Shown in pieces: positions 1 through 64,000 of a stretch of 64,000 bases of DNA. Position numbers and translations under genes: made by a program. The stretch comes from Hyalangium ruber (GTDB taxonomy: Bacteria; Myxococcota; Myxococcia; Myxococcales; Myxococcaceae): positions 186,001 to 250,000 of the forward strand of contig NZ_JAXIVS010000009.1 in assembly GCF_034259325.1 (NCBI RefSeq), read 5' to 3'. Numbering within the stretch: position 1 is the stretch's first letter; each line of letters opens with the position of its first letter. The notes under the pieces are model-generated. The model saw only the letters and a program-made list of their open reading frames with translations, searched no databases and was not told the DNA's origin.

Positions 1-174
1 GAGCTGGTTCCAGCCGACCGACTGCGCCCACTCCTGGGCTTGCTGGAAGCTCTGCAGCAGGCCCATGAAGAAGAACGAGGTGATGGCCACGATCGCCGTG
101 AACACCGCGTAGGCCCACGGGGTGGTGAAGTAGATGGACAGCTCCTTGCGAGCAATCGCCAAGGCGGTACGCAT
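1..174 (-). CDS. ABC-2 type transporter permease, N-terminal part (runs off window)
   Basis: This is the first 58 codons of a membrane permease. It opens with MRTALAIARKELSIYF, typical of the cytoplasmic start of ABC-2 permeases of the NosY/GldF type, and a hydrophobic helix follows at about residues 20-37. The gene starts at the ATG on the complement of 172-174 and continues beyond base 1. The ATPase gene lies just upstream on the same strand, 34 bases away, so the two probably form an operon encoding an exporter. The substrate cannot be told; in Bacteroidetes and myxobacteria such pairs are often annotated as gliding-type (Gld) ABC exporters. Confidence 0.75.
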   Translation of the reverse strand, partial: MRTALAIARKELSIYFTTPWAYAVFTAIVAITSFFFMGLLQSFQQAQEWAQSVGWNQL

Positions 175-208
175 GGGGAAATCCTCTCGACAGTCGCGGG
201 GGCGCCGC

Positions 209-937
209 TCAGGCGGCGGTCAGCTTGATGAAGATCTCCTCGAGCGAGACGTTCTCGGCCTGGCCGTGTACCGAGGCCAGCTTCCGGATCTCGTCGTAGG
301 CGACCATCTTCCCCTGGTTGATGATGAGCACCTTCTCACACGTCATCGTCACCTCCGGCAGGATGTGCGTGGAGAGGATGAGGGTGTGCTTGCCGGCCAG
401 GCCCTTGATGAGGGCGCGGACCTCGGCGCGCTGGGCGGGGTCGAGGCCCTCGGTGGGCTCGTCCAGGATGAGCACCGGCGGCGAGCCCAGGAGCGCCTGG
501 GCGATGCCGACGCGCTGCTTGTAGCCCTTGGAGAGGTTCTGGATGATGCGCCCCAGCACATCCGTCACCCCGGTGAGGCCCGCCACCCGCTCCACCTCGG
601 CCTTCACCGCGTGGCCCGGCAGCCGCTTCAGCGAGGCCACGAACTTCAGGTACCCGTGGACGGTCATCTCCGGGTAGAGCGGCGGAGTCTCCGGCAGGTA
701 GCCGATGCGCCGCTTCACCTCCAGGGGCTGCTCGAAGACGTCGAAGCCCGCCACCCGGGCCATGCCCGCCGACGGCGGCAGGAACCCGGTGAGGATCTTC
801 ATCGTCGTGGACTTGCCTGCTCCGTTGGGCCCCAGGAAGCCGAGGATCTCCCCTTCATTCACGGTGAAGGAGAGGCCATCGATGGCAACCCGGTCTCGGT
901 AGCGCTTCGTGAGGTTCTGGACCTCAATCATCGGCAT
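209..937 (-). CDS. ABC transporter ATP-binding protein
   Basis: A 242-residue cytoplasmic ATPase that energises the permease encoded next to it. Walker A is GPNGAGKST, the signature is NLSKGYKQR (LSKGY instead of canonical LSGGQ, common in ABC-2 exporters), Walker B is [10 protein letters not shown], and the switch His is in LSTHILPE. The start at 937 is chosen because AAGGAG lies eight bases upstream; in-frame codons further up have no ribosome-binding site. It most resembles the CcmA/GldA/DrrA branch. The cargo is unknown. Confidence 0.88.
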
Positions 938-1098
938 GGGGAAGGCTCCTTCGCGGAAGTCTTCGACCAAAGGCTACAGGCCGTGTCAAGAAGTCGGCCG
1001 CTCGGGCGGCAGGCGTGTTCCCGGGGTTGGCCAGCGTCCTGCATGAGAGCTTCTCGGTGTGGTTCTCCGGCCACGCCCAACAGGGTAGCGAGGCGGTT

Positions 1099-2295
1099 AT
1101 GCCAATCGTGGTGCAGAAGTACGGCGGCTCCTCGGTCGCCGATGTGGAGAAGATTCGCAAGGTGGCCCAGCGCGTGAAGGCGAAGCGCGAGTCGGGCTAC
1201 CAGGTGGTGGTGGTGGTCTCCGCCATGGGAGACACCACGGACGAGCTGCTGGCGCTGGCCAAGCAGGTGTCGCCGGACCCGCCCCGGCGCGAGCTGGACA
1301 TGCTGCTCACCTGTGGCGAGCGCATCTCCATGGCGCTCTTGTCCATGGCGCTGCAGGAGCAGGGGGTGTCGGCCATCAGCTTCACCGGCAGCCAGAGCGG
1401 CATCATCACCAACGACACGCACTCGCAGGCGCGCATCGTCGAGGTGCGCCCCTACCGCCTCTTCGAGGAGCTGGAGCGGGGCAAGGTGGTCATCGTCGCC
1501 GGCTACCAGGGCGTCTCCTATAAGAAGGAGGTGACGACGCTGGGGCGTGGCGGCTCGGACACCACGGCGGTGGCGCTGGCGGCGGCGCTCGAGGCGGAGG
1601 CGTGTGAGATTTACTCCGACGTGGACGGCATCTTCAGCGCGGACCCTCGGGTGGTGCCGGACGCGCGCAAGCTGGAGTCGCTCTCGTATGACGAGATGCA
1701 GGAGCTGGCCAGCGCGGGCGCCAAGGTGCTCAACGCCCAGGCGGTGGAGTTCGCCAAGGCCAAGGGCATCGTCATCATGGCCCGCACGGCCCACGCACAG
1801 GGCACGGGCACGGCCATCCAGGAGCTGTCGGTGGGCTCCGACACCCGCGTCAAAGGCGTGACGGCGGAGCAGGAGATGGCGGTGCTGTCGGCGGCCTCGG
1901 AGCGGGTGCGGCTGCCGGAGCTGCTCGAGTTCCTCGACGCGCGGGGCGTGCGCGGGCGGGCGCTGAGCTGCGATGGACTGCTGGGCCGGGAGCCAAGGGT
2001 CTACATCGCGGTGCCGCTGCAGGACGTGCATGGGCTGGACGTCCTGCGCAAGGACCTGAGCGTGCGCTTCGGGGATGCGGTGTCCCTGCAGGAGCAGGTG
2101 GGCACCGTCACCTGCGTGGGCGCCGGCATCAACGCGGACTGGTCCTACCTGCACCGGGCGGTGCTGGCCGCGGAGCAGCTGGGCGCGAAGGTCCACGCGG
2201 TCCACACCTCGCCGCTGCAGCTCTCGTTGCTAGTGGACAAGAACCACCTCAAGCCGCTCACGGCCCGTTTGCACCGCGAGTTTCTGGGGACGTGA
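1099..2295 (+). CDS. lysC: aspartate kinase
   Basis: A 398-residue aspartokinase catalysing ATP-dependent phosphorylation of L-aspartate, the first step to lysine, threonine, methionine and diaminopimelate. The protein begins [15 protein letters not shown], the conserved N-terminal KYGGSSV motif. [14 protein letters not shown] at about 155-170 belongs to the amino acid kinase fold. The last 140 residues form the paired ACT regulatory region, so feedback control by end products is likely. Length matches monofunctional bacterial aspartokinases. The 3' end overlaps the convergent lipoprotein gene by 38 bases. Confidence 0.93.
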
Positions 2296-3352
2296 CACCG
2301 GAGTCCTCCGGAAGCCGCATCCACACCCCACGGAAGCGCTTGAGGGACGGGTCCTTCAGGCGCTTGCACTCGACGCCGTCGAGCAGGGCCGTCCCGTCGT
2401 CGCTCAGCACGAGGATCTCCTCCTGGTCCTCGGGGGAGACGAAGGCCTCGGGGTTGAGGCCGGTGAAGTCCGCCGCAGAGACGGGCACAGGGGCGTCGTC
2501 ACCGCCGCGCCACGTGAACAGCCGGGAGGAGGCCTCGCTGGCGACGGCTCCCGCGATGATGAGGTAGCGCCCGCGCCACCACGAGAGCGAGCGGATGCCC
2601 AGCCCCTGGAGGTCCAGCAGCGTCGGCGGGCCGAAGCGGGCCGCCTGGCCCTGCTCGATGATCTCCTTGGGGTTGAGCACGGGGATGGCGAGCGCCTTGC
2701 CCTGGGGCCTGGGGTTGCGGAAGCCGATGAGCAGGGAGTTGCCATCCGGCATCGCCGTCATGCCTTCGATGTTGAGCCCGCCTTGTTCCTTGGGAGCGAG
2801 CTTCGAGGCCTCGGCGAGCCCCAGCGAGCCCAGCCGCGGGTCCGCGAGCAGGTCCTCCAGCAACTGCGTGTAGGGCCGTCCCGCGAACTGCAGGGGCGTT
2901 CCTTCCTTCGGAGGCGTGGTGGCGAAGAGCCGGAAGCGGCTCGGCTGCTCCTTGCCGGAGCTGTTGCGGCCGTGGGACGAGAGCCAGAAGTCGAGAGCGC
3001 CCAGCTCGGTGGCCGCCTCGATGTCGACCTCGGGAGGCCGCTTCTTGGCGGGCAGCTCGAGATGGGGAGACAGGTCCACGCTGTAGAGGGGCTTGCCTCC
3101 ACGGCGGCCGTCGTAGACCCGGAGGATGTTGTCCTCGTCATCGCCCACGATGAACCGGCCCCCTTCCAGGGCCACGGCGCCCGAGGCGTCACAGCCTCCC
3201 TCGAAGACGAGCGTCGCGAGCCCCGAGGCCTCTGAGCCAGGAGCGCTGGGACCCGGCGCATGCGCGCTACGCGTTCCGCAACCGAGGCTCAGGAGGAACA
3301 GACCTGCGAGCAGCGCGGGGAACCCCTGGATGCGATACGCGGACCTCGGCAC
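2258..3352 (-). CDS. DUF3616-like lipoprotein
   Basis: A 364-residue putative lipoprotein. The signal peptide ends in LLSLGCG, a usable lipobox, so the mature protein is probably anchored in the envelope. After a Ser/Pro linker it contains a beta-propeller-like region with [10 protein letters not shown] and [19 protein letters not shown], resembling DUF3616 proteins. No catalytic residues can be assigned. The start is a GTG at the complement of 3350-3352, preceded by GGAGGTG at good spacing. Its tail overlaps the convergent lysC end. Confidence 0.75.
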
Positions 3353-3420
3353 GACTCTTCACCTCCGGAAGCGGGTGCGAGCGTCCCCGCTAGCACAGCG
3401 GCAGGAGAGGGACTACCGCT

Positions 3421-3804
3421 TCAAGGCAGCAGGCCGGGAATGGTGCCGCCAGGCCGGGCCTCGATGTGGAAGCGAACCGTGCCGGGGTTCGGCCCGAAGA
3501 CGGGCGCGGGGAAGACCCAGGGCGCCACCCAGTACCCCGAGCCCGGCGCCGGGAACGCCGTCTCCGAGGAGTCCACCCACGCCCGTTGCGCCACCTCGGG
3601 CTCCGGGAGAGCGAGCGGGGGAGCGTCGAGCCCCAAAGAGATGCCCTCGGGAATGACATCGGGGTGGGCCTCTGGCCGCATGGACTCCTCGATGCGGGCG
3701 AGGCCCTCGTCGCGCACCTCGCGCTGTCCGGTGGCGCAGGCCCCCAGCAGGCCCAGGGCCAGCACCGCACCACCTCGGAAACCGTGCGTCATGCGCGCAT
3801 TCAT
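3421..3804 (-). CDS. small lipoprotein, unknown function
   Basis: A 127-residue predicted lipoprotein. The N-terminus MNARMTHGFRGGAVLALGLLGACATG has a short charged region, a hydrophobic core and the lipobox LGAC. The mature part is Pro/Glu-rich and ends in a region with many Trp, Pro and Phe residues. No family is recognised. The start at 3804 has GTGAAGG upstream; 3792 is an alternative. It lies upstream of the DUF3616 gene on the same strand with a gap of about 70 bases, so co-transcription is possible. Confidence 0.6.
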   Translation of the reverse strand: MNARMTHGFRGGAVLALGLLGACATGQREVRDEGLARIEESMRPEAHPDVIPEGISLGLDAPPLALPEPEVAQRAWVDSSETAFPAPGSGYWVAPWVFPAPVFGPNPGTVRFHIEARPGGTIPGLLP

Positions 3805-3886
3805 ACCCCAAACCTTCACCTTGCCGGGGCCGGGCGCAACGGAAGGCGACCGAGCCATCACCGGGAGCCTCGGCGGGCGGCGACGC

Positions 3887-4870
3887 TCAGACGTGGGCCT
3901 CGCGCGGGTCCACGGTGGAAGAGCCGGGGCCTTTGGGCGGAGCGGGCTGTCGGCGGCGTTGCCGGGCCCGCGCCTGGAGGCTCGCGATGACCGCGGTGCC
4001 GATACATCCGACGATGACCGCCACCGAGACGAGCGGCGGCACGTGGATCCAATGATCGGGAACGATCATCTTCAATCCCGCGAACGCCAGCACGGCGGCG
4101 AGGCCGTAGTGCAGATAGCGCAGCTCCGTAATCACGTGCGCCAGCGCGATGTACAGGGCCCGCAGGCCGAGGATGGCGAACACGTTCGAGGTGTAGACGA
4201 TGAAGGGCTCATGGCTCACCGCGAGCGCGGCGGGCACCGAGTCCACGGCGAACGCGATGTCGGTGAGCTCGATGGCGATCAGCGCCACCAGGAGGGGAGT
4301 CGCTACGCGGCGTCCATCGCGCCGCACGATGAACCGCGCGCCTTCGACCACGGTTGTCACGGGCAGCCGTCGCGCGAGCCAATGCACCAGCTTGCTGTCG
4401 CGCTTCTCCGCGGGATCCTCGCGCGCGACGCGGAAGGCGGTGAAGAGCAGGATGAAGCCGAAGACGTAGACGACAGCATGCCAGCGCTGCAGCGCCTCCA
4501 CGCCGGCGAAGATGAAGAGGGCCCGGAACACCAGCGCTCCGAAGATGCCCCAGAAGAGCACCCGCCGCTGTTCGTCCTCGGGGACCGAGAGGCTGCGGAA
4601 GATGACGAGGAAGACGAAGAGGTTGTCGAGGCTCAGGCTCTTCTCGATGAGCCAGGCGCCCAGGTACTCATGCGCGGCCTGGCTGCCGTACGCACGCCAG
4701 ACGAAGAAGCTGAAGCCCAACCCGAGCGCGATCCAGCCGACGCTCCAGGCGATGGCGCTGCGCTTCGACTCACCATGCTTCTTGCGGTGGGCGAGCAGGT
4801 CAACGACGAGCAGGACCAGGACGAGGGCGCCGAACCCGACCCACGCCAAGGTTGGAACCTGGATCTCCAT
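3887..4870 (-). CDS. TerC family integral membrane protein
   Basis: A 327-residue polytopic inner-membrane protein of the TerC/Alx family. Members are linked to tellurite resistance and Mn/Ca export; recent work associates them with metallating exported enzymes. Family marks are EKSLSLDNLFVFLVIF (Asp in a membrane segment) and ELTDIAFAVDSVPA (the second acidic membrane motif). About eight hydrophobic segments are visible and the tail is Arg/Pro-rich. The start at 4870 (MEIQVPTLAW) coincides with a purine-rich GGTGGGAG and the expected N-terminal helix. Neighbours do not indicate a specific metal. Confidence 0.88.
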   Translation of the reverse strand: MEIQVPTLAWVGFGALVLVLLVVDLLAHRKKHGESKRSAIAWSVGWIALGLGFSFFVWRAYGSQAAHEYLGAWLIEKSLSLDNLFVFLVIFRSLSVPEDEQRRVLFWGIFGALVFRALFIFAGVEALQRWHAVVYVFGFILLFTAFRVAREDPAEKRDSKLVHWLARRLPVTTVVEGARFIVRRDGRRVATPLLVALIAIELTDIAFAVDSVPAALAVSHEPFIVYTSNVFAILGLRALYIALAHVITELRYLHYGLAAVLAFAGLKMIVPDHWIHVPPLVSVAVIVGCIGTAVIASLQARARQRRRQPAPPKGPGSSTVDPREAHV

Positions 4871-4970
4871 CTCCCACCGTGCAGCCCCTTGCTGGGGGGC
4901 GATGCGAGGAAGGTATGCATGGGTGGGCTCGCGCTGCCCTCCCTGCCTGCTCTCCGAGGGGCCGGGCTTA

Positions 4971-6035
4971 CTAGATGGGAGGAGGGATGCGCGTGGCGCG
5001 CCGGACGATCTCCGCGCCCAGGTCGTGCAGGGGGACCACCTGCGGAGACAGCCCGGCCTGGATGACCGCCCGAGGCATGCTCCCGATGATGCAGGTATTT
5101 GGATCCTGGACCATGAGCTGCCCACTGACCTGGTTCACGGCCTGACAGCCCTTCAGCCCGTCCTGGCCCATGCCCGTCATCACCACGGCCAGCACGCCCG
5201 AGCCGTAGACCGTGGCGGCCGAACGGAAGAGCACGTCCACCGCCGGGCGGCAGGAGTTCTCCGGCGGCCCCTGATGCGTGGCCAGCCGCACCATGGGCCC
5301 GTCCCGGACGACCGTCAGGTGGTAGTCCCCGGGAGCGATCCAGATCTGCCCGGCGCGCACCATCTCCCCGGGCGTGGCCTCGCGCACCTGGAGCCGGCAG
5401 ACCGTGTTCAGGCGCTCGGCGAACAGCTTCGTGAAGACTGGCGGCATGTGCTGGGTGATGAGCACGGGTACCGGGAAGTCGGCCGGGAACTCAGAGAGCA
5501 CCTCCGTCAGCATGTTGGGGCCGCCCGTCGAAGCGCCGATCGCCACCACCGCCACGCGGGGCAGCCGGGGCTGCACCTTCGGAGGCTCGGGAATCCCACG
5601 TGGGGCGATGGCGGGCTGCGGCTCCTGCCGGCTGCGCGCGTGCAGCGCCTTGATCTTCGCGATGAGCTGCTCGCGGGCCCGCTCCAGGACAGGAGTGCCC
5701 CCGGACGAAGGCTTGGTGATGTAGTCGCTGGCACCCAGCGCCAGCGCGTCCAGCGTGAGGTTGCCGGCGCTCTCCGTCAGGGCGCTGAACACCAGCACCG
5801 GCAGGGAAGGGGCCTGCTTGCGCAGCGCCTTGAGCACATCCATCCCACTCAGGTCCGGGATCGCCAGCTCCAGCACCAGCACGTCCGGATGGAGCTGCCC
5901 CACGCGCTCGAGCGTGATCCGGCCCGTGGAGGCGGTCGCCACCACGTCCAGATCGGGGTCTGCCCCGAGCATCTGGGAGATCTCCCTCCGGGCGACCGCT
6001 GAATTGTCCGCCACCAGGATACGGATGGGAGCCAT
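4971..6035 (-). CDS. CheB-like protein-glutamate methylesterase with Glu in place of the phospho-acceptor Asp
   Basis: A 354-residue two-domain protein: an N-terminal receiver domain (about 4-120), a linker, and a C-terminal CheB methylesterase domain (about 165-350). The catalytic triad is present: Ser in AIGASTGGPN, His in LITQHMPPV and Asp in TGMGQDG. By family it removes methyl groups from chemoreceptor glutamates or deamidates glutamines. In the receiver, the position of E. coli CheB Asp56 is Glu56 (VLVLELAIPD, codon GAG), while the acidic pocket residue D10 and the Lys of TKPSSG remain. It should therefore not be phosphorylated normally. No CheR, CheA or receptor gene is nearby, so it is an orphan. 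Confidence 0.88.
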   Translation of the reverse strand: MAPIRILVADNSAVARREISQMLGADPDLDVVATASTGRITLERVGQLHPDVLVLELAIPDLSGMDVLKALRKQAPSLPVLVFSALTESAGNLTLDALALGASDYITKPSSGGTPVLERAREQLIAKIKALHARSRQEPQPAIAPRGIPEPPKVQPRLPRVAVVAIGASTGGPNMLTEVLSEFPADFPVPVLITQHMPPVFTKLFAERLNTVCRLQVREATPGEMVRAGQIWIAPGDYHLTVVRDGPMVRLATHQGPPENSCRPAVDVLFRSAATVYGSGVLAVVMTGMGQDGLKGCQAVNQVSGQLMVQDPNTCIIGSMPRAVIQAGLSPQVVPLHDLGAEIVRRATRIPPPI

Positions 6036-6182
6036 GGCCTAAGGTCTAGGTTCCCAGCGTAGCGCGAGCCGGGGGGCTCCGAAAACCCGGGTAATACGGT
6101 AAGCCTGTCCACCAAGCCTGCTCAGGGCTTTCCGGGCCCCCAGAGTCAGGGATGACTCCCCTCGCGAGGGGAGTCAGGCGCC

Positions 6183-7187
6183 TCAGCGGCTCGCTCGCAT
6201 CCCCGCCGGAGGGGGCTGGGTGCGCGACTCCATCTCCTGGCGCGCGTGCCGCCGATCCGGCGTGTCCTTGGGCAGCTCCACGAAGGTACACATCTCGCAC
6301 AGCCGGCTGTAGATGCGCTCGCCCACGCGCTCGCGCAGCAGCTCCGCCTCGCGCACCGCGTGCTTGGTGTCCTCGGTGGCGTGGTAGCCGGACACCGTGC
6401 GCACGTTCTTGCGCTCGTAGGCGAGCGAGTAGTTCGTCGCGAACAGGGTGGTGCGGTGGGCGTTGTAGCGCCGGGCGATCAGCTCATCGAGCGTCTCCAT
6501 CTCGAAGGGGCTGCCGCGGCCCTTTCCCAGCTCGTCGATGGCCAGCACCTCCACCTCGGACAGGGGACCGATGATCTCCCCACCGCTGCGGCCCTCCTGG
6601 AAGCCGCGACGGATGGTGGCGTAGAGCAGGGAGATCTCCACGTAGCGGGCCTGCACGCCCACCTCGAGCACCAGGTGCGCCAGCGTGGCGCCCAGCAGGT
6701 GCGTCTTGCCCGTGCCCACCGGCCCGCTCAGGACGAAGCCCTTGTTGGGGCCCGCCTTGTCGAAGTGGTGGGCGAAGTGCATCGCCACGCTCCGGGCTCG
6801 ATCCTGCTCCGGCTTGGCGGGGCGGAAGTTGTCGAAGCCCGCGTGGGCCACCACACCGGGCATGCCCACCTCGTTGTAGCGGGCCACGCGCTTGGTGCGC
6901 AGGGTACAGGCGCAGGGCGCCAGCACCTCGTACTTCCGAGTCCCGACCTTCTTGCTGAAGGTCTCCTCGCGTTGGACGAGCAGGTGCCCCCGCCCACCGC
7001 ACACGCTGCACTCGGCGGAGCACGCGCAGATGCGCGCATGCGCCCGGTCTCCCTGCCGCTCGATGACGTAAGTCCGCCCCCCGCACACCCCGCACGCACC
7101 GCCGCTGCCCTTGATCCCCATGTCGCCGCGATCCATAGCAGCCCCACCGCCAGCCAGCCCGCTGGGCAAACGTTCAGGTGTTCCCAT
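6183..7187 (-). CDS. DnaC-like helicase loader ATPase with zinc-finger N-terminus
   Basis: A 334-residue protein. Residues about 30-105 hold Cys pairs (CGVCGG, CACSAECSVCGG, CACTL), resembling a DnaJ-type or rubredoxin-like zinc binding module. A DnaC/IstB-type AAA+ ATPase follows, with Walker A SGPVGTGKTHL, Walker B VEVLAIDELGKG and sensor motif TTLFATNYS. By family it would load the replicative helicase DnaB. The ATG at 7187 lies just after the stop of the upstream gene, with GAGG nine bases ahead; 7136 and 7121 are alternatives. Tight spacing (4 bases) suggests an operon and a shared role with that gene. No transposase accompanies it, which argues against IstB. Confidence 0.8.
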   Translation of the reverse strand: MGTPERLPSGLAGGGAAMDRGDMGIKGSGGACGVCGGRTYVIERQGDRAHARICACSAECSVCGGRGHLLVQREETFSKKVGTRKYEVLAPCACTLRTKRVARYNEVGMPGVVAHAGFDNFRPAKPEQDRARSVAMHFAHHFDKAGPNKGFVLSGPVGTGKTHLLGATLAHLVLEVGVQARYVEISLLYATIRRGFQEGRSGGEIIGPLSEVEVLAIDELGKGRGSPFEMETLDELIARRYNAHRTTLFATNYSLAYERKNVRTVSGYHATEDTKHAVREAELLRERVGERIYSRLCEMCTFVELPKDTPDRRHARQEMESRTQPPPAGMRASR

Positions 7188-7191
7188 CTCC

Positions 7192-7839
7192 CTAGACCTC
7201 TTTCATCTCCAGCGCGCGCCGTACGAGCGCCATCAGCCGGAAGCGCCGGGACAGCCGCCGCGAGCGCGAGGACATGCCCCCTCCCTCCGCGCCTTCGGCC
7301 CGAGACTCCCGCCACAGCCGCGAGCGCTCGGCGAAGGGCAGGGCACGCAGCAGTCCCAGGAACGTCAGGGCCTCCTGCAGGTCCAACCGCGCTGGCTCAG
7401 CAGGCACCGAGGCGAGCACTGTCTCCAGCAGTTGCCCTACCCGTGGGGACAGCTCGGGACGTCGCTCGGCCAGCTGCTCCAGTGTGGCCCTCAAGCGAGC
7501 GTGCCGCGTCTCCTCCCAGGTGCGGCTCCGGCGGCGCTCAGCGGGGGCCTCTCCCGCGCCCGCGCTCCGATCCAGGTACTTCTTGATCTCCGCCTCCACC
7601 TGGCGCTTGCAGGCGCGCAGGCTGCGCAGCACCGGCTCTCCGGGCCGCGCGTCCCACAGGGCCTTCTCCGCGGAGCGGGTGATGCCTCGGGCCACCACCT
7701 CATAGGGAACGCCTTGGCGGGCCCAAGACGTCAGAAGCTCGGTGTCCAGGGCGGAGAGCATCAGCCCCCCGCCGCGCACCGCGAGAAAATAGTCCTGCAC
7801 CAGCTCTTCGAAGCTGGCGCCTTCGGGCAGGAGGCTCAT
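7192..7839 (-). CDS. conserved hypothetical protein, partner of DnaC-like gene
   Basis: A 215-residue, mostly helical, Arg/Glu-rich protein with no recognised domain. It begins MSLLPEGASFEELVQDYFLAVRG and contains TELLTSWARQGVPYEVVARGI, the kind of helical text seen in DnaD-like or replication-initiation partners; that is only an impression. It ends four bases before the DnaC-like gene, so it probably acts in the same process. The start could be 7839 (used here) or 7914, which would add 25 mostly hydrophobic residues; neither has a clear ribosome-binding site. Its 5' end faces the glt operon. Confidence 0.6.
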   Translation of the reverse strand: MSLLPEGASFEELVQDYFLAVRGGGLMLSALDTELLTSWARQGVPYEVVARGITRSAEKALWDARPGEPVLRSLRACKRQVEAEIKKYLDRSAGAGEAPAERRRSRTWEETRHARLRATLEQLAERRPELSPRVGQLLETVLASVPAEPARLDLQEALTFLGLLRALPFAERSRLWRESRAEGAEGGGMSSRSRRLSRRFRLMALVRRALEMKEV

Positions 7840-7999
7840 GAGTCGGAACGCATTGAAGGGTAGAGCAGCCAGGCAGACAAGCGCTACCCCTCCCATACCC
7901 TGGGGGACCGACATGGCAGCCTACCCAACGCATTCCGCACAGCCGTTCTGGAAGTTTTTCGGGGGGCGCTCCGGATCAGAAGCGGCCGAGCAGGTTCAG

Positions 8000-8029
8000 T
8001 TGACCGACCCCAAAGAGCCTGCGCATAGT
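8000..8029 (+). promoter_or_regulatory. candidate sigma70-type promoter of the glt operon
   Basis: TTGACC at 8000-8005 and CATAGT at 8024-8029 are separated by 18 bases. Transcription would start near 8036 and give a leader of about 84 bases. The leader contains a small hairpin (CTTGCC/GGCAAG, 8069-8085). These are weak matches by eye only. Confidence 0.35.
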
Positions 8030-8119
8030 GGCGCCCCTCGAATGGAAATTCCTAAAGAGTCCCGGCTACTTGCCCGACAGGCAAGCGTTCAAGACCGGAT
8101 GCTTCTGCATAGGAGAGCC

Positions 8120-11100
8120 ATGCGTCGCTCGCTCCTCATCGGTCTCTTGGTGGTGGCCTCCACGGCTGCCGCCCAGGGCAAGAAAACGCCTCGTGAGGCT
8201 GACCTCGGCAAGAAGTCGGCCACCACCATTGACAAGTCCCTCGCGGGCGACATCTCCCGCAAGAAGGACAAGGAAGCCGATGCCCCGGCCCTCCAGTACG
8301 ACCAGTTCCGACTGGGAGTGGAGGTGCAGGTGGCATCCAAGCGACGCGAGCAGATCGAGTCGCTTCGGAAGATCATCGCCCTGTCGGCCGACCAGGCCGA
8401 GCAGCCCAGCCTGCTGTTCCGCCTGGGCGAGCTCTACTGGGAGGAGTCGAAGTTCTTCGAGTTCGAGGCGAACCGGAAGGACGACGACCTCATCAAGGCG
8501 ATGAACCGCAATGACTCCGCGGCCCAGCAGCGCGCCAAGGCGGAGAAGGCGGAGCTGACCGCCAAGTCCAAGGAGTACGGACGCTACGCGGTCGAGCAGT
8601 ACACGAAGATCATCCAGGAGTACCCGAAGTTCGAGCGCAGCGACGAGGTGCTCTTCTTCCTGGGCAACTTCCTGATGGAGGACGGCCAGGACAAGAAGGC
8701 CCTGGTGGCCTACAAGCGCCTGCTGGAGAAGCACCCCAAGAGCAAGTACGTGCCGGACGCGTACCTGGCCTTCGGCGAGTACTACTTCAACAACTCGAAG
8801 GGGAAGCGCCCCGAGCTGGAGCGCGCCCTGCAGGCCTACACCAAGGCGGCCGAGTTCACCGAGAGCCAGAACTACGCCTTCGCCCTCTACAAGCAGGGCT
8901 GGTGCTACTTCAACATGGGCGATTACGCCCAGGCGAAGGACAAGTTCAAGACGGTGGTGCTCTACGGCGAGCTGGCCGGCGCCAACGCGGTGGAGAAGGA
9001 CGGCGGCAAGAGCGGCAAGAACAGCCTGGTTCGCGAGGCGCGCGCCGACTACGTGCGCACCTACGCCCGCGAGGGCGACGTGATGCAGGCCCGCGACGAC
9101 TTCAGCAAGGTCGCCACCAAGCCCGAGGACCGCTTCGCGATGATGAAGCAGCTCGCGAACCTCTATTACGGCGACGGTAAGGACCGCGAGGCGGCCATCA
9201 CCTTCAACGCCCTCATCAAGGAGAAGCCGCTGTCGCCCGAGTCTCCGGGCTTCCAGGCGAAGATCGTCGACTGCGTGCTGCGCATGGGCAACAAGGAGCG
9301 CACGGTGTCGCAGGTGCGCCGCCTGGTGAAGATCACCAAGGAAGTGGAGTCCTCGGGCATCATCAAGGAGGACAAGGACAAGAAGCTGCTGGATGAGGCC
9401 AACGAGCTAGCCGAGCGCACCCTGTCCAACCTCGCCGTCACCTGGCACAACGAGGCCAAGAAGACGCGTGACGAGGAGACGTTCCGCTACGCGGACGCCA
9501 TCTACAGCGACTACCTCACGCTCTTCCCCGAGAACCCCAAGGCGTACGACATGCGGTTCTTCTGGGCGGAGTTGCTCAACGACAACCTGAACAACTACGA
9601 GAAGTCCTCGGTCAACTACACCCTCGTGGTGCTCCAGGACGCGAAGATCCTGGATGCCAAGGACGAGAAGGGCAACCCCAAGCCCGGCAAGCCCGGCAAG
9701 TGGCTGCCCAACGCCGCCTACAACGCGGTGCTCGCCTATGACGAGGTGGTGAAGACCGCCGAGGAGAAGGGCACCCTCAAGCCGCCCGCCATCGGCGACG
9801 CCAAGCAGAAGCTGGCCATCCCCGAGCCGCGCAAGGGCCTGCTGGATGCGTGCGAGCGCTACCTGAAGTACCTGCCCAAGGGCGACAAGCGGGTGGAGAT
9901 CTCCTTCAAGGCCGCCAACATCTACTACCGCTACAACCACTTCGAGGACGCGGTGGCGCGCTTCAGCGACATCGCGCTCAACCACCCGGACCACAAGTTC
10001 GACAACGGGGACCGTGCGGGCGAGGTGGCCGCCAACCTGGTGCTCGACTCGTACAACCTGCAGAAGGACTACGCGAAGGTGAACGAGTGGGCCCGCAAGT
10101 TCTACGCCAACGACAAGCTGGCGGTGGGCAAGTTCCGCGAGGACCTCTCCAAGCTCATCGAGCAGTCCTCGTTCGCGCTGGTGGCCCAGCTCGAGGAGAA
10201 GAAGCAGTTCGCCAAGGCGGCCGAGGCCTACCTGACCTTCGTGAAGGACTTCCCGTCGACGACCATCGCCGACCAGGCGCTCTACAACGCCTCGGTGGAC
10301 TACTTCAAAGCGAAGATGCTGGATAAGGCCATCGAGGTGCGTCAGGCGCTCATCTCCCAGTACCCGCGCAGCCGCTTCGTGCCCGACTCCATCTACGCCA
10401 ACGCCGAGGCGCTGGAGGCCATCGGCGACTTCGAGCAGGCCTCCAACACGTACGAGCTGTACGTGAAGGGCTACGAGCGCAGCGTGAACGAGAAGGGCGC
10501 GCCCAAGGCCAAGGCCAAGCCCAGCAAGAAGGGCAAGAAGGACAACGGCCCCGAGGAGAAGGTCGTGGCGCAGAAGTGGGAGGAGGCCAAGGCGCAGGTG
10601 GCCCTCTTCAACGCGGCCACCTACCGCGAGGGTCTGGGCCAGTACAAGCAGGCGCTGCGCAACCGCGAGCGCTACCTGGAGCTGTGGCCGAAGACCAAGG
10701 ACGCCGAGCAGATCTACCTGTCCATCGTGACGCTGCACGAGAAGAGCGGCGCCTTCGGCAAGGCCATGAAGATGCTCGAGGACTACGAGCGCGACAACAT
10801 CCGCTCGCCCAGCAAGGTGCTGACGGCCGAGGGCCGCATCGCCAACCTCTTCGAGAACAAGCTGCGCAAGCCCAAGGACACCGCGCGCCTCTACGGCCGC
10901 ATCTTCAAGTACTACGACGAGCTGCCCAGCCGCGTTCAGAAGAGCCTGGAGAAGACGGCCGTGGCCCCGGTGGCGCGCGCCCACTACCTGAACAACGAGC
11001 TGGACTGGCGTGAGTACCTGCGCCTGCGCCTGTCGTGGGGCAAGCCCGCCAGCCCCGACAAGTTCAAGGCCTCCATCGCCGACAAGAGCCGCGCGCTGGA

Positions 11101-11695
11101 CGTGGTGCAGAAGAAGTACATCCAGACGGTGGCCTTCGGCGCGCCCGAGCCCGCCATCTGCGCGCTGCACCGCATCGGCTTGGCCTACCACGAGTTCGCC
11201 GACAAGGTGACCAACGCGCCCATGCCGCCGGGTATCGACCCCGAGACGGAGCAGGCCATCCGCGACGAGTTCGCCAACCAGGCCCAGCCCCTCAAGGCGA
11301 AGGCCACCGAGGCCTTCGCCAGCGCGGTCGCCAAGAGCCAGGAGCTGGACTTCTTCAGCGACTGCACCCGCGAGAGCCTGAAGATGCTGCGCTCCACGTA
11401 CGCCCCGGAGCAGTTCCCCGAGGTGCATGAGGAGAAGGTGGCCCTGAAGAAGGGCGCGGACCTGGCCCTCGGCGGCGATCTGCTGGCCGCCATCCAGGAT
11501 GTGCCGGCGCCCGTGGTGCAGGACGAAGCCGCGCAGCAGGCCAAGACCGAGGCGATCCAGGAGGATCTCACGGACCTGACCCGCAAGCTGCGTGAGCAGA
11601 CCGCGACCGATGTGAGCTCGAGCCCTGCCACCCAGGGAGGCACGGGGCCCAAGAAGGCGTCCGCCGAGGACGAAGAGCCGGAGGACTTCCTCTAA
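8120..11695 (+). CDS. gltD: gliding motility protein GltD/AgmU, periplasmic TPR protein
   Basis: A 1191-residue exported protein. It begins MRRSLLIGLLVVASTAAAQG, a Sec signal peptide, and is preceded by AGGAGAGCC, which fixes the start at 8120. The rest is a long array of TPR-like helical repeats (for example ALVAYKRLLEKHPKSKYVP and RYAVEQYTKIIQEYPKF). A Lys-rich linker lies around residues 795-815 (KAKAKPSKKGKKD) and the tail is acidic, ending EDEEPEDFL. Size, position and neighbours match M. xanthus GltD (AgmU), a component of the Agl-Glt gliding machinery. The stop codon shares a base with the gltE start, so the two genes are translationally coupled. Confidence 0.85.
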   Translation: MRRSLLIGLLVVASTAAAQGKKTPREADLGKKSATTIDKSLAGDISRKKDKEADAPALQYDQFRLGVEVQVASKRREQIESLRKIIALSADQAEQPSLLFRLGELYWEESKFFEFEANRKDDDLIKAMNRNDSAAQQRAKAEKAELTAKSKEYGRYAVEQYTKIIQEYPKFERSDEVLFFLGNFLMEDGQDKKALVAYKRLLEKHPKSKYVPDAYLAFGEYYFNNSKGKRPELERALQAYTKAAEFTESQNYAFALYKQGWCYFNMGDYAQAKDKFKTVVLYGELAGANAVEKDGGKSGKNSLVREARADYVRTYAREGDVMQARDDFSKVATKPEDRFAMMKQLANLYYGDGKDREAAITFNALIKEKPLSPESPGFQAKIVDCVLRMGNKERTVSQVRRLVKITKEVESSGIIKEDKDKKLLDEANELAERTLSNLAVTWHNEAKKTRDEETFRYADAIYSDYLTLFPENPKAYDMRFFWAELLNDNLNNYEKSSVNYTLVVLQDAKILDAKDEKGNPKPGKPGKWLPNAAYNAVLAYDEVVKTAEEKGTLKPPAIGDAKQKLAIPEPRKGLLDACERYLKYLPKGDKRVEISFKAANIYYRYNHFEDAVARFSDIALNHPDHKFDNGDRAGEVAANLVLDSYNLQKDYAKVNEWARKFYANDKLAVGKFREDLSKLIEQSSFALVAQLEEKKQFAKAAEAYLTFVKDFPSTTIADQALYNASVDYFKAKMLDKAIEVRQALISQYPRSRFVPDSIYANAEALEAIGDFEQASNTYELYVKGYERSVNEKGAPKAKAKPSKKGKKDNGPEEKVVAQKWEEAKAQVALFNAATYREGLGQYKQALRNRERYLELWPKTKDAEQIYLSIVTLHEKSGAFGKAMKMLEDYERDNIRSPSKVLTAEGRIANLFENKLRKPKDTARLYGRIFKYYDELPSRVQKSLEKTAVAPVARAHYLNNELDWREYLRLRLSWGKPASPDKFKASIADKSRALDVVQKKYIQTVAFGAPEPAICALHRIGLAYHEFADKVTNAPMPPGIDPETEQAIRDEFANQAQPLKAKATEAFASAVAKSQELDFFSDCTRESLKMLRSTYAPEQFPEVHEEKVALKKGADLALGGDLLAAIQDVPAPVVQDEAAQQAKTEAIQEDLTDLTRKLREQTATDVSSSPATQGGTGPKKASAEDEEPEDFL

Positions 11696-13137
11696 TGATG
11701 AACCGTAAGCGTATCCTCCATTCCGCGCTGTTCATGGCGACCGTGGCCCTGGTGGCCACCGGGTGTACCTCGTCCACGGCCACTGGCCCGACGGGGCCGA
11801 AGACGAACGTCACCAATGCGCAGGGGCCGGCCAAGGATCCCGAGCCGGTCTCCATCTCCAACCGCGCCAAGGTGCTGTTCGATGACGCGGTGAAGGCGAT
11901 GGATGCCCAGAAGAAGGGCAAGGCCGTCGACTACCCCTCGCTGGAGCGCAAGTTCAAGGCCGCCATGGATGCGGACCCGAACCTCGCCGAGGCCGACTAC
12001 AACCTGGGCGTCATCGCCGAGCGCCAGAGCAAGAAGGACGAGGCCAAGAACTGGTACAAGTCCGCGCTGAAGAAGAAGCCCTCGCTGCGCCAGGCCTCCG
12101 AGAACCTGGCCGTCATGGCGCAGAACGAGGGCGACATCGCCGGCGCGGTGACGCTGTACCAGGACGTGCTCAAGCGCTTCCCGGACGACGCGGCCAGCCG
12201 CGCGCGCCTGGCGGAGATCTACCGGCAGACGGGCGACCATGACCGCGCGATGGAGTTCTCCCGCGCCGCGCTCATGCGCGAGCCCCAGTCCACCACCGCG
12301 CTCAAGGTGATGATGCGCAGCTACCTGGACCGCAAGCAGCTCGCCCTGGCGAAGCTGGTGGCCCTGCGCGCGGTGAAGATCGACGCGAATGATCCCGAGC
12401 TGCACCACACCGTGGGCCTCATCCTCCAGCAGGAGGGCGACGCGGACGGGGCGCGCCTCGAGTTCAAGGCCGCCCTGGAGGCGCGTGGCGACTACGTCCC
12501 CTCGCACATCGTCCTGGCGCAGATGGCGCTCGAGTCCGAGGACTACCCGGGCGCCGAGGAGCACCTGCGGAAGATCCTCCAGGCCGGTGGCAAGAGCGCC
12601 GCGGCGCACCTCAACCTCGGCGTCGCCTTCAAGGGCCAGGGTCAGTTCGACAAGGCCATGCAGGAGTATGACGAGGCGGAGAAGCTCGATCCGAAGCTGG
12701 CCGCCATCTACCTCAACCGCGCCATCATCCTGCACCGCGCGAAGGACGCCCCCGAGCGCGCCGTGGAGCTCTACAAGAAGTACATCTCCATGGCTGGCGA
12801 CGAGGTGGCCCTGAGCGCCGATGCGCCGGTCTTCAACCTGCTGCGCGAGGCGGAGGCCGTCATCCAGGCCAAGGCCGAGGCCAAGTCCGCCGAGGAGCAG
12901 GCCAAGCAGATGGAGGCGCTCCAGGCCAAGCAGCAGGCCGAGATGAAGAAGGCCGAGGATCAGCAGAAGGCTCAGGGCGGGCAGGGTGCCGCGCCCAACC
13001 CGGCCGCCAACGCCTCCGAGCCTCTCGAGGATCCCACCGCGGACGTCGCGCCCAAGTCTCCGGAGCCGGCCAAGAGCGGCTCGGGACAGAAGAATCCAGT
13101 CGCGGCGGATCCGGGCGAGCCCGAGGACGACTTCTAG
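11695..13137 (+). CDS. gltE: gliding motility TPR lipoprotein GltE/AglT
   Basis: A 480-residue lipoprotein. The signal ends in ALVATGC (lipobox Cys at residue 24). About nine TPR units follow (residues about 55-380), including AEADYNLGVIAERQSKKDEA and AHLNLGVAFKGQGQFDKA. A Glu/Lys/Gln coiled-coil stretch (EAKSAEEQAKQMEALQAKQ) leads to a disordered Pro/Ala tail ending GEPEDDF. The M. xanthus equivalent is GltE (AglT), an envelope component of the gliding complex needed for adventurous motility. The start overlaps the gltD stop by one base; a second ATG follows directly at 11698. Confidence 0.85.
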   Translation: MMNRKRILHSALFMATVALVATGCTSSTATGPTGPKTNVTNAQGPAKDPEPVSISNRAKVLFDDAVKAMDAQKKGKAVDYPSLERKFKAAMDADPNLAEADYNLGVIAERQSKKDEAKNWYKSALKKKPSLRQASENLAVMAQNEGDIAGAVTLYQDVLKRFPDDAASRARLAEIYRQTGDHDRAMEFSRAALMREPQSTTALKVMMRSYLDRKQLALAKLVALRAVKIDANDPELHHTVGLILQQEGDADGARLEFKAALEARGDYVPSHIVLAQMALESEDYPGAEEHLRKILQAGGKSAAAHLNLGVAFKGQGQFDKAMQEYDEAEKLDPKLAAIYLNRAIILHRAKDAPERAVELYKKYISMAGDEVALSADAPVFNLLREAEAVIQAKAEAKSAEEQAKQMEALQAKQQAEMKKAEDQQKAQGGQGAAPNPAANASEPLEDPTADVAPKSPEPAKSGSGQKNPVAADPGEPEDDF

Positions 13138-13236
13138 CTGTACGTCTGTGAGCGCTGGGGCGGCCTGGGTGTGGCGGGGCCGCCTCGAATGATGCGAACC
13201 TACGAATCCTGATTAACTGGAAGCGCGGAGGCAGTG

Positions 13237-13500
13237 ATGCGGAAGCTTCTGACGGTGTGCATGGTGTTGGCGGTGGCCCCGGCCTTTGCTCAGGACGAGG
13301 GCGGCAAGGGCGGCGGCGAGGGCAACGTGCGCTACTCGAAGACCACGACCATCGACTTCGAGGACGACACCATCGAGGGCGATCTCACCAAGCCGGACGG
13401 TGAGTACGTCGAGGCGCGCAAGAAGGTGAAGCACTCGAACCTCATCCGTATCCGCGAGGATTTCGAGGACAAGGTGATGCAGTCGGTGGGAGAGCTGTAA
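13237..13500 (+). CDS. gltF: gliding motility protein GltF/CglF
   Basis: An 87-residue exported protein. It starts MRKLLTVCMVLAVAPAFAQ, a cleavable signal peptide, with GGAGG five bases before the ATG at 13237 (an in-frame GTG precedes it directly). The mature part is Gly-rich then acidic, with TIDFEDDTIEGDLTKPDGEY and a charged end NLIRIREDFEDKVMQS. It matches CglF (GltF), a contact-stimulatable gliding factor of M. xanthus, in size, order and sequence style. It sits between gltE and gltG with short gaps, as expected for one operon. Confidence 0.82.
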   Translation: MRKLLTVCMVLAVAPAFAQDEGGKGGGEGNVRYSKTTTIDFEDDTIEGDLTKPDGEYVEARKKVKHSNLIRIREDFEDKVMQSVGEL

Positions 13501-13571
13501 CCGCGAAAATTCGCGGGAACCTTCTGCCGAACGCGGTGTCTGTACCGCGAGAAAGTCTACCCGGAGCCGTC

Positions 13572-15521
13572 ATGGCCGTTCCTCTGACACTCAAGGTCTT
13601 CAAGGGCGAAAGCCTCGTCACCTCGAAGGATTTCGAGCGTGACATCATCAAGATTGGCCGTCTCTCGTCCGCGCACTTGTGCCTGGACGACGAGAAGGTC
13701 AGCCGCATCCACTCGGTCATCGAGGTAGGCGCCGACGGCTCCCTGTCCATCATCGACATGGGCAGCGTCGAGGGCACCTACGTCAACGGCAAGCGCGTCA
13801 ACAAGGGCAAGGTCACCTTCGGTGACGAGATCCGCGTGGGCGCCACCACCATTCGCCTGGAGAACCCGGCGGCGGTGGCCGCGGTGAACCTCGCCGCCGC
13901 CGTGTCCAGCACGGAGGTGACGACGAAGGCCCCGGTGGTCGCCGAGGCGCCGCTGGCCGCGGGGCTCGCGCAGGCGGCCGTCGTGCCGGAGCCTGCTCCG
14001 GTGGTGGTCGCGGCGCCCGTGGTGGCTGCTCCCGCCCAGGCCATCGACTCCTCCTTCGCCGCCACGCAGAAGCACGCGCTGGTGGAGCCGGTGGCCGAGG
14101 AGCCCGCGGCCGAGCCCGCGCCTCGCGTTCGCACCGTTCGCCGCAGCAAGGCGAGCGGGCCGCTGGGGGCCTCCCTCCGCTTCATGTGGGGCGACCAGCG
14201 CGTGGGCGAGCACTTCATGGCCCCGGGCCACAAGCGCTCGTTCAAGGTGGGCAGCGCTCCGGGCGTGAACTTCGTCATGGGCGACGCCAAGCTGGGTCGC
14301 GAGAGCATGGAGGTCGCGCGCAGCGACGGGCAGACCTTCAGCATCTCCTTCTCCCGGAAGATGAAGGGCGAGCTCACCCGCAAGGGCGAGACGCTGGATC
14401 TCGAGGCCGTCATCGAGGCGGGCAAGGCCTCCAACGATGGGGACGGCTATTCGGTCACCCTCGAGGCCGAGGACTTCATCTGGGTGGACCTGGGTGGAAT
14501 CACCCTGGAGGCGTGCCTGCAGCCGGTGCCCAAGCGGGTGCATGTGCCGCTGGGTGACGCGGTGGACTACCGGGCGCTCAACATCTTCCTGCTCATGTTC
14601 TTCGCGGGCACCATGTTCATCATCAGCGCGATGAACCACGGTGGCGAAGGCGACGAGTTCGCCGACGAGCTCAACGCCAACAACGCTCGCCTGGCCAAGC
14701 TCATCGTCAAGCCGCCCGAGGCGCAGAAGAACAAGTTCCTCGAGAAGCTGCAGCAGCAGAAGGCCGAGAAGGAGAAGAAGAAGAGCGGCGAGATGGCCGC
14801 CAAGCAGAAGAACGACGAAGGTCAGATGGGCAAGAAGGAGGCGCCCAAGACCAACAACCGCACCGCGCCCCAGGGCCAGAAGGACAAGAAGGACGAGGCA
14901 CGCGCGCTCACCGCGAAGATCTTCGGCGGTGGCAAGGGCGGCGTCTCCACCATCTTCGGCAGCGCGGGCCTGGGCGGCGAGCTCAAGAGCGCCATGGGCA
15001 ACATGTTCGGCGCCAAGGCGGGTGACTCGGGCGGCTTCGGCGGCCTGGGCATCAAGGGCAGCGGCGGCGGCGGCGGCGGCACCGGTGACACCATCGGCAT
15101 CGGCGGCATCGGCACCAAGGGGCGTGGCGGCGGCACCGCCAGCTACGGCACGGGCGCCGGCGTGCTCGGCGGCAAGCAGAGCGTGGACGTGGGCATCACC
15201 TCCTCGGAGCCCCTGGTCATGGGCTCGCTGGACAAGGAGCTCATCCGCCAGGTCATCCAGCGCAACCGCGGGCAGATCCGCTTCTGCTACGAGAGCCAGC
15301 TGACCAAGTACCCGAAGCTGTCCGGCAAGGTGGCCATCAAGTTCGTCATCAACGCGGAGGGTGCGGTCGTCTCCTCGTCGGTGGCTCAGTCCACCGCCAG
15401 CAACGCGGAGCTGGAGCAGTGCGTGGCCGGCCGCGTGCGCACCTGGCAGTTCCCCAAGCCCAAGGGCGGCGGGGTGGTGGTCGTCACCTACCCCTTCATC
15501 TTCAAGGCGTCGGGCGAGTAG
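13572..15521 (+). CDS. gltG: gliding motility protein GltG: FHA domain, one TM helix, AgmX/PglI-type tail
   Basis: A 649-residue inner-membrane protein. Residues about 5-100 form an FHA domain (IKIGRLSSAHLCLDDEKVSRIHSVI), a phosphothreonine reader facing the cytoplasm. A second beta-rich region follows at about 205-335. A single TM helix is ALNIFLLMFFAGTMFIISAM. A Lys/Glu coiled coil (KLQQQKAEKEKKKSGEM) and a very Gly-rich linker lead to a TonB-like C-terminal domain at about 555-648 (IRFCYESQLTKYPKLSGKV ... TWQFPKP). This topology fits GltG, which spans the inner membrane and contacts periplasmic and outer-membrane Glt proteins. The start at 13572 (MAVPLTLKVF) is set by the FHA fold. Confidence 0.87.
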   Translation: MAVPLTLKVFKGESLVTSKDFERDIIKIGRLSSAHLCLDDEKVSRIHSVIEVGADGSLSIIDMGSVEGTYVNGKRVNKGKVTFGDEIRVGATTIRLENPAAVAAVNLAAAVSSTEVTTKAPVVAEAPLAAGLAQAAVVPEPAPVVVAAPVVAAPAQAIDSSFAATQKHALVEPVAEEPAAEPAPRVRTVRRSKASGPLGASLRFMWGDQRVGEHFMAPGHKRSFKVGSAPGVNFVMGDAKLGRESMEVARSDGQTFSISFSRKMKGELTRKGETLDLEAVIEAGKASNDGDGYSVTLEAEDFIWVDLGGITLEACLQPVPKRVHVPLGDAVDYRALNIFLLMFFAGTMFIISAMNHGGEGDEFADELNANNARLAKLIVKPPEAQKNKFLEKLQQQKAEKEKKKSGEMAAKQKNDEGQMGKKEAPKTNNRTAPQGQKDKKDEARALTAKIFGGGKGGVSTIFGSAGLGGELKSAMGNMFGAKAGDSGGFGGLGIKGSGGGGGGTGDTIGIGGIGTKGRGGGTASYGTGAGVLGGKQSVDVGITSSEPLVMGSLDKELIRQVIQRNRGQIRFCYESQLTKYPKLSGKVAIKFVINAEGAVVSSSVAQSTASNAELEQCVAGRVRTWQFPKPKGGGVVVVTYPFIFKASGE

Positions 15522-15632
15522 CTCTGGGTTGAATGGAAAATTGCAGTAGTGGGCGGGCGGCTCCGGAAGCGGGGCCGCCCGCGTCGCTTTTCGAGCGCGA
15601 GTGGCCGCTGGCGCGCTAACGTCCGGGTCTGC

Positions 15633-16268
15633 ATGAAAGCTCTTGCCACCTTTGCTCTGTCCTGCGTGCTCGTCGTGCCGGCACTGTCTCGTGCCCAGGA
15701 GTCCTCCCCTGCCGCCAACCCGGTGAAGGATCGACCGGCTGAGTCGTTCGATGAGATCGAACGCGGCCTGTACTTCAGCGTGCAGGGCGGCCCGTCCTTC
15801 CTCGTCAACCCGCCCGCGGATGAGGGCCCCCGGCCGTTCTCGACCGGGCAGATGGCGATGGTGGAGGTGGGCGTCGACCTGGGCGAGCGCCTCTCGCTGG
15901 GTCTATTCGTGATGGGGGCCGTCAACCGCGCCGGGTCCGATTACATCGGCAACTCGGGCGGGGCGGCCTCGGGAGACTTCTCCTCGCTGGTGCCTGGGGC
16001 CACGCTGCGCGCGAATCTGAAGGGGTTCGCCGACAACCAGGAGGTGCAGCGCACCTTCATCTATGCCCGCGCGGGAGCCGGCTTCGCGATGTTCTCTCCC
16101 AAGCTGCTCCTGCCTGACTCTGACATTCTGGTGTTCGCCGGGCCTGGAGTGGAGTACTACACGCGGCTGCGACACTTCTCAGTGGGCCTCGAGGTGACGG
16201 GCAGCTACCTGGTCTCCTCGGGGACGTTCGGCTTCGCGATCGCGCCGAACCTTCGTTACGCGTTCTAG
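15633..16268 (+). CDS. gltH: gliding motility outer-membrane protein GltH/CglE
   Basis: A 211-residue exported protein. The signal is MKALATFALSCVLVVPALSRAQ. The mature part alternates hydrophobic and polar residues in short Gly-rich strands and ends in FGFAIAPNLRYAF, with a terminal aromatic residue as in outer-membrane beta barrels. It matches GltH (CglE), an outer-membrane component of the Glt complex. The start at 15633 is the first Met giving a signal peptide; upstream in-frame codons lie in an Arg-rich stretch without a signal. It stops 12 bases before the next gene. Confidence 0.8.
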   Translation: MKALATFALSCVLVVPALSRAQESSPAANPVKDRPAESFDEIERGLYFSVQGGPSFLVNPPADEGPRPFSTGQMAMVEVGVDLGERLSLGLFVMGAVNRAGSDYIGNSGGAASGDFSSLVPGATLRANLKGFADNQEVQRTFIYARAGAGFAMFSPKLLLPDSDILVFAGPGVEYYTRLRHFSVGLEVTGSYLVSSGTFGFAIAPNLRYAF

Positions 16269-16280
16269 CGGGAGACACAC

Positions 16281-18194
16281 GTGCCTCAGGAGAATGGAAG
16301 CGGTGGGCCGCGCGGTGGTGGGCGCGGGGGGCCCGGCCAGGGCCCTCGCCGAGAGGGACCGGGTGGTTTTGGAGGCCGAGACGGCGGCTTCGGTGGCCGA
16401 GACGGCGGACGTGGCCGCGGTGATGGGCCGCGCGGCCGTGGCGGTCGCGGGCGGGATGATGCGGGGCCGGTCGGACCGGGCCAGCGCGTCATCTCCGAGC
16501 TGAGCGTCCTGGAGAAGGCGCTCTCCAAGAATGACTTCGCGGCGGAGAAGGGGCCGCTCGAGGGCATCGTGCGCTCGCTGCGCTCCATGCGCCTCAAGTC
16601 GCTGGAGGACCTGGACCTCAATACGCGTGGCCGCCTCATCACCACGCTCCTGCGCGTGCAGCGTCAGCCGAAGCCGCCCGCGCCCGAGGCTGCTGCCGCT
16701 CCGGCGGCCGCCGAGGAGGGGGCTGCTCCGGCCGCTGAGGGTGCCGCTCCGGCGGAGGCTGCTCCGGCCGCCGAGGGTGCTGCTCCGGCGGAGGGCGCTG
16801 CTGCTGCCGAAGGGGCCGCTCCTGCCGAGGGTGCCGCTCCGGCCGCCGAGGGTGCTGCTCCCGCGGCTCCGGCTGGGGACCCGGTGCGTGAGAAGTTCGT
16901 CGCCTATGCGGACGTGATGTTCCTGGTGGGACGGGCCTGGCGCGCCGCGGGAGACCGCGAGCGGGCCGAGGTGGCCTTCACCGCCAGTGGCCGCCAGCCG
17001 GGGCCCGAGCAGGAGGAGCCCGTGCGCGCGGAAGGCGGCGAGCGCAGGGAGCGTCCCGAGCGCGGCGACCGTCCGGAGCGTGGCGAGCGCCGCGAGCGCG
17101 GTGAACGTCGCGAGCGCCCGGAGCGTGGCGAGCGCCGCGACCGTCCGGAGCGCGGTGAGCGTGGTGAGCGTCCCGCGCGCGGTGAGCGTCCGGAGCGCGG
17201 CGAGCGTCCCGAGCGCAAGCCGATGCCGGAGCTGACCGGCGACTGGTCCGAGCAGGCCAAGCAGCTCGAGACCATGGGGCGCACCCGTGACGCGGCCCGG
17301 CTGCACGAGCGCAACAACTCCTTCGCCGAGGCCACGCGCCTCTTCGAGGCGGGGGGAGACAGCAAGAGCGCGCTGCGGACCGCTGTCCAGGCCAAGGACA
17401 ACGACGCCGCCCGCCGTCTGCTTTCGGGGCTGCCCGCGGACCAGGTCGCTCCGACGCGGGAGAAGGCCGGCGCGTACGAGCTGCTCATGGAGCACTACGT
17501 CTCCAAGAGCGACTTCGAGAACGTGGCCCGGCTGTACGAGCGCGCGCGCCAGTATGACCAGGCGGCGCTGGCGTACGAGCGGGCCAACAAGCTGACCCTG
17601 GCGCGCAAGGCGTATGAGCGCGCGCGGGACATGGCCAGCGCCAACCGCATTCGGGGCCTCGAGGTGAAGTCGCTGGTGGAGCGTGGAGACCGGCTGGGCG
17701 CGGCGACGCTCCTGGCGGCCGCGGGCCAGCGCCGCGAGGCGGTGGAGGTGCTCGGTACGCTGCCTCCGCCCAAGGCCTTCCACTTCATGCAGCGGCTGAA
17801 GCTCGATGACGAGGCCAAGGCGCTCGCGCAGAAGGAGCTGGCCCGCGCCGACGAGGAGAAGAAGCCCGCCGGGCGTGCCCGCTGGCTGGAGCTGCTCGGA
17901 GAGACCGCCGCCGCCGCGGAGGCCTGGGAGCAGGCGGGCCGCAAGGAAAAGGCCCTCCCGCTCCATGAGCAGCAGGGCAACCTGGCGCGTGCCGCTCAGC
18001 TCGCCGAAGAGCTGCAGCAGCGGGACAAGGCCGTCGACCTCTACACCCGGCTCAACGATGCCGCGGGGTTGGAGCGCGCGAAGGCCCTGCCCGAGGCTCC
18101 TCCCACGCCGGCTCCCGCTGCAACCAAGGACTCGGAAGCGGCCGACGAGGCCGCACCGCCTGCCCCCTCGGATGGGGAGCAGGAAAGTCAATAA
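16281..18194 (+). CDS. disordered Gly/Arg- and Ala/Glu-rich protein with C-terminal TPR-like region
   Basis: A 637-residue protein starting with GTG (GGGAGA five bases upstream). It lies between gltH and gltI in the same direction, so it is probably part of the motility operon. Residues 1-68 are Gly/Arg-rich (GGFGGRDGGRGRGDG), resembling RGG boxes. A helical region (75-125) follows. Residues 132-198 are repeats of AAPAEGAA type and 252-313 are repeats of the GERRERPERGER type. Residues 320-610 are TPR-like helices (RTRDAARLHERNNSFAEATR, LYERARQYDQAALAYERAN). No signal peptide or TM helix is visible, so it should be cytoplasmic. I do not know an assigned Glt name for it. Confidence 0.85.
   Translation: MPQENGSGGPRGGGRGGPGQGPRREGPGGFGGRDGGFGGRDGGRGRGDGPRGRGGRGRDDAGPVGPGQRVISELSVLEKALSKNDFAAEKGPLEGIVRSLRSMRLKSLEDLDLNTRGRLITTLLRVQRQPKPPAPEAAAAPAAAEEGAAPAAEGAAPAEAAPAAEGAAPAEGAAAAEGAAPAEGAAPAAEGAAPAAPAGDPVREKFVAYADVMFLVGRAWRAAGDRERAEVAFTASGRQPGPEQEEPVRAEGGERRERPERGDRPERGERRERGERRERPERGERRDRPERGERGERPARGERPERGERPERKPMPELTGDWSEQAKQLETMGRTRDAARLHERNNSFAEATRLFEAGGDSKSALRTAVQAKDNDAARRLLSGLPADQVAPTREKAGAYELLMEHYVSKSDFENVARLYERARQYDQAALAYERANKLTLARKAYERARDMASANRIRGLEVKSLVERGDRLGAATLLAAAGQRREAVEVLGTLPPPKAFHFMQRLKLDDEAKALAQKELARADEEKKPAGRARWLELLGETAAAAEAWEQAGRKEKALPLHEQQGNLARAAQLAEELQQRDKAVDLYTRLNDAAGLERAKALPEAPPTPAPAATKDSEAADEAAPPAPSDGEQESQ
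16680..16875 (+). repeat. in-frame Ala/Glu/Pro coding repeats
   Basis: About nine imperfect repeats of a unit close to GCTCCGGCCGCCGAGGGT encode AAPAEGAAPA-type residues within the gene between gltH and gltI. The repeats are head to tail and in frame, so copy-number change would keep the gene open. Confidence 0.75.
17035..17220 (+). repeat. in-frame Arg/Glu-rich coding repeats
   Basis: Roughly a dozen tandem units close to GAGCGTCCGGAGCGCGGC encode GERPERGERRER-type sequence. Units differ at few bases, pointing to recent expansion by slippage or unequal recombination. Confidence 0.8.
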
Positions 18195-18310
18195 ATCTCG
18201 CCGGTTGGCGAGCTTTGCGCGATTGCTCGGAGGCGCTCGCGGTCGCTAGAGTTCGGCCCCTCTAGCGCCTCCGTGCGGTTGCGCTTCCTTTCCCGCGAGG
18301 CCCGCTCTCC

Positions 18311-21300
18311 ATGGAACAGAATCCCTCCTCTTCGCGTCCCTCCGCGCGTGCGACCGATGAACGGTCCTTCCTCGAATCCGAGGCCACCTTGGAGAAGGCC
18401 GGCCGCGTCGAGGATCTCATCCGGCTCTACGAGAGCCGGGGACGCGATGTGGCGGCCCCCGAGGCCGCGCGGTTGCTCAGCCGGGCCGCGGAACTGGCCA
18501 ATGAGCGCCTGCGCAACCCGGCGCGTGCCGAGGAGCTGCTGCGTCGCGCGCTGCTCCTGGCGCCCGAGCCGCTGCCGGTGCTGCGCGGGCTGAAGACGCT
18601 CTACGAGTCCCGGCAGGACGCCTCGGCGCTGGCCGACGTGCTGGAGCGGCTGGGTGGGGCCACCACCGGCAAGGAGAGCGCGGCCTTCTTCCTGAAGGCG
18701 GCGGACCTCTACGAGACCAAGCTGTTCCGCCGGGACAGGGCGGTGTTCTGCCTCCAGCAGTCCGCCAAGGGCGTGGCGGATCGCGCCACCTACCGGCGCA
18801 TGCGGCAGTTGCTGCTCTCCGAGGATCGCTTCCAGCCAGTCTTCGACGCGCTGGAGCGCGAGCGCGAGGCGCTGGGGCCCGAGGGGATGGCCGACGAGTA
18901 CGCGGCTTTCGCCGAGCGGCTGGTGGATGACCCCACCGAGCACGCGCTGGCCCAGCAGGTGCTGGATGTGGCGCGCACCCTGGACGCGCAGAGCGCCAAG
19001 GTGGAGAAGGCGCAGAAGGCGCTGCAGCGCTTCGAGCAGACGTGGCGCGACCGCGTGCGGATGCTGCGCAGCATGTCCTTGGAGGAGCGGGACCGGAAGA
19101 GCGCGGCGCGGCTGTCGCTCCTGGTGGCCAAGCTCTTCGCCTGGTACGACCCGACCTCCGCGAGCAAGGTGAAGGAGGCGCTGGATCGCTGCTTCCTGCT
19201 GTGGCCCGGGATGCCCGAGGCCCTCAGCCTCATGGAGCGGGTGGCCGAGCGCGCTGGGGACTTCGCCCCGGTGCTCACCCAGTTCGAGGCGATGGCGGGT
19301 GAGGCCAAGGATCGCAACGCGCAGGTGGACCTGTGGCTGCGCGTGGGCACGGGCCGGCTGACGCACCTCAATGATGCGGCGGGTGCGCTCGCGGCCTTCG
19401 AGAAGGCCGCCGCGGCGGACCCCTCGCGTGCGGAGGCGGTGAACCTCGCCTCGGAGATGCTGTTGGAGCAGGGCAGGGCGGCGGACGCCGTCGCGGTGCT
19501 GGAGCGCCACCTGGCCACGGTGAAGGACCGGCAGGCGCAGTCCTCCCTCCGCATGCGGCTGGCGGACCTGTGCCTGGCCCAGGTGAATGACACCACCGCG
19601 GCGCGCACCCACCTGGAGGCGGCGCTCAAGAGCGATCCGGCCAACGCGCTGGCGGCCTTCAACCTCGCCAAGCTGCTGGTGGACGCCGAGCAGTACGAGG
19701 CGGTGGATCCGCTGCTGGACCTGGCCATGTTGGCGCCGCGTCCGCGCGCCGAGCGCATCGCCTTCTGCGAGGCCCTGGCCCTGACGTACGAGGAGCTGGA
19801 GGAGCCGCGCCGGGCCTTCGAGGTGCTGGCGCGAGCGCTGGTGCTGGATCCGGCCCGGCCGCTGCTGCTGGGCACGGTGGTGGAGCACGCGGAGAAGGCC
19901 CAGGCGCAGCCCGCGCTGGCCATGGCGCTCAAGCGCGCGGCGCTGGTGGCTCCCGAGCAGGTGGCGGTGGCGATCTGGCGGCAGCTCGCGCAGCTGCTCC
20001 AGGGGCCGTTGGCGGATCCCGTGAGCGCGGAGGTGGCGTGGCAGGAGGTGCTGGCGCGCGTGCCGGGCGATGCGGCGGCCGAGGAGGCCATGAAGTCGCT
20101 CAAGGCCGCGGCGGCGCTGGCGGATGATCCGCGGGCGCGGCTGGAGGCGGAGATCACCCGGAAGGAGGCCGCGGGCGCGCCTCCGGAAGAGGTGGAGCCC
20201 CTGGTCCGGCAACTCATCACGCTAGCGGCGGATGAGCCGGGGCCGCTGCAGCGGCTCCAGGCGTTGTGCGTGGCGCTGTCGAAATTCGAGGAGGCCGCGA
20301 CGCTGGCGGCCCAGCTGGCGAAGCTCGCGGACACGCAGCTGGAGCGCAGCGACTGGACGGCACGGCAGGCGAAGCTCTACGCGGAGCGGCTGAACCGGCC
20401 GCAGGACGCGGCGCAGCTGTTCCTCACCCTGCTCTCGGAGAACGTCTCCACGGGCCTGGTGATGGGCGGGCTCGAGCGGCTCGCGGCGGCGGGCATCCGG
20501 ACGGCGGAGATCGCCGAGGCGCTCGCGGCCCACTATGGCCGCACGGGAGACCACCAGCGCCAGGTGGCCGCGCTGCAGCAGCAGCTCGATGCCACGACGG
20601 ACCAGGCGGCGCGGCGCCGCCTCATCTCGATGCTGGCGGGCATCCACGAGAAGCAGCTGGCCGACAGCCGGGCGGCGTTCGACTGCCGCGTGCGTGCGCT
20701 GCGTGAGGACGCGAAGGACGACATCAGCCGCGCCGAGGCGCTGCGGCTGGCGAGGGACCTCTCCGCGCAGGCGGAGCTGGTGCGCGTGCTGCGTCGGTTG
20801 GGCACGGAGACCGAGGAGCTGGCGGTTGCCGTGCAGCTCTTCTCGGACGCGGCGGCCCTGGCCGAGGAGACGGGCGCGGTCGAGGACGCCATGGAGGCGC
20901 TGCAGGCGGCGCTCGGGCGCTCACCGGAGTCGCCCGAGCTGCTCCAGCGGCTGCTGCGGGCCTATTGGAAGGCGGGGCGTGTCGCGGACGCGGAGACGCT
21001 CCTGCGCAAGCGCATCCAGGGCGCCAAGGGCGCCGAGCGCCTGAAGCTGCTGCTCCAACTGGTGGAGCTCAACTCCCAGACGGGGCGCCCGGCGGAGGCC
21101 GCCGAAGCGCTCCAGTCCGCGATCTCGAACGGCGCGGAAGAGGGCAAGTACCTGCCACGGCTCGCCGAGCTGTACGAGAAGGCCAGCCGCCCCAGTGAGC
21201 TGAACGAGACGCTGGCGCGGATGGTGGCGCTGGCGGAGACGGCGGGGGACGCGGACAAGGTGGCGCGCCTGAAGCTCAAGCGCGCGCAGCTGCTCAAGGA

Positions 21301-24300
21301 GTCCCCGGGCGGAGATCAGGCGGAGGCGGTGCGCAGCTACGCGGACATCCTGCGCCAGCGCCCGTCCGATCCGGACGCGCTCGCCGCGCTGGAGGGGATG
21401 CTCGCCTCGGGCTCCACGCGCGAGGAGGCCGCGCGGGCGCTGCTGCCGGCGTACGAACTCACCAAGGACCACCGCAAGCTGGTCTCGGCGCTGGACGTGC
21501 TCGCCGAGGTAGCGCGTGACGACGCGGCCCGGGCGCAGGCGCTTCGCCACGCCGCCCAGGTCCACTTGGCGCACCTGCGCCAGCCGGAGCTGGCGTTCGC
21601 CTCGCTGGCCCGGGCCCTGCGCCTGCAGCCAGGGGACGCCGCGCTGCGGGCCACCGCGCGCCAGGCGGCCGAGGACGCGGATGCGCTCGACAGCTACGCG
21701 GAGATCCTCCTGGAGCTCACGGAGGAGGGCGACGTCGGCACGGCCCGCGCCGCGCTGCTGCGCGATCTGGCCGAGGTGCAGGAGAAGAAGCTCGATGACA
21801 AGGCCGGCGCGATCAAGGCGCTGAGCGCGCTGCTGGCGCTGGAGCCCACCAACGTCGACTGCCTCAAGTCGCTGCAGCGGTTGCACCGCTCGGGCGAGCA
21901 GTGGGCGGAGCTGGCCGAGGTGCTGGAGCGGCTGGCCTCCATCTCCACGGAGCCCGCCGAGCAGGTGTCCTACCTGCGCGAGGCGGCGCTGCTGCACGAG
22001 ACGCGGCTGACGAACAAGGATCGGGCGGCCGCCGCATGGCGGACGATCGCCGAGAAGGATCCGCTCCAGCGCGAGGCGGCCACCACCCTGGATCGGCTCT
22101 ACACGGAGCTGGCGCGCACCACGGATCTGGCGTGGGCGCTCTCGCTGCGGCGCAACCAGGAAGGCCAGAGCCCGCAGGGGCGCGAGGTCTCCTTCCGCCT
22201 GGCGGAGCTGCTGCGCACGGAGCTGAACGATCCGAACGCCGCGCTCAAGCTCTACCAGCGCATCCTGGCCGAGGACCCGGGGCACCCGGGCGCGCTCGCC
22301 GCACTGGAGGAGTGGGTGAAGGCGGCCCTGCCGACGAGCGGGGCGGCCCTGGAGGTGCTGGATCCGGTGCTCAAGCAGGTGGGAGACCATGCCCGCCGCG
22401 TGGCCCTGCGCGAGGCGCGCATGGAGTCCGCGCTCACCGTCGAGAAGGTGGTGCTCGCCGGGGAGGTCCGCCGCCTGTACGAGCAGGAGATGCAGCAGCC
22501 GTCGCTGGCTTTCATGTCGGCGGTGAAGTTCTTCGCGGCGGGGCTCGACCGGGAGGGGCTGCGGCCGGAGCTGGAGCGGCTGGCGCGCGAGACGGGCTCG
22601 CACGAGGTGCTGGCGGAGATCTACGAGACGACGGCCACGGAGCTGCCCGAGGGCGATGCGACCGCGCTGGCGCTGCTGCGCAGGTCCGCGGAGCTGCGCG
22701 AGCAGCTCAACCAGCCCGAGGAGGCCACGCGCCTCTGGAAGAGCCTGCTGGAGGCGGCGCCGCAGGATCGCCAGGCGCTCGACGCCCTGTCGCGCCTGTA
22801 CGAGAAGGGGCAGAACGCCAAGAACCTCTCGGAGGTGTACGCCACCCAGGCGCGGCTCGCGACGGATCCAGAAGCACGGCTCGGCCTGCTGCTCAAGGCG
22901 GGTGATGCCTTCGCCAGCGCGGGTGATGACGCGAAGGCGATCGAGGCCTACCGTTCGGCGCTCGCCATCCGGAAGGTGTCCGAGGGCCTGCTGGCGTTGG
23001 ATCGGCTGTTCGCCAAGGCGCGCCGCGTCCAGGAGCAGGCGGAGGTGCTGGCGCAGCTCGCGGAGCAGGCGCCGGATGCCGAGTCGCGTCGTGGCTTCAT
23101 GGTGCGTCGGGCCCAGCTCCTGGAGAAGGAAGGCAGTCTGGCCGAGGCGCTGATGGCGTATCGCGCGCTTCTGGAGCTGGTGGCGGGAGACCCGCAGGCC
23201 ATCGCGGGCCTGGAGCGTCTGTTCGCGCAGGAGGAGGGGCAGCGGCTGGATGCGGCCCGCCTGCTGGAGCCCGTCTACCGGAGCATCAACGACACCCGGA
23301 AGCTGGTGGAGGTGTTGGAGGTGCTGCTGTCCTCCGCGGTGCCGGAGCAGCGGCTGGAGCGCATCCAGGAGATCGCCGTCCTGCGCGAGGCGCTGGGACA
23401 GACGTCGCTGGCCTTCGCCGCGCGCCTGCGGGCCTTCAATGAGTTCCCGCAGGAAGACAGCGTGCGTGATGAGCTGGAGCGGCTCGCCGCCGACTCCGGC
23501 TCCTTCGAGGAGGTGGCGGCCTCCTACGAGGATCAGCTCGAGCGCGAGGTGCGTGAGCCCCTGGCGGGTGATCTCTGGCGGCGGCTGGCGGCCATCTACG
23601 ACGGTCGCCTCAAGCGCTACGACTTGGCGGTGCGCGCGTTGGAGGAGGTCAGCCGGCGCGACCCGTACAACAAGGAAGTGCTGGAGACGATCGCCCGCGT
23701 GCATCGGCGCACGGGTGCGCACCGCGAGCTGGCGCTGATCATGCGCCGGCAGGTGGCGGCCGAGAACAACGTCAGCTCCCAGGTGAACCTGCTCTTCGAG
23801 CTGGGGCACCTGGCCGAGGAGACGCTGTCGGACAAGGCGCTCGCGGCGCAGTCCTACCGCGAGGTGCTCGATCGGCGCCCGGACAACGCCAACGCGCTGA
23901 AGCTGCTGGGCAAGGTGCTCACGGAGACGGAGCGCTGGCCGGAGCTGGCGCAGCACATCGAGCGGGAGATCCAGCTGGCCGACTCGCGCAACGCCCTGGA
24001 AGAGGCGTCGGATCTGCGCGTGCGCCTGGGCCGGCTGAAGTTCACCCGCCTGGATGATCCGCGCGGCGCGCTGGAGCTGTACCAGGCGGTGCTGGCGCGG
24101 CGGGCGGGGCACGCCGGAGCGGTGGGCGCGCTAGAGGAGATGGCGCGCTCGGACAGCCCGTTGCGTGGCGCGGCGGCCAGCGCCCTGGAGCCGGTGTTCG
24201 CCGGGGTAGGGGACCACCTCAAGCAGGTGCAGATGTTGGAGGCGCGCGCCTCCGTGGAGCCAGTGCCTCAGGAGCGCGTGGCGCTGCTGCGGCGCATCGC

Positions 24301-27300
24301 GGAGACCTACGCGGGCCCGATGGAGAACGCGGAGCTGGCGTTCGTGTACGCGGTGCGCGCGCTGCAGGATCTGCCGGACGACCCACGCTCGCTCGAGCTG
24401 TGCCTCTCGCTGATGGAGCCGGCGGGGACGCCCGAGGAGCTGGTGGAGGTTCTGGAGGGCATCGCTCCGAAGGCGGGAGACACGGCGCGCGCGGAGCTGT
24501 ACCGGGCGCTGGCGCGGATCCAGGCCCGGATGGGCGAGGACACCGAGGCCCTCGCCGGGTGGCGCAAGGTGTTGGAGTTGCGCCCCACGGACGAAGAGGC
24601 GCTGGAGAGCGTGGGCCGGCTGCTGACCTCCGAGGGCAAGCCCGCGGAGCTGTTGGAGGTGCTGCGTCGCCAGCTCGCGATGGCCGAGGAGCCGGCCCGG
24701 CGCGGGGCGGTGCTCTTCCAGATCGGCGTGCTGCAGGAGGATCAGCTCAAGGACAACCTCGGGGCGCTGGCCACCTTCCGGCGGCTGCTGGAGTTGCGGC
24801 CGGATGACACGGCGGCGCTGTCGCGCCTGGAAGGCCTCTGCCAGAAGCAGGAGCGGTGGCCGGAGCTGGCGGACGTGCTGGCCCGTCGCATCGCGCTGAT
24901 GCCGCCGGAGGAGTCGCTGGAGCTGAAGTTCCGGCTGGCCACGGTGCGCGAGTCGAAGCTGCTCGACAAGCCGGGCGCGCTGACGCTCTTTGGCGAGGTG
25001 CTCGGGCTGCAGCCCAACCATGCGGGCGCGGTGGCGCGCATGGAGGCGTGGGTGGCGCGCGAGCCGCAGAACCTGCTCGCGGTGGAGACGTTGCTGCGCG
25101 CCTTCCGGGCGAGCGGAGACATCGCCAAGCTGGCGCAGCTCATCGAGACGCGCGTGGGCGTGTCGACGGACGCCTTCGAGAAGAAGGCGCTCCTCGGAGA
25201 GCTGGCCACGCTGCGCGAGACGCAGGAAGAGGCGGAGCTGGCCTTCCTGGCGCTCTTCCGGGCCTTCAAGGAGGACCCGAACGACGGCGAGCTGCGCCGC
25301 CGGCTGGAGAACGCCACGGACGCCTCCAGCACGTACGACGAGCTGACGGTGGCCTACGAGGAGGCGCTGCCGCGCGTGGCCGAGGCGGCGGACGCGGCGG
25401 AGGTCTGCCTCAAGCTGGGTCAGATGCTGGAGACGCGCCTGCGTGAGCCAGAGCGCGCCATCACCTACTACGAGCGTGCGCGTGGCTTGCACGCCTCGGT
25501 GCAGGAGCGGGCGCTCGTCGCGCTGGACCGGCTCTATGGAGAGATGGAGGCGTGGCCGGAGCTCGCCGGTGTTCTGGAAGCGCTGGCCACCGGGGCAGAG
25601 GCTCCGGCGGACAAGGTGGGCTTCCTCTTCCGCCTGGGTCAGCTCTGCCAGGACCGCCTGGACAGCATGGACCGGGCGGCGCGGGCCTACGAGGAGATCC
25701 TCAAGCTCGATGCCGGGCACCTCGCGTCCGCGAGGCTCCTGGAGGGGCTGTACGAGGCCGCGGGTGCGTCCGACAAGCTGTACGCCATCCTCCAGCACGA
25801 GTCTGAGCGTGTAACGGGTGCCGAGCGCGAGCGCGTGCTTGGGAAGATGGCGCAGGTGTCCGCCGAGGGGCTGGATGACCTGGACCGGTCCATCGAGCTG
25901 TACCGCGAGCTCCTGGCGAAGAACCCGCGCAACGAGCAGGCGTTCACCGCGTTGGAGGGCCTGCTCGAGCGCGCCGGCCGCCCGGAAGAGCTGCGGACGC
26001 TGCTGGCGGACCGCTTGGCACAGACGCTGGATCCGCGCGAAGTGGTGCGCCTCAACGAGCGGCTGGGCCGGGTGGTGTACCGGCTGTTGAAGCAGCCCGA
26101 GGCGGCCGTGCCGTACCTGAAGGCCGCGCTGGACCGCGACGCGCGCCACCGGGGCGTGCTGGACACGCTGCGAGAGCTGTACGAGGAGACGGGGCAGCGC
26201 GACGACTTGGTGAGCGTGCTGCGCCGGCTGGTGCCGCTGCAGGAGTCCTCGGAGGGAGTGAAGGCGCTGCGCGTGCGCCTCGCCGAGGTGCTCGCGGACA
26301 TGAGCCGTCGCGAGGAGGCGCTGGACGCCGCCCGCCGTGCCCTGGAAGTGGAGCCGCACACGGTGCCGGACCTGGACCGGGTGCATGCGCTCTTCCTCAA
26401 CCTGCGTGCCTACAACGACGCGGTGCGCGCGCTGGAGCTGAAGGTGCAGGTGCATCTGGCGGCCGAGGAGCGCGAGCAGGCGGTGGCGACGTACTTCGCC
26501 GTGGCCGATCTGTGGGAAGGCCCGGGCGCCAAGGCGGAGCAGTCCGCGGGCGCGCTGGAGAAGGTGCTGGAGCTGGATCCGGCGAACCGCACGGCCTTCG
26601 AGCGGGTGTCGAAGCTGTACCGGAGCCACAACGACTGGCGCGCCTACGCCGGGGTGGTGGACCGCTATATGCCTCACCTCGTCACGGACGAGGAGAAGCT
26701 CTCCTGGCTGCGCGAGCTGGCGCGGGTGCAGGAGGAGCGGCTCGGCCAGAAGGACGTGGCATTCCTGGCGATGTGCCGCGCGCTGCAGATCGACGCCGCC
26801 GACGACAACCTGCGGGAAGAAGTGGAGCGGCTGGCGGACGAGACGGGCTCGCACGAGGAGCTGGCCGCGGTGTACGAGGAGGTGGCGGACTCGCTGCCAC
26901 GGGGCCCGCTGGCTGAGCGGCTCTACGCCACGCTGGCGCGCGTACACGACATTCGGTTGGACGACGCGCCCGCGGCCGAGGCCTCGTTCCGTAAGATCCT
27001 CGAGTTCGACCCGACCAACGCCACGGCGCTGGAGGGCCTGGCCGGGATGTTCCAGCGGCGGGGACGCGACCGCGAGTACGTGGTGGCGCTGGAGCAGCAG
27101 CTGGAGGCTGCGGCTTCCATCGAGTCGCGCAAGGGCATCCTCAAGGAGATCTCCCGGATCTACGACGAGCGCGTCGGGGATCCGCAGGAGGCCGCCTCGG
27201 CCCTGCTGAGGGCGTTGGAGCTGGAGCCGGACGTGGAGACGCTGGACGTCCTCACGAGGCTCTACCGCCGCCAGAACGCGCACGCGGAGGTGGCGGCCAC

Positions 27301-30300
27301 GCTGCTTCGCAAGCGCGACCTGATGGCGACGCCCGAGGAGCGGGCGCGCATCCAGGTAGAGGTGGCGGGCGTCTACGAGCGGGACATCGGGGACGAAGAG
27401 GCCGCGGTGGTGGCCTACCGGCAGGCGCTGGAGTTCGACCCGGCCAACAGCCAGTCGCTCGAGTCACTGGAGCGGCTCCACACGAAGCTCGACCAGCCGG
27501 CGGAGCTGCTGGCGGTGTACGAGCGGATGCTGGAGCTGAGCACGGACTACCGGGAGCGCGTGCGCGTGCTCTTCCGCAGCGCTGGCATCTGGGAGGACAA
27601 GTACCAGAACCCGGCCAACGCGGATGCCTGCATCGAGGCCATCCTGGCCATTGATGCGACGAACCTGCAGGCCATCAAGACGCTCATCCGCTTGCGGCGC
27701 GCGCAGGAGCGGTGGGAAGACCTCATCGTGGCCTACGAGCGGCAGCTGGGGCTGGCGACGAGCCCGCAGGAGCAGGCCGAGCTGTACGTGGAGATCGGCC
27801 ATGTCTACCACCAGCAGCTCAAGGCGGTGGACCGTGCGGTGGACAGCTTCCACTACGCGCTGAACGCGGATTCGTCCGCGCGGCCCGCGCTGCACGCCCT
27901 CGGTAACCTCTACGAGCGCAGCGGCAACTGGCCCTTCGCGCTCGAGATGCTCCAGCGCGAGGCGCAGCTGGCCGGGCAGACGCAGGATGCGGTGGAGCTG
28001 CTCCACCGCATGGGCAAGATCAACGAGGACATGTTGATGGACCCGGGCAGCGCGAAGTCCTGCTACCAGCAGGCGCTCGCGATCGATGCCGGGTACCTGC
28101 CCAGCATCCGCGCCCTCAAGGGCATTCAGGAGCAGGCCAAGGACTGGAGCGGCTACGAGCAGACGCTGCTCCAGGAGGCGCAGCAGACCGAGGATCCGCA
28201 GGCCAAGGCGCAGGCGCTGTTGGACGTGGCGAAGTACCACGCGGACACGCGCGAGGACCGCGAGACGGCGACGCAGTACTTCGAGGAAGCCCTCAAGCAC
28301 GTGTCGGATCTGCTCGAGGCGGCGCGCCCTCTGGCGGACGTCTACATCGCACGCGAGGACTGGATGGCGAGCGAGCGGATGCTCGACATCGTCGTGCGGA
28401 AGATGGCGGAGAAGGCCATCGCGGAGAAGGACGGCGCGCTCACCGTGGAGCTGTCGCGGCAGCTCTATCGGCTCGGCTACGTGTCGGAGAAGCTGGGCAA
28501 GCGCGACAAGGCGCTCGATGCGTACGAGAAGTCGTACGGCCTCGATGCCCGGTACCTGGCGAACCTCGAGAGCTACGGCAACCTGCTCGTGCAGGCCAAG
28601 CGCTACGATGACGCCTTCAAGGTCCTGCAGGCCATCCTCATCCACCACCGTGAGAGCCTCACAGACCTGGAGGTGGTGGAGGTCTACTGGCAGCTCGGCG
28701 ACGTGCTGGCCGCGCTCGGCCACGCGGACCGTGCGCAGAACCACTTCGAGAAGGCGCTGGCCACCGATCCGGGCCACGAGCCGTCGCTGCGCGCGATGGT
28801 GACGCTGATGGACAAGGCGGGCCAGTACGAGAAGTCCGCCGAGCTGCGCCAGCAACTCGTCAGCGTGCTGGACGGTGAGGCCAAGGCGCGCGTCTACCTG
28901 GAGCTCGGGCAGATTGCTCGGGACAAGCTCAAGGATCCGTACATGGCCATCGACGCGTTCAGCGGCGCTCTCAAGGAGCAGCCGGACGCGCTCGACGTGA
29001 TGGACTCGCTGTACGTGCTGCTGCGCGAGACGCGGCAGGGCCAAAAGGCCGCGGACGTGCTGCAGCGGATGCTCAAGCTGCCGGCGTTGACGGCCGAGCC
29101 GCACAAGGCCAAGCGGGTGTGGTTCGCGCTCGGAGAGATCCGCCGCGGCGAGCTGAAGGACGTCGAGGGGGCCGCCGAGGCGTTCAACGCGGCGCTGGAC
29201 CTGGACCACCGCTTCGTCGAGGCCTTTGGCGCGCTGGAGGCGATGCTGGGCAACGCCAGCCAGTGGAAGGCGCTGGAGGACAACTACGCGCGGATGCTCT
29301 CGCGCATCCCGAAGACGCCGGACACGCACGTGGCGCGCATGGCGCTGTGGCGTGCGCTGGGCAACCTCTACCTCCAGGTGCTGAAGAACACGGAAGGCGC
29401 CGTGGCGGCCTATGGCGTGGTGGCCAAGGGCTTGCCGGACGACGTGGAGGCGCAGGAGGTCTTCGCCGAGGTGGCCGGGCAGTCGCCGGGCAAGGAGGAG
29501 GAGGCCATCGCGGCGCTCCGCCGGGCGCTTCAGGCGCTGGCGGACAAGAAGAGCGACAAGGATCCGCGCAAGCTGGTGGGACAGCTCGTGCGCCTGTTCG
29601 CGGTGCGCAAGGACTACGACGGAGCGTGGCTATCCGCGCAGTCGGTGGCCGGGCTCATCGGCTCGCCGGGAGACGACGAGAAGGAGATCCTCACCAAGCT
29701 GGGGCCCTACGCCAAGCGCAAGGAAGTGGCGCAGCGCCCGCTGACGGACAGGCTCTGGCACTCGCACCTCTTCCACCCGAAGGTGCGCGGCCCGCTCTCG
29801 GAGCTGATGGGCATCCTCTTCGAGCAGGTGGGGCACCTGTACGCGGTGCCTTTCCAGCAGTACCAGATCGTGCCGAAGAAGCACCGCATCGACGCGGGCT
29901 CCGCGCAGGAGTACCACGTCCACCACTACCGCTATGTGGCGCGCCTGTTCGGCATGGAGGCAGTGGAGCTCTACTCGCCCTTCCTGATGGCCACGCGCGA
30001 GCGGCTGAGCCGGCGTACGAACGAGCCGGCGCCCGAGCCGATGATCAACGCGGAGCTGCTGCAGACGCACCCGGCATGCGTGCGCGTGGGCGGCAAGTTC
30101 TTCGCCGAGCAGGGGCAGAAAGAGGTGTACTACCTGCTGGGCCGCACGCTCGCGCTGGCGCGTCCGGAACTCGCCTTCAGCCAGCGGCTGGCGCCGGATC
30201 GGCTCGAGGCGTTGCTGCAGGCGGCGCTCAGCCTGGTGGTGGGGCAGATCCGGCCGACGGCGGATCCGCGCCACTTCGACGAGGCGCGCAGGACGCTGGA

Positions 30301-30607
30301 GAAGAGCCTCAGCGAGCCGGCCCGCGCGGCGTTGGCCAAGGTGGCGCGAGCTTACCTGCCCACGGCGACACCCACGGATGTGCGCACCTGGCTGGAGGGC
30401 GTGGAGCTCACCGCGGCCCGCGCCGGCCTCTTCGCGGCGGGCGAGCTGGAGCCGGTCAAGCGCATGGTTACCGGGGAGACAGGCTCGTCCTTCCGGATCA
30501 CCCCTCCCAACAAACTACGGGATCTCCTGGTATTCGCTACCTCTGAGGACCTGCATGATCTGCGTGTCGCCGTAGGGACGCACGTGGAGGTGCAGGTGCG
30601 AAAGTAA
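18311..30607 (+). CDS. gltI: giant cytoplasmic TPR protein GltI/AgmK
   Basis: A 4098-residue protein, the largest gene here at 12.3 kb. Nearly all of it (about 20-3780) is an uninterrupted array of TPR-like units of 34-40 residues, many with the text LLxAGDAFxSAGDxxKAIEAYR, LEGLYEAAG or LELDPxNxxAFExL. No signal peptide or TM helix is present. The last 280 residues differ: from [18 protein letters not shown] on there are no repeats and several conserved-looking blocks ([35 protein letters not shown]). Position and architecture match GltI (AgmK) of M. xanthus, the cytoplasmic scaffold of the gliding machinery. The reading frame is intact throughout. The ATG at 18311 follows GAGG at about ten bases. 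Confidence 0.88.
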
Positions 30608-30744
30608 GAGGGTAGAACTCCGGCGAGGGTTCAAACGTTGAAAGGCGACCGGGCGGTCATGGGCGGCATCCTTGACCCCCCTGTGTGCCACCTCTACGAT
30701 TTTGGAAGGTTTTCTTCCGTCTTTTCTGAGATTTGCGGGGAACG

Positions 30745-32814
30745 ATGCGCTTCGTCTGCGACAGCTGCCGCGCGCAGTACATGATTAGCGACGACAAGGT
30801 CGGCGCCAAGGGTGCCAAGATCAAGTGCAAGAAGTGCGGGCACATGATCCAGATCCGTCCCACGGGCGCCGCGGCGTCCAAGGACAACGGGGCATCCGAG
30901 AGCACGGCTTCGGAGTCGGGTGCCACGGCCTCCACGAGCAATGGAGCGGCGAGCTCCAACGCCGCGGTGATGCCTTCGTCGATCGGAACTCCACCCGAGG
31001 GTGGCTTCTTCTCGGGCATGGAAGAGGACGAGATTGGCGCGGTCTTCGACCAGGTGCTCAACTCGGGCTCGCAGAAGATCCCCGCGGGAGAGCCGCAGGG
31101 CGAGGCCCTCGAGAGCAAGTCGGCCACGCCGGCCGCCGTGCGCAAGCTGGCCGAGGCCGAGTCCGAGCCGGATGAGCCCAAGGCGGCGACCGCCTCGCAC
31201 GACTGGTTCGTCGCCATCGACGAGAAGCAGACGGGCCCGCTCACCGTGGAGAAGATCAAGGACCACTGGGACCGCGGTGAGGTGGGGCCTGACAGCCTCT
31301 GCTGGCGCGCGGGCTTCAGCGACTGGATTCCGCTCTCCGAGGTGACGGAGCTGGCCTCGGTGCTCGCGCCGCGTCCGGCCAAGCCGGTCATCGTCGCGCC
31401 CGCGCCGGTAACGGGGTCGACGCCCACGGTGTCGGGCCCGGTGGAGTCCGCCTTCAGCGCGGGAGCGAGCGCGAAGAACACGCGCCCCGAGATTCCCGCC
31501 GCCCCGGCATTGGGCGCGGAGCCGACCTCTTCGGGCTGGAAGCCTTCGGCGGCGAGCGTGCTCGCCTCGCTGGTGAAGGAGGAGAACGACGCGCTGTCGA
31601 AGCCTCCGCCCAAGCCGGCGCCGGCGGAGAAGCCTGCCACGGGAGGATTGCTCGACCTGCCGCCTCCGGAGCCCGCTGCTCCCGCCGCGCGAGCGTCTGT
31701 GATGGCGATGGCCGCGGAGCCCGCGATGCCGCAGGCCGCGCCCATGGCGTATGCGCAGCCCGCGCCCGCGCCGGCCTATGCGCAGCCCGCGCCGGCCTAC
31801 CCGCAGCCTGCATACGCGGCGGGCTATCCGCAGCCCGCGTATCCGGGCTACCCGCCGCCTGCTGCGCCGGTGCCTCAGTCGGGTGGCAACAAGACGGCCA
31901 TGTTCGCGGGCCTTGGCGTGGTGGGGCTGTTGGTGGTGGGGGCCGTGGTGTTCTTCCTGACCAGGGGCTCGTCCACGCCTCAGCAGCCCGTGGAGTCCCC
32001 GCCGCAGGTGGCGGCAACGACGCCGCCCGTGGTGCCGGCCGCGAAGCCGCCTGAGACGCCCGTGGCCCCGCCTCCGAGCACGCCGCCGACCCAGGCCGCG
32101 GCCAACCCGCAGGGAGCGGTCGCGACCCCGACGACGCAGCCCGTGGCGGGCACGGTGCCGGGAACGCCTCCCGCGGCGACGCCGGGCACGCAGCCCGCCG
32201 TGGCCGTGGTGACGCCTCCTGCCAACACGCCTCCGCCTCCCGCGGCGGAGACGAAGCCGCCGGAGCCCGCGCGTCAGGACCCGCCCACGCGCGTGGCGGA
32301 GCGGGAGCCGGTGCGCTCCAGCTCCTCCAGCAAGCCGCGCACGAACAGGGATGAAGGCACGACCATCGCCTCCTCGAAGTCTCCGTCGAAGCCGGCCAAC
32401 GATGGCTTGGATGACGACTTCGATGAGCTGTTCGGGAAGAAGCCTGCGAAGACGAAGCCGGACACGCAGTCCAACACGCCGACTCCGTACATCCCGCCCG
32501 AGCCGGGTGGTGGTGGCGGCGGCAAGGTGCAGGAGCAGCTCGCTCAGTCGGACATCATGTCGGTGGTGCTGGCCAACAAGCCGGCCATCGTGAAGTGCGT
32601 GAACGAGCAGAAGAAGCGTGATCCGGGCATCAGCGGCAAGCTGGTGATGCGGTGGACCATCCAGCCGAGCGGCAAGACGACAGCGGTGTCGGTCCGCACG
32701 GACGAGTTCAAGAAGACCTATATGGCGACCTGCATCACGGGGCTCATCAAGGGTTGGTCTTTCCCGAAGCACCGGAAGCAGGGAGATCCCATCGATTTCC
32801 CGTTTACCTTCTGA
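30745..32814 (+). CDS. gltJ: gliding motility protein GltJ/AgmX: zinc finger, GYF domain, TM helix, TonB-like tail
   Basis: A 689-residue inner-membrane protein. The N-terminus is an MJ0042-type zinc finger with C5, C8, C28 and C31 (MRFVCDSCRAQY, IKCKKCGHM). A GYF_2 domain lies near residues 152-205 (DWFVAIDEKQTGPLTVEKI). A long Pro/Ala-rich region with PQPAY-type repeats precedes one TM helix (MFAGLGVVGLLVVGAVVFFL, about 388-407). A Pro/Thr-rich periplasmic linker and a C-terminal AgmX/PglI (TonB-like) domain follow (IVKCVNEQKKRDPGISGKL ... GWSFPKH). In M. xanthus GltJ senses the MglA-dependent complex in the cytoplasm and links it to the outer membrane. The start at 30745 is set by the zinc finger, with GGGGA ahead. 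Confidence 0.88.
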   Translation: MRFVCDSCRAQYMISDDKVGAKGAKIKCKKCGHMIQIRPTGAAASKDNGASESTASESGATASTSNGAASSNAAVMPSSIGTPPEGGFFSGMEEDEIGAVFDQVLNSGSQKIPAGEPQGEALESKSATPAAVRKLAEAESEPDEPKAATASHDWFVAIDEKQTGPLTVEKIKDHWDRGEVGPDSLCWRAGFSDWIPLSEVTELASVLAPRPAKPVIVAPAPVTGSTPTVSGPVESAFSAGASAKNTRPEIPAAPALGAEPTSSGWKPSAASVLASLVKEENDALSKPPPKPAPAEKPATGGLLDLPPPEPAAPAARASVMAMAAEPAMPQAAPMAYAQPAPAPAYAQPAPAYPQPAYAAGYPQPAYPGYPPPAAPVPQSGGNKTAMFAGLGVVGLLVVGAVVFFLTRGSSTPQQPVESPPQVAATTPPVVPAAKPPETPVAPPPSTPPTQAAANPQGAVATPTTQPVAGTVPGTPPAATPGTQPAVAVVTPPANTPPPPAAETKPPEPARQDPPTRVAEREPVRSSSSSKPRTNRDEGTTIASSKSPSKPANDGLDDDFDELFGKKPAKTKPDTQSNTPTPYIPPEPGGGGGGKVQEQLAQSDIMSVVLANKPAIVKCVNEQKKRDPGISGKLVMRWTIQPSGKTTAVSVRTDEFKKTYMATCITGLIKGWSFPKHRKQGDPIDFPFTF

Positions 32815-32828
32815 GTGTGAGACTGAAG

Positions 32829-32872
32829 GCAGACGGTGACACGAGCGCGAGTTGAACCGTGTCACTGTCTGC
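32829..32872 (+). terminator. large inverted repeat after gltJ, probable end of the glt operon
   Basis: GCAGACGGTGACACG (32829-32843) pairs with CGTGTCACTGTCTGC (32858-32872): 15 pairs with one G-T wobble and a 14-base loop. It lies 14 bases after the gltJ stop. There is no T-tract on either side, so it may act as an mRNA-stabilising or factor-dependent end rather than a classical terminator. Confidence 0.6.
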
Positions 32873-32918
32873 TGCTGCATGCATTGAATACCCGTGGGGA
32901 CGAGTCCGTCGGGGTGCG

Positions 32919-32934
32919 GTCAACATTCGTTGAC
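32919..32934. promoter_or_regulatory. inverted repeat overlapping a possible -35 box
   Basis: GTCAAC-ATTC-GTTGAC is a perfect 6-base dyad. Its right arm overlaps TTGACA (32930-32935), a perfect -35 hexamer, about 100 bases upstream of the Cys-rich lipoprotein gene. It could be an operator; no clear -10 box was found. Confidence 0.35.
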
Positions 32935-33035
32935 ACGTCCGGAGGGGGGGACTAAAGCGACCCCGCTCGCAGGACGGAGGGGGCTTGTGAGGCCGGAAGC
33001 CCCGTGTGCGAGGCACCCACAGGAGGAAGTCCAGC

Positions 33036-33998
33036 ATGCAGCTTCGGAAGACGTTGTGGATGCTCACTGCGCTGAGCGCGATGAGCCTGGTGATGACTGG
33101 TTGCCCCGAGGATGGTGGCGGGGACAGCCTGACATGCACGAGTGCGGCGGACTGCCTTGAGTCCGAGATCTGCCACCCGACCGCGAAGGTCTGTGTGCAG
33201 ACGTGCGATTCCGGTTCGGACTGTCCGGACACGGCGAAGACCTGTAAAGAGGTGAGCACGACGGACAGCACGAAGGTGTGCCAGTGCGCGACTGACACGC
33301 TGTGCAACACGGGCCGTGAGACGGCGGACCTGGTCTGCTCGACGCTGGACAAGGTGTGCACCGAGAAGTGCACCTCGGACGCCGCCTGCGGCGCCGGCCG
33401 TACCTGCGACACCGCGACGGGCCAGTGCAAGGCTGGCAGCACCGGTCCTACCTGCACCTACGGCTCCTGCGCTTCTGGTGAGGTTTGCGGCATCACCTCG
33501 GGCAAGTGTGAGCAGGCTGCGACCTGCACGGGCGAGGCCCAGAGCACCTGCACCTACGGCCAGTTCTGCAGCACGGGCCGTTGCGCGGATGTGGCGAAGC
33601 CTACGTGCGGCAACCTCGAGGGCAAGGCTGCGGTGAACTTCACCCCGTCCTCGGGCACGGGCAACATCATCTACAATGTGGCGAAGGTGTCCTTCGCTGC
33701 CGACCCGACGGGCTGCCCCGGCTCCACGAACCCTGTGAAGGTGGTTCCGCGCATCTCCTTCTATGCGAAGGAGGGCACCGTGCCGGCGACCGAGGAGGGC
33801 CTCAGCGGCTTCTTCTACGTGCGGACCGACAAGCAGGATGTGGCCCTGAATGCGGGCAACCTGTTCAACTACACGCGCTCCGCGGATGGCAAGAGCGGTT
33901 CCATCAGCGCGTTCTTGTGCATCCCGGACCAGAACTCCCTGGTTCTGGGTTTCTACTTCACGAATGGCAACGGTTACTGCACTACCTTCAACCGGTAG
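33036..33998 (+). CDS. cysteine-rich lipoprotein
   Basis: A 320-residue lipoprotein with signal MQLRKTLWMLTALSAMSLVM and lipobox MTGC. Residues about 22-200 carry regularly spaced cysteines (around 29 in the whole protein), in patterns such as CTSAADCLESEICHP and CTSDAACGAGRTCD, resembling the disulfide-rich repeats common in myxobacterial surface lipoproteins. The C-terminal 120 residues are Cys-poor and beta-like. Function is unknown; an adhesive or surface role is a guess. AGGAGG lies nine bases before the ATG. A strong terminator follows, so it is probably a single-gene transcript. Confidence 0.8.
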   Translation: MQLRKTLWMLTALSAMSLVMTGCPEDGGGDSLTCTSAADCLESEICHPTAKVCVQTCDSGSDCPDTAKTCKEVSTTDSTKVCQCATDTLCNTGRETADLVCSTLDKVCTEKCTSDAACGAGRTCDTATGQCKAGSTGPTCTYGSCASGEVCGITSGKCEQAATCTGEAQSTCTYGQFCSTGRCADVAKPTCGNLEGKAAVNFTPSSGTGNIIYNVAKVSFAADPTGCPGSTNPVKVVPRISFYAKEGTVPATEEGLSGFFYVRTDKQDVALNAGNLFNYTRSADGKSGSISAFLCIPDQNSLVLGFYFTNGNGYCTTFNR

Positions 33999-34028
33999 GA
34001 TGTAGTCAAAGCTGAGATGCCATCAAAG

Positions 34029-34062
34029 GCCCTGCTCCCTTGTTGGGGAGCAGGGCTTTTTT
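34029..34062 (+). terminator. Rho-independent terminator after the Cys-rich lipoprotein
   Basis: GCCCTGCTCCC (34029-34039) pairs perfectly with GGGAGCAGGGC (34046-34056) across a 6-base loop, followed directly by six T. Confidence 0.93.
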
Positions 34063-34188
34063 ACAGATGAAACGAGAGCGACCTGGCTTGCGGGGCCAGC
34101 CGCTGGATGTGCGGTGAATTTGCTTTCGCGGCCGCCGTCCTTCATGGCGGCGTACGAAACGCCTCACGGTTTCAGAAAAGGAAGAGCC

Positions 34189-34713
34189 ATGTTCAAGAAG
34201 ACTTCTTCTCGCATCGTTGCCCTCACGCTTGCACTCAGTGCTCCGGTCGTGCTCGCAGCTGGAGCGAGTGATGAGGTCAATCTGTCGTGCCCTGCCGGGA
34301 CGAAGCAGCGCCGCATGCCCGAGAAGACCGCTTGGTACTGCGTGAAGACGAACGCCAAGGATCCGGACCGGAACGCCCACGGCCCGTACGTGAGCTTCCA
34401 TCCGAACGGACAGAAGAAGGCAACGGGGCAGCATGTCGATGGCATGCAGACCGGCCTCTGGACGTTCTTTGATGAGAACGGGCGGAAGACCGAAGAGATC
34501 GAGTACTCGGCGCACCACTACCACGGGCGCCGCGTGCAGTTCTTCTCGACCGGGAAGGTCAAGCTCGAGGAGCGGTGGGCCAACGGCCAGCGCGAAGGGA
34601 TGACCACGGCCTACACGGAGGATGGCCAGAAGCAGGCCGAGTCCGAGTACCGGGGCGGGCACCTTGTGAAGGAGCAGAGGTTCGAGAACGGCAAGCCCGT
34701 GGCCAACAAGTAG
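34189..34713 (+). CDS. exported YwqK/MORN-repeat protein
   Basis: A 174-residue protein with a signal peptide (MFKKTSSRIVALTLALSAPVVLAA). The rest has repeats of the MORN-like YwqK type: GPYVSFHPNGQKKATGQH, GLWTFFDENGRKTEEIEY and EGMTTAYTEDGQKQAESEY. YwqK-like proteins are often antitoxin-like or surface proteins; the fold is a short beta-hairpin array. No toxin gene is adjacent, so a structural or surface role is as likely. AGGAAG stands before the ATG at 34189. It has its own terminator. Confidence 0.75.
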   Translation: MFKKTSSRIVALTLALSAPVVLAAGASDEVNLSCPAGTKQRRMPEKTAWYCVKTNAKDPDRNAHGPYVSFHPNGQKKATGQHVDGMQTGLWTFFDENGRKTEEIEYSAHHYHGRRVQFFSTGKVKLEERWANGQREGMTTAYTEDGQKQAESEYRGGHLVKEQRFENGKPVANK

Positions 34714-34740
34714 CTCCTCATACGTGCTCTGAGCATGGAG

Positions 34741-34770
34741 GGCCCTTCCCCAAGCAGGGGAGGGCCTTTT
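34741..34770 (+). terminator. Rho-independent terminator after the YwqK-repeat gene
   Basis: GGCCCTTCCCC (34741-34751) pairs with GGGGAGGGCC (34757-34766) with one bulged T, a short AAGCA loop and TTTT after the stem. Confidence 0.88.
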
Positions 34771-34820
34771 GCTTTTCTGGCGCATTGCCCTACTTGTGCA
34801 GGCTCGGCTAGAAGCCCCCT

Positions 34821-35918
34821 GTGAAGGTAGAAACCCTCGTTCCCAAGTTACCCGAACTGCCGCTCCGCACAGTGGCGGAGATGGGTCTCCGTGAGCTGGA
34901 GCGCCTCCGGCTCATTCTCAGGGGGGGCTCGGTCATTGACTGGAGGCGGATGCACTTCCAGTCTCGAGATGAGGTGGACCACTTCCTGCGGCTTTGCCAG
35001 CTCGATACCTCGCGGCCTTACGATGAAGCTTGGGCGCGTACGATCCTTGCGGATGCCGTGGAGTACCTCCGGAAGACCTTCAACTACCGGGTTGCTGACG
35101 CTGTGGCTCACCCAGAGGAGGTCCATGACCTCTTCCTGTTCGCATCCGGCGTCAAAGGTCCCCCTAAGTACCGGCGCATCGCCTGCATCGTGCTGAAGGT
35201 GATGCACGTTCTCCAGCACATCGAGGGGCGGGACCTGCTCTTCCGGCTTGCCGCCTCGGAGGCTGACCTGTCGGAGCTGGTGACGGCCAAGGTATTGGGG
35301 GTGGCCAAAGAGATTCAGGACCGAGGGCTGCCCGTGGTGGAGTTTGCGCACTCCATCAAGACGCGCGACTCGCTCATTACCAAGTTGATCGCGAAAAAGG
35401 AGACGGTGGCCGCCCAAGTCTATGACCGCACGCGATTTCGCATCATCACGAAAGTTCGAGCGGACATCCTCCCAATTCTCCACTTTCTCATTCAGCGGCT
35501 GTTCCCGTTCAACTTCGTAGTGCCTGGACAGACGGAGAACTCGCTCGTACCGTTCAAGTCAGTCTTGGAGGAGTACCCGCATTTCGAGCAATACGCAGCG
35601 CAGCTTCATCTGGATCGTGACTACGAGGACAGAGAAGACCGCATCGGGAATCAGTTCTCGGGGGGGACATACCGAGCGCTCAACTTCGTGGCGGATATCC
35701 CCATCAGGATGGATGAGTACCTGCCGCCTCCTGAGGAGGATTCGCGTCCACGCAAGGGGCGAATTGTCTTCGCGTTGGTAGAGTTTCAAATCGTAGATGA
35801 GGAGACTGCCCGCCTCAACGAGGACGGGGAGAATGCGCATAAACTCTATAAGCGGCGGCAGAAGCGGCGCGTGCTGCGCCGCCTCGCGCGAGGACTTGTT
35901 GTCCCTAAACGCAAGTAG
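34821..35918 (+). CDS. TIGR04552-like protein with RelA/SpoT-type nucleotidyltransferase pattern
   Basis: A 365-residue cytoplasmic protein starting with GTG (no strong ribosome-binding site seen). From memory it resembles the myxobacterial family TIGR04552. The order of motifs mirrors a (p)ppGpp synthetase: SIKTRDSLITKL (178-189; compare RVKSPYSIYRKM), VYDRTRFRIIT (200-210; Asp202 where Rel enzymes have the metal Asp), GGTYRALNFVAD (281-292; compare GYQSLHT) and LVEFQIVDEET (319-329; Glu321 where Rel has the catalytic Glu of EVQIRT). Residues 1-150 are helical. The C-terminus is very basic (KRRQKRRVLRRLARG). Base composition is lower in G+C than the glt genes. The nucleotidyltransferase reading is inference; activity could be lost. 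Confidence 0.6.
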   Translation: MKVETLVPKLPELPLRTVAEMGLRELERLRLILRGGSVIDWRRMHFQSRDEVDHFLRLCQLDTSRPYDEAWARTILADAVEYLRKTFNYRVADAVAHPEEVHDLFLFASGVKGPPKYRRIACIVLKVMHVLQHIEGRDLLFRLAASEADLSELVTAKVLGVAKEIQDRGLPVVEFAHSIKTRDSLITKLIAKKETVAAQVYDRTRFRIITKVRADILPILHFLIQRLFPFNFVVPGQTENSLVPFKSVLEEYPHFEQYAAQLHLDRDYEDREDRIGNQFSGGTYRALNFVADIPIRMDEYLPPPEEDSRPRKGRIVFALVEFQIVDEETARLNEDGENAHKLYKRRQKRRVLRRLARGLVVPKRK

Positions 35919-35933
35919 TTGACTTGCGTAACT

Positions 35934-37307
35934 TCAGGGAAACTCGTACGTCACCTCAAGTTCTGCCAGCTTTGGGGTTTGTTCCGAGTCTGAATAGAGA
36001 TCATCCCGTTGGGCGTCCTGGTCGGTCGGGGCTTCGAACCGAAGCCTGAATTGTGAACGCTTGCCGCTTCGGGTGGCTCTGTCCGCCCAGTCAAGTGCCA
36101 CGAAGGAAGTGACGTCGAAGACTCCAGTCGTTGTCACCGCACTGCTTGGGATAAGGATTGCAGGATTGAGGGCTGGAGAGTCGTATTGGGCTCTCGATTC
36201 AGGGTTCGTCCAGCTCATATCCGAGGTTGCGATCTGACTGCCAATGTAGACTCGTTCCAAGACGAGATGGCCAAGGCCTCCAAAGGCGTCTCCACGCTGC
36301 CCAGTGATAAACCATTTGAGCTTGCTGTCGGTGATGCGGTCCAAGCTGTCTGGAAGTGTATCGAGTTTGAACCCTAAGAAAAGCCGGCGCTCGGTGTTGT
36401 TGTCGGCATCCCCCACGCTCTCGAGATTGAATAGGTGGTTGTAACGCACGTAGTCTGGACTCACCGCAGAGCCACTCGTGGTCAAATCAAAATCGATTGT
36501 CACGGTGTTCGCGCGGATGACGCGAAAGGTACCTGTCGCGGTTGTTTCGAGGGGATTACCGGAGGTGTCTGTTGCGGCCGTAGAGACATGCCATGCGAGC
36601 TCGGTTCCATGTGGGAACTCAGCGTCGGGATTGAAGGTCATTTCTGTCGCAGTTGCATTCCAGTCGAACACTCCCGCGTTGAAGCCTGTTGGTGACGTAA
36701 TGGCAAAGGCCGTCTGAGCAGACGCCTTGTTCATAGGCTCAGAGAACACCACGGTGATAAGTGCATCCCGAGCAATGCCGATTGCTGAGTTGCCTGGAGT
36801 CGTGCTGAGGACCGTGGGAAGCGTGGTGTCGGGGGCTGGGCCTGTGGTGCTGAAGGAGAAAGCCTTACGACCCGAGAGCAGATTGCCGGCCTTGTCTTTG
36901 CCCTCAACGAAGAGGGTGTAGGTCGTGTTTTGAATCAGCAGAGTTGATGGTTGGAGCGTGACCTGAGTGTCTCCGAGTGCCCACGTCGCAGGGGTGAATG
37001 CCGCAGTCGGAGCCGTACTGACTTGCACGGTGCTCACGTCCATTGGCTCGGAGAAGGTGATGAGGAGCGGGGTGCTCGTGAGAACCTGACTGGAATTATG
37101 GGAGGGGGACGTCTCGGTGATGGTGGGTGGCGTCGTGTCGGCAGGGACGCCAGAGTCAGGCTTGTTTCCGCCATCGGGCGATCCGCCTCCGTCGGGCTGT
37201 GTGCCCGCGTCTGCGGGGGCTTCGGGCTCCGCGACTTCCGGCAGTTCGATGCAGGCTGACAGCAGGGCCGTCAGGAGCAAGGGAAGGATGCGTTTGAGTG
37301 GGGTCAT
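35934..37307 (-). CDS. lipoprotein with two bacterial Ig-like (Big_5) domains
   Basis: A 457-residue lipoprotein with a short signal (MTPLKRILPLLLTALLSAC, lipobox LSAC). A Pro/Asp/Gly-rich spacer (residues 25-57) leads to two SbsA-type Ig-like domains at about 58-155 (PPTITETSPSHNSSQVLTST ... LLITFSEPMD) and 162-270 (LPTVLSTTPGNSAIG ... ITVVFSEPMN). The last 185 residues look like a DNRLRE-type beta domain (VYIGSQIATSDMSWTNPESR). It is probably surface-exposed. AGAGGAG precedes the ATG. G+C is visibly lower than in the flanking glt and ffh genes. It converges with the RelA-like gene with a gap of only 15 bases. Confidence 0.78.
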   Translation of the reverse strand: MTPLKRILPLLLTALLSACIELPEVAEPEAPADAGTQPDGGGSPDGGNKPDSGVPADTTPPTITETSPSHNSSQVLTSTPLLITFSEPMDVSTVQVSTAPTAAFTPATWALGDTQVTLQPSTLLIQNTTYTLFVEGKDKAGNLLSGRKAFSFSTTGPAPDTTLPTVLSTTPGNSAIGIARDALITVVFSEPMNKASAQTAFAITSPTGFNAGVFDWNATATEMTFNPDAEFPHGTELAWHVSTAATDTSGNPLETTATGTFRVIRANTVTIDFDLTTSGSAVSPDYVRYNHLFNLESVGDADNNTERRLFLGFKLDTLPDSLDRITDSKLKWFITGQRGDAFGGLGHLVLERVYIGSQIATSDMSWTNPESRAQYDSPALNPAILIPSSAVTTTGVFDVTSFVALDWADRATRSGKRSQFRLRFEAPTDQDAQRDDLYSDSEQTPKLAELEVTYEFP

Positions 37308-37429
37308 GCTGCTCCTCTAGAGCAAGATGCATTCCACGGTTGTCCGGGATGCCAACTTGCTTTTCGGAGGGGCAGGAAAGACCGCTTCCGCCTTAAACGC
37401 TAGAGGCACGCGGCGGCACCGTCCGCGCA

Positions 37430-37447
37430 CGTGGACGGTAGTCCACG
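37430..37447. terminator. short perfect inverted repeat downstream of ffh
   Basis: CGTGGAC-GGTA-GTCCACG forms a 7-pair stem with a 4-base loop, 33 bases beyond the ffh stop in the direction of transcription. No T-tract follows, so termination is only a possibility; it may also regulate the divergent Ig-like lipoprotein gene. Confidence 0.35.
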
Positions 37448-37479
37448 CGGCTGGACTGGGCACTTGGGGAGGGCAAAGC

Positions 37480-39114
37480 CTACTTCTTCTTCCGGTTCTT
37501 CTTCTTGTTCGCCTTCTCGCGCTTGCGGCGCTCCTTGATGGCGTCGCGGTCGTCAGGCTTGCCGGAGGCCGACGGCGGCGCGTAGCCCATCAGTCGCGCC
37601 TTCGCCATCGCCGCCTGGCCCATCGGAGGCGTGTAGCCCGGGGCAATCTGCGGCATCTGCATGGGCATGCCTCCCATGCCCGCCATGGCCTGCTGCATCA
37701 TCTTGTCCTTCCCCATGATGCTCGACAGGTCCATGTTCTTCATCTGCGACAGCTGACCCAGCTGCTTGAACCCCGGGATCCGCCCCAGCAACCCTGGGTT
37801 CTGGCCGATCGTGCCCATCACCTGCTGCATCATCCCGAATTTCTGCAGCAAGTCGCGCACGTCCTCCGCCTTGCGCCCGCTGCCCTTCGCGATGCGGTTG
37901 ATGCGGCTGGCGTTGATCTGATCCGGACGCAGGCGCTCCTTCTCCGTCATCGAGTCGTACATCGACTCGATCTTCGTCAGCTCCTTCTCGTCCGGGTTCA
38001 GCTGCTCCGTCAGGTCGCCAAACAGCGGGAACTTCTCCAACAGGTCCTTCAGCGGACCCATCCGCCGCACCATTCGGATCTGCTCGACGAAGTCCTTCAT
38101 CGAGAAGTTGCCCGACAGCAGCTTGAGCGCGTCCTCCTCGGCCTTCTTCTCGTCGACGACCTTCTCGAAGTCCTTCATCAGGCCGACGATGTCGCCGAAC
38201 CCCAGGATGCGACCCGCAAGGCCCTCCGGACGGAACTCCTCGAGCTTGTCCAGCGACTCGCCCATGCCCAGGAACTTGATGGGCTTGCCCGTCACTTCCT
38301 TGATCGACAGCGCCGCGCCACCACGCGCGTCACCGTCCAGCTTCGTGAGGATGAAGCCGTCCAGCGTCAGCCGCCGGTCGAACTCCGCCGCCGTGCGCAC
38401 CGCGTCCTGGCCAATCATCGCGTCGCACACCAGCAGGATGTTGTCCGGGTGTACGTTGCCCTTGATGGACTCCAGCTCGCCCATCAGCGCCTCGTCGATG
38501 GCGAGCCGGCCCGCCGTGTCGATGAGCACCACGTCGCACTTCTGCTCGCGTGCCGCCGCGTACCCACGCACCGCCAGCTCCGGCGGCGCCACGTTCGGCT
38601 CGAAATACACCGGTACCTTCAGCCGCTCGCCCAGCACCTTGAGCTGGTCCACGGCCGCAGGGCGGTAGATGTCCGCGGCCACCAGCAGCGGCTTGCGCCC
38701 CTCGGCCAGCAGCTTGTGGGCCAGCTTGCCCGTGGTCGTCGTCTTACCCGAGCCCTGCAGACCCACCATCATGATGCCGCTCAGCTGCCCCTTGGGCTTG
38801 AGCTTGATGCTCGTGTCCACCGGGCCCATCAGGGCCTCGAGCTCGTCGTGGCAGATCTTCACGAAGTAGTCGGCAGGGCTCACCTTGCGCTTCTGCCCCG
38901 CCTTGTCCGTGATGGTCGTCTGCACCACCTCGCCCACCGTCTTCTCACGCACGCGGGCGACGAACTTCTTCACGACATCGAAGGCGACGTCCGCCTCCAG
39001 CAGGGAGACGCGGATGTCTCTCAGCGATTCGTCCACCAGCTCTGGCGAGAGCTCGCTCTTGCCGGTGAGGCGGTTCTTGGCGGCACGGAAGCCCTTGGTG
39101 ACGGTCTCAAGCAT
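37480..39114 (-). CDS. ffh: signal recognition particle protein Ffh
   Basis: A 544-residue SRP54-type GTPase that binds 4.5S RNA and signal sequences and delivers ribosomes to FtsY at the inner membrane. The N domain occupies about 1-85. The G domain has G1 GLQGSGKTTTTGKL, DTAGRL and TKLDGDARGG. The M domain is Met-rich (KFGMMQQVMGTIGQNPG). The protein is about 90 residues longer than E. coli Ffh; the extra is a Met/Gln/Pro-rich segment and a strongly basic tail (KANKKKNRKKK). The start MLETVTKGF is canonical. It is transcribed towards the Ig-like lipoprotein gene. Confidence 0.95.
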   Translation of the reverse strand: MLETVTKGFRAAKNRLTGKSELSPELVDESLRDIRVSLLEADVAFDVVKKFVARVREKTVGEVVQTTITDKAGQKRKVSPADYFVKICHDELEALMGPVDTSIKLKPKGQLSGIMMVGLQGSGKTTTTGKLAHKLLAEGRKPLLVAADIYRPAAVDQLKVLGERLKVPVYFEPNVAPPELAVRGYAAAREQKCDVVLIDTAGRLAIDEALMGELESIKGNVHPDNILLVCDAMIGQDAVRTAAEFDRRLTLDGFILTKLDGDARGGAALSIKEVTGKPIKFLGMGESLDKLEEFRPEGLAGRILGFGDIVGLMKDFEKVVDEKKAEEDALKLLSGNFSMKDFVEQIRMVRRMGPLKDLLEKFPLFGDLTEQLNPDEKELTKIESMYDSMTEKERLRPDQINASRINRIAKGSGRKAEDVRDLLQKFGMMQQVMGTIGQNPGLLGRIPGFKQLGQLSQMKNMDLSSIMGKDKMMQQAMAGMGGMPMQMPQIAPGYTPPMGQAAMAKARLMGYAPPSASGKPDDRDAIKERRKREKANKKKNRKKK

Positions 39115-39203
39115 GGCGGCGCTTTATAACAGGGGCGGAGCGGAATCGACCGTTGAGCGCATTGCGGCCGTCCGGCAGTTGAGAGAAGGTGCGTGGCGCT
39201 CGG

Positions 39204-39289
39204 GCACGAGTGGCGGAACTGGCAGACGCAGCGGACTTAAAATCCGCTGGCCCGCAAGGGCCGTCCGGGTTCGATCCCCGGCTCGTGCA
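39204..39289 (+). tRNA. tRNA-Leu (anticodon TAA)
   Basis: An 86-base class II tRNA. The acceptor stem GCACGAG (39204-39210) pairs with CTCGTGC (39282-39288), with discriminator A at 39289. The anticodon stem-loop is GCGGA-CTTAAAA-TCCGC, giving anticodon TAA for codon UUA. A variable arm TGGCCCGCAAGGGCCG and a T arm CCGGG-TTCGATC-CCCGG are present. CCA is not encoded. The 3' end is the likely integration site of the element that follows. Confidence 0.96.
39262..39289 (+). other. putative attachment-site core in the 3' end of tRNA-Leu
   Basis: The integrase gene ends 17 bases from the tRNA and points toward it, the usual arrangement for elements that recombine in a tRNA 3' end and rebuild it. 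The core would lie within the T arm and acceptor stem. No second copy of this stretch was noticed elsewhere in the window, so the other att site is probably beyond base 64000 or degraded. Confidence 0.5.
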
Positions 39290-39306
39290 TTCTTAACCGC
39301 TGGACT

Positions 39307-40416
39307 TTACTGAGAAATTCTCCCCGTCCCGTACCGTGTGCCCCCAGTGTGACCCTCGAGCGCTCGGACAGCGTCCTTCTTCACGTCCGGGCTGAGGTGG
39401 GCGTACCGCATCGTCATCTCGATGGAGGCATGCCCCAGCAGCTCCTGGACGGCCTTCAGAGGCACCCCGCGCATCACCAGGTGACTGGCGAACGTGTGCC
39501 GCAGGGTGTGCCAGCCGATGGGCCGAAGCCCTGCCCGCTTGCTGGCCCGGAGGAGGGCGTTCCGGCAGGCATCGTTTTTAAGGTACGTCCCCTGGACATC
39601 GCAGAAGACGAACGCTCCCCGGAGGTGGCGGTGCGCCTTGAGGGCCTCGAGGGCCACCGCGTTGAGTGGCACCTCGCGCGAGCGGCCTCCTTTAGGGGTG
39701 CCGAAGTGGCCCCGCCAGACGTTCCGCTTCACTAGGAGCCTCCCGGCCACGAGATCCAGCGCATCCCACTGAAGGGCGATGAGCTCTCCTCGTCGCAGGC
39801 CCGTGTGGAGGCCCACCAGGACCATGGTGCGCCACTCGGGATCCGTGGCGGAGACTATGCGCTCCGCTTCCTCGAAGGTGAGGAAGTCGAAGTCCGGCTT
39901 CTCCACCTTCAGAAGTTTCACCCGCAGCGCGTGGGACAGGACCTCCTGCTCGACAGCGACCGTGAACAGGGTGCGCAGCACAGTGAGGGCGTTGTTGATC
40001 GTCTTGGGCGCGAGGCCCTCCTTGCGCTTCTGGGCCTTGAACGTCTCGATGTCCGCTTTTCCCACGCGGTCGAGCTTCAGGTTCCCGAAGGTCGGCAACA
40101 GGTGGCTATCGAGCAACTGCTGCTTGGCGGCCAGGGTGCTGGCCTTGTTGTTGTTGGAGCTGTACGTGAGGAAGCGCTCAATGAAGCCCCCCACGGTGGG
40201 CATTTCGGGTTCAGTCGTTCCTCGGTTGTACGTGCCTGCGAGGAGGGCTTGGCGGAGCTCCCGCTCGTACTGCTCGGCTCCTCGGCGGGTGTTCACCGGA
40301 GACGCCTTGCGCACGCGCTCCACGCGCCCGTCAGGGTGCTGGAACTTCACGTCCACCCACCACGCCTCCTGCACTCTTGCCTCCTTCGTCTTCCACTTCC
40401 GCAGCCTGACGCTCAT
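39307..40416 (-). CDS. int: tyrosine recombinase/integrase
   Basis: A 369-residue phage-type integrase. An N-terminal AP2-like arm-binding part (1-65) is followed by a SAM-like core-binding domain (about 75-160) and a catalytic domain. Active-site residues visible are Arg in TGLRRGELIALQW, Lys in GTPKGGRSREVPL, His-x-x-Arg in WHTLRHTFASHL, His in ELLGHASIEMTMRYAHL, and Tyr in the same block. It should catalyse integration and, with the excisionase, excision at tRNA-Leu. Its start lies two bases after the stop of the excisionase-like gene. Confidence 0.93.
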   Translation of the reverse strand: MSVRLRKWKTKEARVQEAWWVDVKFQHPDGRVERVRKASPVNTRRGAEQYERELRQALLAGTYNRGTTEPEMPTVGGFIERFLTYSSNNNKASTLAAKQQLLDSHLLPTFGNLKLDRVGKADIETFKAQKRKEGLAPKTINNALTVLRTLFTVAVEQEVLSHALRVKLLKVEKPDFDFLTFEEAERIVSATDPEWRTMVLVGLHTGLRRGELIALQWDALDLVAGRLLVKRNVWRGHFGTPKGGRSREVPLNAVALEALKAHRHLRGAFVFCDVQGTYLKNDACRNALLRASKRAGLRPIGWHTLRHTFASHLVMRGVPLKAVQELLGHASIEMTMRYAHLSPDVKKDAVRALEGHTGGTRYGTGRISQ

Positions 40417-40418
40417 CT

Positions 40419-40637
40419 CTACTCTCCGAGCGCAGGACCGCCGTTACCCCGGATCCAACCTAGCAGGGCTTCGCGGCTGATGCGGATGGTCCGACCTACA
40501 CGGATGACACCTGGCACCTTCCCCAGGCGGACGGCCTCATAGAAGGTCTTGCGGTTCACTCTGAGCAAGCCCGCTGCTTCCTCCACGGTAAGGCAGGCAG
40601 GCAGCGACTCAGGGGAAGAGGTAGAAGGCGGTGGCAT
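40419..40637 (-). CDS. xis: excisionase-like helix-turn-helix protein
   Basis: A 72-residue MerR-like winged-helix protein of the HTH_17/excisionase type: LTVEEAAGLLRVNRKTFYEA, then KVPGVIRVGRTIRISREALL. Such proteins bind att DNA and steer the integrase toward excision. It is placed directly upstream of int on the same strand with two bases between, fitting an int-xis pair. A DNA-binding regulator role is possible instead. Confidence 0.82.
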   Translation of the reverse strand: MPPPSTSSPESLPACLTVEEAAGLLRVNRKTFYEAVRLGKVPGVIRVGRTIRISREALLGWIRGNGGPALGE

Positions 40638-40640
40638 GGC

Positions 40641-42740
40641 CTAGCTGCCCTCCTCTACGGGGTGAGGCGGGCTGGCACGCCGCAGGCCCCTATTTGGCAC
40701 GCGCACCACCTTGCCTGCGGCCACCAGTCGGGCCACTGCCTCCTGTGTCCTTGCTTTGCCGGTGCCGAGCCGGCCACGCAACTCCTCCACGGTGATAGTG
40801 GTCTCGCTGGTGTCCAGGGGGATCTTAGCCAGCGTGCGTTCGTCGAGTTCCTCCTCAGTCTCTGCTTGGTTACCTTCCTCGCCATCAGGGTCGACTGGCC
40901 GCCACTCAATCTCACAGCGACCTCCGCGCACCGTGAGTATGAAATCCAAGGGTGGAGGCGCCTGGAAGTCTCTCGCCTTCACGAGTTCAAACCGGAAGCG
41001 CACTGGTCGATCTGTGCCGCTGCAGGTACCTCGCTGAGTGAGGGACATCTGCACGTCTGCTGCGCCGACAAGTACGCTGCTGCCGCGGCTATGCTCTCGC
41101 CGGCCCTCACCTGCACCCCAGGAGCCTTTGACCGTGTGGTGCAGGAGCAGGACGCTGCAACTTGGAGCCACGCGGCGGATGTCCTTGAGTGCGCCTGTGA
41201 GCCGCGCCATGTCCTGCGAGCTGTTCTCATCCCCTGAATGGAGATCTGCTAGAGGGTCAAGGATGAGAAGCGCCACCTCGTCCTGCTGACATTTTTGGGC
41301 GATGCGCTCGACCCAAACCGGCTCGTCCAACCGGATAGGTTGCGCGTGCGCGACGCTCAATAGAGGGCTGACGGCTCCGACGAGTTCGAGTCGGTTGGCG
41401 AGAGCAGAGGGGCTACCTTCTTGTTCGATGAGGAGGACGCGCTTGTTTTGGGAGATGACTTGGAACGCGAAGTTCAACGTCAGCCATGTCTTGCCTACGC
41501 CCGGGGAGCCTTGGACAACGGCCAGTGCTCCAACGGGCAGCACGCGATCAATGAGAAAGCGTACCGTTCGTGGTGCCTCAGCAACAAAGTCCGGAGCAGA
41601 CACCAGCCAGGGACGCCGCCGCGGTGCTGAGGAAAGAGCAGACCGCCAAGCTGCGGGCGCGTCTTCGCCTGCCTGCAGCAGAGCTGCCGCCCACTCCGCC
41701 AGATCCTTATAAGGGGAGGGAGGGCGCAGCCTCTTCACGGTGTAACCTGCTTCGGTGAGGAGTGGTGTCACTTCTGCTACCGCAGCTTCGCCAGCTGGGT
41801 CCCCGTCAAAGGCGAGAACCACCGAGCGCAAGTTCTTAGGCGCGTGCGCCACCAGGGCCTCGACCGCCTCCCGCGCACATTGAGCGCCGGGAATTCCAAT
41901 AACTGACCCGGGTGGAATGGCGAAAGCCGACAGCGCAGCAAGGAAATCAGTCATTCCCTCGGTGGCGACGAGTTCCTCCTGGGGCCTGACTTGTCCGAAG
42001 ATGAGGGGACCCACATCTCTGGGGAGGCAGCCGCACCGATAGAAACGTCGGTCATGTGCAACTTCCCCAATGACGCGGAACTGCACGTCCTGCACCGTCC
42101 CGTCGAAGCTCCGCAGGCACACGGCCAGGTCAGGACGGCGTCCGGTGGTGGCTCGGGCCTCGGCCTCTGCTTCCGCAGAGTAGAGACCGCGCGTCCGCAC
42201 GTAGGCGAGGACGGCGGCATCTTCTGAAAGTGGCGCGCATTGTGCCCATCGCTCACGTGCGGATGGACGCCCCGCTTCCTTCTCGGGGAGAGCCTGTTCG
42301 CCCGCGCCTGGCATGGGACCGGCAGCTTTGGGTGAGGGGCGTTGAAGGGGCGCCTTCGATGAGCGCTCTCCAACTTGGGAACGCTTCGCCCGCTCGTGTA
42401 ATGCGGCGGGCAGGGGCACGCTCCAAGCGTCCGCGAGAGCGAGCAGAGCGTCGACTCGATCCGGTTTGCGCGTGATGAGCTGGGCGAACTTGATCAGCCC
42501 CCCCTGTTCTCCGCAGCCGAAGCAGTTGAATGTCCCCTTCTTCACGTTGAACGAGAAACTCGGAGACTCGTCCGGATGGAAGGGGCAGAGAGTGAGGATG
42601 TTCCCGGCCTTGTCCTGACGTAGATGACGCCCAGGCGGGACTTTGAGGTACCGCTCAGGAGTCCAGGCGGACTGGATGGCCTCGATAAGGCGTGAGAGGA
42701 GGGGACTGCCTGTCGCAGCCGATTGGTGTACTCTGGGCAT
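40641..42740 (-). CDS. phage-type primase-helicase (CHC2 finger, TOPRIM, RecA-fold ATPase)
   Basis: A 699-residue replication protein. Residues 45-85 form a CHC2 zinc finger (C52, H55, C73, C76; CPFHPDES and FNCFGCGEQGG). A TOPRIM domain follows at about 255-350 (LVATEGMTDFLAAL, VVLAFDGDPAGE). A RepA/DnaB-like RecA-fold ATPase covers about 385-610, with Walker A QGSPGVGKTWL, Walker B LLILDPLADLHS and LLLHHTVKGSW. A short winged-helix-like part is C-terminal. It would prime and unwind element DNA. It ends three bases before the excisionase start. No ribosome-binding site is obvious at the ATG. Confidence 0.88.
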   Translation of the reverse strand: MPRVHQSAATGSPLLSRLIEAIQSAWTPERYLKVPPGRHLRQDKAGNILTLCPFHPDESPSFSFNVKKGTFNCFGCGEQGGLIKFAQLITRKPDRVDALLALADAWSVPLPAALHERAKRSQVGERSSKAPLQRPSPKAAGPMPGAGEQALPEKEAGRPSARERWAQCAPLSEDAAVLAYVRTRGLYSAEAEAEARATTGRRPDLAVCLRSFDGTVQDVQFRVIGEVAHDRRFYRCGCLPRDVGPLIFGQVRPQEELVATEGMTDFLAALSAFAIPPGSVIGIPGAQCAREAVEALVAHAPKNLRSVVLAFDGDPAGEAAVAEVTPLLTEAGYTVKRLRPPSPYKDLAEWAAALLQAGEDAPAAWRSALSSAPRRRPWLVSAPDFVAEAPRTVRFLIDRVLPVGALAVVQGSPGVGKTWLTLNFAFQVISQNKRVLLIEQEGSPSALANRLELVGAVSPLLSVAHAQPIRLDEPVWVERIAQKCQQDEVALLILDPLADLHSGDENSSQDMARLTGALKDIRRVAPSCSVLLLHHTVKGSWGAGEGRREHSRGSSVLVGAADVQMSLTQRGTCSGTDRPVRFRFELVKARDFQAPPPLDFILTVRGGRCEIEWRPVDPDGEEGNQAETEEELDERTLAKIPLDTSETTITVEELRGRLGTGKARTQEAVARLVAAGKVVRVPNRGLRRASPPHPVEEGS

Positions 42741-43072
42741 GGCTGTATCGGGTCCCCTGCTCTTCCGCTCGCCCGTGGAAAGGTCGCGGATGCGCGGGGG
42801 CTTCTCGTCCTGCTGGCGGCCCTATCTGCCGCACCAAGGCCCAAGGTACTCAGGCGGACAGCGAGAACTAGAGGAACGCTCCGGCGAGCATGCGGCGTGG
42901 CACTGCTGCGCCAGGGAGGGTTTTTACCGGATCGGTCTGTGCCTCGATGCCTCTGCTAAGAAGCTGTAATCATGCGCGTTTCAAGTGTCAAACGACGTCG
43001 ACGTACCTTGTAGGGAGCAAATCGGTGGAACGGGCGGGTATCGGGGTACCTCAGGGGAGGATACCGGCCTAG
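42741..43072. promoter_or_regulatory. 332-base gene-free stretch upstream of the primase-helicase
   Basis: No convincing gene is seen. On the - strand TTGACA is present near 42985 and 17 bases later TACAGC, a poor promoter match that would drive the primase operon. GGTACCTCAGG and GATACC near 43045-43065 make an imperfect dyad. The left boundary of the insertion sequence adjoins. Confidence 0.35.
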
Positions 43073-43089
43073 CAGGCCGCTGAAAAAGT
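43073..43089 (+). repeat. left terminal inverted repeat of the IS
   Basis: CAGGCCGCTGAAAAAGT. It differs from the complement of the right end at bases 5 and 6 only. Confidence 0.92.
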
Positions 43090-43213
43090 AAGAGTTGAGG
43101 CGCTGGAACGCGTTCGATGCTCATTTCCCCTGGTTGCTCCGGTCCCCTCCGCGGGGCGGGGAGCTACTGTGGTTGTCGCCGAGCTGCTCGGCAGCAGCTT
43201 CACGGCCATCGGC

Positions 43214-44311
43214 TCATGCAGCCATCGGCATCAGCTTCGCCATGCGCAGCAGGTTGTAGGCTGCAGCGGCAAAATGAATCTGCAAGCCGACACGGCGCTG
43301 GCCTCGGTAGCGAGTCTTTCGCAGGCCCGCCACCGTCTTGGCCCAGCCGAATATCTCCTCCACTCGTTTGCGGATGCGCTGGCTCACTGCGTAGCCGGGA
43401 TGGCGCACGGTCCGCCCATCGATGTTGCTACCACGATGGGCGGTGATGTTCTGAGCTACGTGCGGTGTCACTCCTTCTGCACGAAGGCTTTGGACGAAGT
43501 CGGCCGTGTCGTAGCCCTTGTCTCCACCCAGCGTGCAAAGGGCAAGGCCCGCTGCCTTCTGCCGCCGCACCATTCGAAGGGCCTGCTCTCGCTCGGCGTA
43601 ACCATCGGCCTGTGACAGGCTTACATCGGCGATGAGTCCGTGGCGGTTCTCCATCAGCACGTGGCCGGCGAAGGACAGCTTGGCCTCCTTGCCTTTACCC
43701 TTCCTGGCCAGCCGTGCCTCCGGATCCGTCTTTGACTCGTGGGTGGCGTTACTGCGCTTCTCTCCATGAAAGTTGATGGTGGGATTGCTCGGGTCGTCCG
43801 GCGGTTCGTCATCGCCCGCCCCGTCCTTCTTCTTGAAGGACTTGAGGCTGGCCCACGCCTCAATCAGGGTGCCATCCACCGTGAAGTGCTCGGCGGACAT
43901 CAGCTTCTCCTGGCGAGCTCGTCCCACCACGGCCTCGAAGAACAGCCGTGCCACATCCGCTTCCAGCAGTCGCTCCTTATTCTTGGCGAAGGTGGAGGCG
44001 TCAAAGCTGCTCTCCTCCAGCCCCATGTCCAAGAAGAAGCGGAACAGCAAGTCGTAGTCCAACCGCTCGCAGAACTGCCGCTCGCTTCGGATGCTGTAGA
44101 GCGCAATCAGTAGGCACGCCTTGAGCAGCGTCTCCGGCGGGATGGAGGGCCGTCCCATGGGCGCGTACATGGCCGTGAAGACCGGCGACAGCTTCTCCAA
44201 CTCTGTATCCGCCAAGTGCTTGATGCGTCGGATGGGATGGTCTCGAGGCACCCGCTGCTCGGGCCCCACCAGCGACAGCATTGTCGCCTGCTTCTTCACG
44301 TCTCCTCGCAT
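43214..44311 (-). CDS. tnpA: IS5-family DDE transposase
   Basis: A 365-residue transposase. The N-terminal part has the family text VPRDHPIRRIKHLAD and MGRPSIPPETLLKACLLIAL (helix-turn-helix region, DUF772-like). The DDE triad is visible: Asp in FTVDGTLIEAW, Asp in GGDKGYDTADF and Glu in RKRVEEIFGWAK. The gene is uninterrupted and fills most of the IS, so the element should be autonomous. Confidence 0.93.
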   Translation of the reverse strand: MRGDVKKQATMLSLVGPEQRVPRDHPIRRIKHLADTELEKLSPVFTAMYAPMGRPSIPPETLLKACLLIALYSIRSERQFCERLDYDLLFRFFLDMGLEESSFDASTFAKNKERLLEADVARLFFEAVVGRARQEKLMSAEHFTVDGTLIEAWASLKSFKKKDGAGDDEPPDDPSNPTINFHGEKRSNATHESKTDPEARLARKGKGKEAKLSFAGHVLMENRHGLIADVSLSQADGYAEREQALRMVRRQKAAGLALCTLGGDKGYDTADFVQSLRAEGVTPHVAQNITAHRGSNIDGRTVRHPGYAVSQRIRKRVEEIFGWAKTVAGLRKTRYRGQRRVGLQIHFAAAAYNLLRMAKLMPMAA

Positions 44312-44386
44312 CGAGACTACCTCCCACGTTGGCTCCAGCGCGGGAGGTACCTCAGGCCAGGGCGGCTCCGCCAGCCCCTTCCGCCC

Positions 44387-44403
44387 ACTTTTTCAGCACC
44401 CTG
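44387..44403 (-). repeat. right terminal inverted repeat of the IS
   Basis: Reads CAGGGTGCTGAAAAAGT on the - strand. The CTAG that follows is the second copy of the target duplication. Confidence 0.92.
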
Positions 44404-45036
44404 CTAGAGATGGGGCTTGCCCAGTGTCGTGTGCTCGTAGGCTTTCACGTCGCGCAGCGCTTTGTTGTACCGGTGGCGCCAGGAATCGAGCCGCGCGTCT
44501 TGGTTCTTGGTGGGCTTCTCAAGCTCCACAAGCACCGACAAGGCCATCATGTCCTTGGCTTTGGGCCGCGGGAGACTCAGACGCTTGGCCCAGGACAAGA
44601 GCCTCACGCAGAAGGCGCGTCGGTCCTCGAAGTTCTCCAAGGCGGACAGTTCTGTCTGCCAAGGGCTCGACTGGCCATACTGGTGGCCCCAGTCCTTTAA
44701 GGCGCTGGCGGTGTCCTCCAGACGGGGGAGGAACTGAATGTTCTCCCATGCTTCCCAACTTGGTGCCGTAGTGACGGCGAGAAATCTGAGTTCCTGAGCG
44801 GCCACAGAAGCCGACTGCAGGAGCTGCCGAAGACGCCGCACCTTGCGGGACACCCTGTAGTGCTCCGCCCGCGGCGGTGCCCTCAAGTAGAGAGCCGCGC
44901 GGCGCGCCAGTGCAATCAGCGCGGCCCGTGTTTTCTCGTCGCGGAACTTCCGAGCGAGGTACTGCTCGGCTGCTTCACGGCTGACAATGGGCTCCCAACG
45001 GCCTCGAGGCCGTCCTCCGGCGCGACCTGTTCCCAT
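44404..45036 (-). CDS. hypothetical protein ending at the IS target site
   Basis: A 210-residue, helical, basic protein without a recognised domain. It contains SREAAEQYLARKFRDEKTR and SRKVRRLRQLLQSASVAAQ. GGAG lies four bases before the ATG at 45036. It is upstream of the primase-helicase in the same direction and was probably part of that operon before the IS arrived. Its stop codon TAG is within the CTAG duplication: both the present sequence and the sequence restored without the IS keep that stop, so the protein is unchanged. Confidence 0.6.
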   Translation of the reverse strand: MGTGRAGGRPRGRWEPIVSREAAEQYLARKFRDEKTRAALIALARRAALYLRAPPRAEHYRVSRKVRRLRQLLQSASVAAQELRFLAVTTAPSWEAWENIQFLPRLEDTASALKDWGHQYGQSSPWQTELSALENFEDRRAFCVRLLSWAKRLSLPRPKAKDMMALSVLVELEKPTKNQDARLDSWRHRYNKALRDVKAYEHTTLGKPHL

Positions 45037-45243
45037 GCTGCTCCGCCTTCCTCGTGCGCCTGAGGGCAGGCGCGGCGGTTCCTCGGAAGGAAAGCCGGGC
45101 AGACCGCCGAGGAAGACGGCTTTTCGGGAGCTACCCTAGCCCGGCCCTTTTCTTATGCACCCAGACTGCGCGGTGCGCACGTATTCAGGAGGGGCGTTCA
45201 GTGATGGACGGTGCCTCGCGTGCGACTTGCTCAGTGCGTCTCC

Positions 45244-45267
45244 CACCACTGCCGCAAAGCAGTGGTG
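45244..45267. promoter_or_regulatory. perfect 9-base inverted repeat between divergent genes
   Basis: CACCACTGC-CGCAAA-GCAGTGGTG. It sits in the 366-base gap between the hypothetical gene (45036) and the lipoprotein gene (45403). No T-tract follows. It may be an operator or a leader hairpin. Nothing else certain is visible in the rest of this gap except the operator pair next to 45403. Confidence 0.5.
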
Positions 45268-45363
45268 TCCAGAGCCCCAGGGCAGGGCCTCGAGAAGCCA
45301 TCAGCCTGCTCCTCCACCTGGCTCGCCGCAGCCGACCGACTTCCCCATCGCTGGGCTCTCGTG

Positions 45364-45396
45364 CTAACTCAGCAAGTTAGCTAACCTGGGAGGTTA
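45364..45396 (+). promoter_or_regulatory. two tandem operator-like dyads before the lipoprotein-kinase operon
   Basis: Dyad 1 is CTAACT-CAGCA-AGTTAG (45364-45380). Dyad 2 is TAACCT-GGG-AGGTTA (45382-45396) and covers the ribosome-binding site GGGAGG of the gene at 45403. The same half-sites occur at 48156-48199 next to an XRE gene, so a common repressor is likely. Binding would block transcription start or translation initiation. Confidence 0.6.
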
Positions 45397-45402
45397 ATAA
45401 CG

Positions 45403-46062
45403 ATGGCAGAAGAGATGAAGCGAGCGGGAGTTTTCCTACGCAGTTCGCGGCTGGCGCGCACGGACTGGACGCTGACGATCACCACTTTCCACCGCTGGTC
45501 CTTGGCCCTTCTCTTGATCATGGCTGCGCCCGCGTGCGCACCTGGAGCGAGCGGCGTCTACGGACAGCAGCGGTCGACCCTGGCTGTAACGGATGATTTC
45601 GGCATGCTCCTGCTGAACGCAGGGATTCGTGCCGAGGCCCTGCTCGTGGACGGGGAACTCGCGGTGGACGAGGCGAAGCGCCTGCGCATGGTGCTCGGCC
45701 TCGAGCTCGCGGACGGTGGCATGCAGCGATATGGCCCACGTGTTGCGGCGAACTACCTGCTCTCCGAAGTCATCACCGATGGGGAGGCGGTCCCGCGGTT
45801 CGTCCTGAACGAACGGCTGCGGCGCTTTGAGCAGCTCGCGGTGCTCCGGCCCGATGGGTATCTCGTCATGACGCTGACCGGCAGCCAGCTTCAGTGCATC
45901 GGGCCTCTCCAAGTCCAGGAGGGCAACCTCAGCGCCGGCGACTTCAAGTTGGGAGCCTTCTACACGTCCACGGATGGTGGCTTTCGCGAGGATACGAGCC
46001 TGCCTCTGCTGCCCAATAGTGCGTACTTCAACGGCGTCGTCGTCACAGTGGAGACGAAGTGA
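45403..46062 (+). CDS. predicted lipoprotein, first gene of a kinase operon
   Basis: A 219-residue protein of unknown function. A long N-terminal region (1-31) precedes the hydrophobic core WSLALLLIMAAPAC, a lipobox with Cys45; the long n-region is unusual and the true start could be an undetected later codon. The mature part has no recognised domain, apart from a beta-like stretch (GYLVMTLTGSQLQCIGPLQ). GGGAGG is nine bases before the ATG and lies inside the operator. The kinase follows 40 bases downstream, so the pair is probably co-transcribed. Myxobacterial kinases are often paired with lipoproteins. Confidence 0.65.
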   Translation: MAEEMKRAGVFLRSSRLARTDWTLTITTFHRWSLALLLIMAAPACAPGASGVYGQQRSTLAVTDDFGMLLLNAGIRAEALLVDGELAVDEAKRLRMVLGLELADGGMQRYGPRVAANYLLSEVITDGEAVPRFVLNERLRRFEQLAVLRPDGYLVMTLTGSQLQCIGPLQVQEGNLSAGDFKLGAFYTSTDGGFREDTSLPLLPNSAYFNGVVVTVETK

Positions 46063-46102
46063 ACCGCACTTCTACGCCCCCCGTCATAGCCGGAGATCTG
46101 GA

Positions 46103-47377
46103 ATGAGAAACGAGAAGAGCCACAAGGGCGGGAAGCCTCCCCAGGAAGTACCCGAAGACGAGAAGCCCACGGTAGACATGAATGACGAGGAAGGCGAAAG
46201 CGAAGGACTGACTCCCGCGCAGGGCCGAGCCTTCAGCGCCGTCATGAAGGGGCTGGAGAAGCTGGGCCGGATGATCAGCGCGCGGGACTCCTTCACCTCG
46301 GGGCCAGTCTCCTTCAGGTTCGTTCGGGTGCTGGAAGAGCGAAAAAGCGGGTTGCAGTCGCTCTTGTTCGAACGCTACCTCCAACATGGGCTCGCTGGCT
46401 ACGTCGTGGTCAAGCGCCTGCGGAACCCCGCGAGCTTCGAGCGGCGCCAGCGCATGCGGGAGGAGGTGCATCTGGCCTTTCGCCTGCATCACCCGGCCAT
46501 CGCCCAGGTGCATCACTTCAAGGTCATCGAGAGAATGCCGCACGTCGTGATGGAGTACGTGGACGGCCCGATGCTCGAGTCGCTGCTGAGCACCGCAGCA
46601 ATGCGGGGCAAGCCGCTCCCGGTTTCCTTCGCCCTTTACGTGGCGGCGGAGGTGGCGGAGGGGCTTCACTATGCCCACACTCTGACGGAGAAGGAGGAGG
46701 GGGGACAGCCTCTCGGGATCATTCACCGGGACGTGAGTCCCCGGAATGTCCGTGTGGGCCGTAAGACTGGCGCGGTGAAGCTGACGGACTTCGGTGCCGC
46801 CTTCTCGAAGCGCATTGGCCGGGAGGAGACTCCGGGGCGGCTGGTGAAGGGGGATGTTCTCTACTCCTCACCGGAGTATCTGCACTGCGAACCCATGGAT
46901 GCCCGCTCGGACATTTTCTCGCTGGGCCTCGTGCTCTTGGAGGCGTTGACGAGCAAGCACCTGTTCGACGTGGGAGACTTGCTGGAAGTCGAGCCCCGAC
47001 CGGTTGACGTGGTTCCGGATGAAGAGCCTGCGGTGGCTCTCGCGCAGATGATGGTGCTGGTGGACCGCTACAGCCGAGAGGACGTGGAGCGCGTGGTGGC
47101 GGATCTCCCGGAAGGGCTCAAGGCCATCCTGCACCGTGCACTGAGGCGGGTCCCTGCAGAGCGATACGCGACGGTCGCTGAAATGCTCCAGGACCTGCGC
47201 GCCCAGCTCTTGGTACTCGCTCCCGGATACGGACGGAAGGAAGCGGCCGAGGATGTGGAGCGCCTGATCTCCGACGCCAGTGCCATGCGCGATGTCGCAG
47301 AGCCTACTGAGGCCGGCATCTACCCCGACTACTTGGACGAGCACGAGATGATGACCGGGGAGGACGGCGGCGCCTAG
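46103..47377 (+). CDS. serine/threonine protein kinase with degenerate glycine loop
   Basis: A 424-residue Hanks-type kinase without TM helix. Present are Lys104 (VVVKRL), Glu121 of helix C, the catalytic loop IIHRDVSPRNV (Asp210, Asn215), TDFGAAF (Asp229) and YSSPEYL. The glycine-rich P-loop GxGxxG is missing: the stretch FRFVRVLEERKSGLQSLLFER takes its place, so ATP binding may be altered. An acidic N-terminal 45 residues precede the fold and about 60 residues follow it. GGAG lies seven bases before the ATG. A terminator follows. Confidence 0.87.
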   Translation: MRNEKSHKGGKPPQEVPEDEKPTVDMNDEEGESEGLTPAQGRAFSAVMKGLEKLGRMISARDSFTSGPVSFRFVRVLEERKSGLQSLLFERYLQHGLAGYVVVKRLRNPASFERRQRMREEVHLAFRLHHPAIAQVHHFKVIERMPHVVMEYVDGPMLESLLSTAAMRGKPLPVSFALYVAAEVAEGLHYAHTLTEKEEGGQPLGIIHRDVSPRNVRVGRKTGAVKLTDFGAAFSKRIGREETPGRLVKGDVLYSSPEYLHCEPMDARSDIFSLGLVLLEALTSKHLFDVGDLLEVEPRPVDVVPDEEPAVALAQMMVLVDRYSREDVERVVADLPEGLKAILHRALRRVPAERYATVAEMLQDLRAQLLVLAPGYGRKEAAEDVERLISDASAMRDVAEPTEAGIYPDYLDEHEMMTGEDGGA

Positions 47378-47404
47378 CTCCTCAACGGCGCTGGGGATGA
47401 ACGT

Positions 47405-47444
47405 GGCCGGGGTGCTCGAGAGCGAGTCCCCGGCCTTCTTCTTT
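47405..47444 (+). terminator. Rho-independent terminator after the first kinase
   Basis: GGCCGGGG (47405-47412) pairs perfectly with CCCCGGCC (47428-47435), followed by TTCTTCTTT. The 15-base loop itself has a short CTCG/CGAG pairing. The T-tract touches the stop codon of the convergent XRE gene. Confidence 0.85.
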
Positions 47445-47793
47445 ACCGCAGCAGGGTCTTGGCCATGGTGATGAGTGCCTGCCGCTGGGTCTCATCCAGC
47501 TTTCGCGCAAGGTTCATGAGCTGGTGGAGCGAAGGAGGGTCCACATTGGAAGGCTTGATCTTGCCTCTCTTGGCGGGGCGGGTGAACCCGAGCAGCTCCG
47601 CTGGGGACACCTGGAGCGTCTCACAGAGCCGCACGAGCGTCGGGACGCTGGGGAGCATCCTTGCACGCTCCAGGCGGTTGTAGACGATGGCCGAAAGCTC
47701 CATCAGCCCAGCGACCTCCACTTGCGTGAGTCCCAGGCGCTCGCGTGCGGCGCGCGCGGCATCTGCGATGGTGACTGCCAGCTTCTCTCTCAT
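47443..47793 (-). CDS. XRE-family transcriptional regulator
   Basis: A 116-residue HTH_3 protein: ARERLGLTQVEVAGLMELSAIVYNRLERAR and PSVPTLVRLCETLQVSPAELL form the five-helix Cro/C1-type domain in residues 10-68. The C-terminal 45 residues are basic and may dimerise. It is convergent with the first kinase. A perfect dyad just upstream of its start suggests autoregulation. Confidence 0.88.
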   Translation of the reverse strand: MREKLAVTIADAARAARERLGLTQVEVAGLMELSAIVYNRLERARMLPSVPTLVRLCETLQVSPAELLGFTRPAKRGKIKPSNVDPPSLHQLMNLARKLDETQRQALITMAKTLLR

Positions 47794-47802
47794 GGGTAGA
47801 CA

Positions 47803-47827
47803 GGCCGGGAGAACAATGGTCCCGGCC
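47803..47827. promoter_or_regulatory. perfect 8-base dyad upstream of the XRE gene
   Basis: GGCCGGGA-N9-TCCCGGCC, ten bases before the XRE start. Its half-site differs from those of the operators at 45364 and 48156, so the two XRE proteins probably recognise different DNA. Confidence 0.5.
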
Positions 47828-47877
47828 CGTGGCAGCAGAGTACCCGCGATGCCGCCCTCAAGGGGGCCCGAGTGACA

Positions 47878-48105
47878 CTACGCTCCTACGCCCGAAGCGC
47901 CCAGGAGTACATCGGTCGGGGTTTTGAGGACCTGCGAGAGGAGGGCGAGCGTGGGGACACTGGGCAGCAACTTCCCCCGCTCGAGGCGGCTGAAGGCGAG
48001 CGGATTGAGCTCAATGGCCTCCGCAACCTGCTCCTGGGTGAGCCCAGCGCGCCTGCGCGCTTCGCGAACGGCGCTTCCGATGGTTTCTGCCATTCTCAGG
48101 GACAT
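47878..48105 (-). CDS. small XRE-family repressor, divergent from the second kinase
   Basis: A 75-residue protein that is almost only a Cro/C1 HTH domain: AVREARRRAGLTQEQVAEAI, then NPLAFSRLERGKLLPSVPTL. AGAGG is eight bases before the ATG at 48105 (48093 is an alternative). It is transcribed divergently from the second kinase operon, with two operator-like dyads in the shared intergenic region, the standard layout for a repressor controlling itself and its neighbour. Confidence 0.87.
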   Translation of the reverse strand: MSLRMAETIGSAVREARRRAGLTQEQVAEAIELNPLAFSRLERGKLLPSVPTLALLSQVLKTPTDVLLGASGVGA

Positions 48106-48155
48106 GGGAACGACCTCTCGATTGTGAGCGTGAATACCGCGGCGGCGGTGCAGTG

Positions 48156-48199
48156 GGTTATACTAGCAGGTTAAGAGCCAGGTATACCTGCCAAGTTAG
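48156..48199. promoter_or_regulatory. operator-like dyads between an XRE gene and the second kinase
   Basis: Site 1 is TATACT-AGC-AGGTTA (48159-48173). Site 2 combines TATACCT (48183-48189) with AGTTAG (48194-48199), spacer GCCA; its left part is inside the perfect palindrome AGGTATACCT (48180-48189). Architecture and half-sites match the pair at 45364-45396. Confidence 0.6.
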
Positions 48200-48357
48200 C
48201 TCCGTGGCTCCCTCTCAGCAGGTAGCCAGCTGGTGCAGGCGGGTGTTCTGATGCTAGGAGAACTCTGAGGTGCTGACTCTGGTAGCGTCCTCGGAACCAT
48301 GGAGGGCAAGTCCATGACCGATGGGGCCACGACGATCAGGGCAGAGAGAGGAGCGCC

Positions 48358-50469
48358 GTGAGCTCGCGCCGCAAGCCCCTGGCGCCGGAGGTAGCGCCCG
48401 GAACGGACGTGGGCTCCTATCGTGTCGACGCTCGGCTTGGAGCGGGTGGTTTCGGCACCGTGTTCCGTGCCGAGCGTGGCGGCGAACTCTACGCACTGAA
48501 GGCCCTCTCCCTTCAGGAGGTGGGGGAGTGGGCTGAGCGAGAGGTAGTTGTCCTTGCGCGTGTGAAGCACCCCAACGTGGCGCGGCTCCGCGGCTTCTGG
48601 CAGTGGCCGGACCATGAGCCGAGGTACCTCGTCGTGGTGATGGAGTACGTACCGGGACGGCGGCTGGATGTGTGGACGCGCACCGAGAACCCGTCAGCGC
48701 GCCAGGTGCTACGGCTGCTGCTGGGCGTGACAAGGGCGCTCATGGCTGTCCACCGGGCGAAGGTGGTCCACCGCGATGTGAAGGAAGCCAACATCATCGT
48801 TCGTGAGTCGGACGGTGAAGCGGTGCTGGTGGACTTCGGTGTGAGCGGGTGCGAGGAGGCGTCCCGGGTGACGGGAGGGATGATGCCGCCGGGGACGCCG
48901 GGGTACCGCAGCCCCGAGGCATGGAAATTTCGGCGCGAGAACAAGGGTGATCCGGGGGCGCGGTATCGGCCCACGCCTGCTGACGACATGTTCGCGCTGG
49001 GCATCGTCCTCTACTGGATGCTGACGGACGTGCTGCCCTTCGCTGAGAGTGACATTGAGGGCGTGGAGGCCCTGCTCACGCGCCCACCCACGGCGCCGCA
49101 TGTGCGCAACTCCCGAGTCCCTCGAGAACTCAGCGAACTGTGCCTGCGGTTGCTGGAGAATCAACCCGAGGTCCGGCTAGATGCGGAGGCCGCGTGCAAG
49201 GCGGTCGAGGAATTGCTCACGCTGGAAGAGGCGGTTTGGGACGAGCCGCTATGCGAGTTCTTCAGCGAGCACAACGTTACGACCAACCCAGAGGAAGGTG
49301 TGGACGAGGAGGCCCTCTGGTTGAACGAGGTGCGGGAAGCCGAGGCAAGACCTCGTCGAGGGAAGCGCCCGCCGCGTTTGGTAGCGGTGAGCACCCTTGA
49401 TGCTCCCAAGTCGGCGCCTACTGCCGCCACTGTGCCGCCTGCGCAACAGATTCCCGCGGACCAGGAACTGCTGCCCGAAGCCGAAATCGGGCCCCATGCC
49501 TCCATCCAGCATCAGGCTCTTCCTGCGGCGCTGGTTCCGCCGCCCAAGCCCGTCCAGGAGGCTCCTGACGATTCCATGCCCATGCCCTCTCCGCCTGTTC
49601 TCGTACCCGCGCTCCCCGGGGCCGCGCCTGCGAGCATGGTGGAGTTGCGGCTGCGCGTTCCATCCATGGGGCGCTGGGGACGCGCGGCGGGGCTGGCTCT
49701 CGCCGTGGCCTTGAGCGCGCTCGCCTCTCGCTACAGCGTGCTGCTACCTCCTCCGGCCACGCCCCAAGCACTGCCGGCGCCTGCGGCTCGCACGTTGAAT
49801 CCAGAGAGCACACGGTTTGATGCGCCTCTGCCTACCTGGGAGGGAGGTTGGAAAGTGGCGTCTCCTCTCAAACCGCTCGAAGCTAAGCGCGGTAGCCTCT
49901 TCGGTTTCAAAGAGGCTGGTCCTGTGCCCGTCGCACCTGCCGCGACGCTCGAAGAGGATGAAGCTTCCGTGAGGACTCCGCAGCAGCTGAAGAAAGAACT
50001 CCGTGCCGTGAAGAAGGCTCTTGTCATGGGGTCCGCGTGTACGGCCCTGGCCTGCCCTGGTGCTGAGGTGCTCCGCTCCCCAGAGCCCAAGCCGTGCCCA
50101 CCCGGCGCTGTCGAGGCCATGAAGGAGCGTGGCATCTCTCCGGGTTACGTACATGGAGGGACCTTCTTTCTCGTCCTCGAAAAGGGGCCGCAGGTCACGA
50201 CCGTAAGTGAGGGCCGGACAAACGTAAGACTTATAGGTCCCTGGGGAACCATGAAGGGCGGAACCATCTTCTCCGGGGAGCTGATCTTCGGGGAGCGTGT
50301 TTACGGTCGGCTGACCCAGGCCCGGACGAAGGATGAGTCCTTCCCTGTGTGCATCGAACTGTGGGACGAAGAAGGGGGGCGTGGACTCAAGCGGGAGCCC
50401 AACGACGGTCCCAATACTGCTAAGGTCTTCTCCACTATGACGCTGCGGGTAGTGAGCCACTTCGAGTGA
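48358..50469 (+). CDS. membrane serine/threonine protein kinase
   Basis: A 703-residue Hanks-type kinase. The kinase domain covers about 20-290: glycine loop LGAGGFGTVFRAE (28-33), Lys48, catalytic loop VVHRDVKEANI (Asp140, Asn145), VDFGVSG (Asp159) and GTPGYRSPEAW. A Pro/Ala linker (340-425) leads to one TM helix (about 441-463). The C-terminal 240 residues are extracytoplasmic and have a small beta-like domain (PGYVHGGTFFLVLEKG, GELIFGERVYGRLTQ). AGAGGAG is four bases before the GTG start. The canonical catalytic set suggests activity. The downstream DUF2381, toxin and immunity genes follow in the same direction with gaps near 100 bases. Confidence 0.9.
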   Translation: MSSRRKPLAPEVAPGTDVGSYRVDARLGAGGFGTVFRAERGGELYALKALSLQEVGEWAEREVVVLARVKHPNVARLRGFWQWPDHEPRYLVVVMEYVPGRRLDVWTRTENPSARQVLRLLLGVTRALMAVHRAKVVHRDVKEANIIVRESDGEAVLVDFGVSGCEEASRVTGGMMPPGTPGYRSPEAWKFRRENKGDPGARYRPTPADDMFALGIVLYWMLTDVLPFAESDIEGVEALLTRPPTAPHVRNSRVPRELSELCLRLLENQPEVRLDAEAACKAVEELLTLEEAVWDEPLCEFFSEHNVTTNPEEGVDEEALWLNEVREAEARPRRGKRPPRLVAVSTLDAPKSAPTAATVPPAQQIPADQELLPEAEIGPHASIQHQALPAALVPPPKPVQEAPDDSMPMPSPPVLVPALPGAAPASMVELRLRVPSMGRWGRAAGLALAVALSALASRYSVLLPPPATPQALPAPAARTLNPESTRFDAPLPTWEGGWKVASPLKPLEAKRGSLFGFKEAGPVPVAPAATLEEDEASVRTPQQLKKELRAVKKALVMGSACTALACPGAEVLRSPEPKPCPPGAVEAMKERGISPGYVHGGTFFLVLEKGPQVTTVSEGRTNVRLIGPWGTMKGGTIFSGELIFGERVYGRLTQARTKDESFPVCIELWDEEGGRGLKREPNDGPNTAKVFSTMTLRVVSHFE

Positions 50470-50575
50470 GGGTTGTGCAGCGCGCGGCGATGCGGGCCGT
50501 GGGCTCCGGAATCCCCTGAAGCGTGGTAGAGGCGGCCGCACAGGACACTTCGCCTGCCGGCCAACCAGGAGATGC

Positions 50576-51517
50576 GTGCCCGTGCTTGCTTCAGCGCCTG
50601 TTGCCCTCACGTTTGCCCTGCTTGCTGGAGTGCCTGACGCGGCCTCGCTGCTGCCACTCCCCGACTGCCAAGCAGTCCAAGAGCGCATCGAGCTGCCAAC
50701 AGAGCCGGAGAGGAGGGTGCATACGCTGTGCATCAGCCCGGGGATTGTTACGACTTGGATCTTTGATGCTCCGCTTCCCCCCGGGGCGGTGCGCCTGGAG
50801 GTGGAGGAACGGGATGTGCTGCTGGTGCAGGCCGGGCGTGTCGTCACTCTCCTGCCTTCGGAGCACCTGCTGCCGGGGCGGCGCTTGAACATGACAGTGC
50901 GCTTTGATGACGACGCCGCCCCTGGGGGCACCACCTTCATGCTCGTGGTTCATCCTGCGCGCGCCCTGCGTCAGGTGGAGGTGTTTCGCCACAAGCGCAC
51001 GGTGGAGTCCTACCAGCAAGTTCTCAAGGCAAAGGAAGAGGAAGCTAAGCAGTGCCACGAGGAAAACGAGCGGCTCCGGGCCGTACAGGGGAGCCCGGTC
51101 GGGCTCAAGGGCCTGCGCAGTGCGGGGCTAATGGACGAGAAGGGCGTCGCCGTTCGCTCCATTACCAGCGGCGTCATCGAGCGCCCTGGCAGCGCGCTGA
51201 AGCCGTTGCGAGCCACGAGCTATCGGGCAAACGAACGGGTGGCTGTGGAAGTGCAACTGGCGTTGACGATACCGGTGGGTGGCAAGGACTGGGAGGCAGT
51301 TGGGGCTGCGCTCGTTGGCATTGGCGGACGTGAGCTGCCTGTGCTGGAGGTGTGGCAGCAGGCGCCCATTACCCCTGGAGAGAAGGGGGAGCATTACGTC
51401 ATGGTGGAGGCAGATGCCAAGCCGGATGAGGCCAAGGGAACCTTTACTCTCAAGCTCTGGGATGCGGGAGGCACGCGCACCGCAATCCTCGAAGGGGTGA
51501 CGTTCCCACCGCTTTAG
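50576..51517 (+). CDS. DUF2381 (TIGR02268) family exported protein
   Basis: A 313-residue member of a paralogous family nearly confined to myxobacteria and typically found beside Ser/Thr kinases. It has a signal peptide (MPVLASAPVALTFALLAGVPDAAS), a beta domain (VHTLCISPGIVTTWIFDAPL, typical of the family), a coiled-coil stretch (VLKAKEEEAKQCHEENERL, about 148-166) and a second beta domain. The start is GTG with AGGAG ahead. Its biochemical role is unknown; location suggests an envelope partner of the kinase or of the toxin downstream. Confidence 0.85.
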   Translation: MPVLASAPVALTFALLAGVPDAASLLPLPDCQAVQERIELPTEPERRVHTLCISPGIVTTWIFDAPLPPGAVRLEVEERDVLLVQAGRVVTLLPSEHLLPGRRLNMTVRFDDDAAPGGTTFMLVVHPARALRQVEVFRHKRTVESYQQVLKAKEEEAKQCHEENERLRAVQGSPVGLKGLRSAGLMDEKGVAVRSITSGVIERPGSALKPLRATSYRANERVAVEVQLALTIPVGGKDWEAVGAALVGIGGRELPVLEVWQQAPITPGEKGEHYVMVEADAKPDEAKGTFTLKLWDAGGTRTAILEGVTFPPL

Positions 51518-51611
51518 GCATCCGCGAGCCCCGAGATTGACGGGCAGGTAGTGGCGCCCTTGTAATCTCGAGTCGAGCTCCCGGCGCGGGGGCAGGGCCG
51601 GGAGGCTCCAC

Positions 51612-53048
51612 ATGCCAGGCTGGGCGGTTGTGCTGCTGTTCGCGGTTCTCGTTGGGTGCAGTACCACAACGAAGGTCGTCCGCCTGGACACAGGTCAGGG
51701 CGAGCCCATCGTCCACGTTGCGCGCGGAGACGTGGATCCGGTGGAGGTGAACGACGACGAATTCAATGAGGCCGTGGCAAAACACGTGCACACGGTGCCA
51801 ATCCCTGAGCGGCCTCTGGAGTTCGCCCGCCAACTGTTCGGAGTGCCTGAGCGTAGCGGCTGGTACCGCTACGAGCGGAAGAGCCGACGGCTCTTCCCTC
51901 TGGGGGCTGAGAGCGAGCTGAAGGTGGAGATTTCCGCTGCCGACGCGGAGTTGAACCGCCAGTACCTGCTGTGGTGTGGGCGGGCCTGGGGACCATCTTC
52001 CAGGGATTGCCTGCGCCTGCTGGTGAACAGCCCCGTGCTGGACGGCGAAGGGAAGTACGCCTTGGCGATGGCCATCTCCCGGGGGGCGGTGTTGGGGGAG
52101 ATGAAGGAAGCCTTCGGGCAGATGGTGAACCCCGAGGCCGTAGCGGCAACCATCACGGGCGCGATGACGATGTACCTCATGCTGTGGCTGTTGCCCGAGC
52201 CCGTATCGAAGGGCGTCGCGGGGCTGATGACCGTGGGCCTGGTGAGCTACCTGGGCTGGGACCTGGTGTGGAAGCTCATCGACGGGTGGCGTGAGATGGT
52301 GGCGGCGGTGGACCGAGCCACGACGTTCGAGGAGATCAGGGCCGCGGGAGAGAAGTTCGCGAAGGTGATGGGGGACAAGGGGACGAAAGCGTTCGTGATG
52401 TTGGCGATGCTGGCTGTGGGGAACACAGCGGCCGGCATGGCATCGAAGATGCCCACGCTACCAGGCGCCAGGCAGGCTGCGGTGGTGGCCGAAGCGCAGT
52501 TGAACATCCGCTATACGGCACCTGCACTTGCCGAGGTGGAGTCAGTCGCTATCAACGCAGAGGGAGTCATCGTCGCGCTGGCCCCCAACGCCGTGGCCAT
52601 GGCGGCGCGGGGCAACTCAGGCGGCAAGGAAGTCGCGAAGGCCGGGCCGCCCAGTTCTGGTGGTCCAGGTGAATGGGTCCAAGCGGACGAGTACATGTCG
52701 GAGAGTTCCCGCAGCTATCAAGCCCAGGTCACGGGAGCCCCCAAGGGCTCCGCCTACCGCGTCAGATGGGGTGACAAGGAGGTGGACTTCGATGGCTTCG
52801 ACCAGGGCGTGCTCCTCGAGGTCAAGGGCACCGGCTATGCGAAGTGGGTCGATAAGCAGCTGAACTTTTTCAGGATCTTCGAGGGACGGGACAAGATGCT
52901 TGGTCAAGCGAAGCGCCAGTTCGAAGTTGCCAATGGAATGCCCATCCGGTGGATCGTCGCCGAGGAGAAGCTAGCGGGCGCGCTGAGGAAGATGTTTAGA
53001 GCAGCGCGCCTTGAGATCGAGGTCATCCATGTTTCCCCAACTCCGTGA
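51612..53048 (+). CDS. lipoprotein polymorphic toxin with C-terminal Tox-REase-5-like nuclease domain (SitA-like)
   Basis: A 478-residue lipoprotein. The signal MPGWAVVLLFAVLVGC gives lipidated Cys16. Residues 170-225 and 255-275 contain hydrophobic segments that could insert in membranes. The last 120 residues form a PD-(D/E)xK nuclease-type domain: VDFDGFDQGVLLEVKGTGY, with acidic residues at 392/394 and Glu403-x-Lys405. The overall plan (lipoprotein, helical middle, variable toxic C-terminus, adjacent immunity gene) matches the SitA toxins that myxobacteria pass to siblings by TraA-dependent outer-membrane exchange. GGGAGG precedes the ATG. The immunity gene starts within 20 bases after its stop. 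Confidence 0.8.
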   Translation: MPGWAVVLLFAVLVGCSTTTKVVRLDTGQGEPIVHVARGDVDPVEVNDDEFNEAVAKHVHTVPIPERPLEFARQLFGVPERSGWYRYERKSRRLFPLGAESELKVEISAADAELNRQYLLWCGRAWGPSSRDCLRLLVNSPVLDGEGKYALAMAISRGAVLGEMKEAFGQMVNPEAVAATITGAMTMYLMLWLLPEPVSKGVAGLMTVGLVSYLGWDLVWKLIDGWREMVAAVDRATTFEEIRAAGEKFAKVMGDKGTKAFVMLAMLAVGNTAAGMASKMPTLPGARQAAVVAEAQLNIRYTAPALAEVESVAINAEGVIVALAPNAVAMAARGNSGGKEVAKAGPPSSGGPGEWVQADEYMSESSRSYQAQVTGAPKGSAYRVRWGDKEVDFDGFDQGVLLEVKGTGYAKWVDKQLNFFRIFEGRDKMLGQAKRQFEVANGMPIRWIVAEEKLAGALRKMFRAARLEIEVIHVSPTP

Positions 53049-53062
53049 GGAGCAGCTGCTCG

Positions 53063-53785
53063 ATGATAGAGACCTACTACGCTGGTTCCTACTGGCTCGC
53101 CCGGTCCGAATCTGCGGAGGCTTGCGCACAGCGCGCGGAACGTTTCTTCCACCTCTTGGGCCACTGCGACCCGGCGTGGACCAGCTGGTATGAGAAGGCA
53201 GGTTCATTCGAGGAAGCACGGAGACGGCAGTTCACGACAGACGCTGCAAACTTCCAGAAGCTGTTCGCCCAAAAGGAGCATGAGATCGGAGATGGCTTCT
53301 CGTTTCATTTATGGACGGGCAACAACCTGGAAGAGACGTCCGGCGTCGACGGCAGCTGCGGTTATTCCTCCCGTCACCTGCCGGCCTCCTGCGTGCTCGA
53401 ACCCTACGATGAGGGTCCTATCGGGGAGCGGGTGCTGACCGCCTCCGTCATGATTGCGGTGTTGCGTGCCATGGCCCTCGCCTGGGAGCCGGAGTGGGGA
53501 GTGGTCACCTCGCATCAATACGACGAGCTCGTTTCAGAGAAGGTCATACCTGCGGGCACTTCGGTGGGCTGGGTGATGTACTTCTCTCGGCTGCGTGGCC
53601 CTGTGCCCCCACTGCCGGCCCCTGTGCGTATCGAACGCGTGGAGGATAAGGGCACGCTGGTCATCCTCACCCCCGAGAGATTCACCGTCGCCAACCCGGA
53701 GCACGTCGCGCTGGCCGCTCGCGTCCACGAACTGCTGGACCGGGCTGGGTTGCTGCGGAGGCTGCAGCCCTGGCCGACAGGTTGA
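53063..53785 (+). CDS. Imm52-like immunity protein
   Basis: A 240-residue cytoplasmic protein starting MIETYYAGSYWLARSESAEAC, the N-terminal pattern of the Imm52 family as I recall it, with AGGAGCAG about ten bases before the ATG; a GTG at 53045 overlapping the toxin stop is an alternative start. Imm52 genes usually stand beside Tox-REase-5 toxins, which agrees with the gene before it. It should neutralise that nuclease in the producer and in kin carrying the same allele. Confidence 0.82.
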   Translation: MIETYYAGSYWLARSESAEACAQRAERFFHLLGHCDPAWTSWYEKAGSFEEARRRQFTTDAANFQKLFAQKEHEIGDGFSFHLWTGNNLEETSGVDGSCGYSSRHLPASCVLEPYDEGPIGERVLTASVMIAVLRAMALAWEPEWGVVTSHQYDELVSEKVIPAGTSVGWVMYFSRLRGPVPPLPAPVRIERVEDKGTLVILTPERFTVANPEHVALAARVHELLDRAGLLRRLQPWPTG

Positions 53786-53842
53786 CCGCATCGCTGTTGG
53801 CTTCGCTCCAACCCGCGTGGACTGCGCCCGTCGTTTACAAGT

Positions 53843-53860
53843 CACGTCGCTAGAGACGTG
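53843..53860. promoter_or_regulatory. inverted repeat before the third XRE gene
   Basis: CACGTC-GCTAGA-GACGTG, a perfect 6-base dyad about 40 bases upstream of the XRE start at 53899. Possible autoregulatory operator. Confidence 0.4.
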
Positions 53861-53898
53861 GTGCGCTCGGTGTAGGCGTTTCTACGGTCCGCCGCAAG

Positions 53899-54216
53899 AT
53901 GCCGCGGCCCCGGGTCGAAAGAAGACGCCGTCCCGAACGGGCGGAGCAGTACGAGAGCGCCGCTTACCGCGATCTGCAGAGGCGGTTGGCGGTGGCCGTG
54001 CGGCACCTGCGTGGAGAGAAGGGCTGGACGCAGGAGGAGGCCGCGCACCGCTGCGGCATGACGACGCGCCTCTTCCAGCGTGTAGAGGGCGAGGAGGTGA
54101 ACCTTACTTTCACGACGCTCGCCAGGCTGTGCGAAGGCTTCGAGGTGGACGTAGTGCATCTCCTCAAGGCGCTCGGAGGGGAGAAGCGCAGGAGCCAGAA
54201 GCCTACAGCGCAGTAG
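53899..54216 (+). CDS. XRE-family regulator with basic N-terminal extension
   Basis: A 105-residue protein. A basic tail (MPRPRVERRRRPERAEQ) precedes a Cro/C1 HTH: LRGEKGWTQEEAAHRCGMTT, then FTTLARLCEGFEVDVVHLL. No strong ribosome-binding site is visible. It lies between the immunity gene and the nuclease gene, all in the same direction, and may control either. Confidence 0.82.
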   Translation: MPRPRVERRRRPERAEQYESAAYRDLQRRLAVAVRHLRGEKGWTQEEAAHRCGMTTRLFQRVEGEEVNLTFTTLARLCEGFEVDVVHLLKALGGEKRRSQKPTAQ

Positions 54217-54344
54217 GGGCGTCGGCGCCTCGTGGTAAAGGGACTGGGTGCAGCTAAGCCCCCGGACATAGATGTTGATTACCTCGCCGCCACGTAGCGT
54301 CGAGCCCCCTCTCTCGGAGGAGAAAGGGAGCGAGTCCAGACATA

Positions 54345-55559
54345 ATGCCTTCACCGCCTACGACAGACCTTCCGCGCCCGGCCTCCTGGGATGAGTTCGA
54401 GAACCTCGTGGCCGACGTGCTTCGTGAGAGATGGAGAACGCCGAACGTCACAAGGAACGGTCGCAACGGCCAGAAGCAGTATGGCGTGGATATCTACGGC
54501 TCTGCGGCTCACTTACCACATGGCGGCCTTGCCGGCGCCCAGTGCAAGAACACCGATACGCTGAGCTTTGCAGTGGTCGAAGAATGCGTCAGCGACGCCG
54601 AAGCGTTCGAACCGAAGATCGCAGAACTACTTGTCTGTACGACGGCCCCTCGAGATGCAAACGTACAGCGAGAAGTGCGACTCCTGGATCAGAAGCGCGC
54701 CCAGGCAGGACAGTTCCGCGTGCACCTCCTGTGCTGGGAGGATCTGTCGCTGGAACTGGCTGGGCACCCACGGTTGCTCGCGAAGCACTTTCCGGCATGG
54801 TCAAGGCTTGATGGCCAAGACGAGCAGCCCTCCCTCTCTCTCCTCTGGGACTTCAACGGCTCTGCGACCAACGCGGTTCTGTTGGACGCAGTGCCCCGAA
54901 GGCTCCTCGATCTGCGAGCGGCCGCTGTGCCGTTCTCTGAGGCAGAACTCGCCAAAGGGGACCTGAGCCCGGATGAGGTTGAGCGCGCGAACCTATACAA
55001 CGCGGCGGTGGAGAACATGCTCCAAGAGGAAGCGAACAAGGAGCGCTGGCGAAAGCACAAGGCACAGGAGCGTTACGAGCGGTTCGGCGTCAAGGTGGGC
55101 GTCAGGCTCGAGAACGACCGGGCACTGGCAGAGGACGTGGTTGGAACGATGATGTTTCCTCAGGAATTTGAGATCTGGGCGGCAGGCGAACAGCCGCAAC
55201 GCCACGAAGGCGTCAAGTTCCCCGCGCGACCGAACATCGGCGCTGCTCGCAGGATTGCGGAGAAGCTCGCTTTGATGGACCCGTTGCGTGGTCGTAAGTT
55301 CCCAGCGATTGCGTTTCCGATGGCTGGCCCAATCCACGTCCGGCTTGTGCCAGATTGGGCTCGCCTGAGAGTCAGCGGAAGCGAGGTAAGCTTTAGCGTC
55401 GATAGAATCGCACCGCGTCGTGTGCTGACCCTCAGCGATGAGGATGCGATCACAATCGTGCCTCCAGACAGGCCAGGGGAGTACGAGGTCAAGTGGCGTG
55501 TGGACGCCGAGAACCTCCGCGGTCCAACGGAGGGCGTGCTCAAACTGGTCGTTCGGTAG
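54345..55559 (+). CDS. stand-alone Mrr-like restriction endonuclease-fold protein
   Basis: A 404-residue protein. Residues 14-110 show a PD-(D/E)xK fold of the Mrr type: WDEFENLVADVLRERW (helix A with Glu17/Glu19), GQKQYGVDIYG (Asp49) and AGAQCKNTD (Gln66-x-Lys68, the QxK variant). Residues 160-260 are helical and charged; the C-terminal part from 300 is beta-rich (IHVRLVPDWARLRVSGSEV). No methyltransferase is adjacent. It is more AT-rich than the housekeeping genes, consistent with transfer. Likely a defence nuclease whose C-terminus senses or recruits; this is inference. Confidence 0.72.
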   Translation: MPSPPTTDLPRPASWDEFENLVADVLRERWRTPNVTRNGRNGQKQYGVDIYGSAAHLPHGGLAGAQCKNTDTLSFAVVEECVSDAEAFEPKIAELLVCTTAPRDANVQREVRLLDQKRAQAGQFRVHLLCWEDLSLELAGHPRLLAKHFPAWSRLDGQDEQPSLSLLWDFNGSATNAVLLDAVPRRLLDLRAAAVPFSEAELAKGDLSPDEVERANLYNAAVENMLQEEANKERWRKHKAQERYERFGVKVGVRLENDRALAEDVVGTMMFPQEFEIWAAGEQPQRHEGVKFPARPNIGAARRIAEKLALMDPLRGRKFPAIAFPMAGPIHVRLVPDWARLRVSGSEVSFSVDRIAPRRVLTLSDEDAITIVPPDRPGEYEVKWRVDAENLRGPTEGVLKLVVR

Positions 55560-55630
55560 TCGCCAGGCACCAACTCAGAGTGGCCAGCTTCACACCATTC
55601 ACCGATGGACGGAACGGAACCCATGCTGCG

Positions 55631-56149
55631 CTAGGGAGACACTGGGCGCTGCTCTCGCTGCTTGCGCCAGCCGTACCGGGTCAGGCCCCGCGGCTTGTAA
55701 ACCGACAGCGTCGTGGCCACGAGCAACACCAGCAGGGCGGCACCGGCATCGGCCACGAGCTGGATTCTCAGCCCGCGGAGATCGGCACTGGACAGTGTCG
55801 TCTCTGCTGCGACGCCTGCCATGTGGCTAATCGGACGCATGTGCAGCAGCAAGATGAGGGTGGCAAGGACGGTTATCAGGAGTTTCACCACGACCCAGTA
55901 GTGCCGGAACAAGCCCCACGTGGTGCCCAATGACTGGACAAGCCCGGTGAGCAGTGAAGCGAGGCTCAACGGGACGATGACGAACCACGCGGTCAGCTCC
56001 ATCGTGAGATAGGCGGCACGCACCATCCGAGCATCCTGGCTGTTCAGGCCAACCACGGAGAGCGCTAGGAAGCTAGCGACCGCACCGAGCCAGCCGACCG
56101 AGGAAGTGACATGTGTGGTGAGCGCGAACTTGCGGAGGCCGGGTGTCAT
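55631..56149 (-). CDS. four-helix integral membrane protein, possibly DUF2269-like
   Basis: A 172-residue membrane protein with four hydrophobic segments (near residues 18-36, 48-75, 83-106 and 128-150) and conserved-looking His in ALTTHVTSSVGWLG, FRHYWVVVK and LLLHMRPISHMAG, which could bind haem or metal. It starts at ATG 56149 with GAGG close by; a GTG at 56158 overlaps the preceding stop. The short TM gene just upstream is probably co-translated. Function is unknown. Confidence 0.6.
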   Translation of the reverse strand: MTPGLRKFALTTHVTSSVGWLGAVASFLALSVVGLNSQDARMVRAAYLTMELTAWFVIVPLSLASLLTGLVQSLGTTWGLFRHYWVVVKLLITVLATLILLLHMRPISHMAGVAAETTLSSADLRGLRIQLVADAGAALLVLLVATTLSVYKPRGLTRYGWRKQREQRPVSP

Positions 56150-56154
56150 GGTCC

Positions 56155-56334
56155 TCACGGTGTGTGGCTCCTGAAGCCACCGCCGGCGAGGTGTAGGATG
56201 ACAAACAGCAGGACCAGGACGATGAAGATGGTCCCAAACACGTACACCCAGCGTGGTGTGCTGGGGGGCGATTCGCGGCCGGGCCCCACGCCGGTGTCCC
56301 CGTTGGAGTCGGGGTTGGGGGGCAAGTTAGCCAT
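56155..56334 (-). CDS. small single-TM protein
   Basis: A 59-residue protein: a Pro/Gly-rich N-terminal 27 residues (MANLPPNPDSNGDTG) and one TM helix (WVYVFGTIFIVLVLLFVILHLA), ending GGGFRSHTP. GGAGG lies nine bases before the ATG at 56334. Its stop overlaps an alternative start of the four-helix membrane gene, so the two probably form one operon. Small proteins of this type occur beside many DUF2269-like genes, which supports it being real. Confidence 0.65.
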   Translation of the reverse strand: MANLPPNPDSNGDTGVGPGRESPPSTPRWVYVFGTIFIVLVLLFVILHLAGGGFRSHTP

Positions 56335-56502
56335 GTGCGTGTCCTCCGAAGCCGCGCGTGGTGGTCGACGTTTCACAATCAGGGTTCTCGCCTGCGGAAT
56401 TGCCGCCGACAAGGGAGCCGTGCGCAAGGCGTACAATAAGATCGTGAGCCTCTGCCACATCGTACCCGACTGAACTGGTGCTGCTGGTAGCATCGTTGCT
56501 CG

Positions 56503-58335
56503 GTGGCAGACTACAGCATGGAGAGCCCCTTGAGTGAAGGTGGAGAGGCAGTAGCGCCGGTGGTGAGTTCTGACGTGAGGGAAGCAGTGCTCGCACAGAG
56601 AGACGAACTCGACCGTGCCGATGCAACCTGTGTCCATCTCTATGAGCGCCCCCGTGCGATACGTGCCTTGATGGAGAAGGCGCTCGCGCGCGGGGGAGAA
56701 GCGGCCGCCAAGGAGCTCGCCTTCGAATGCCAGCTCTTCGCATCGTTTGGATCAGCCGCCGGGGTCACTACGCCTGAGAGCGCCCCACAGCTCGCGACTG
56801 CTGAGGGCCTCGCCTACTTACGAAGCCGGCTCGCTTCGCCCTCTGCCATCGTGCGTGTACTGGCCGCGCGCTTCCTTTGGCTTGCCGCACGGGCGGAGGT
56901 GAAGCACAGCGGGAAGTTGGCTTCGGAAGCCTATCTGGAGTGGTTCAGCGCCGCTGCGGAACGTGCGGTGAAGCACCGCACAGCGGACTGGGCCTCGCAG
57001 GCTGTCGATGTCCTCAGTGCAGGGGTCGGCTTCTCGAAAGAGTCGGGCCAGCACGCCGTCCAACTGGAGCTTGCCCGGACCGCCATCCGGTTCGCTAACA
57101 GGATGGCGGCCGTTGGCATGGGAGGATGGGTCGCAAGCTGCGCCGAGAGCCTGGTGAAACTGCCGAAGAGGCTACTGAAGCAGTGCGAGGTTGCTGCGCT
57201 CATTGAGATTTCCCAGGCCGAGGCCGAGGTCGCTCAGACCACAGGGAATTTCTGGCTGGAGCGGGCGCTCTTGGAGGCTGGTTCGCGTCTGCGCCGTGCG
57301 GTAGGGCTGCCAGGCTTGGACGCGGAGGACTGGGCACGGCTTGCCGCCTCCCATGAAAGAGAAGCTGCCGCAGCAGGCAGCGCGATGCTCGCGGAATCGG
57401 CGTACAGCGAGGCCGTACATGCCTACCGCATGGCGCAGAAGCCGGATGAGGCACAGAGGGTGTCCTCGCTCCTTGAGCGCTCCTCCGAGCGAGCTCGATC
57501 TGAGCTCGGTGAGGTTTCCAGTGACTTCAAAATCAGCACGAAGGTCGTGGAGGACTTCATCCGGCCGTTCGAGCGGAGGAGCATCCCGGATGCCTTGAAG
57601 CTGTTGGCGATTCATCCCGGGCTCCGCATGGATCCGGACCGCATCGCTGACGCCAATGCAAAGCTCGCGAAGAGCGCCCCTTTCCAAGCACTCGTTCCGT
57701 GGAAGTTACTGGGGCCCGAGGAGACGTTCTTCGCACCCAGGACAGACGAAGGGCAGTCGGTCCTGCGCTTCCAGCAGGCTGCGCTGCGCTGGCTGTCGTT
57801 GAATTCCCAGCTGTTTCTCGTGGAGATCCTTCGACGCCTTCGCCGGCGTGGGCTCAACGAGCAGCATCTATTGGAGCACTGCTTCGTCAGTAACATCTTC
57901 GAGGGTGCGGACCGGCCACTCCTGGCGCGCGGTGTTCGGCACTGGCTCGCGGGCGACAACCTGTCGGCCCTGCACCTGTTGGTGCCGGCCTTGGAGCGAG
58001 TGCTGCGTCGCATGTGCCGCAAGGTGGGTGTGCCGACAATCGCCGTGAAGGAGGATGGGGCAGAGCAGATCTCCATAAACGCGGTGCTTGAGCACCTGAA
58101 GCCGCAGCTCGAACCTTCACTTTGGCTGGAGCTGAGCATTGCGCTCGTGGAGAAGGGGGGCTGGTCGATGCGACATTTCATCGCGCACGGTCTCGCCGAG
58201 GCGGACTACTTCGATGCGAGCAAGGTGGCGTGCGTCCTTCACCTGTACCTCATGATCAGTGCACTCAGAGTTGAACCGCTGGCGGCTGCCTCTGCCCGAG
58301 AGCGCGCGACGACCCAGGATGAATCGACGGGATAG
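56503..58335 (+). CDS. DUF4209-like protein with C-terminal HEPN-type Rx4H motif
   Basis: A 610-residue cytoplasmic protein. Residues 1-400 are helical (LATAEGLAYLRSRLASPSA, YSEAVHAYRMAQKPDEAQRV). The C-terminal 170 residues look like DUF4209/HEPN: HWLAGDNLSALHLLVPALER, RVLRRMCRKVG and SMRHFIAHGLAEADYF, where Arg557 and His562 form the Rx4H motif of HEPN ribonucleases. Such domains act as RNA-cutting effectors in toxin and abortive-infection systems. The start is uncertain: GTG at 56503 or ATG at 56518, both without clear ribosome-binding sites. It is divergent from the small TM gene. Confidence 0.68.
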   Translation: MADYSMESPLSEGGEAVAPVVSSDVREAVLAQRDELDRADATCVHLYERPRAIRALMEKALARGGEAAAKELAFECQLFASFGSAAGVTTPESAPQLATAEGLAYLRSRLASPSAIVRVLAARFLWLAARAEVKHSGKLASEAYLEWFSAAAERAVKHRTADWASQAVDVLSAGVGFSKESGQHAVQLELARTAIRFANRMAAVGMGGWVASCAESLVKLPKRLLKQCEVAALIEISQAEAEVAQTTGNFWLERALLEAGSRLRRAVGLPGLDAEDWARLAASHEREAAAAGSAMLAESAYSEAVHAYRMAQKPDEAQRVSSLLERSSERARSELGEVSSDFKISTKVVEDFIRPFERRSIPDALKLLAIHPGLRMDPDRIADANAKLAKSAPFQALVPWKLLGPEETFFAPRTDEGQSVLRFQQAALRWLSLNSQLFLVEILRRLRRRGLNEQHLLEHCFVSNIFEGADRPLLARGVRHWLAGDNLSALHLLVPALERVLRRMCRKVGVPTIAVKEDGAEQISINAVLEHLKPQLEPSLWLELSIALVEKGGWSMRHFIAHGLAEADYFDASKVACVLHLYLMISALRVEPLAAASARERATTQDESTG

Positions 58336-58364
58336 GAATCGGCCGAGGGGCAGGTCTTTGGCTG

Positions 58365-58391
58365 CCACTTCCCCAGGAGGCCGGGAAGTGG
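58365..58391. terminator. inverted repeat between convergent genes
   Basis: CCACTTCCC (58365-58373) pairs perfectly with GGGAAGTGG (58383-58391), loop 9 bases, between the ends of the HEPN-like gene and the P-type ATPase gene. No T-tract, but the position fits a bidirectional terminator. Confidence 0.55.
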
Positions 58392-58403
58392 GATGGCGCT
58401 CTG

Positions 58404-60875
58404 TTAGAGCATGACGCGTCGCAGCCGCAGGGCGTTGGCGATGACCGAGACGGACGAGACGCTCATTGCCGCGCTCGCGATCATGGGGCTCAGGAGCAGA
58501 CCGAAGAAGGGGTAGAGGAGCCCCGCGGCGATAGGCACACCGAGCACGTTGTAGATGAACGCGAAGAAGAGGTTCTGGCGGATGTTGCGCACGGTGCCGC
58601 GGCTGAGCCGCTGGGCACGGACGATGCCGCGCAGGTCCCCCTTTACCAGTGTCACCGCCGCGCTCTCCATGGCGATGTCCGTGCCCGTGCCCATGGCGAT
58701 GCCCACCTGCGCTTGGGCAAGTGCTGGCGCGTCGTTGATACCGTCCCCAGCCATGGCCACCACGCGGCCTTCGGCCTGGAGCCGCTTCACCCAGTCGTTC
58801 TTCTCCTCGGGGCGTACTTCCGCGTGCACCTCGTCGATGCCAAGCTTGCGCGCCACCGCGTCGGCCGTGGTGCGGCTATCCCCGGTGAGCATCACGATCC
58901 GAAGCCCCTCGGCGCGAAGCTCCTGGATGGCCTGAGGGGTGGACGCCTTGACCGGGTCCGCGACGCCCAGGAGCCCCGCCGCTTTCCCGTCCACCGCGAC
59001 GAACATGACCGTCTGCCCCTCACGCCGCAGGGGCTCTGCCTTCTCCACGAGTGCTGCTGTGTCGATTCCGAGCCCTTCGAGCAGCTTCGTGTTGCCGAGC
59101 GCCACCTGCACTCCGCCGACAAGCCCGGTGACCCCCTGGCCCGTGACGGACTTGAAGCCACTGGACTCGGTGAGGACGGCACCCCTCTGCTGCGCGCCCT
59201 TGACGATGGCGGAGGCGAGTGGGTGCTCGCTCCCACGCTCGATGCTTCCGGCCACGTGCAGCAGTTGGGCCTCATCGAAGCCTGGAGCAGGCATCACGGT
59301 CACCAGGCTTGGCTTGCCTTCGGTGAGAGTCCCTGTCTTGTCGACGACGAGGGTGTCCACCTTCGCCAGCTCCTCTAGCGCCGCCGCGTCCCGGATGAGG
59401 ACGCCAGCCTGTGCACCGCGGCCCATGCCCACCACGATGGAGATGGGCGTTGCCAGCCCCAGGGCACACGGACACGCGATGATGAGGACCGCTACTGCGT
59501 TGACGAGTGCATGAGCGAGCTTGGGCTCGGGCCCCCACACTCCCCAGAGGAGGGCTGTCAGGGCGGCGATTCCAATGACGAGGGGCACAAACCAGGCGGA
59601 GACGGTGTCCGCCAGGCGCTGGATGGGAGCCCGGCTGCGCTGAGCCTCGGCGACGCGCTGGACGATCTGGGACAGCAGGGTGTCGCGGCCCACGCGCTCC
59701 GCCTGCATCACGAAGCCGCCCGTGCCGTTGACGGTCCCGCCCGTCACCCGGCTGCCAGCCGCCTTCTCGGCGGGGATCGGCTCGCCCGTCACCATGGACT
59801 CATCCACGGCGCTCTCGCCCTCCAAGACGAGGCCATCCACCGGCACTTTCTCGCCCGGGCGGACCCGGAGGCGGTCGCCCACCTGCACACGGTCGAGCGC
59901 TACATCCTCCTCACGCCCGTCCTTGTGCAGAAGCCGGGCGGTCTTCGGGGCAAGCCCCAGCAGCGCCTTGAGTGCGCCCGAGGTGGCGTGACGGGCTCGG
60001 AGCTCCAGCACCTGCCCAAGCAGGACCAGCGTGGTGATGACCGCAGCGGCCTCGAAGTACACGGGGACCTGGCCGCCATGGCCTGTGAAGGCATGGGGCA
60101 GGAGGCCCGGGAAGAGGGTGGCGAAGACGCTGAAGCCGTAGGCCGCGCCCGTTCCGAGTGCGATCAGCGTGAACATGTTGAGGTGCCGATTGCGCACCGA
60201 CACCCAGCCCCGGTGGAAGAAAGGAAAGCCTCCCCACAGCACTACGGGCGTCGCCAGAGCGAACTGCACCCAGAGCAGGGCCGCTCCTGGTACCAGGCCC
60301 TGAAGGGGCTGGCCCGGCACCATCTCCGACATCGCCACCACCAGCAGGGGCAGCGACAGAGCAAGGCTCACCCAGAAACGTCGCCGCATGTCGACATACT
60401 CCGGGTCAGGAGCATCTTCGAGGGTGACGGTCCGCGGCTCCAGGGCCATGCCGCAGATGGGGCAGGAGCCTGGCTCAGACCGCACGATCTCCGGGTGCAT
60501 CGGGCAGACATACTCGGTGCGCGTCTGGACGACCGGCTGCTCCGGCTCCAGGGCCATGCCGCACTTAGGGCAGGCGCCTGGGTGGTCCTGGCGCACCTCT
60601 GGGTCCATCGGGCAGATGTACATCGCCCCCGTAGGGGCTCGAGTTGCTGGCGCTGCCGCCGGGGCAGGTGAGAGGTACTTCTGCGGCTCCGCTTGGAACT
60701 TCTCGCGGCACTTGGGGTTGCAGAAGAAGTAGGTGTGCCCCTCGTGGACGTGGCTGCCGCCCTTCGCCGTATGCGGATCGACCAGCATCCCGCAGACAGG
60801 ATCCTTCACCTTGCCTTCCGATAGATGGGGCGGGTGGTGTCCGGTGTGGGACTCGGGATGGTGGTGAGTCGTCAT
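58404..60875 (-). CDS. copA: heavy-metal (copper-type) P1B ATPase with YHS and two metal-binding finger domains
   Basis: An 823-residue ATPase that exports Cu+ or another soft metal. The N-terminus is His-rich ([17 protein letters not shown]), then a YHS domain ([24 protein letters not shown]; 25-60), then two CxM fingers (YICPMDPEV...CPKCGMALE and YVCPMHPEI...CPICGMALE; 86-146). The core has TGEP, CPC (Cys468-Pro-Cys470, the Cu-type motif), phosphorylation site DKTGT (Asp512), SEHPLA and [13 protein letters not shown] stands before the ATG at 60875. The exported genes further upstream on this strand also look metal-related. Substrate Cu(I) is inferred from CPC; Ag+ is possible. Confidence 0.9.
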
Positions 60876-61049
60876 GGCGATTCCTTTCATCCAGGGTGAC
60901 GCAGCACCTCATTGGGTCTTACAGCCCCCAGAGAATCAGTGGCTGCGGTGATGTCCGCAGCCTGCGCCTGCCTACCCGCCTGCCCTGTCGGTCCGTGCGG
61001 CTGAAGAACGTCATGGGGCCTGTTCCCGAACAGCTGCTGTCTTCTATGG

Positions 61050-61556
61050 CTACGGTTTGGCCTGGGTCGGGGCTTGCGGCGCCGGGCGGCGACGCGACGA
61101 GGTGTGGGAGTGGCGGATCTTCCAGCTCCCGTCCTTGTCCTTGACGAGCACCATCGTCTCCAAGCCCGCGCTGTCGATGTCGCGGTCCTTCATCTTCGCC
61201 TTCAGTGTGTAGGTCGCCGTGACCCATGCCACCTTGGCACCCTTTTCGGGCACATGGGGCGTCACGTCGACCAGAGCGAACTGCAGGTTCTGAAATTCCT
61301 TCAGCTCGGGACCGAGGTGATGATCGCGGTATGAGGCCCAGCCGTTGTCGATGCTGCCGCCCTCGTAAATGGTGGCCTGCTCATCGTAGAAGCTTCCGAG
61401 CGCCTTGAGATCCTTCGCGTTGAGCGCGGCGACGTAGCCCTCAAGCCATTTCTTGATCTTCGCTTCCTCTTGCGCATCCTGGGCCTGAGCGGGTGATGCA
61501 ACGAGCGCCAGGATGGCAACGCCGAGTGCGGCGACACGTACAGCAATACGATGCAT
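61050..61556 (-). CDS. exported NTF2/SnoaL-like (DUF4440) protein
   Basis: A 168-residue periplasmic protein. The signal is MHRIAVRVAALGVAILALVASPAQAQ. The mature part has the cone-like NTF2 pattern: KKWLEGYVAALNAKDLKALG, YDEQATIYEGG and MVLVKDKDGSWKIRHSHTS. DUF4440 members are often ketosteroid-isomerase-like; no catalytic residues are certain. It lies upstream of the P-type ATPase gene on the same strand (gap about 170 bases). Confidence 0.78.
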   Translation of the reverse strand: MHRIAVRVAALGVAILALVASPAQAQDAQEEAKIKKWLEGYVAALNAKDLKALGSFYDEQATIYEGGSIDNGWASYRDHHLGPELKEFQNLQFALVDVTPHVPEKGAKVAWVTATYTLKAKMKDRDIDSAGLETMVLVKDKDGSWKIRHSHTSSRRRPAPQAPTQAKP

Positions 61557-61646
61557 GGAGTCCTCCGGTGGTAAGTCCGTCCTGGCTCAGATGGGTGGGG
61601 GGCGGGGCTGCTGGCGTCAATGCTGATGCCCGGAGCCGTGGTTTCC

Positions 61647-62084
61647 CTAGCCGTGGTGCTCGTCGTGCTTAGCGGGGGCCTGCGCTCCCGTGAAGGTGAA
61701 GCGGGCGCTCTGGGTGGTGCCGCCGACCGAGACAGTAACGATGGCGGTGGCCTTGCCCTGGGCCGCGGTGAGCTGCTTGCGGACGTCGTCCGGCAGAGAG
61801 GCTTCCAGCGCATTGCCGCGCGCAGACAGTTGGAGCTCCTGCTTCCCCTTACCGACCAGCAGCACGGCCTTGGCCTCCTTGGGAGGAGCCACGGTCCGCT
61901 CCTTCTCGTCGAGGACGTAGACAACGAGCTTGTCGGCCTCGAGGAGCGCCTCGACGTGGCCCTTGCCGGCGGTCTTCACCTGGCCGCCGTGAGGGGAGCC
62001 GTGGGCATGGTCCTCCTGGGCCCCAGCGCTGCCTACGCAAGCCAGGACGGTGAGCGTGAAGAGACGAATCAAGGTCTTCTTCAT
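61647..62084 (-). CDS. exported His-rich protein, probable metal-handling
   Basis: A 145-residue exported protein. The signal is MKKTLIRLFTLTVLACVGSAGAQ, which fixes the start at 62084. His clusters lie at both ends of the mature protein (DHAHGSPHGGQ and KHDEHHG), with a beta-sandwich-like middle (EADKLVVYVLDEKE, SVGGTTQSARFTFTG). It probably binds copper or a similar metal in the periplasm. It sits among metal genes on the same strand, downstream of a palindromic pair. Confidence 0.7.
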   Translation of the reverse strand: MKKTLIRLFTLTVLACVGSAGAQEDHAHGSPHGGQVKTAGKGHVEALLEADKLVVYVLDEKERTVAPPKEAKAVLLVGKGKQELQLSARGNALEASLPDDVRKQLTAAQGKATAIVTVSVGGTTQSARFTFTGAQAPAKHDEHHG

Positions 62085-62149
62085 GGATGGCACTCCGGAG
62101 CGTGGTGCTGCAAGGCGCACCTTCGGTGGACTGAACTCTCGAAGAAGCA

Positions 62150-62187
62150 AAGCGCTTGCCAAGGCATGGCCTGCTTGGAAGCGCTTG
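62150..62187. promoter_or_regulatory. paired AAGCGCTTG palindromes upstream of the His-rich gene
   Basis: AAGCGCTTG occurs at 62150-62158 and 62179-62187, 29 bases apart (close to three helical turns), in a larger imperfect dyad (AGCGCTTGCCAAG with CTTGGAAGCGCT). It lies about 70 bases upstream of the His-rich gene and beyond the DUF305 stop, so it may be an operator or the terminator of DUF305. Confidence 0.4.
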
Positions 62188-62322
62188 AAAGAGCAAGGTC
62201 AGCTCCCTCGATTCCGCTCATTCGGTAGGCCCGGCTAGTGATGGTTTGGGTTACACCGTGATGACGTGGAGCAAGACTGCAGAGGAGGCGCGCCCCTTCA
62301 GCCTCAAGTGAATCCTGGCCAG

Positions 62323-62907
62323 CTACGGCTGGCTGCCGTACCAGCTTTTGCGCCACTCGATCATCCTGCCGATTTCTTCCGACTGCGCGTCGATGATGGC
62401 TCGGGACATGGAGCGGATCTGCTCGATATCGCTGCGCTGGAGAGCAACCGTGGCCATCTGAATCGCCCCTGCATGATGGGGGAGCATCGAGTCGATGAAG
62501 GCTTTGTCGACGTCCGGCTGCTGGGCCATCTCGGCGGGCATCAGCATGCCGGCGTTCTCCATGTCGGCGTGATTCATCATCGTTGGCACTTCGGAGGTAC
62601 CGAAGTGGGACTGCTTGAGGGCCTTGAGTTCGTCGATCTCCTTGCGCTGGTCCTCGATCATCTTCGCGGCGAGCGTTTTGAGCTCCGAGCGGGTGCCTTT
62701 CTGCTGTTCAACCTCCGCCATCTCGGTGGCCATCTGATGGTGCGCCGCCATCATGTCGATGAAGCGCTCATCCGAATAGCTCCCGTCCATGACTAGCCGC
62801 TCGGGCGCCATCTCGTCGCCCATGTTCAACCCCTTGTCGTCTCCGCAGGCCACGGCGAGCGTGACAACGGCGAGCGCGAGCACCCTACCCAGCTTTGACG
62901 GTGTCAT
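62323..62907 (-). CDS. DUF305-family lipoprotein
   Basis: A 194-residue lipoprotein (signal MTPSKLGRVLALAVVTLAVAC, lipobox AVAC). Two DUF305 ferritin-like repeats are visible: FIDMMAAHHQMATEMAEV and FIDSMLPHHAGAIQMATV, each with a His-His pair and Met residues that could ligate copper. DUF305 proteins commonly accompany copper-resistance genes. GGGAGG is just ahead of the ATG at 62907. It is upstream of the His-rich gene on the same strand. Confidence 0.85.
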   Translation of the reverse strand: MTPSKLGRVLALAVVTLAVACGDDKGLNMGDEMAPERLVMDGSYSDERFIDMMAAHHQMATEMAEVEQQKGTRSELKTLAAKMIEDQRKEIDELKALKQSHFGTSEVPTMMNHADMENAGMLMPAEMAQQPDVDKAFIDSMLPHHAGAIQMATVALQRSDIEQIRSMSRAIIDAQSEEIGRMIEWRKSWYGSQP

Positions 62908-63152
62908 AAGCCTCCCATGTAGCGGCATGGTCGGCTGCTCCTCCCCTTCGAGGCGCAGGGCATACCGCTGAGCTACGAGGGTGTTCACTGCCTGCGGGGG
63001 TGCCATCTGTGACGTAGAGCGTCACGTATTCAAGGGCAGGGGCTCTGTCCCGTACTCGCCGGAGCGCAGGGCAATGTCCAAGAGCCCATCGCAAGCCCGC
63101 TCTGGTCCTCGCGCCTACTGCGGCCTCTCGAGAGCCAGTATTCGAAGGAGGA

Positions 63153-64000
63153 TCACTCCGTGAAGTTCGCGTTGGGCTGCATCTGGAAGACCCATAGAGG
63201 AAGCACGCTGCGCGAGTAGTCGAAATCTGGTGGGATGAGGTTTGTGTACTCGCCAGGCTCGAAATCCGTGCGCACGCCGGCAATCCGTCCCTTCCTCATC
63301 GTCTTGTGGTGGTAAAGCCGAGAGAGCATTCCGCTCAACGTTCCGACGACGTCGAAGCCTTGTTTCTCCTGCTGCGAGCTCTCAGGATCAGGTTCAACGG
63401 GGATCTCCACGGCGACAATTCCCCCGTGTTCATCCGTCTCCACGCGTTGCTCCCCTTCTTGCCATCTCCCGTAAAACATGAGGAAGGCCGCGATGCGCAA
63501 TTCAGTGGGGTCGGTAATCCGTCCATGATCCGAATAGATCCCGACCGACTGAATCTCCAGGAGTTGTTTCTGGCGGCGTGCAGGTCGACCCTTGCGAGTG
63601 AGCTGGGCTCCAGAGATGGGCTTGGTCTCCACCCGAAAGCGTAGTGGGGCTCTGGATGCTACGCTCAGGTCACCAACGAGAGCCATTTCGTTGACGGCTA
63701 TTGCCTTTTTGAACGTAAGGCTGCGCTGTCCACCGGTGTGCGCGAGATGGTGCTCGCGCACCAGAGTCCAGGTGCTCCAGCGCGCCCAGTAGGTGGCGAA
63801 GAACAGCTCGCACCTCATTGCGTGAGCATATGCCGTGAGTTCCATCACATAATCCGACTTGAATGTCTGCGGCTCGAAGCCCCCCTTCTGATGGTAGTTC
63901 TTGACCTCCGCTAGCGCCTGGGTGTCGTCGGCAAGGAGCAGCCGGAAATCAGGGGGACGTATGGCATGAGGGAGCTTGTGAAAGACGTCCCCCTCATCCT
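63153..64000 (-). CDS. nuclease-like protein, C-terminal part (runs off window)
   Basis: The frame stays open from the window edge down to the stop at 63153, giving about 280 residues; the start lies beyond base 64000. Near the top are PPDFRLLLADD and ALAEVKNYHQK, a D...(E)xK arrangement as in PD-(D/E)xK nucleases, followed by helical text (YVMELTAYAHAMRCELFF). The C-terminal half is beta-rich (VAVEIPVEPDPE) with a WVFQMQ end. A restriction or DNA-repair nuclease is likely but the family is not recognised. Confidence 0.6.
   Translation of the reverse strand, partial: DEGDVFHKLPHAIRPPDFRLLLADDTQALAEVKNYHQKGGFEPQTFKSDYVMELTAYAHAMRCELFFATYWARWSTWTLVREHHLAHTGGQRSLTFKKAIAVNEMALVGDLSVASRAPLRFRVETKPISGAQLTRKGRPARRQKQLLEIQSVGIYSDHGRITDPTELRIAAFLMFYGRWQEGEQRVETDEHGGIVAVEIPVEPDPESSQQEKQGFDVVGTLSGMLSRLYHHKTMRKGRIAGVRTDFEPGEYTNLIPPDFDYSRSVLPLWVFQMQPNANFTE

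Follow-up and report, generated by a model that had tools for sequence, protein, structure and literature searches.

RstR, the Xre regulator of ICEBs1 and DicA are small HTH_3 proteins with operators in a divergent intergenic region, and the locus described here resembles them in both respects. The immunity switches of lambda and P22 are similar to it in their tandem operator dyads, small HTH repressor, integrase and location on a tRNA-borne island. MrpC is a CRP-like regulator. In the Pkn8-Pkn14-MrpC system of Myxococcus xanthus, which likewise brings together a membrane kinase, a soluble kinase and a DNA-binding protein, phosphorylated MrpC no longer binds its own promoter (PMC6213207). The second operon of the locus ends with genes for a SitA5-family lipoprotein carrying Tox-REase-5 and for an immunity protein, which is reminiscent of the SitAI cassettes of outer-membrane exchange; sitAI loci are often found on mobile DNA (PMC8546572). 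Kinases are not mentioned in the latter paper, and the first SitA paper mentions neither kinases nor XRE proteins nor repressors; the search of the literature, subscription titles aside, brought up no regulatory module for sitAI. Individually, autoregulated XRE repressors, Ser/Thr kinases and SitA cassettes have all been described; their combination was not found in the literature searched.

The window, i.e. the whole 64-kb stretch of Hyalangium ruber DNA that was analysed, contains an island beside a tRNA-Leu gene with an integrase, an excisionase-like HTH protein, a primase-helicase and an IS transposase; no second attachment site of this island was found within the window. The sites and genes considered below lie on the island and are collected in Table 1.

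Table 1. Operator-like sites, putative promoter and genes of the two kinase operons (positions in the window)
Feature	Position	Strand	Sequence or supporting evidence
Dyad A1	45364..45380	.	CTAACT-CAGCA-AGTTAG; operator-like, perfect; overlaps −10-like element
Dyad A2	45382..45396	.	TAACCTGGGAGGTTA (TAACCT-GGG-AGGTTA); operator-like, perfect 6-3-6
Site B1	48159..48173	.	TATACTAGCAGGTTA (TATACT-AGC-AGGTTA); operator-like
Site B2	48183..48199	.	TATACCTGCCAAGTTAG; operator-like; weak dyad, core ACYTG-C-CARGT
Putative operon 1 promoter	45340..45368	+	−35-like CTTCCC (45340-45345), 17-nt spacer, −10-like GCTAAC (45363-45368)
SitA-like lipoprotein, 219 aa, no toxin domain	45403..46062	+	First gene of operon 1
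kin424, soluble Ser/Thr kinase	46103..47377	+	PF00069; HRD and DFG intact; no membrane segment predicted
XRE116, 116-aa Cro/CI-type HTH protein	47443..47793	-	HTH_3, 4e-12; preferred candidate repressor
XRE75, 75-aa Cro/CI-type HTH protein	47878..48105	-	HTH_31, 6.7e-12; optional module member
kin703, membrane Ser/Thr kinase	48358..50469	+	PF00069, 1.6e-37; hydropathy
DUF2381 / TIGR02268 protein	50576..51517	+	N-terminal signal-like segment
SitA5-family lipoprotein toxin	51612..53048	+	Escort domain and Tox-REase-5 (PF15648); NF050093, 6.9e-103
Immunity protein, Imm52	53045..53785	+	PF15579, 1e-102

The lipoprotein that opens operon 1 shares homology with toxin lipoproteins over their N-terminal part, e.g. 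with a protein of locus L045 ending in Tox-REase-5; the C-terminal toxin domain that characterizes the SitA family was not found in it. The product of 51612-53048 scores 343.7 bits against the NF050093 escort domain (cut-off 160), its Tox-REase-5 domain is followed by the Imm52 immunity gene, and from its sequence it is classed as a SitA5-family polymorphic toxin, with TraAB-dependent transfer putative. Given this similarity of the operon 1 lipoprotein to toxin lipoproteins that end in Tox-REase-5, both operons have a connection to this group of toxins. The kin703 product comprises an N-terminal kinase domain, a predicted membrane segment at about residues 445-463 and a C-terminal extracytoplasmic part. 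Together with kin424 it gives a pairing of membrane and soluble kinase like that of Pkn8 and Pkn14 (hydropathy, PF00069), and both window kinases look catalytically intact. The open frame of kin424 could begin at 45974. XRE116 and XRE75 pass the Pfam cut-off for HTH_3 (46.4 and 42.3 bits vs 23). The top sub-threshold NCBIfam match of both is RstR (NF041951), at 35.4 and 38.7 bits vs a curated cut-off of 80, which places neither protein in the RstR family; the closest solved structure to XRE75, by sequence, is the ICEBs1 regulator.

The comparison with these systems also brings out differences. Whereas RstR, the ICEBs1 regulator and DicA act on replication or transfer genes, the targets here would be Ser/Thr kinase operons, and a second operator pair is present 2.8 kb away, in front of another kinase operon. 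Unlike in the Pkn8-Pkn14-MrpC system, the regulator belongs to the XRE proteins and the three genes are adjacent, and phosphorylation of the regulator is a predicted step here. The initial annotation likened the locus to a phage immunity switch. That likeness does not extend to the gene arrangement: both XRE genes are on the minus strand, the divergent gene encodes a kinase and there is no Cro-like gene, so that the divergent repressor/Cro pair of lambda and P22 is missing. The layout is that of an autoregulated repressor opposite a divergent kinase operon and not that of a CI/Cro switch.

All four sites were located where the initial annotation had placed them. It described A2 and B1 as sharing spacing and half-sites, which is correct for the frame and for the right half-site but only loosely so for the left one: half-site agreement is exact in A2, good in A1 and only approximate in the left halves of B1 and B2; the left half of B1 equals TAACCT at 4 of 6 positions and holds a −10-like TATACT. 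The arms of A1 extend to 7 bp once the flanking G/C pair is counted, and the centres of A1 and A2 are 17 bp apart. As had been noted, the A pair coincides with the ribosome-binding site of the lipoprotein-kinase operon, GGGAGG being part of A2, and it lies immediately 5' of the lipoprotein start codon (45403); the B pair indeed occupies the gap between the XRE75 gene (start 48105, minus strand) and the kin703 start at 48358.

The pattern TAACYTNNNARGTTA (TAACYT-N3-ARGTTA) with up to 2 mismatches was matched exactly four times in 64 kb, at 45365, 45382, 48159 and 48184, against 0.55 matches per window and 0.0003 per 40 bp expected under a first-order Markov model. With at most 1 mismatch it occurs at three sites in the 10.8-Mb genome: 45365, 45382 and a site on contig 17, some 40 bp ahead of another kinase gene. 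Since the reversed control pattern was matched 5 times vs 3, the motif shows no genome-wide excess. The improbable part is the clustering: four sites in two pairs, each pair at a kinase operon.

Relatives of the locus were searched for and fetched, which gave 84 loci with a kin424 gene; Pyxidicoccus and Corallococcus records are among the relatives within the same family. The order kin424(+)-XRE116(-)-[XRE75(-)]-kin703(+) was found in 55 of them. A contig-level genome scan yielded four loci only. DUF2381 follows kin703 in nearly all module loci with a long enough flank, XRE116 is present in nearly all modules, and both XRE75 and the SitA-like lipoprotein before kin424 are optional. kin424 and XRE116 gave closely matching maximum-likelihood trees, and thus the pair has travelled together. 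When phage and plasmid records were searched for kinase relatives, the kinases among the matches listed were all distant, with identities no higher than 35 %. The kin424/XRE/kin703-DUF2381 module of Myxococcaceae is apparently undescribed so far, and no paper mentioning DUF2381 or TIGR02268 was found, subscription literature aside.

The initial annotation regarded the dyads in front of both kinase operons as operator-like and named their absence upstream of orthologous operons as a result that would refute this. The check was run, and orthologous modules in other genomes carry dyads at both places. In the A regions, i.e. the 260-bp stretches in front of kin424 or the lipoprotein gene, 89 ACYY-N3-RRGT dyads were found in 57 of the 84 loci, counts that are not independent since the loci are related. 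Their density was 4.0 per kb vs 0.16 elsewhere in these loci (25.6-fold), and shuffled A regions contained a mean of 4.2 and a maximum of 12 dyads. Ten of the 11 kin424 clades have such dyads, commonly in pairs; the canonical A dyad is absent from the MHPa clade. In the window clade a GNTANC −10-like element, with CTTYNC 16-17 bp upstream of it, coincides in part with the first site, and the second site is centred 17 bp downstream of the first. The promoter-like CTTYNC-N16/17-GNTANC is also present in L160, L095, L163, L164 and L165, and with small departures in L162.

The presence of −10-like sequences within A1 and B1, with which the half-site letters partly coincide, might suggest a chance similarity produced by AT-rich promoter elements. 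This reading is already disfavoured and has hardly any likelihood left: the enrichment depends on the spacing, being strong for N3, 3.5-fold for N4 and absent for N1, N2 and N5, whereas the reversed control reached 1.5-fold and permuted letters were not enriched at all. Moreover, the N3 bases vary between conserved half-sites, as in the L101/L166-L179 clade, where ATACYY/RGGTTT is constant. It is also very improbable that the dyads act in RNA, as hairpins hiding the ribosome-binding site or terminating transcription. The A dyads of the window do fold as neighbouring hairpins, with the ribosome-binding site within A2, but folding of both the A and the B region in the window and in seven relatives gave z-scores of −0.3 to −1.9, and the two-hairpin fold was not kept in the orthologues. 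The half-sites of other clades are incompletely complementary (ATACCT/GGGTTT) and are found 140-250 bp ahead of the kinase homology. The paired palindromes are almost certainly real protein-binding sites, a prediction made because the same site type precedes related kinase genes in dozens of myxobacterial loci.

The signal in the gap between the XRE genes and kin703 (B regions) is real but weaker than that of the A regions. Of the 55 modules, 12 have N3 dyads there and 11 have N4 dyads; shuffled gaps gave a mean of 2.5 and a maximum of 7 N3 dyads. Clear B pairs were seen in L161, L163 and L164, the L101 group has two conserved B blocks, and a recognisable B dyad is absent from several clades. 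When the B regions of 37 modules were compared with the A site of their own module, the mean match was 8.65/12 vs 7.67/12 for shuffled B regions (Wilcoxon p 9e-6). In a second arrangement, XRE-XRE(-)/kinase(+)/kinase(+), represented by L244-L250, dyads are present in both gaps in 7/7 loci; 26 of the 42 dyads fall within the 2 % of 140 kb made up of the XRE/kinase and kinase/kinase gaps, the limits of these intervals having been drawn manually around the gene borders, with small margins, once the matches had been seen.

Similar dyads (YAACCT-N3-AGGTTR) also precede kin703-DUF2381 genes without a nearby XRE gene (L237-L239, L241), and a different XRE protein may therefore be the binder at some of these sites. 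These loci and the kinase gene on contig 17 would fit a regulator encoded elsewhere that binds the motif at many kinase genes, with the adjacent XRE genes being incidental. Such a regulator is, however, quite unlikely, given that the genome of the window has 3 motif matches vs 5 in the control, that its other modules (L108, L122, L123, L126) lack this operator type, and that the half-sites vary by clade, as is predicted for module-specific repressors.

We consider it probable (roughly 0.7) that an XRE repressor encoded in the module, XRE116 being the most likely one, uses the dyads as its operators, and that the kinases bring about derepression. The initial annotation had favoured the 75-residue XRE protein as the binder. 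This does not agree with the distribution of XRE75, which is missing from five of the eight modules of the window clade (L161, L163, L164, L165, L095) while the A dyads are kept, in L161, L163 and L164 together with clear B dyads; XRE116 is therefore preferred as the better candidate, its binding being predicted from sequence. Repression of both operons by XRE75, or binding of XRE75 alone to the adjacent B sites, is unlikely, the protein being optional and fast-evolving. It is nevertheless a complete HTH protein encoded next to the B pair, its helix 3 (NPLAFSR) resembles that of window-clade XRE116 (SPIVYNR), and B features common to the window and L160, which both carry XRE75, are missing from the relatives without it. 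Possible roles for XRE75 are those of a partner, an antagonist or an additional repressor acting at the B sites.

The assignment to XRE116 is consistent with the variation of its helix 3. Residues 34-36, which we take to correspond to the base-contacting positions of 434-type repressors, are S-[AP]-[IV] in clades with YAACYY/ARGTTA half-sites and A-H-M in those with ATACYY/RGGTTT. L162, which is sister to the window clade in both the kin424 and the XRE116 tree, has an A-H-M helix 3 (IAHMVYNR) and an operator of the AHM type, ATACTC-N3-GGGTTT, and so constitutes a helix-3/operator difference directly beside the window clade. A recombination swap in L162 was considered and rejected, as both trees place this locus identically. 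The change supports XRE116 binding in a suggestive manner, short of proof since it is a single evolutionary event.

The conservation of the sites, their positions, their spacing and the gene order is supported by comparison of the loci. On this arrangement we infer a mechanism in which XRE116 bound to A1/A2 would cover the −10 region and the start/ribosome-binding region of the lipoprotein-kinase operon, while on B1/B2 it would autoregulate the XRE operon and hold off kin703-DUF2381. In this island, repression from B1/B2 might extend to the downstream SitA5 toxin and Imm52 genes, which would require read-through across DUF2381 or a further promoter. By analogy with Pkn8-Pkn14-MrpC, the kinases would be the obvious inputs: the membrane kinase kin703 may sense something outside the cytoplasm and, directly or via kin424, inactivate the repressor, leading to derepression. 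The aspartate of the DFG motif, intact in the window, is lost in about 45 of 72 kin424 homologues, so the soluble kinase, in contrast to a Pkn8-Pkn14-like pair, is not intact family-wide; kin424 is on this basis likely a pseudokinase in many modules, and a general or obligatory two-kinase relay is doubtful. All clades are compatible with the membrane kinase acting directly, or with kin424 serving as a scaffold.

In the window, operon 2 runs on into the SitA5-family toxin and Imm52 genes. At least seven other XRE-kinase modules are near SitA-type toxin genes, some of them with Imm52; SitA5-type or SitA-like toxin genes at or near the module were recorded, besides the window, in L161/L225, L163/L226, L165/L227, L188/L231, L191/L234, L197/L235 and L249. 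Many modules have no such neighbour, and in a rough count over seven genomes the co-localisation was only a few-fold over chance. The toxin link is thus recurrent and not obligatory, and control of the toxin by the module is put forward as a hypothesis. Its broadest form, held tentatively and rather unlikely to apply in full, is that across the myxobacteria each island has its own XRE repressor and operator code, with two kinases that relieve repression, gating the expression of SitA toxin and immunity genes. If this were true, contact-dependent killing would be gated by a signal, and the islands within a genome would be insulated from one another in this respect.

Myxobacteria hold very many Ser/Thr kinases of unknown role, and the regulation of kin-discrimination toxins is apparently unstudied in the literature searched. 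The module ties a block of these kinases to a specific candidate repressor and its predicted binding sites, some of them beside SitA toxin genes. Its repressor-operator pairs with differing half-sites form a family suited to studying the evolution of specificity, and the module as a whole offers a direct and cheap route to what such kinases do.

Dyads of the operator-like type were also found at kinase genes that have no adjacent XRE gene. On contig 17 of the H. ruber genome (locus L240), TAACCTCCCAGGTTG precedes a solitary kinase gene at a distance of about 40 bp, and no XRE homologue was found near this gene within the 13 kb fetched. At loci L237, L238, L239 and L241, CAACCT-N3-AGGTTG is placed immediately before, or near the start of, membrane-kinase/DUF2381 genes without an adjoining XRE gene, and the spacer AGC/GCT of these sites recurs across several genomes. 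In the XRE/kinase gap of L160 (genome G076), a palindromic GACCGGACGTCCGGTC-like repeat occurs several times in tandem.

Features located in H. ruber
Feature	Position
tRNA-Leu, then tyrosine integrase, excisionase-like and primase-helicase genes	39204-40416
Lipoprotein without toxin domain	45403-46062
Soluble kinase kin424	46103-47377
Dyad upstream of lone kinase gene	L240:7586-7600

The tRNA-Leu and the genes that follow it constitute an integrated element; no tRNA repeat marking its far end was found within the window. The SitA5 escort region gave 37 matches in the H. ruber genome versus 7-12 in six single-contig relatives, which carry 0-5 Imm52 genes in comparison to 13 in H. ruber.

The kin424 gene is preceded by a lone toxin-less lipoprotein gene, whose product shares homology with SitA-like toxin lipoproteins over their N-terminal part. 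Similar lipoprotein-kinase pairs are present at L035-L039, L041, L043, L061-L063, L163 and L165. In the kin424 family, compared across L090-L219, the DFG aspartate is gone in approximately 45 of the 72 homologues (replacements NFG, HFG and NFT) and HRD is retained; the family is likely drifting into pseudokinases within a conserved regulatory module.
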